This document shows positions 1-20,593 of a stretch of 20,593 bases of DNA, one piece after another (the stretch's first letter is position 1; each line of letters begins with the position of its first letter). Origin of the DNA: a virus; the IMG/VR virus record IMGVR_UViG_3300002488_000076, positions 4,269 through 24,861 of that record. The stretch is one strand, 5' to 3'. Below the pieces are notes generated by a model. That model searched no databases. It was not told the origin of the DNA and worked only from the letters and a program-made list of their open reading frames with translations. The translations under genes and the position numbers were made by a program.

Positions 1-758
1 GCATCTAACGTATAGTTTCCAACTGCTACGTTGAATTCACCGCCAGCTATAGCTCCTTCTAAAGCATTGTACCCTATGCCAAGATTATCACTTTCAGTAT
101 CAGGTTGTTTTATAGCATTTTTTCCTAATGCAATATTTCTAGCTCCCGTTGTTACATTTGCACCAGAATTGTCACCAACAAATACACTTGCAGTTGCTGA
201 TGTCATATCGTTACCAGCACCCGTTCCTATAACTACGTTTTCACCTCCAGTTAATACACCAGCACCAACAGCATCTTTTCCTATAATTACATTTTCAGCA
301 CCAGTTGATAAAGCTGATCCAGCATTATAACCTATTGCAACATTGCCATCACCAGAAGTCAAAGCATCAAGTGTGTAGTTACCTATGGCTACGTTATATT
401 CTCCGCCAGCAACCGAGCCACCTAGTGCATTAGAACCAATAGCCAAGTTATGATTTTCAGTATCTGCTCCATCATAAGCTAAATAGCCCATAGCTAAGAT
501 ATTACTACCTGTTGTATTTGATGTAGCGGCTTTGTAACCAACAACAGTTGCTTCACTCATACTTGTCATTTCTTCAGCGGCTTCATTACCAATTACAACA
601 TTGTAACCACTTGTAGCATTTTGTGCAGAACCAGCTAAATATCCAATGATAACATTTTCATTTGCACTTGTAGCATTTCCAAATGCATTTTTACCAATCA
701 TTACGTTTTTACTACCAGTATTCATATCAGTTCCAGCTTGTTGACCGATAGCTACATT
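1..758 (-). repeat. YadA-like coding repeats with a 363-bp super-repeat
   Basis: The tail-fibre coding sequence contains about 15 degenerate repeats of 16-18 codons centred on N-V-x-I-G. Over them lies a longer period: the segment near 2-110 aligns with 365-473 at an offset of 363 bases (121 codons). Both copies encode AGGE-[YF]-NVA-[IV]-GNYTLDA, preceded by a matching NLxIGxNAL block. The repeats are diverged at DNA level, so this is old intragenic duplication. It is not a CRISPR or a satellite. Confidence 0.75.
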
Positions 759-1142
759 TTGGTCTCCAGTTGTAATAGCATCTAAGGCATTTATTCCATA
801 AGCGGCATTAGCTTCAGCAGTGTTATCTGTTCCAGATACATCGTGAGTATAGATAGAATTATCAGCAGTATAAAAAGGAATACCATTTAAAGTTGTTGCA
901 GTTAATGTTTCAACTTTATCTGATGTTGCACCAATCGTTAAGATCTCTACGAAAGCGTCATTGTCCGAATTGCGTAAATATAATTTGTTATCGTCTGAAT
1001 CATACCACCACTGGTTTGCGTACGTCGTGGCTGGCTGTGAGTTACCAGAATTATTAGTTGCAACTGCACCTAATGCGTTGTTCAGATCTGTTCTTGTAGC
1101 TGGAAACGTCTGATTGGCTATGTTATAATCGTGTTGTGACAT
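1..1142 (-). CDS. Tail fibre / receptor-binding protein with head-type repeats (3' end beyond window)
   Basis: The frame is open from an ATG at 1142 to the left edge, giving 380 codons, and it is truncated only by the window. The start follows a strong ribosome site (AAGGAG, six bases upstream). Residues 1-70 (beginning MSQHDYNIANQTFPATRTDL, with QWW near residue 45) resemble an N-terminal module I recall from many marine phage fibres, which probably anchors the fibre to the tail. From about residue 129 the protein becomes a run of at least 15 repeats of 16-18 residues. Each is built on N-[VIL]-x-[IVLM]-G followed by xxA and a short TG or GGE turn. This is the pattern of YadA/Hep_Hag head repeats, which fold as trimeric left-handed beta rolls. 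It lies directly after the J-like gene, where side-fibre or receptor-binding genes sit in lambda-like phages. The fibre role is inferred from position and repeat type. Confidence 0.8.
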   Translation of the reverse strand, partial: MSQHDYNIANQTFPATRTDLNNALGAVATNNSGNSQPATTYANQWWYDSDDNKLYLRNSDNDAFVEILTIGATSDKVETLTATTLNGIPFYTADNSIYTHDVSGTDNTAEANAAYGINALDAITTGDQNVAIGQQAGTDMNTGSKNVMIGKNAFGNATSANENVIIGYLAGSAQNATSGYNVVIGNEAAEEMTSMSEATVVGYKAATSNTTGSNILAMGYLAYDGADTENHNLAIGSNALGGSVAGGEYNVAIGNYTLDALTSGDGNVAIGYNAGSALSTGAENVIIGKDAVGAGVLTGGENVVIGTGAGNDMTSATASVFVGDNSGANVTTGARNIALGKNAIKQPDTESDNLGIGYNALEGAIAGGEFNVAVGNYTLD

Positions 1143-1181
1143 TATGTTCTCCTTATAATGTTATTTGTTTTATTTGTAAAG

Positions 1182-4172
1182 TTATATGGCTCTGCCTTGT
1201 CCATTGGCAACATAATCAAATGTTATATCTTGTGCCGCACCACCAGCATTAGTGAAAGTTACACTAAATCCTGTTGCTGATTTACTAGTAATAGTTGTTT
1301 GTATATTCTGTGCGGCGTTCTGTGCAAGAATAACAACACTTGGCTCTGAAAAAAATGCTTTATTAAATGTTACTGCTTTCGTACCAGCACCACTTGCTAT
1401 GTTAGATCCTGTGTCAGTTCTATCAGCCATAAACAATCTGACTTGTGCGTTGTTTACCTTTGGTGATTGTGAACTTGAATTTGTTGTCAATACTAATTGA
1501 AACTTAGCATATCTAAATTCATAATTACCATCTTGAAATGGTGTAAATGCTGTATAAGTTGAATTATCATCTGAAGTTGAGATGAATAATTTAGCGTCCA
1601 TATCTGGTGAAGCACCAGCACTATCAAACAAACCTTGTGCAGAATCAAATAATCCAGCAAGTCCGTCAAAGCTAGAAACTCGATCTAATTGATCTACATT
1701 TAAATAAGATGATACTCGACCTTGGTATTTTGCACCTAATGAAATTTGATTAGCAAAAGTATAAGTTCCTGTGCTTTCAAATCCATCTACTTCATCAAAG
1801 AAACCAACTCTATCGTCAAAATCACCGCTTACTGCGTCAAATAAGGTAACTGCGTCACCAGCAAGAATCAAAGCATTACCTTCAACAACAACTTGAGATT
1901 TAGTTCCAGCAAATGCTGTTTCTTCAGTAATTGTAGTTGCAAGGTTTTGACCAGCAAATTCTGTTACAGTTCCTATAACACTTCCAGCAGTCAAACTTTC
2001 GTGTCCTAATAAGTCAAATGCCTTAATGAAATAAACCCCAGCTTTAGCTGGTACTATGACTGAGTTAGCTGGTGGACTGACCTTATCAACTAAGACAATA
2101 CTGTTAGGATAACTATCACTAGCATTTGGTGAATATCTAATATGATAATAAGCTAAATCTAAATCAGCAGAAGGATCCCATTTTAAAACTGCAATCTCAT
2201 CTTGAAAGTCTATTGAGAAATTTGCAACATTAGCTGGTGGATCACTAAATCCAACAACGAAATGATCGCCAGCAACATAAGCTGATTTATAGCCCAATGC
2301 GTTTATTGCTCTTGCTTTTACGTTATATGTAACACCACTTTCAACAGGGATCTCTCTTACTGTGTTAGATGATATTCCAGCAGATTTATAAATTGTATCT
2401 GTACTCTTTTTATAAACAACCTCAAATTTATCTACAAAGAAGTCTGGTGTATTTCTTAATGTAACAGTCATAATTACATTTAAATTGCCCTCTGTAACAT
2501 TAACAGGCGTATCAGTTATAGATGTTAAAACAGGAGCATTAACAGTCTTTGGATCTGGTAAGAATGACACTGGTGCTGATGGCTGTTGTATCTTAGTATT
2601 ATAAGTGTAAGCGTCAGCAGTATATTCAACACCATTAATATTTACACTTCCAGCAGTTGATAAAGCTATTCCTGTTACAATAAAATTCTTAGCACTAAAA
2701 CCCATTCCTGTATGAGTTATTTGAAATATATCTCCTACGACTAAATTCTGTGCTTCTGAAGTTGCAGTAAATGATATTCTTAAACCAGCACGAGATCTTT
2801 TTAAAACTAATTCTGCTAAATCTTCTGCTGTATAATAATCAGTTGTAGCTGGTAACGTCATATTAAAATGCAATTCTTCGTTATTATCTGCCGCTAACAT
2901 AGTTGCATATTTAAAACTTGCACCAACATTGGTTTCATCTCTTGGTGGATAGATAGCATCGTTGCTTTGATAGTTTAAATCTTTATCTGCAAAACTTGCT
3001 ATGACTCTGTTGTATCTGTTTTGTTTACTTTCACCGACTACTTGTATTCCAGAAATAATCATATCCTCTGTGATAGATAAAGCACTTGATCCTGTTCCCT
3101 CAATAACAACTTTATATAATCCACTTGTGTATGTGAAAAAAGCTCTCATTGGTGAGATAAGATTTCTTACGTTATCAATAATCTTAGTATTACTTCCCAA
3201 AACAGCGTGAGTTTCAAATAAGTTTTGTGAACTTGCTCCTGTGTATGGTGTGACTGAAGTATTACAAACACCAGCCGCAGTTGTGAATGAACTTGTGTTT
3301 ATATCACTAGCAGATAATCCTTTACCATATCGAGTAGCAGTTAAATAATCATATAAACAATATGCTGGGTTTGCAGAATATGCGTAAGTAGATCCACTTA
3401 AATTTGTATTAATTAATTTACCTCTGATAACAAAGTTAATCTTAGGAAGTCCTGTAAATGCGTCTGAGTTATATTTAAATTTAAAATAACAATGAGAGAC
3501 ACCTTTTCCTAAATGTGATGTACTCCACCCAAGGTTTAACATTTCTTGAAATGGACTTACAGCAAAAGATAAAGCACCAGATGTTGTTAATGTAGTTGCA
3601 TTAAAACCATTATCAGTTCCATTGAAGAAAGCAAAAGATGTTAAAGAGCGTGTAGTTTCAGAACCATCTATTTCTTCTGTTTGTTGATATGCTGGGTGTG
3701 TTGTTTCAACAGATAGATTGCTTGAATTACCAACACTACTTCCAGATGTCAAACTTGAAACTATTAAATCTGATCCATAAGATGAATCTGATCCTGTGTA
3801 AGTTGCATAAAGTTGTTCATCAATATAAAGTTCAGTAAATTTAGCAATTTGACCTTCGCATATAGATATAACCATATACAAATGTTCATTATCAGCAGAT
3901 GTTGCTAAAAAAACAAGATTACCACCAACTCGTCTTGTTCCGTATATCAATGGTAATGAACTATCACTTTTTCTTTTATTAAGTAATATTCCTTGCGTTC
4001 CTAAGTCTTGTGAATCAACAGGCGTTGCATTAAACTCTGGAAGTTCTGGTACTTCTGGAACTACCCAAGATACAACTTCCTCTACAACATCAGAAGCAAA
4101 ATCAACTACCTCATCTACAACGTCTGATACTGTGTCAATAACATTATCTATAATTCTTTTTACGAAACCCAT
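1182..4172 (-). CDS. Lambda J-like tail tip / host specificity protein
   Basis: This 996-aa protein is the largest in the window and ends the tail operon before the fibre, the usual place of the tip-attachment protein J. Residues 1-40 form an acidic amphipathic helix rich in V and D. Residues 61-92 carry a block of the kind GILLNK...IPLIYGxRRVGG typical of J-like tail tip proteins. Residues 100-535 fit the hub and tail-domain region. Residues about 543-641 and 645-735 look like two fibronectin type III domains. Residues 777-852 hold several FD-containing short repeats. Residues about 930-996 form a small beta domain resembling the C-terminal lectin-like domains of phage tip proteins. Its ATG directly follows the stop of the upstream gene (TAAATG), with GGAG just upstream. 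Expected role: close the tail tip, contact the receptor and help open the outer membrane. Confidence 0.85.
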   Translation of the reverse strand: MGFVKRIIDNVIDTVSDVVDEVVDFASDVVEEVVSWVVPEVPELPEFNATPVDSQDLGTQGILLNKRKSDSSLPLIYGTRRVGGNLVFLATSADNEHLYMVISICEGQIAKFTELYIDEQLYATYTGSDSSYGSDLIVSSLTSGSSVGNSSNLSVETTHPAYQQTEEIDGSETTRSLTSFAFFNGTDNGFNATTLTTSGALSFAVSPFQEMLNLGWSTSHLGKGVSHCYFKFKYNSDAFTGLPKINFVIRGKLINTNLSGSTYAYSANPAYCLYDYLTATRYGKGLSASDINTSSFTTAAGVCNTSVTPYTGASSQNLFETHAVLGSNTKIIDNVRNLISPMRAFFTYTSGLYKVVIEGTGSSALSITEDMIISGIQVVGESKQNRYNRVIASFADKDLNYQSNDAIYPPRDETNVGASFKYATMLAADNNEELHFNMTLPATTDYYTAEDLAELVLKRSRAGLRISFTATSEAQNLVVGDIFQITHTGMGFSAKNFIVTGIALSTAGSVNINGVEYTADAYTYNTKIQQPSAPVSFLPDPKTVNAPVLTSITDTPVNVTEGNLNVIMTVTLRNTPDFFVDKFEVVYKKSTDTIYKSAGISSNTVREIPVESGVTYNVKARAINALGYKSAYVAGDHFVVGFSDPPANVANFSIDFQDEIAVLKWDPSADLDLAYYHIRYSPNASDSYPNSIVLVDKVSPPANSVIVPAKAGVYFIKAFDLLGHESLTAGSVIGTVTEFAGQNLATTITEETAFAGTKSQVVVEGNALILAGDAVTLFDAVSGDFDDRVGFFDEVDGFESTGTYTFANQISLGAKYQGRVSSYLNVDQLDRVSSFDGLAGLFDSAQGLFDSAGASPDMDAKLFISTSDDNSTYTAFTPFQDGNYEFRYAKFQLVLTTNSSSQSPKVNNAQVRLFMADRTDTGSNIASGAGTKAVTFNKAFFSEPSVVILAQNAAQNIQTTITSKSATGFSVTFTNAGGAAQDITFDYVANGQGRAI

Positions 4173-4640
4173 TTAAACTCCATTTGCAAAAATATCACCA
4201 ATTTTTCTAAATCCTAATTTCTCATACAATGCAGATTTTCTATCTAAATCGTTTCCGTCTGCTGTTCCTATTAAACAAGGTATTAATTTTTTATTAGCAA
4301 TATCATTAAATCCTTTAACCAATGCACTTGCATTTTGATAGCTACGATGCTCTTTAGCTATATAGAAAAAAGCATCTCCTAAATATTCATTATGTGAAAA
4401 CCACCATCTTGATATGATTCCACCCATCGCACCAATTATCTTTTGATCTTCTTTTAACAATATACATAATTTATCAGCTACGATTGGTTTGATAAATTTA
4501 CTCATTAAAAACTTATCATATGGTGGATAAAGCGTTTCTGCTTCATCGTGCATACCAATCAAGAAATTAATCAGTTCAGCTATGTCAGAATCAGTTGCGT
4601 AAACTAAATTATTGTTTGTCAGTTGTTTTACCCCATTCAA
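4173..4640 (-). CDS. GNAT-family acetyltransferase-like protein in the tail operon
   Basis: The product is 155 aa with a GNAT-like layout. Residues 12-35 form a first strand and helix (VYATDSDIAELINFL, then MHDEAE). Residues 58-75 give the central strands (LCILLKEDQKIIGAMGG). Residues 85-110 hold the strand and helix that would bind acetyl-CoA (DAFFYIAKEHRSYQNASALV). The C-terminal ALYEKLGFRKIG is a classic GNAT ending. The usual Q/R-x-x-G-x-G/A loop is degenerate (EHRSYQNASA). The likely start is a TTG at 4640, which overlaps the previous gene by 32 bases with no clear ribosome site; the first ATG, at residue 30, would remove the first strand. It occupies about the place of lambda K, between hub and tip genes. 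Its substrate is unknown, and a role in modifying a tail protein or the host surface is speculation. Confidence 0.65.
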   Translation of the reverse strand: MNGVKQLTNNNLVYATDSDIAELINFLIGMHDEAETLYPPYDKFLMSKFIKPIVADKLCILLKEDQKIIGAMGGIISRWWFSHNEYLGDAFFYIAKEHRSYQNASALVKGFNDIANKKLIPCLIGTADGNDLDRKSALYEKLGFRKIGDIFANGV

Positions 4641-5178
4641 GATCAGTTATAACTGTTGTGGTGTGATCAAAAAATTTATCACCACTAAATATTTGTTGCT
4701 GTGAGTTATCATTAGTTTTACGACCTTTTTTCATCATAAAATTTGTCCAATGATTAGCAATATTAATTGTTAAACGACTTGATGTTGTTGATTCATTTAC
4801 TGTATAACCAGAAATATAACCATCAAAATATGTATAGGGATTATTAACCAATGCACCAGCGTCAGTTAAATATGCACGAAAAATCGTAACAGGCTGATGT
4901 ATATGATCGTTATTTAAAAATAAACTTAAAAAACTTTGACTAACACTTGTAATAGTTAAATCAACTTGGCTTGTGTTAATCGAGGCTGATTCTTGAATAC
5001 TTGGAACTCCTAATATATCACCATTTGCAGTATATGTGTTGCTATCATAAACAATATCAAAATATCCTGTTGTTCTATAATAAGTTGTTCCACCAATAGT
5101 AAATTGAATTAAATGTATCTGGTCTAAATGATCGGTGGCTAATTCAGTCTGTAAATCAGAATGTAAACCTCTAGTCAT
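4609..5178 (-). CDS. Tail hub / minor tail protein (DUF2163-like)
   Basis: This 189-aa beta-rich protein begins MTRGLHSDLQTELATDHLDQ. It has a strand pattern with TxYYRTTGYFDIVYDSNTY, an IQESASINTSQVDLTI segment and a later PYTYFDGYISGYTV block. That arrangement matches the N-terminal hub domain seen in DUF2163 and lambda L-like minor tail proteins, where the domain forms a ring at the base of the tail. Its start overlaps the stop of the upstream distal-tail gene (ATGA), so the two are translationally coupled. Position between a distal-tail protein and the J-like protein supports the hub role. I see no iron-sulphur cysteines of the lambda L type. The family assignment is from memory and the hub role is inferred. 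Confidence 0.65.
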   Translation of the reverse strand: MTRGLHSDLQTELATDHLDQIHLIQFTIGGTTYYRTTGYFDIVYDSNTYTANGDILGVPSIQESASINTSQVDLTITSVSQSFLSLFLNNDHIHQPVTIFRAYLTDAGALVNNPYTYFDGYISGYTVNESTTSSRLTINIANHWTNFMMKKGRKTNDNSQQQIFSGDKFFDHTTTVITDLEWGKTTDKQ

Positions 5179-5774
5179 AATACCTCAATAAGATCCATCT
5201 CAAATCTATAAAAAGTGTCTGAGCCTAATTGTATTTCTTGAATATCGTTTTTTAATGCTACTGTAAATGGAACACTATCATAAGTAACAGCAGAATTATC
5301 AGCTAGTGCAGTTGTTAATGGTGGCTCTATTGTTACTGTTGCCGCATTACTTGATGAAGTTACATCTTCTACGACCATATAAACTTTATCGTGTGAGGCA
5401 AACTTAATATAATCACCAGCTTTAAATCGACCAGCACCATCACCAGCAAATGCGTCCATAGCAATAGTTGTATCACCAACAGCGTGTACTCCGTTTACTA
5501 ATACTGATCCTGTTTCACTACCCTGTGCGTCATCAATGATTGGTGGTGTATATGTAAATGCTTCTTTACGCCCTCTTTGTTTTGTTATGAAAGCTATAAT
5601 CGGAGCAAAACTTGATCTAGTCATTGGTGGGAATACTACTCTGAGTCCCCAGCGTTGATTTTGTAATTGTCTTGATTGTCTGCGACCACTAATAGATGTA
5701 GATACTAAAGTTGTTTGGTTTGTTGAAATAACAACACTTGCCGCAATCGGACTTGTAGGAAATGCACCACTCAT
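5175..5774 (-). CDS. Distal tail-like minor tail protein
   Basis: The product is 199 aa and starts MSGAFPTSP. An early segment (residues 25-60: STSISGRRQSRQLQNQRWGL, then FPPM and FAPIIAFITKQRG) is typical of minor tail proteins that pair with the hub. Residues 90-175 form a separate beta domain. The C-terminus (FTVALKNDIQEIQLGSDTFYRFEMDLIEVL) is a long strand pair like the end of distal-tail proteins. Its ATG overlaps the tape-measure stop (ATGA), and its own stop overlaps the next start in the same way. Gene order (tape measure, this protein, hub protein, tip) supports a place at the tail end adaptor. No enzymatic motif is visible. Confidence 0.6.
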   Translation of the reverse strand: MSGAFPTSPIAASVVISTNQTTLVSTSISGRRQSRQLQNQRWGLRVVFPPMTRSSFAPIIAFITKQRGRKEAFTYTPPIIDDAQGSETGSVLVNGVHAVGDTTIAMDAFAGDGAGRFKAGDYIKFASHDKVYMVVEDVTSSSNAATVTIEPPLTTALADNSAVTYDSVPFTVALKNDIQEIQLGSDTFYRFEMDLIEVL

Positions 5775-7630
5775 ACTAGAGCCGACCTTCCTTTAGAATT
5801 TAATGCAGTATTAACCATATTTATAATCTGTCCCCTCTTGCTATCTAATAATGTTCCAAAGCCTTGTGCATCGACTGTTGTAATATTAAAATTAATGTTT
5901 GTAGTTCCACCAAGAGCTTCATTAGGAACAACAGTTCCAGCCGAATCTGGTACGAATAACTCTGCACCTCGCTCACCAACAATAGATGGTCTATTTAAAG
6001 GTGGACGACCACCATCAGCAAATCCTAACAATCCACCAATAGCTCCACCAATACCGCCTGTTGCAAATCCAAATAATCCACCTAATAAACTTGGTTTTTT
6101 ACGACCACCCATCAATGAGTTTTGTAGTTGTAAAGCCGCATTAGTTTTTAATATCTCGTTAGTGAAATTTCTTTGTGAACTACTTGCATTGTTAAGACCA
6201 TTTTTCCAATCTTCAATTTTGTTTTCAATAGCAACTAAAGCATCTCTTAGGAATAAAGCCATTATGACTGTTTGTAATAATTGAGATATAAAGAACACTA
6301 ATATTTCTTGTGCTAATACTTTTAAGACTGAGCCAAAACTTTTTCCCATTACAATAGCTTCTGCAACTCCTGTTGTAAATTTACCAAGAGCTTCTTCAGC
6401 ACCACTTAATCCTGTAATTAACTTATTGCCTAATTCTTCTCTTATAGTTTTTGCTGTTTTGCCATAAGTTCCTAATACTTTATTAGCTTCTCTAGCGGCT
6501 CGTTTCTGTTGATTCAAACCTTCTTCAAATGCAACTTCTGCTCTTGTTAAGGCTGTAAATTGATCTTTAACAGCCGCTAATGATTTTTTATGTTCGTTGA
6601 GTTGCTTTTCGTTTTCTTCAAATACTTTATTATTTCTTTCAATGGTTTTGTTAAATATTCGTAATTCTGTATTTGTTGTTTTAATTTGTTTATTAGCATC
6701 TTTAAAAGCACCAACTAAAGCATCAACAGTTAATGCTAAACCAATTATTTTCTTAGCAAATCCACCCGTTATAATTAATAATGCACCAACTAATTGCTCA
6801 AACTCTCTGTAATTTTCAGCTACAATTTTTATTGCACCAGCTAATTTTATTAATGCTTTAGCAAGAACTTCGCCTGTTGCTATTGCAAATTCATTAATAG
6901 ATACTTTGTTTGCATCAAGAAACTTTTTAAGATCGCCAAGTTGTTTAGTAAATTCAGCTAAAAATCCTTCAGCAACAGTCTTTTGAAATTTAAAGACTGA
7001 ATCCTGTAACATTGAAACAGTACCTTCAAATGTTTTAGCTAATTCATCTGTTGCTTTTCCAAATCTTCCTTCACCACTAAATACATCTTCAAATGCTTTT
7101 ACAGTATCTTCAATAGATACTTTAGCACCCTGTTGAAAACCTAATAAACTTCTAACACCTTTTTCTCTAAATACATCTGCCGCCGCTATACCGCCACTAA
7201 ATGCTCTTTGAATTTGACTAGCAGTAGTTTGAAAGTCTAATCCTGTTGTAGCCGCAACATTACCTGTGATTTCTAATATACGAGATAAATCTTCTGCGTC
7301 TTTTGCTACGACTGCAAGATTACCAGAAGCCGCCGCAATATCACCTAAACTAAATGGAACTTTAGCCGCAAAGTCTGCTAGGTTATCAAATGCTTTTGCA
7401 CCTTCTTTAGCACTACCAAATAAAAACTTAAATCTAACTTGTAAACTCTCAACTTCTTTTCCAACATCTACAAATGATTTAAGAACTAATCCAGCACCTA
7501 ATCCTATAAAAGCACTTTTAAGGCTTAATACTGATTTTTTAAGACCAGCTAAATTCTTTTGTGATTTATTAATAGCCTGTTGTGTCTTATCAATCGCACT
7601 AATAATTATTTTTACTTTTTTATCTGCCAT
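5771..7630 (-). CDS. Tail tape measure protein
   Basis: This 619-aa protein sets tail length and is expelled into the cell during DNA entry in siphoviruses. It starts with a basic coiled-coil region (residues 1-35). Residues about 40-220 match the tape-measure domain with LGAGLVLKSFVDVGKEVESL and a conserved-looking FAAKVPFSLGDIA...ATTGLDFQTTASQIQRAFSGG stretch. Two hydrophobic segments follow, near residues 280-310 and 438-468, separated by a long charged coiled coil (about 315-400). The C-terminus is glycine-rich (GGLFGFATGGIGGAIGG) with an FVPDSAGTVVPN motif often seen at tape-measure ends. The start has a good ribosome site (GGAG, four bases upstream). At about 0.15 nm per residue the tail would be near 90 nm, a rough inference. 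Confidence 0.9.
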   Translation of the reverse strand: MADKKVKIIISAIDKTQQAINKSQKNLAGLKKSVLSLKSAFIGLGAGLVLKSFVDVGKEVESLQVRFKFLFGSAKEGAKAFDNLADFAAKVPFSLGDIAAASGNLAVVAKDAEDLSRILEITGNVAATTGLDFQTTASQIQRAFSGGIAAADVFREKGVRSLLGFQQGAKVSIEDTVKAFEDVFSGEGRFGKATDELAKTFEGTVSMLQDSVFKFQKTVAEGFLAEFTKQLGDLKKFLDANKVSINEFAIATGEVLAKALIKLAGAIKIVAENYREFEQLVGALLIITGGFAKKIIGLALTVDALVGAFKDANKQIKTTNTELRIFNKTIERNNKVFEENEKQLNEHKKSLAAVKDQFTALTRAEVAFEEGLNQQKRAAREANKVLGTYGKTAKTIREELGNKLITGLSGAEEALGKFTTGVAEAIVMGKSFGSVLKVLAQEILVFFISQLLQTVIMALFLRDALVAIENKIEDWKNGLNNASSSQRNFTNEILKTNAALQLQNSLMGGRKKPSLLGGLFGFATGGIGGAIGGLLGFADGGRPPLNRPSIVGERGAELFVPDSAGTVVPNEALGGTTNINFNITTVDAQGFGTLLDSKRGQIINMVNTALNSKGRSALV

Positions 7631-8157
7631 TTATCTCCTACGAATATTTGCTTGATTTCTTTGTTTGTTCATTTCGATTCTTTCCTTCTTAGCTTTATCG
7701 TCTAAGTAAGCAATCCACATTAAAAATTCCTCGTAAGTCATTTTTTCAACTTCAAAGACAGGAATCTTTAAGTAATCTGCTAAATCGAAATATGAATGTA
7801 ATTCTGTGTCGTCAGCTATTTTTTTTTAGCTTCTTCGTATGTAGGAATTGTCATACAATCCCCAGCTACCCTTGCTACAACATCTGGATCAGCTTTTTTC
7901 ATTAATACAAACTTATCTTCTAAAGTAAAATGATTATTTCCATCTTTATCTTTAGCTAACCAGATAAGAGCATATGCTAACGCTTCAACTTCATCAATTT
8001 TAGTTTTAGCTAAAATTTTCTTTTTCAATTCCAATGTTATTGGCTCAACAAAAATTTCAAGTGGTTTATTATCATCGTCTTTCCATTCTGGAACGATTAT
8101 TTTGCGAGTTTCATATTTATTGAAATGGTCTTTTACAAAGTCGATTGATTTAGACAT
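7631..8157 (-). CDS. Tail assembly chaperone GT-type fusion made by -1 frameshift
   Basis: Slipping back one base at the A9 run (7819-7827) avoids the TAG at 7818-7816. Reading then continues 62 codons to a TAA at 7633-7631, giving a 175-aa protein. The added part starts ATA at 7819 and encodes IADDTELHSYFDLADYLKIP, then a FEVEKMTYEEFLMWIAYLDDKAKKER segment. This resembles the T half of G/GT chaperones, which bring tail tube subunits to the tape measure. No in-frame start with a ribosome site explains this stretch otherwise. The stop abuts the tape-measure ATG, exactly where the GT product ends in lambda-like phages. The frame arithmetic is read directly; the mechanism is inferred from the family. 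Confidence 0.8.
7816..8157 (-). CDS. Tail assembly chaperone, G-type short product
   Basis: This is the 113-aa zero-frame product located between the tail tube gene and the tape measure. It has a basic and acidic beta-alpha layout (SIDFVKDHFNKYETRKIIVP, then LEIFVEPITLELKKKILAKT), followed by a helical half ending YEEAKKK. In lambda-like phages the short G protein is made in excess and coats the tape measure during tail assembly, while a few percent of ribosomes shift to make GT. The gene begins with an ATG at 8157 preceded by AAGGAG, three to four bases upstream, and is separated from the tail tube gene by 36 bases. Confidence 0.8.
   Translation of the reverse strand: MSKSIDFVKDHFNKYETRKIIVPEWKDDDNKPLEIFVEPITLELKKKILAKTKIDEVEALAYALIWLAKDKDGNNHFTLEDKFVLMKKADPDVVARVAGDCMTIPTYEEAKKK
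7819..7827 (-). promoter_or_regulatory. Programmed -1 ribosomal frameshift site (A9)
   Basis: On the coding strand the sequence is GCT followed by nine A and then TAG. In the zero frame it reads AAA AAA AAA TAG, so paired tRNAs can slip by one base and re-pair on A. The stop codon immediately after the run would favour slipping. The -1 frame is open for 62 further codons and encodes a plausible T domain. A long A run also invites sequencing or assembly length errors; the run length would have to be ten for the two parts to be a single gene. Confidence 0.75.
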
Positions 8158-8193
8158 ATGCTCCTTTTATCCTAAATTGGATTTATTGTCAAA

Positions 8194-8583
8194 TTATACT
8201 GTGCCTCTTGTGATAGCACCATTTATTTGACAAGTAATAGATAATCTAATTAGATCGTCCATAGTAACCGCAACTGAGTTTCCTGTTACGATTGCTGGTA
8301 CTGTGTAGAAATAATCTCCACTATCAGCACCTTCTGGGTAAAGTAGCAAAGTAACTCCTGTTGCTTCTTGTAATACGATCTGACCATTAGAGTCAGTTTC
8401 GTCCCAAGCGGCTTCAATAGTTACAGTTCCATCTTTTCTGCTTACTTCGTATGTTTTGTTAGTGTCAGTTAATTGAGTTGATTCAATTACATCTGCTGTT
8501 GTTTCCATAGTAAATGCTGTCACTTCCGCAACAGTATTCGCACCTATTTTAATTAGACCAGCTGATCCTGTATGTACTGCCAT
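8194..8583 (-). CDS. Major tail tube protein
   Basis: The product is 129 aa, small for a tube protein but rich in beta strands, as expected for the tail tube fold. It begins MAVHTGSAGLIKIGANTVAE and carries a typical VTAFTMETTADVIESTQL segment in which the tube loop and strand occur. The middle part has GTVTIEAAWDETD, and the end has LIRLSITCQINGAITRG. It sits between the tail terminator-like genes and the G/GT chaperone, the standard position. Its start codon overlaps the stop of the upstream small gene. There is no extra immunoglobulin-like C-terminal domain. Confidence 0.8.
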   Translation of the reverse strand: MAVHTGSAGLIKIGANTVAEVTAFTMETTADVIESTQLTDTNKTYEVSRKDGTVTIEAAWDETDSNGQIVLQEATGVTLLLYPEGADSGDYFYTVPAIVTGNSVAVTMDDLIRLSITCQINGAITRGTV

Positions 8584-8744
8584 TATTCTTCTCCTTCTTC
8601 TGTATTAAAAGATTTTGGTTGTTTAGTTTTTTTGGGTTTTGCAGATGAATCAGACCAGCCTTGCTTAATCATTTCCTCTACTTGGTAATCCCAAACCTCA
8701 ATAGATTCTCCGTCTTTATTTTGGAGTTTTTTTCTTTTTGCCAT
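8583..8744 (-). CDS. Small charged protein with C-terminal-half GW motif (53 aa)
   Basis: The start is the ATG at 8744 (MAKRKKLQNKDGESIEV), because GGGAG lies five bases upstream. A longer reading from 8801 has no ribosome site and would sit inside the upstream gene. The protein has a basic start, then VEEMIKQGW near residues 22-30, then a lysine-rich and acidic tail. I do not recognise a named family. It overlaps the preceding small gene by 29 bases in another frame and is followed directly by the tail tube gene. The layout of both small proteins (short strand, helix ending in GW, charged tail) suggests that they are related and may serve tail or head-tail joining. No function is assigned. 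Confidence 0.65.
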   Translation of the reverse strand: MAKRKKLQNKDGESIEVWDYQVEEMIKQGWSDSSAKPKKTKQPKSFNTEEGEE

Positions 8745-8874
8745 ATTTTCTCCCTGTTGGTTTCTTAGCTTCTGGGTTATTATGCTTATGTTTCCACCCA
8801 TCAGCTAGAAATTTATTAGGATTGTCTGTTAAAACAGTAATCCCATTTTTAATTAAATAAACTTTATCACTCAT
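8716..8874 (-). CDS. Small basic protein with GW motif (52 aa)
   Basis: This short gene starts one base after the stop of the tail terminator-like gene and ends inside the next small gene. It begins MSDKVYLIKNGITVLTDNPN and has KFLADGWKHK at residues 21-30, then a basic tail ending GKKKKTPK. Start spacing and tight packing support it. I do not know its function. It resembles the following 53-aa protein in order of elements: a strand with K-N-G or K-D-G, a helix ending in GW, and a lysine tail. Confidence 0.65.
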   Translation of the reverse strand: MSDKVYLIKNGITVLTDNPNKFLADGWKHKHNNPEAKKPTGRKYGKKKKTPK

Positions 8875-8875
8875 A

Positions 8876-9325
8876 TTATGGTGTTCCTTGTGTAAATTTA
8901 TAGAAACATCTTATAGTGATTATCGCACCACCATAAGGAAATATGCTTCCTTCGTCAGTTTCAACAGCAACTAATTGGGTGTCCAATGCGTTGCCATTTC
9001 TGGTTCTATCACTATCCAATGCAGTCTCAACTGTTGTCACTAATTGATTTCTCTTAGTGTCTATATTTACTGTACTTGCACTTGCATTGGTAACAAAACC
9101 AAATATTCTAAAATCAATCGTCCCTGTACGAGTTATATTACTATTCTTGATTGTAATATCTTCTCTAGTTTCATCAGCGGTCTGTACAAAGACTGCTGGG
9201 AATTGTTGTTGGGATAATTCATCTATCTCAAAAGGCTCTCTCGTTACTTTTCCGAAAGTAATCGGACTGCTAACCGCAGTAAGGGTTGTAACTATGTGAG
9301 CCGCAATATCTTCTCTTTCACTCAT
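8876..9325 (-). CDS. Tail terminator / head-tail joining protein (minor tail protein U-like)
   Basis: The product is 149 aa. It begins MSEREDIAAHIVTTLTAVSS and contains a FPAVFVQTADETREDI segment, then TGTIDFRIFGFVTNAS, a helix NIDTKRNQLVTTVETALDSD, and a final strand GGAIITIRCFYKF. This alternation of helix and strands matches tail terminator proteins, which cap the tail tube and dock to the head. Its ATG overlaps the upstream stop (ATGA), indicating coupling. Gene order (connector, HK97 gp10-like, this protein, tail tube) is the usual siphovirus order. The assignment rests mainly on position and fold pattern. Confidence 0.65.
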   Translation of the reverse strand: MSEREDIAAHIVTTLTAVSSPITFGKVTREPFEIDELSQQQFPAVFVQTADETREDITIKNSNITRTGTIDFRIFGFVTNASASTVNIDTKRNQLVTTVETALDSDRTRNGNALDTQLVAVETDEGSIFPYGGAIITIRCFYKFTQGTP

Positions 9326-9765
9326 ATTCTTAATTCTTTTTCAAATGATTTTCTAAATACTTCAACTGCTTTATCTTCTTCTGATCTGTTTACATCAAAA
9401 AATGGTCTTGATTGATCATTAAAAAATGCTTTTATATTTGCCTGTCTATTAGGAAAGAATATCTGTCCTTTAGTTTGAGATAATTTTTTAAATGACATAT
9501 TCCCTAACATCTGACCAGTAAAAAATAAATTAGGTGTTAATGTAGCACCTCGTTTAGCTCTAACTTTTGCATAGCCTTTAGAGTATTTTTTAAATGCTCC
9601 ACCTTTAACACTTCTTCCTTGTCTTGTACGATCTTTTATAACATTCTGTATAAAAGTTGCAGTCAATGCCATAGCTTTTCGACTAGCACTAGGGATCTTT
9701 CTTTTAATCTGATCTAATGCACCTTTAACAGCAGATACTTCAATCTGCATATTAACTGTTACCAT
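9322..9765 (-). CDS. Virion morphogenesis / head-tail completion protein (HK97 gp10- or Mu G-like)
   Basis: The product is 147 aa. It starts MVTVNMQIEVSAVKGALDQI, followed by a helix with KAMALTATFIQNVIKDRTRQG. It then has GGAFKKYSKGYAKVRAKRGA and LTPNLFFTGQMLGNM, and near the end a RPFFDVNRSEEDKAVEVF segment. The phrases on granting a polished stem (KGYAxxR..G...PNLxxTGxMLxNM) are characteristic of phage virion morphogenesis proteins at the neck or tail completion point. The start overlaps the upstream stop as TAATG. The exact ring it forms cannot be told from sequence alone. Confidence 0.7.
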   Translation of the reverse strand: MVTVNMQIEVSAVKGALDQIKRKIPSASRKAMALTATFIQNVIKDRTRQGRSVKGGAFKKYSKGYAKVRAKRGATLTPNLFFTGQMLGNMSFKKLSQTKGQIFFPNRQANIKAFFNDQSRPFFDVNRSEEDKAVEVFRKSFEKELRI

Positions 9766-10223
9766 TATCTAACCAATCTTAGTGAATGAACTGCAACCTT
9801 TTCAGCGTCAGATATTGTGCTATCATCATTAGCGTCATATTCAACACCATCTCGTAAAATATCTGCAAATTCATCTTCATATCTTTCTCGATAAAAAATA
9901 CCCATTTGTTGGAAACGATCTTCGTCACCAGTAGCATTAAATTTTGTTAATGATGGACAAACATAATATCCCAAACATCTATAAACTGTTGCTCTTGTCC
10001 ATTGTGAATCAGTAAGTAAAGTTAGATCAATTTCTATACCACCAGCATAACTTCTGTTTCTTGATTGATTGCTGTGATAAACTGACCACCATTTGTTTCT
10101 AATATCTCTTTGTACATCTGCTATTGCTTGGGTTACATAAGTATCAAGCTGTGCTGTACTAAGTCCCATATCACCAATATCTGGCTGATATGTAATTAAA
10201 TCTGTGCGTGCCGCAAATGCCAT
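9765..10223 (-). CDS. Head-tail connector / adaptor protein
   Basis: This 152-aa mostly helical protein is the first gene after the major capsid gene. It begins MAFAARTDLITYQPDIGDMG, followed by a helix DTYVTQAIADVQRDIRNKWW and aromatic and charged stretches including CLGYYVCPSLTKF and YRERYEDEFADIL. Helical proteins of this size at this place form the adaptor ring under the portal. The ATG is preceded by AAGGA with an eight-base spacer. The role is inferred from position and helical pattern. Confidence 0.6.
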   Translation of the reverse strand: MAFAARTDLITYQPDIGDMGLSTAQLDTYVTQAIADVQRDIRNKWWSVYHSNQSRNRSYAGGIEIDLTLLTDSQWTRATVYRCLGYYVCPSLTKFNATGDEDRFQQMGIFYRERYEDEFADILRDGVEYDANDDSTISDAEKVAVHSLRLVR

Positions 10224-10249
10224 AATAAAATTCCTTGTAAATAATTAGA

Positions 10250-10269
10250 GGGGGGAAAAATCCCCCCCC
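10250..10269. terminator. G/C stem-loop downstream of the capsid gene, possible partial terminator
   Basis: Six G (10250-10255), a six-base A/T loop and eight C (10262-10269) form an unusually GC-rich stem in an AT-rich genome. It lies in the 69-base gap between the major capsid gene and the connector gene. Read on the plus strand, TTTT follows the stem. On the minus strand, which is the transcribed one, only a weak T-rich tract follows. It may therefore reduce read-through or protect the 3' end of the capsid message without stopping transcription fully. Confidence 0.55.
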
Positions 10270-10292
10270 TTTTAACGTTAATCCTATAAAGA

Positions 10293-11141
10293 TTAAAGTA
10301 TGCTTGAGTCAGCCAATACTTCAACTCCATATGAATCGTGTAGCTCACCAACACCGAAAACGGCAGTGGCAACAATTTCAGTTCCTCTAATTGAAGCATC
10401 TCTTTGAGTTTCAATTTTAAGGTCTTGAAGCATAGCAATTCCTAATGCGTCTTTATGGAATAAACCACCTTTATAGTCACCAGTAGTACCAGTGTTAGCC
10501 ATATTAGAAGTTTCATAAATACTTACACCAGCAAGTTGACCAACATAACCAGATCTTAATGCTTCGTTAGCTAGATCAGTTGGGTTAGGGTTTGCAAATG
10601 TATTAGTTAGGTTAGCTTTTAAGTCATAAGCAATCGCTGGGTGTAGAACACAAGACATATCGTTGCTTGGTACACCAGCTTGTTTTAGCTTAGATACTGC
10701 TTCAAAGATTTTTGCAACAGTGATAGCCGCATCAGCCGCACCAACCGCAGTTGAAAATCCGTCAAATAAAGCAGTTAGATCAGTGTCAATTTTTTTAGCA
10801 ATAGCTTCACCAAATAATTTTCCTAGATCTCTTACCACATCTGATTCAGATACGTTTAAAGCCATATCTGTTACAGTTGTCATAATTCCAACTTCAGACA
10901 CAGTTAGATCAGCTTTTGAAGTTGATACTGCTGTGTTGCTTAGGTCAGTTGCTTCTGCAACAGCCGCCGCACTTACAGTTGGGTAAATTGGCACTTGTAG
11001 TACCTTGCCTGAATTTTTAGGCATTGTGTAGTTTCTTACAAGACCTCGCATAATTGAAGTTTCAGATGCTACAAATAGAGCTTCTGCAACCATAGGCGAG
11101 ATCAAATCGTCTAATGTAGACGTTGTTGATTCGTTAGCCAT
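10293..11141 (-). CDS. Major capsid protein (HK97-like)
   Basis: This 282-aa protein is preceded by a scaffold gene and a head morphogenesis gene, the standard head order. The N-terminus (MANESTTSTLDDLISPMVAE) contains the helix typical of the N-arm. Residues 30-60 (SIMRGLVRNYTMPKNSGKVL, then QVPIYP) match the E-loop and first strands of HK97-type capsids of this kind. Around 140-180 comes the spine helix with an AVSKLKQAGVPSNDMSCVLHP segment. The end has GTEIVATAVFGVGELHDSYG. The start follows a strong ribosome site (AAAGGAGA), which fits high expression. I see no N-terminal protease-cleaved domain; scaffolding is supplied by the separate upstream gene. Confidence 0.88.
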   Translation of the reverse strand: MANESTTSTLDDLISPMVAEALFVASETSIMRGLVRNYTMPKNSGKVLQVPIYPTVSAAAVAEATDLSNTAVSTSKADLTVSEVGIMTTVTDMALNVSESDVVRDLGKLFGEAIAKKIDTDLTALFDGFSTAVGAADAAITVAKIFEAVSKLKQAGVPSNDMSCVLHPAIAYDLKANLTNTFANPNPTDLANEALRSGYVGQLAGVSIYETSNMANTGTTGDYKGGLFHKDALGIAMLQDLKIETQRDASIRGTEIVATAVFGVGELHDSYGVEVLADSSIL

Positions 11142-11167
11142 AATATTTCTCCTTTATGGTTTATAAG

Positions 11168-11851
11168 TTAATAATTTTTTAATAATTTCTCCTTACGATA
11201 TTCAGCATATTTTGCTTTATCTTCGGGATTATTCATATTTAGTTCCGCCAAGTTCAAAGGTTTGGGCGTATCACCACCAACACTCGATCTAGATCCAGCA
11301 CCACTAGGTGTTGCAACTTTAAAATGAGGGTTGTCATCTAAAAACTGTCCAACATATTCTTTTATACTAAGTGGCTCACCTTTATCGTTATACATTGGTG
11401 CATTATTATCACCAATAATTTCTGGTTTACCATCGTCTCCTAATTGGACTTTGTTTTTAAGTAAATTAACGACTTGCTCTGGTTTAATAGCTTGTTGTTC
11501 ACTCGCTACTTTAATCAATGCATCATCAATTCTTACTTTTTGTAACTCGGCTTGGTATTGTGAAATAACAGCGTCTTTTTTAGATACTGTTTCTTTCAAT
11601 ACTTTATCAAATTCACCTCGTTGTTTTTGCATTTCTAACTCTTTAGCTTCTTTTTCTTCTTTGAGTTGTCTTGCTTCGTCAAGATCAATGCCATTAAGTT
11701 TTTTTTCAAACTTCGCTCTTTCTCTTGCTAGTCTCTTTTCAAGAATTTTATCCAATTCGCTTTGTGCGATCATTGGCTCTTGTTGTTCAACTTCCTGTTT
11801 TGTTTCTAGAGATTCAGTATTCTCAATCTCCGTTTTTTGCTCGTCAGCCAT
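11168..11851 (-). CDS. Capsid scaffolding protein
   Basis: This 227-aa acidic, helical protein sits directly upstream of the major capsid gene. Residues 1-30 are rich in E and Q. Residues about 30-115 form a long charged coiled coil (LDKILEKRLARERAKFEKKL and EARQLKEEKEAKELEMQKQR). Residues about 165-185 carry IKEYVGQFLDDNPHFKVATP, a phrase common in phage scaffolds, and the C-terminus is basic. Scaffolds guide capsid subunits into a closed shell and then leave. The start has a GGAG ribosome site. No protease motif is present. Confidence 0.85.
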   Translation of the reverse strand: MADEQKTEIENTESLETKQEVEQQEPMIAQSELDKILEKRLARERAKFEKKLNGIDLDEARQLKEEKEAKELEMQKQRGEFDKVLKETVSKKDAVISQYQAELQKVRIDDALIKVASEQQAIKPEQVVNLLKNKVQLGDDGKPEIIGDNNAPMYNDKGEPLSIKEYVGQFLDDNPHFKVATPSGAGSRSSVGGDTPKPLNLAELNMNNPEDKAKYAEYRKEKLLKNY

Positions 11852-11863
11852 AGTAGTATTCTC

Positions 11864-12811
11864 CTATATTATAAGATCGCCATTTTCATTATACCAACTT
11901 GGATCAGTCGGTTGTAGATGGTGTCGGCAATTATATCCACCTCTACTTGTAAATGGATCGGTTGTTGATTTACCTTTCCAAATCTCAGATGACCACTTAT
12001 CTCTAAGTTCTTCCTCTGAAAATATCTTCCCTCTATTCGCTATACAAAATGGTCTACTATCACCAATTATATCCCCGTAATAAAGAAAGTTTGTTAGACC
12101 AGCTTCTTCTGCTTTTGCTTTAGTAAACTGTCCATCAAATTCCATTAAACTATCGTGTGCTAACTGTTTAGCATATCTTCTCATATTATTTCCAACACGA
12201 TCTGCACCATAAAAGGTGTGTAATCTTTCTATCGCCTTCGCCTTTGCTACCTCATCTGTTGTAGAGGCAACAAACTCTACTAATTCATTTATCTCATCAA
12301 CATCAGCTTTAATATAAACTCCGTTTATTCTTTGTTGAAGTGACTTAACCATATCATTAATTGGTTTTCCACTTATTGTCGAGGAATAAACATTATCAGC
12401 TAAAGCGTTTACTGTTTCCGTTCCAATATTTGTAAAGCCTGTGAACTTTAGTCGTTTAAGGTTTGTTATCGTTTCAATATCAACTTCAGTAAGAGTTTTA
12501 AACTTAGCTGGTATTGGTAGCACTTTCATATTGTCTACGACCTGTTTAGCAACCTTATCGTATTCTCTAACAGTGCCATCAGCCCATAGAGTGTAGTGTT
12601 CATCAATGGCTTGTCTTAGCTTTGGTCTTATCTCAACAGCCAATCGTGCTTCAAACAACTTACCTTGTTTAGTTGGTAGTTCGTTTGCTATTTTAACAAC
12701 ATCTCTTTCTAAGTTTTCAAGAGCTATATTTAATCTATTGGTATGTCTAAGTTCAATATCATCTACAAGGTTTTCTCTTAACTGTGCTAAATCTTCTATC
12801 TTATCAGCCAT
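11864..12811 (-). CDS. Head morphogenesis protein (Mu F / SPP1 gp7-like)
   Basis: The product is 315 aa. Residues 1-200 are mostly helical. Residues 251-300 carry the family signature: GDSRPFCIANRGKIFSEEEL, then RGGYNCRHHLQP, with Cys and His residues that can bind metal. The family is an internal minor head protein that travels with the portal into the prohead and, in SPP1, helps control DNA exit. Its ATG overlaps the preceding small gene's stop as TAATG. Gene order (portal, small genes, this protein, scaffold, capsid) agrees. In many relatives it lies immediately after the portal; here four small genes separate them. Confidence 0.8.
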   Translation of the reverse strand: MADKIEDLAQLRENLVDDIELRHTNRLNIALENLERDVVKIANELPTKQGKLFEARLAVEIRPKLRQAIDEHYTLWADGTVREYDKVAKQVVDNMKVLPIPAKFKTLTEVDIETITNLKRLKFTGFTNIGTETVNALADNVYSSTISGKPINDMVKSLQQRINGVYIKADVDEINELVEFVASTTDEVAKAKAIERLHTFYGADRVGNNMRRYAKQLAHDSLMEFDGQFTKAKAEEAGLTNFLYYGDIIGDSRPFCIANRGKIFSEEELRDKWSSEIWKGKSTTDPFTSRGGYNCRHHLQPTDPSWYNENGDLII

Positions 12812-12951
12812 TATCTTCTCTTGCCTTGTCCTCTGTATTTTTTATATGATCTTCTCTTAGATTTATTCATAGTAGACTTTATAGGGTTTCTACCTTGTGA
12901 AGTTCCCTTCTCAGTCTTTATGTGGCTCGTGTAATTCTTTATCTTCCGCAT
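12811..12951 (-). CDS. Small basic protein (46 aa) ending YRGQGKRR
   Basis: This short reading frame begins MRKIKNYTSHIKTEKGTSQG and ends KRRSYKKYRGQGKRR. It overlaps the upstream cysteine-rich gene by 41 bases in a different frame, and its stop overlaps the next start as TAATG. The sequence looks like a small conserved protein I recall from marine phage genomes beside the head genes. It is strongly basic (about a third K or R), so binding to nucleic acid or to another acidic head protein is plausible but unproven. Confidence 0.65.
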   Translation of the reverse strand: MRKIKNYTSHIKTEKGTSQGRNPIKSTMNKSKRRSYKKYRGQGKRR

Positions 12952-13063
12952 TTCTTTTCCAAAATTCGTCTAATGCGTTATGTTCGCAGTTAGAACATTT
13001 ACATATAACACACTGTCCATTATTTCCACAATGACACTCGTGTTCGCAGTTACGACACATCAT
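12911..13063 (-). CDS. Cysteine-rich small protein with two CxNCEH motifs (50 aa)
   Basis: Eight cysteines lie within residues 3-26 (3, 6, 10, 12, 18, 21, 23 and 26). The block is nearly twofold: CRNCEHE at the start and CSNCEHN at the end. This suggests one or two zinc sites. The tail is charged (LDEFWKRNAEDKELHEPHKD). Two ATG codons are adjacent; GGGGGAG is two bases before the first and five before the second, so the second, at 13060, is the more likely start. Its 3' end overlaps the following gene by 41 bases. Function is unknown; small zinc-ribbon-like proteins often bind nucleic acid or protein partners. Confidence 0.7.
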   Translation of the reverse strand: MMCRNCEHECHCGNNGQCVICKCSNCEHNALDEFWKRNAEDKELHEPHKD

Positions 13064-13071
13064 AGCTCCCC

Positions 13072-13290
13072 CTATTCAATGATTCGTTTAATTCTTAGCC
13101 TTCCCATATCATTCTCAAGTTCAGCTTTCACTTCCTTGCATTGGATATATATTCCTTCTTGATCTTCACCTATGGATCTAGATACAACTCTTTTCTGAGC
13201 CAAACAATCAGACATTCCCTTAGTTGGAACATACTCTAAAACTTTGTCTCCATTTTGTATCATCATCATAGCAAACACTATTTCGATCAT
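13072..13290 (-). CDS. Small exported or membrane-anchored protein (72 aa)
   Basis: The N-terminus MIEIVFAMMMI is hydrophobic and followed by a soluble part with two cysteines (SDCLAQKRVVSR and GIYIQCKEVKAE). The two cysteines might form a disulphide if the protein is exported. The ATG overlaps the stop of the coiled-coil membrane gene before it (ATGA). I recall similar short proteins in marine phages next to the same neighbour, without known function. The hydrophobic start is short, so membrane anchoring is uncertain. Confidence 0.65.
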   Translation of the reverse strand: MIEIVFAMMMIQNGDKVLEYVPTKGMSDCLAQKRVVSRSIGEDQEGIYIQCKEVKAELENDMGRLRIKRIIE

Positions 13291-13676
13291 TGTTTGTAAC
13301 TCCCATTTTTTTCTTCTAAATCAATTATCCGTTCTTCGTGAAATTGAATTACCATATCATTCTTCTGAATCATTGGCATTTCTTCTTCCATTTGCTCTTT
13401 TAACTTCTCGACATTACCAGCTAGAAATTCCGTCAACATATAAAGCTCTTGTATCTGAGGACTAACCATATCGCCTTTAGGCACTCCATCAATGAAGTCA
13501 TTAGCCGCCTCTAAGTCTTTAGTAATTAACTGAAGCTCAGTCTCTACTAGGGTTAATCTTTCTAATAGATTAAAATAACTAAAGCTACCAATAGCAACTG
13601 CCGCTAGTATAAATAAAAGGTTTTTGGCTGGTAAACTGACTTTGCTATCTTCCGATAAGTCTATCTTACTCGACAT
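13287..13676 (-). CDS. Membrane-anchored coiled-coil protein (129 aa)
   Basis: Residues 1-18 are polar. Residues 19-40 (NLLFILAAVAIGSFSYFNLL) form one transmembrane segment, and most of the rest is a predicted coiled coil (ERLTLVETELQLITKDLEAA, later EFLAGNVEKLKEQMEEEMP). Its start overlaps the portal gene by 11 bases. I recall related proteins in many uncultured marine phages, next to head genes, always of unknown role. A spanin-like lysis role is possible from the layout, but no lipoprotein partner is visible, so I do not assign it. Confidence 0.65.
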   Translation of the reverse strand: MSSKIDLSEDSKVSLPAKNLLFILAAVAIGSFSYFNLLERLTLVETELQLITKDLEAANDFIDGVPKGDMVSPQIQELYMLTEFLAGNVEKLKEQMEEEMPMIQKNDMVIQFHEERIIDLEEKNGSYKQ

Positions 13677-15099
13677 CTTCTTCAGCTACTTCCGCTTGTG
13701 TCTGTGCTGTTTCAAATACTCCAACTTCTGTTTGTGCTGTGATCTCGTCATTAATCGTACTAATAACAGCGTCATCATCAATAACCGCACTCACAATTTG
13801 TTTATCGATCTCTTTTTGGAATGTGCTTGATCTAACTCCACTTGCTTTAGCCTGTTGTAAGTATGCAAGATCAGAAGCATAATCTCTAAGATTAAATGAA
13901 TCTGGGTAATCGATAGTACCATCAAACGACTTGCCTTGCCACATAGCCCATAAACTCCATATCTGTTCTTCAGCGTTTTCCAATAAGTCAGCCTTCTCAC
14001 TCAATGTAGAGTTAAGGTTTTCAAATTCAGTCTGTAAAGCAATCCCAGATTGGACTTGGGTTTTAGTTTGTCTAACACCAGACATATGAGTTGCTCTATC
14101 TATCATCTCAATCTTTTGCTCAATAGATGATCTAATCTCACTTAGGTTTGATCCACTTGGCTGTAATAGAAAAGGTTTCAATCCACTATCTAAATCATCT
14201 GGCATTGATATAATTGCACCAGCACCAGCAGAAGCCTCAACACCTTGAGTTTTAACTAAGCTAGGGTGATTAGATAGTCTAATCAACTGTTCCATCTCAG
14301 ATAACTCGTTGTAGATAGACTGTTGCAATAATGCAACATCTGTCAAATCACTAATCCCTACACCTTGTCTTGGTGATCTTTTATTATACAGGCAAATAGC
14401 TGGTATAGTTCCTAATTGGTTAGGCTTTACTTCAATAACTTTAATCTTACCTCTTTCTGGTACGAATACATAAGAAATATCATTAGGTGTCCATATTCTG
14501 AAATATGCTCCATCAGATGTAGTTTCTTCCCTAACTTTAATATAATCCAATACATAACGACCACTAGCGGCTCTTACATAGTTCCAGTCCATAACATTAT
14601 CTGGCGTTACCATCGTTAGATAAGGTCTTATATCTTGGTTAAGTTCCTCTGCTCTAGTTTGTGCGTTGCTTTCTGGTTTATCTACAAATATCCAAACATT
14701 CCCATAAACACCAGCGTAAGTCTGTGCGTTCTTCATAAACGCATTAAAATTCTGTCCGTCAAGGTCTGTATCACTTAAGAATGATTCTAAACTAGGATCA
14801 CTCTCCAACACGCCATATTCTCTTGTTGGTGGTACTCTAAATAGAAAACTTGAGTAAATACTTATGATATTTCTACAATGATTGTCTATTGGTGTGTAGT
14901 TAATTCTGTTTTGATATTCTAAATCTAGTTCCAATGCGTATTCGTGTAAGAAGCCACCAGATCGGTATTCATCTCCACCTAAGTATGATCTTAAATAAAA
15001 ATTCCATCTAGGGATCATCAGATCATAGTTATCGTGTCGGTTTTCCATAAATTCTTTATCTCGAATTAAGGAATCCATATTTTGATTCATTATGTACAT
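13666..15099 (-). CDS. Portal protein (DUF4055-like)
   Basis: This 477-aa protein begins near MYIMNQNMDSLIRDKEF; its ATG overlaps the terminase stop as TAATG. It has a portal layout: an N-terminal region with PRWNFYLRSYLGGDEY, then NHCRNIISIYSSFLFRVPP, which is typical of DUF4055 portals. A central region has LCIYNKRSPRQG-like elements (around AICLYNKRSPRQGVGISDL) and a long helix with QQSIYNELSEMEQLIRLSNH. The acidic C-terminus contains Q-rich and E-rich segments (AQTEVGVFETAQTQAEV). It follows the large terminase, as expected. Portals form the twelve-part ring through which DNA enters and leaves the head. Confidence 0.85.
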   Translation of the reverse strand: MYIMNQNMDSLIRDKEFMENRHDNYDLMIPRWNFYLRSYLGGDEYRSGGFLHEYALELDLEYQNRINYTPIDNHCRNIISIYSSFLFRVPPTREYGVLESDPSLESFLSDTDLDGQNFNAFMKNAQTYAGVYGNVWIFVDKPESNAQTRAEELNQDIRPYLTMVTPDNVMDWNYVRAASGRYVLDYIKVREETTSDGAYFRIWTPNDISYVFVPERGKIKVIEVKPNQLGTIPAICLYNKRSPRQGVGISDLTDVALLQQSIYNELSEMEQLIRLSNHPSLVKTQGVEASAGAGAIISMPDDLDSGLKPFLLQPSGSNLSEIRSSIEQKIEMIDRATHMSGVRQTKTQVQSGIALQTEFENLNSTLSEKADLLENAEEQIWSLWAMWQGKSFDGTIDYPDSFNLRDYASDLAYLQQAKASGVRSSTFQKEIDKQIVSAVIDDDAVISTINDEITAQTEVGVFETAQTQAEVAEEDVE

Positions 15100-16325
15100 T
15101 ATTTAACGCTCCATCTTTGAGGTAATTGTTTTGTGTATTGTTTTCTTATAGGGAACAAATAATCTACCGCATAGCCTATGGCATCGTTCATATGGTCAAA
15201 TCCGCTATCCTTGTCTGGTTGCGTAGTTCCCTCTTTATAAAGGTGTCTTTCCAATCCTCTAATGATGTTCTTACATTTTGGATCTATAAACATCATTCTT
15301 TGATCGTTTGTATTCTTTAATCGTGAATTAACAGCGTTAATCCTGTCCCTTACTTGAGGGTGTGCATTTTTAACTCTTACTGTCAATCCAGCGTTTTGTA
15401 ATATGTTTAAATCAGTCATTCCACCAGCAGAGGTCTTTCTTTGCCTACAAGCTGGATCTGGATAGACTATTATCTGTCGGTTAGGGTATCTTGTTTTGAT
15501 TTCCTTAACCAACTCGTCTGTATTTGATGAATATATAACTATTTCATCAATTAAATTAATAATATTGTTATGTATCTGAAACACTGCCGCACTCATTGGA
15601 TCAATGTTAAAATCCATTCCAATATGTAAGGTAGTGTTATTATCTTTTAAAGTTTTAACATTTTGCTCTCTATCAAAGTTATAATAGATAGCACCAGCAT
15701 ATGTCTCAAATGTTGCCTCATACTCTTGTCTGAATGTCCGTTCATCAAGATCAGACTTAGCGGCTTCAATTTCATCTGGCTCTACTTGTCCGCCTTGAAG
15801 TGTTGTAAACTGCCAAGACTTCCAATCATTATCCTCTTTGCCCTTCATATAAAGGTCATAAGCCCAGTTGCCATATCCCCTCGGAGTTCCGCACGCAAAA
15901 AAATGTCCACGGGTGTCAGACAATGTGGCTCTTAATACTGAATAATATGCGTCACTTGGAATATCAGCAAACTCGTCCAATACAAGAAAATTTAATCCTA
16001 CACCTCTTAATTGATCGTATGATCTGTCTGATCCTCGTAAAGAAATCTCTGAGTTATTGTGTAGTCTTATTGTTAAATCTGTTTCGTTTATATAGCTGAC
16101 TAGATCATTTTCTAAAGCAACTTCTTTTAATTTAGCCCAACATATCTGTTTAGCTTGTCTATAAGTCGGTGCTACATACCAAACTTTTTGTCTGGGTTTC
16201 TTACAAGCAAAGTTTAACAATTCGCCTATGGCTATAAAAGTCTTACCAAATCTACGCCCTGTTATTAATACTCTATTACGAGCTTGAGATTCGATTACTT
16301 GCTTCTGAGGACTTGTTAATGGCAT
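15099..16325 (-). CDS. terL: Terminase large subunit (ATPase and nuclease)
   Basis: The product is 408 aa. The ATPase half has a Walker A motif GRRFGKT at residues 23-29, an adenine-type VWYVAPTYRQAK near 48-59, a Walker B LVLDEF at 114-119 and a coupling motif FACGTPRG at 143-150. The nuclease half has GMDFN (D238), VYPDPA (D290) and FDHMNDAIGYAVDY (D377, D381), the acidic residues that hold the metal ions. All key residues are present, so it should be active. It cuts concatemeric DNA and pumps it into the prohead through the portal. The protein is somewhat short for the family but complete. Its 5' end overlaps the preceding 59-aa gene by 50 bases. Confidence 0.93.
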   Translation of the reverse strand: MPLTSPQKQVIESQARNRVLITGRRFGKTFIAIGELLNFACKKPRQKVWYVAPTYRQAKQICWAKLKEVALENDLVSYINETDLTIRLHNNSEISLRGSDRSYDQLRGVGLNFLVLDEFADIPSDAYYSVLRATLSDTRGHFFACGTPRGYGNWAYDLYMKGKEDNDWKSWQFTTLQGGQVEPDEIEAAKSDLDERTFRQEYEATFETYAGAIYYNFDREQNVKTLKDNNTTLHIGMDFNIDPMSAAVFQIHNNIINLIDEIVIYSSNTDELVKEIKTRYPNRQIIVYPDPACRQRKTSAGGMTDLNILQNAGLTVRVKNAHPQVRDRINAVNSRLKNTNDQRMMFIDPKCKNIIRGLERHLYKEGTTQPDKDSGFDHMNDAIGYAVDYLFPIRKQYTKQLPQRWSVK

Positions 16326-16455
16326 CTATCTTTATTCTTATGTTTACTTTCCGTCCAGCATATTCACTACTGAATATAAATTCTTTTTCTTCAGTTGATT
16401 TTAAACCATTAATCGTTTGATTTAGCCACTGCATAATCTTTTGATTATCATTCAC
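16276..16455 (-). CDS. Small ORF overlapping the terL start (59 aa)
   Basis: A GTG at 16455 overlaps the TGA of the upstream gene (GTGA), and the frame is open for 59 codons to a TAA at 16278-16276, inside terL. A ribosome-like GGG lies about nine bases upstream. The product begins (V/M)NDNQKIMQWLNQTINGLKS and has a central EYAGRKVNIRIKIDA strand. No family is recognised. It fills a 126-base gap that would otherwise be empty in a region where genes are packed without spaces, which supports its reality. The 50-base overlap with terL in another frame is larger than the usual overlap here. Confidence 0.6.
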   Translation of the reverse strand: MNDNQKIMQWLNQTINGLKSTEEKEFIFSSEYAGRKVNIRIKIDAINKSSEASNRISSS

Positions 16456-16724
16456 AATTTAAATCCCTTTTTCCAAGCCTGTAAACTCCAATATGCGGCT
16501 GATAAATTCTTTTGTCCTTTGACTCTTTTTAACACGCCACCCATTCTAGCGTCAAATGATCTTTTTCTAGCTGGAATGTTCTTCTTAATACTCATTTCCT
16601 TAGAGCCAAAGTTTACCTTCTTTACATTCCCTGTTGCCTTATCTCTTACAAAGACTTTGAACTTCTTAACATCACCACGCATTGGTTTGTTTAGTTTAAC
16701 ATCTCGTCCTCTATATTTAGCCAT
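16452..16724 (-). CDS. Conserved basic protein beside terminase (90 aa)
   Basis: The product is basic and begins MAKYRGRDVKLNKPMRGDVK. Residues 22-50 (KFKVFVRDKATGNVKKVNFG, then MSIKKNIPARKRSF) match a short conserved protein I recall from T4-like cyanophages and other marine phages. In those relatives the next part reads ARHxC and later YWSC, and here the cysteines are absent (ARMGGVLKRV, then YWSLQAW). Its role is unknown; a head-associated or packaging-linked function is suggested by its place between the terminase subunits. The start overlaps the small-terminase gene by eight bases. Confidence 0.7.
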   Translation of the reverse strand: MAKYRGRDVKLNKPMRGDVKKFKVFVRDKATGNVKKVNFGSKEMSIKKNIPARKRSFDARMGGVLKRVKGQKNLSAAYWSLQAWKKGFKL

Positions 16725-17082
16725 ATGTAAAGTTTATAACCTTCTCATTATTTTCATTGATTGTCATATCTTTTTTAGCCCATCTATCTGGGAATCTTCT
16801 CTCCAATACCCACGCTTTAGATTGCCAAGATTTATCTTTCATTAGGAAGTCTAAACAATACATTTGACATTCTGACTGAGCCTTTTTTAGAGCGTCCAAA
16901 AAGTCTATAAAATTTTTTTTAGCTGTTTCGTCTTTGATTGTTTCTACATCTTTATTAATCCAATTATAATAAGTCTGTTTAACGATACCAGCATAATCAC
17001 AAGCGTCCTCAATAGTTAGACCTTTCCTTATAGCGTCTAATAGTCTTTCTTGTGCGTTGTCTTGTTTAAGTTTTCTTCCCAT
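16717..17082 (-). CDS. terS: Terminase small subunit-like DNA-binding protein
   Basis: The product is 121 aa. Residues about 12-45 form a helix-turn-helix (RLLDAIRKGLTIEDACDYAG, then IVKQTYYNWI). This is followed by a helical region, KKNFIDFLDALKKAQSECQM, and a C-terminal segment WVLERRFPDRWAKKDM, a phrase common in small terminase proteins. Small subunits recognise the packaging site and regulate the large subunit. Position just upstream of the large subunit, with one conserved and one short gene between them, supports this. The symbol is given by function; the gene could be another HTH protein, but the C-terminal signature argues for TerS. Confidence 0.75.
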   Translation of the reverse strand: MGRKLKQDNAQERLLDAIRKGLTIEDACDYAGIVKQTYYNWINKDVETIKDETAKKNFIDFLDALKKAQSECQMYCLDFLMKDKSWQSKAWVLERRFPDRWAKKDMTINENNEKVINFTYG

Positions 17083-17121
17083 TTTAACCTCTTTTGTTTG
17101 AGTAAACCCTGTTAATACAGT

Positions 17122-17457
17122 TTAATTTAAGTTTTGAAGTTTCCACCTCACATAGTCTGGATTGTTCTTTTCGATCTCGGTATAGTGTGTTGCCATACCA
17201 TTTACAGTATCTTCTTCGTTTTTACCTTCTAATTGCCTCACATAGTAAATAGCGTGTAATATTTCGTGTTTTACAAGGTCAACTGCAATCGAGCCGCCTT
17301 CTTCAATAATATCTTCATCAAGATATATAATCATTTGTTTGGAATGAAAAGAGCCTTGTTGCTCTCCAATCTCATAGCATATGTGACTGTTAATTTTAAT
17401 AAGTTTTATACGATAGTGAGATAATCTAATAAACTCTGGTAATTCAATCTTTTTCAC
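17122..17457 (-). CDS. HExxH metallopeptidase-like protein
   Basis: The product is 111 aa and starts with GTG at 17457, overlapping the upstream stop. Residues 64-68 are HEILH, the zinc-binding HExxH motif, within VDLVKHEILHAIYYVRQL. A following acidic pair (E81, E82) could supply the third ligand. The C-terminus NNPDYVRWKLQNL resembles the ending of small phage HExxH proteins. An IYLDEDIIEEGG segment precedes the motif. Relatives are SprT- or ImmA-like in pattern, but I cannot name the family. Its target is unknown. Placement before the terminase genes could mean a morphogenesis protease or a control function. Confidence 0.7.
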   Translation of the reverse strand: MKKIELPEFIRLSHYRIKLIKINSHICYEIGEQQGSFHSKQMIIYLDEDIIEEGGSIAVDLVKHEILHAIYYVRQLEGKNEEDTVNGMATHYTEIEKNNPDYVRWKLQNLN

Positions 17458-17687
17458 ACTTCCTCTAGTGGTCTATTTTCACAATAAAAAGCCCAAGTTT
17501 TCAATAGTTCAGCTTCTCTTGCTCCGTGTTCAGCTGTTAATGCTTGTACTAAGGTTTTTTTATTCCAGAATACATAATCTAAACATTCAACTTTAGTCTC
17601 AAAGGATTTTAATAAATATTCAGTTTGAATTGGAGTGTCGATGTTTTGATACCACATTAAAACAGTAATAACCCATATAACATTCAT
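17454..17687 (-). CDS. Small exported or membrane protein (77 aa)
   Basis: The first 12 residues (MNVIWVITVLMW) are hydrophobic and may be an uncleaved signal or membrane anchor; no clear signal peptidase site is seen. The rest has two cysteines (VECLDYVFWNKKTLV and WAFYCENRP) and an acidic end (PLEEV), reminiscent of the 72-aa protein at 13072. The ATG overlaps the previous stop (ATGA), and its stop overlaps the GTG of the metallopeptidase. No known function. Confidence 0.6.
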   Translation of the reverse strand: MNVIWVITVLMWYQNIDTPIQTEYLLKSFETKVECLDYVFWNKKTLVQALTAEHGAREAELLKTWAFYCENRPLEEV

Positions 17688-17926
17688 TTGCGTTTCTTCT
17701 TCCTAAGATCAAGATCGTGTTTTCTAGATCCTCTTAGGAAACTATTAACTCGTCCCATAGACCAAGCCGCCATCGGTACTCTCCGTGATCCAGCACTTAA
17801 GAAAGCACCCTGTCCTCTACGATATACTTTAGCAAGAGTACCATAAGTATATCTTTTAGACGCTTTTGCTTTTCTCTGCAAAGTAGCCTTAACTGAAGCT
17901 GATAGTGGTTTTCTTTTTACAGCCAT
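17684..17926 (-). CDS. DUF5824-like basic protein (80 aa)
   Basis: The central motif YTYGTLAKVYRRGQGAFLSA, followed by GSRRVPMAAWSMGRVNSFL, matches from memory the DUF5824 family found in marine phages and some large algal viruses. That family has a near-invariant VYKRGQGAF and a W-A-M-x-R-V-x-x-F-L segment. The protein is very basic (start MAVKRKPLSASVKATLQRKA, end LDLRKKKRK). The function is unknown. Its ATG overlaps the previous stop as TAATG, and its stop overlaps the next start as ATGA. Confidence 0.7.
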   Translation of the reverse strand: MAVKRKPLSASVKATLQRKAKASKRYTYGTLAKVYRRGQGAFLSAGSRRVPMAAWSMGRVNSFLRGSRKHDLDLRKKKRK

Positions 17927-18105
17927 TAGGCTTTAGTCCTTGATTTTAATAGGTTTTTAGGAATACGCTTTCCAGCTTTATAAAGGTTTGATACTCTTTT
18001 AATTAAACTAGCTCGTCTTGTTCTCTTAGCACCTTTTAATCCAGATAAATATTTTTTTGGTAATCCTGTTTTTTTGTCTTTAGGTGGCTTTCTTAATTTA
18101 GCCAT
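17926..18105 (-). CDS. Small basic protein (59 aa)
   Basis: A 59-codon frame from an ATG at 18105 to a TAA at 17928-17926, coupled at both ends by TAATG overlaps. The product begins MAKLRKPPKDKKTGLPKKYL and ends NLLKSRTKA. It contains GLPKKYLSGLKGAKRTRRAS and about 20 lysine or arginine residues, making it strongly basic. Short GLPKKY-containing proteins recur in marine phages, from memory, without assigned function. DNA or RNA binding is plausible from charge alone. Confidence 0.7.
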   Translation of the reverse strand: MAKLRKPPKDKKTGLPKKYLSGLKGAKRTRRASLIKRVSNLYKAGKRIPKNLLKSRTKA

Positions 18106-18287
18106 TATTTGCCTACTTTTCTCATAGCTGATATATGAGCCTGTCTAAATGTTCGACCTTTTTTAATATCTCTTGCCATAGATCGCATATGTTTTAGTGA
18201 ATGGTGTCTAGCGTGACTTCTCATCGTCTTTTGTTGTCTCGGTTTAAGATCCGCTATAATATTTTTAATAGAAGCTACCTTAACCAT
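18105..18287 (-). CDS. Small basic His/Lys-rich protein (60 aa)
   Basis: The frame starts at 18287 (TAATG overlap with the preceding tiny gene) and ends at 18105. After MVKVASIKNIIADLKPRQQK there follow TMRSHARHHSLKHMRSMARD and FRQAHISAMRKVGK. The pattern (Q-K-K-x-L/M-x-x-H-x-x-H-H, then K-x-F-x-x-A-H-x-x-A-M-x-K-V-G-K) is one I recall from many marine phages. It is basic with six histidines, so metal or nucleic-acid binding is possible. Role unknown. Confidence 0.7.
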   Translation of the reverse strand: MVKVASIKNIIADLKPRQQKTMRSHARHHSLKHMRSMARDIKKGRTFRQAHISAMRKVGK

Positions 18288-18358
18288 TATTTTCTCTTAT
18301 TTTTTTTCTTCTTCTTTTTTTTCATAGTTTTACTATGTTTTCCAGTATGATATGGCAT
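18287..18358 (-). CDS. Tiny lysine-rich protein (23 aa), first gene after the intergenic region
   Basis: The ATG at 18358 follows an excellent ribosome site (AGGGGAG, five bases upstream). The product begins MPYHTGKHSKTM and then has seven lysines in a row and an NKRK end. Its TAA overlaps the next ATG (TAATG), so it may work mainly by coupling translation into the cassette. Short MPYHTGK-type proteins recur in marine phages, from memory. It is real by ribosome site and overlap, but its function is unknown. Confidence 0.6.
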   Translation of the reverse strand: MPYHTGKHSKTMKKKKKKKNKRK

Positions 18359-18390
18359 AATTACTCCCCTAAAATGATGTTTATATGAAT

Positions 18391-18420
18391 AGTATATCTA
18401 CACGAATGGTAGTATAGCAA
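18391..18420 (-). promoter_or_regulatory. Candidate sigma70-type promoter for the late/structural operon
   Basis: On the minus strand TTGCTA (18420-18415) is followed, after an 18-base spacer, by TATACT (18396-18391). The -10 box matches five of six consensus positions and the -35 four of six. It lies 33 bases before the first cassette ATG. Because the only gap of note in the window is here, this is the natural place for the operon promoter. Confidence 0.5.
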
Positions 18421-18462
18421 TTTATCTCACAGTCTGACGACAAAGTCAAACATTAAATTGCT
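18416..18462. repeat. Nested inverted repeat in the intergenic region
   Basis: The outer arms AGCAATTTA (18416-18424) and TAAATTGCT (18454-18462) are a perfect 9-base inverted repeat. Inside lies a second, 7-base stem (minus strand GTTTGAC and GTCAGAC, one wobble pair, 6-base loop). Together they can form an extended hairpin that includes the end of the DUF6456-like gene and both candidate -35 boxes. There is no T-run after it, so it is unlikely to be a simple terminator. It could be an operator, an RNase processing site or an attenuator. Confidence 0.6.
18421..18449 (-). promoter_or_regulatory. Second candidate promoter, upstream of the first
   Basis: On the minus strand TTGACT (18449-18444) and GATAAA (18426-18421) are separated by 17 bases. 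The -35 matches five of six positions; the -10 is weaker (four of six). It lies inside the inverted repeat at 18416-18462, so folding or a bound protein could affect it. It may be an alternative to, or part of the control of, the promoter just downstream. Confidence 0.35.
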
Positions 18463-18926
18463 TGATCGAAAAACTTTTTTAATTCTTCAGCGGCTTCTCT
18501 AAGTCGATCACCAGCATAACCTTTTTTAAATTGATAAATAGCTGATATTTCTTTTAAATTAAAATCTTCTACGCATACTCTATACATTAGTTGAAATGCA
18601 AAATCACCTAACCAAGTATGACTGCGACTGAGTTTATATATAGCGTCTATTCGATCTTCAGCCATTGATTGCCAGGCGTTGCCACCGCCAATAGAATTAA
18701 AGTTAGCAGTATAACTACCAATACGACTCTTTTCCCATAATCTGCGAAATCTCAATGCAGTATAATATTGAACAGTATTTAAGACTTTCTTAGACCGCAG
18801 TATATCTAAACTAGACTCAGCAACATTAATCATCACGACTTTGCCTTGTCCTTTAGCCTTTTGTTCCTTCGTTCCTATAAACTTAGGCTTTATTTTTCTA
18901 CGATCTTCTTTCTTTAAAACTTCCAT
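18453..18926 (-). CDS. DUF6456-like protein, possible regulator
   Basis: The product is 157 aa. A basic N-terminus (MEVLKKEDRRKIKPKFIGTK) is followed by LNTVQYYTALRFRRLWEKSR at residues 49-68 and SIGGGNAWQSMAEDRIDAIY at 77-96. Then come a helix with LGDFAFQLMYRVCVEDFNLK and a final AGDRLREAAEELKKFF. This order (an aaxRFRxLxE helix, a gap, a D-R-I/V-x-A helix, an LxxVC helix, then RLRxAL) resembles the DUF6456 domain of alphaproteobacteria. Its biochemical role is unknown to me. It ends inside the inverted repeat before the structural operon, so a part in the early-to-late switch is a reasonable guess. No ribosome site is evident before the ATG. Confidence 0.55.
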   Translation of the reverse strand: MEVLKKEDRRKIKPKFIGTKEQKAKGQGKVVMINVAESSLDILRSKKVLNTVQYYTALRFRRLWEKSRIGSYTANFNSIGGGNAWQSMAEDRIDAIYKLSRSHTWLGDFAFQLMYRVCVEDFNLKEISAIYQFKKGYAGDRLREAAEELKKFFDQAI

Positions 18927-18953
18927 ATCGGAAGTGTACTGTATTTGTTCTTA

Positions 18954-19841
18954 TCAGTCGATTAAATTTTTAGGATATTGCTTTAATGGTAATTTAAAAC
19001 TGTTAAATATTTGTTTTTTATCATTTTTATCTGCGTGAATATAAATATATCTATGTTTACCTTTTATCTCTATTTTTCTTAAATTTAATTTTTTAATTAT
19101 TTCATTTCTATCCGCAACCAATTTATAATTCATCATTTGCAAATCATAAGTATCATTAAAACCTAAAATTGTTTTTAATTTTATCCAATCATCAACTTTG
19201 GGAAAACTAAATCCTTTGTCTAATCTAAACCAATGAGCCGCAGTATCTTTATAACCAAAAATAGTGTCTAAATCTTTGTTTTTAAAGTTTTTTTTATTAT
19301 TTCTTAAAAAGATAGCAATATCTTTTCTGTTAATTTTATCTTCATCAATTCTTCTTTTAACTAAATTAACTTTTATTTTATTATCTTTTTGATAATGACC
19401 AATTTTCCTAAAATGAAATTCTTTCCCTTTAGAATCAATAAATTGATAATTATTAAGTGTTGCTCCTGTATAAATAAAATTTGTTGCTTGATACAATATT
19501 CCTAAATGATTTTGGTTTTGATCCGCAAATGAAACAATAATAGTTGGTTTTTTAAGCAGTTTTATTGATTTAGAGATTAAAAATGATCCTTCATTTTTAA
19601 GGTTATTTTTTAAAACTAATCTATTTAATTCAATTACTTTGTTTTTAAATTTTTTACCAGCTATGGAAGCTGACAAAGTTGGTGAAGGTGGTTGTCCAAA
19701 TGTAACCACTCCAACTAATTTTTCTTTATAAAATAATCCAAAAGAATAACTAATGCTTGGCATACGCTTTGCATAATGTATATCTAATATAAAAGGTTTT
19801 GTTGCATTATAAGAAATATGTTGAACAGAATAACCATTCAT
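18954..19841 (-). CDS. Mom-like DNA modification protein with an inserted methyltransferase-associated domain
   Basis: The product is 295 aa. Residues 21-56 (IHYAKRMPS, then FGLFYKEKLVGVVTFGQPPS), 71-93 (ELNRLVLKNN, SFLISKSI) and 104-126 (FADQNQNHLGILYQATNFIY) fit the Mom family, a GNAT-like fold. In phage Mu, Mom changes adenine to an N6-methylcarbamoyl form that protects phage DNA from restriction. Residues 138-150 (SKGKEFHFRKIGH) and 257-291 (HRYIYIH, then QYPK) look like the rest of the same fold. Between them, residues about 170-240 (DLDTIFGYKDTAAHWF, then SFPKVDDWIKLKTILGF) form a helical domain I associate with phage DNA methyltransferases. The ATG overlaps the upstream stop (ATGA) with AGGA upstream. 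It is clearly more AT-rich than its neighbours, suggesting transfer. The modification chemistry here is inferred, not shown. Confidence 0.7.
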   Translation of the reverse strand: MNGYSVQHISYNATKPFILDIHYAKRMPSISYSFGLFYKEKLVGVVTFGQPPSPTLSASIAGKKFKNKVIELNRLVLKNNLKNEGSFLISKSIKLLKKPTIIVSFADQNQNHLGILYQATNFIYTGATLNNYQFIDSKGKEFHFRKIGHYQKDNKIKVNLVKRRIDEDKINRKDIAIFLRNNKKNFKNKDLDTIFGYKDTAAHWFRLDKGFSFPKVDDWIKLKTILGFNDTYDLQMMNYKLVADRNEIIKKLNLRKIEIKGKHRYIYIHADKNDKKQIFNSFKLPLKQYPKNLID

Positions 19842-20593
19842 ATTTTCTTTCCTGTCATATAATTAAAGCTAACTTGTTCTTTTCCATTGGTAAAAGTTAT
19901 CTCATTCCAACTGTGAAATGTCATTATAAAACCATCTGGGACTTTGTTAGGAAATCTCTGACGGAAAAATTGTTCTGGGGTTATCTTCTTTTCTTTAATT
20001 ATACTATCTTCATCAAGCCAGCGTTCTTGAGATAAATAGGTTGAAAAATGCGGAATAAACTCTGGACTAGAGGCTTTAGAAACAAGTTGATTATATTTTT
20101 CAATCAAGGTGTCAGCGTCCACTTTGTTTTTAATTTTATTGTATTTCTGTAAAGCTACCTTCTTACTTCCTCTCTTAGCCTTTAACTTCCCCCATATATA
20201 CATAAAATCATCTATATTCTTATCATTTATTCTTATTAGTTTATTCTGTTTGTTATCGGTTGGTGTATCGTTTGGCATATCTTGATACTCGTCATAGTGG
20301 CAGATTGTAAGGACATTTGGTGTATCGGCTGGTGTATCGATTGGCGTATCGGTTAGGATCGTTCCATTTGCCTTCAATCGGTCTAAATACCTTTGAACTT
20401 TGGCTCTATTCCAATTAAACGCTTTAGCCATATAACTAATCGAACAGCATAACTGACCACGCTTTAATTTTATGGTTTGTCCCTTGATGTCGAAATCTCT
20501 ATCCTTGAAACTTGCTTCCAATAATATCCAAATGAAAGCTCCAATCTCACATAATGATCTGTCTTTTTTCTGTAATGATGGGTGATATAATAT
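19838..20593 (-). CDS. Replication initiator-like protein (5' end beyond window)
   Basis: The frame is open from the right edge (LYHPSLQKKDRSLCEIGAFI) to a TGA at 19840-19838, at least 251 codons; a TTG at 20521 is an internal codon, not the start. The N-terminal half is a winged-helix type domain: IWILLEASFKDRDFDIKGQT, IKLKRGQLCCSISYMAKAFN, then WNRAKVQRYLDRLKANG. It fits phage replisome-organiser or O-like initiators. A DTP-rich linker (TDTPIDTPADTPNV) follows, then LTICHYDEYQ. The C-terminal part has WGKLKAKRGSKKVALQKYNK and FIPHFSTYLSQERWLDED, a domain common in phage replication initiators. It is coupled to the Mom-like gene by an ATGA overlap. Confidence 0.75.
   Translation of the reverse strand: MLYHPSLQKKDRSLCEIGAFIWILLEASFKDRDFDIKGQTIKLKRGQLCCSISYMAKAFNWNRAKVQRYLDRLKANGTILTDTPIDTPADTPNVLTICHYDEYQDMPNDTPTDNKQNKLIRINDKNIDDFMYIWGKLKAKRGSKKVALQKYNKIKNKVDADTLIEKYNQLVSKASSPEFIPHFSTYLSQERWLDEDSIIKEKKITPEQFFRQRFPNKVPDGFIMTFHSWNEITFTNGKEQVSFNYMTGKKI
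20261..20353. repeat. 12-bp repeats inside the initiator gene, possible origin iterons
   Basis: Three tandem 12-base units lie at 20318-20353 (TGGTGTATCGGC, TGGTGTATCGAT and TGGCGTATCGGT) and two more at 20261-20284 (TGGTGTATCGTT and a degenerate TGGCATATCTTG). The three tandem units encode x-D-T-P repeats. Lambda-type phages carry origin iterons inside the initiator gene, so this may be the origin. It may also be only a repeated protein linker. Confidence 0.5.

Follow-up and report, generated by a model that had tools for sequence, protein, structure and literature searches.

A predicted helix-turn-helix module inserted in a phage Mom protein has homologs in C5- and N4/N6-DNA methyltransferases

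A gene of a tailed phage encodes a Mom-like DNA modification protein that is interrupted by an additional segment, which raises the question of what this segment is and what it might do for the enzyme. Modification of adenine in DNA by methylcarbamoyl transfer is the activity expected of the Mom family. We know of no established account of how Mom picks its sites, and we know of no Mom-DNA structure that would show which loop reads DNA. Both the catalytic and the protective role of Mu Mom have been established (reviewed in PMC7824862), and fusions of Mom to nucleases with the REase fold have been reported from jumbo phages (PMC7824862).

The gene lies in a window of 20,593 nucleotides (the whole stretch of DNA that was analysed), corresponding to positions 4,269 to 24,861 of the IMG/VR record IMGVR_UViG_3300002488_000076. 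The source record has 24,861 bases and represents a tailed phage whose genes include those for terminase, portal, head and tail. A protein resembling a GNAT acetyltransferase is encoded among the tail genes (window 4173–4640, minus strand), and a fibre-like protein with many repeats of the type NVAIGNYTLDALTSGDGNVAIG is encoded at window 3–1142 (minus strand).

The open reading frame of the Mom-like protein begins with ATG and has a product of 295 aa. Mom was the only family found in the Pfam scan of the whole protein (PF25680, residues 4–168, E 1.3e-36, 126.6 bits against a cut-off of 27.1). The protein also matched PHROG_1384, 'Mom-like DNA modification protein' (E 8.7e-55), and its sole match among the PDB sequences was Mu Mom (8bv8, E 8e-10). 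All Mom-like motifs quoted in the initial annotation are present as well, and its assignment of the protein to Mom is confirmed by these matches. The same annotation had proposed that the Mom is split by an inserted segment, with the two halves belonging to one GNAT-like fold. This was found to be the case both by alignment and by structure prediction.

Relatives of the window Mom are encoded in 60 IMG/VR loci. Those without an insert, most of them 195–220 aa long, align to residues 1 to ≈145 and then to residues ≈261–291 (HRYIYIH...YPK), so that the Mom core is directly followed by the KHRYIY...YPK ending. As these relatives align to both ends, the two halves form a unit into which the middle has been inserted. 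In the AlphaFold2 model of the window Mom, computed from 51 relatives (pLDDT 93.2, pTM 0.77), both halves form a single Mom/GNAT fold, from which the insert stands apart as a separate helical module. Foldseek gave both Mu Mom chains of 8bv8 as the best PDB matches of this model (E 1.5e-9, TM 0.70 by target). The alignment has 298 columns for a target of 202 residues, as expected if ≈100 residues interrupt one fold.

In an alignment of 51 relatives, R74, S86, D107, Y117 and H143 are invariant, and so are K262, R264, Y265 and Y289 in the C-terminal part. The equivalents of R74, D107 and Y117 in Mu Mom are R102, D140 and Y150 (chain numbering), while H143 aligns with a His of Mu Mom. Assuming a shift of +9 in the chain numbering, S86 would fall at the probable position of the S124A change that inactivates Mu Mom. 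By homology to Mu Mom we infer that the window Mom is catalytically active and has an anti-restriction role. The GNAT core would do the chemistry, presumably N6 acylation of adenine as in Mu, and the modified adenine would shield the phage DNA from restriction. The coordinates of all features are collected in Table 1.

Table 1. Features of the Mom locus in the window, with the evidence for each.
Feature	Position	Strand	Evidence
Mom-family DNA modification gene with inserted, predicted helix-turn-helix (HTH) module	18954..19841	(-)	ORF, PF25680, PHROG_1384, 8bv8
N-terminal part of Mom/GNAT core, residues 1–143, up to invariant His143, which borders the variable loop	19413..19841	(-)	alignment of 51 relatives; H143 against Mu Mom
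Stretch with invariant R74 and S86	19584..19622	(-)	alignment; Mu chain R102, probable S124A site
Stretch with invariant D107 and Y117	19491..19523	(-)	alignment; Mu chain D140, Y150
Variable segment, residues 144–261, replacing the short loop of other Moms	19059..19412	(-)	alignment with short-loop Moms
Predicted HTH module, residues 157–246, common to C5- and N4/N6-DNA methyltransferases	19104..19373	(-)	profile scans, hhalign, fold comparison
Predicted helix-turn-helix, residues 188–207	19221..19280	(-)	DSSP of model; HWFRxD conservation
C-terminal closing part of Mom fold, residues 262–291, KHRYIY...YPK	18969..19058	(-)	same ending in insert-less Moms; invariant residues
Unit missing from near-identical phages (empty sites L384, L387, L392)	18971..19841	(-)	blastn against neighbours

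The module is located behind the invariant His143, where most relatives have a short loop instead. The segment of 70–90 residues placed at residues 165–245 by the initial annotation is present, but its limits were too narrow: the variable segment extends over residues ≈144–261, with a module core of ≈90 residues at 157–246. The description of this segment as a methyltransferase-type domain proved misleading. No methyltransferase motif was found in the insert, and the Pfam scan gave no sign of the AdoMet-binding and catalytic motifs of PF00145 and PF01555. A methyltransferase catalytic domain inside Mom could therefore be ruled out, as there was no motif and no family match. Some Moms are even longer, with ≈440 aa (L139:2122–3453, L143:43–1359 and L145:2149–3471), and in L139 and L143 an extra YunG-like domain (PF24585, phrog_12251) lies between the core and the HTH module.

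The structure predicted for the module alone (pLDDT 88.5) has five helices between two strands, and DSSP analysis of the window Mom model gives helices at residues 188–195 and 201–204. The nearest PDB folds of the module are mostly DNA binders with an HTH of the Xre/Cro type, with scores that are weak (best E 0.17) though in agreement with each other. The weak Pfam matches of the modules are likewise mainly to HTH families, most commonly homeodomain, sigma-70 region 4 and HTH_3. The insert alone matched no Pfam family, Pfam contains no model of the module, none was returned by the PHROG and NCBIfam scans of the window protein, and the module profile gave only chance-level matches against the PDB sequences. 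HWFRxD is nearly invariant across 60 modules, and in the predicted recognition helix each class of module-bearing enzymes has a conserved sequence, e.g., GYKDTAAHWFR in most Moms. We predict from the models that the module is an uncatalogued Xre-like helix-turn-helix.

The initial annotation had likened this segment to parts of phage DNA methyltransferases (MTases), and this kinship is borne out. When the insert alone was compared with the phage collection, 19 of the 24 matched records were annotated as DNA methylase or methyltransferase, the other five being hypothetical or unannotated. Named carriers include the N4/N6-MTase of Staphylococcus phage Alsa_2 and the C5-MTases of Pelagibacter phages HTVC309P and HTVC134P and of Bacillus phage CM1. 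Collection scans with module alignments gave 59 Mom, 71 C5-MTase and 26 N4/N6-MTase distinct ORFs with the module, with classes assigned by motif patterns and checked with Pfam on a sample. Another 46 module ORFs were left unclassified and are mainly MTase or Mom fragments or apparent C-terminal halves of split C5-MTases; the latter look like such halves by their motifs, as L375 had no Pfam match. Profile-profile comparison with hhalign relates the Mom modules to those of the C5-MTases (E 1.3e-19) and of the N4/N6-MTases (E 2.6e-18), and these two to each other (E 2.2e-14).

An assembly chimera is ruled out by the number of distinct module-bearing Mom ORFs, which come from many contigs. With dozens of module ORFs in three classes, the arrangement is neither an assembly error nor unique. 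Among the classifiable module ORFs we found no carrier outside DNA-modification genes. In the bacterial genome collection a narrow search pattern gave one match, a C5-MTase of an uncultured Clostridium. Stand-alone ORFs of 135–137 aa with the module and TRD-like remnants were seen directly before a C5-MTase gene (L203:2962–3366 and L207:2944–3354) and are possibly decayed copies or cassette donors.

In all C5-MTases in which motifs VIII and IX were both recognizable, the module is located between the two, i.e., in the variable/TRD region. Location in a variable region, as for a TRD, is thus seen both in the C5-MTases and in Mom, where the module occupies the swapped loop (see below). In the C5-MTases L063–L065 a TL-type element as in ordinary TRDs still follows the module, which may therefore supplement rather than replace the normal TRD. 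In the N4/N6-MTases L269, L271, L272 and L273 the module is found between the catalytic part, with motif IV, and motif X, a place at which L277 and other close homologs lack an insert. Most of a further N4/N6 set has the same position before motif X, while in L141, L304, L305 and L325 the module lies between motifs X and I. This is outside the usual place of a TRD and counts against a role of the module as a target-recognition cassette.

The short-loop Moms have a few sharply different loop types, and some of these have been exchanged between near-identical genes. Between L041 (1930–2024) and L059 ≈94 bp of the loop are completely different, whereas the sequences outside it, in the gene and beyond, are mostly 90–100% identical per 60 bases. 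Overall, these two phages are ≈95% identical in and around mom, with 94% identity in the core and 16% in the loop. Quick trees were made of the core (≈156 columns) and of the module (≈100 columns), with many forks unresolved in both. In the core tree, the window Mom and L091 are placed within a set of 30 short-loop Moms (support 97) and are separated from the main group of Moms with the module. Presence of the module on this tree is patchy, needing three changes, with carriers in no fewer than two distinct Mom lineages. L091 and L270 are 80% identical in the loop/module region but only 52% in the core, and the module tree has the L141 module, which is from an N4/N6-MTase, nested within those of Moms. 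Taken together, these comparisons of sequences and trees point to recombination of the internal cassette between Moms, and probably also between enzyme classes.

Patchy distribution on the core tree would also suit a mobile domain, neutral or selfish, that inserts wherever a loop of a phage protein tolerates it, and so would the YunG-like domain that can be inserted beside the module. Such a domain would hardly be expected to show the strong conservation seen over dozens of sequences, to lie in a like position each time and to have only DNA-modifying enzymes as its classifiable carriers. Endonuclease or intein features are also lacking, and we consider this origin very improbable.

The mom gene as a whole is optional cargo. 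In the three near-identical phages with empty sites (Table 1) the flanks are 88–97% identical by blastn and there is no mom, the replication-protein gene (window 19842) being directly followed by the next gene (window 18970). Other related phages have a short-loop Mom (L389) or a TET-associated glycosyltransferase (TAGT, PF20691; L397:343–1473) at the mom site. Exchange of one DNA-modification gene for another at the same site fits protection against changing host restriction. In several phages a Mom with the module and a short Mom are encoded in tandem, and such neighbors, differing in their loops, would be redundant if they had the same specificity. L099:2581–4795 has three consecutive Mom genes, of which two encode short-loop Moms and one a Mom with the module.

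Mom genes can also adjoin MTase genes, as in Alsa_2 and P12002L, and in Alsa_2 it is the module-bearing N4/N6-MTase that adjoins the phage's own short Mom. Such neighbors would agree with the suggestion of the initial annotation that the insert couples Mom to methylation, either by recruiting an MTase or by reading methylated DNA. No MTase gene was recognized in the window, the insert lacks MTase motifs, and the module is found in MTases themselves, where recruitment makes little sense. We found nothing in support of this coupling and regard it as scarcely credible.

The other guess of the initial annotation, a target recognition of its own, is the better supported of the two, given the predicted HTH, the location in the TRD region of C5-MTases and the swapped Mom loop. 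From these features we infer that the module binds DNA and confers sequence specificity. Our favored reading, which we consider probable, is that the module is an interchangeable target-recognition cassette common to three DNA-modification chemistries. The HTH module would dock on DNA and determine, or contribute to, which sequences the Mom core prefers, and the same cassette would have the same job in phage C5- and N4/N6-MTases. Recombination would carry it between Mom cores and between enzyme types.

A different role could be that of a DNA-affinity or processivity tether or of a dimerization part that makes no choice of sequence itself, with the preference set by the Mom core together with the remainder of the loop. 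Within each class the predicted recognition helix shows strong conservation, unlike a fast-varying TRD, and could thus serve a fixed site or general DNA affinity; moreover, what seems to be an ordinary TRD element still follows the module in the C5-MTases that were read. Yet the position of the module is precisely that of the loop in which near-identical Moms have undergone exchange, and the tandem Moms with different loops favor a role in specificity. A tether or dimerization part therefore seems unlikely to us.

Control of expression has to be considered as well. Mom is controlled by Com and Dam in Mu, and some MTases with N-terminal HTH parts bind their own operator. The module might in the same way let the enzyme bind its own operator and limit its own production, replacing the Com/Dam control. 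To our knowledge, the control HTHs of known MTases are all terminal, which counts against such autoregulation, as does the location of the module inside the catalytic fold of Mom and in the specificity zone of the C5-MTases. The nearest folds of the module are repressor-like Xre domains, Aca1 and C.AhdI included, and mom is under tight control in phage Mu with involvement of Com (PMC6483171), but we still find autoregulation improbable.

From the distribution of the module it would seem that phages use a single plug-in module for DNA reading in enzymes with different DNA-modifying chemistries. In the wider form of the cassette reading, a movable specificity cassette would serve at least three unrelated chemistries, and a phage lineage could switch to another chemical mark at an unchanged target site, or keep the mark and change the site. 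This we put forward tentatively, as a possibility about which we have some doubt. If the module is a common recognition cassette, then in DNA modification by phages the recognition can be separated from the chemistry. Such separability would explain how phages can quickly change their protective mark, and with the module there would be a naturally evolved part for targeting diverse DNA-modifying enzymes. Both the loop exchange and the Mom variants with an HTH also offer a direct handle on the site choice of Mom.

The Mom family and HTH domains have been described before, as has the exchange of TRDs in methyltransferases. In the literature that could be searched, which comprised open-licence papers only, we could not find a description of an HTH insert in Mom or in the TRDs of MTases, nor of one module across three modification chemistries.

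Like Mu Mom and the PF25680 family, the window Mom has a GNAT-type core with invariant R, S, D, Y, and H residues and a C-terminal closing segment. Most Mom relatives have ≈30–55 residues where the window Mom has 133 (residues 129–261, HTH module included). Among the nearest solved folds of the module are Aca1 (Aca1-DNA), HipB and the lambda repressor, with TM ≈0.6 by target length. Unlike the Xre/Cro repressors, to which it has no significant sequence match, the module has its own flanking strands and the signature HWFRxD...FP...W. The C5-MTases (CM1, HTVC309P, HTVC134P and many IMG/VR contigs) have a homologous module with ≈30% identity, while their catalytic fold and chemistry are unrelated to Mom. 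The N4/N6-MTases (Alsa_2, L272, L273 and L141) also combine a homologous module with a catalytic fold unrelated to Mom, and in L141 the module, inserted between motifs X and I, is 66% identical to the Mom module.
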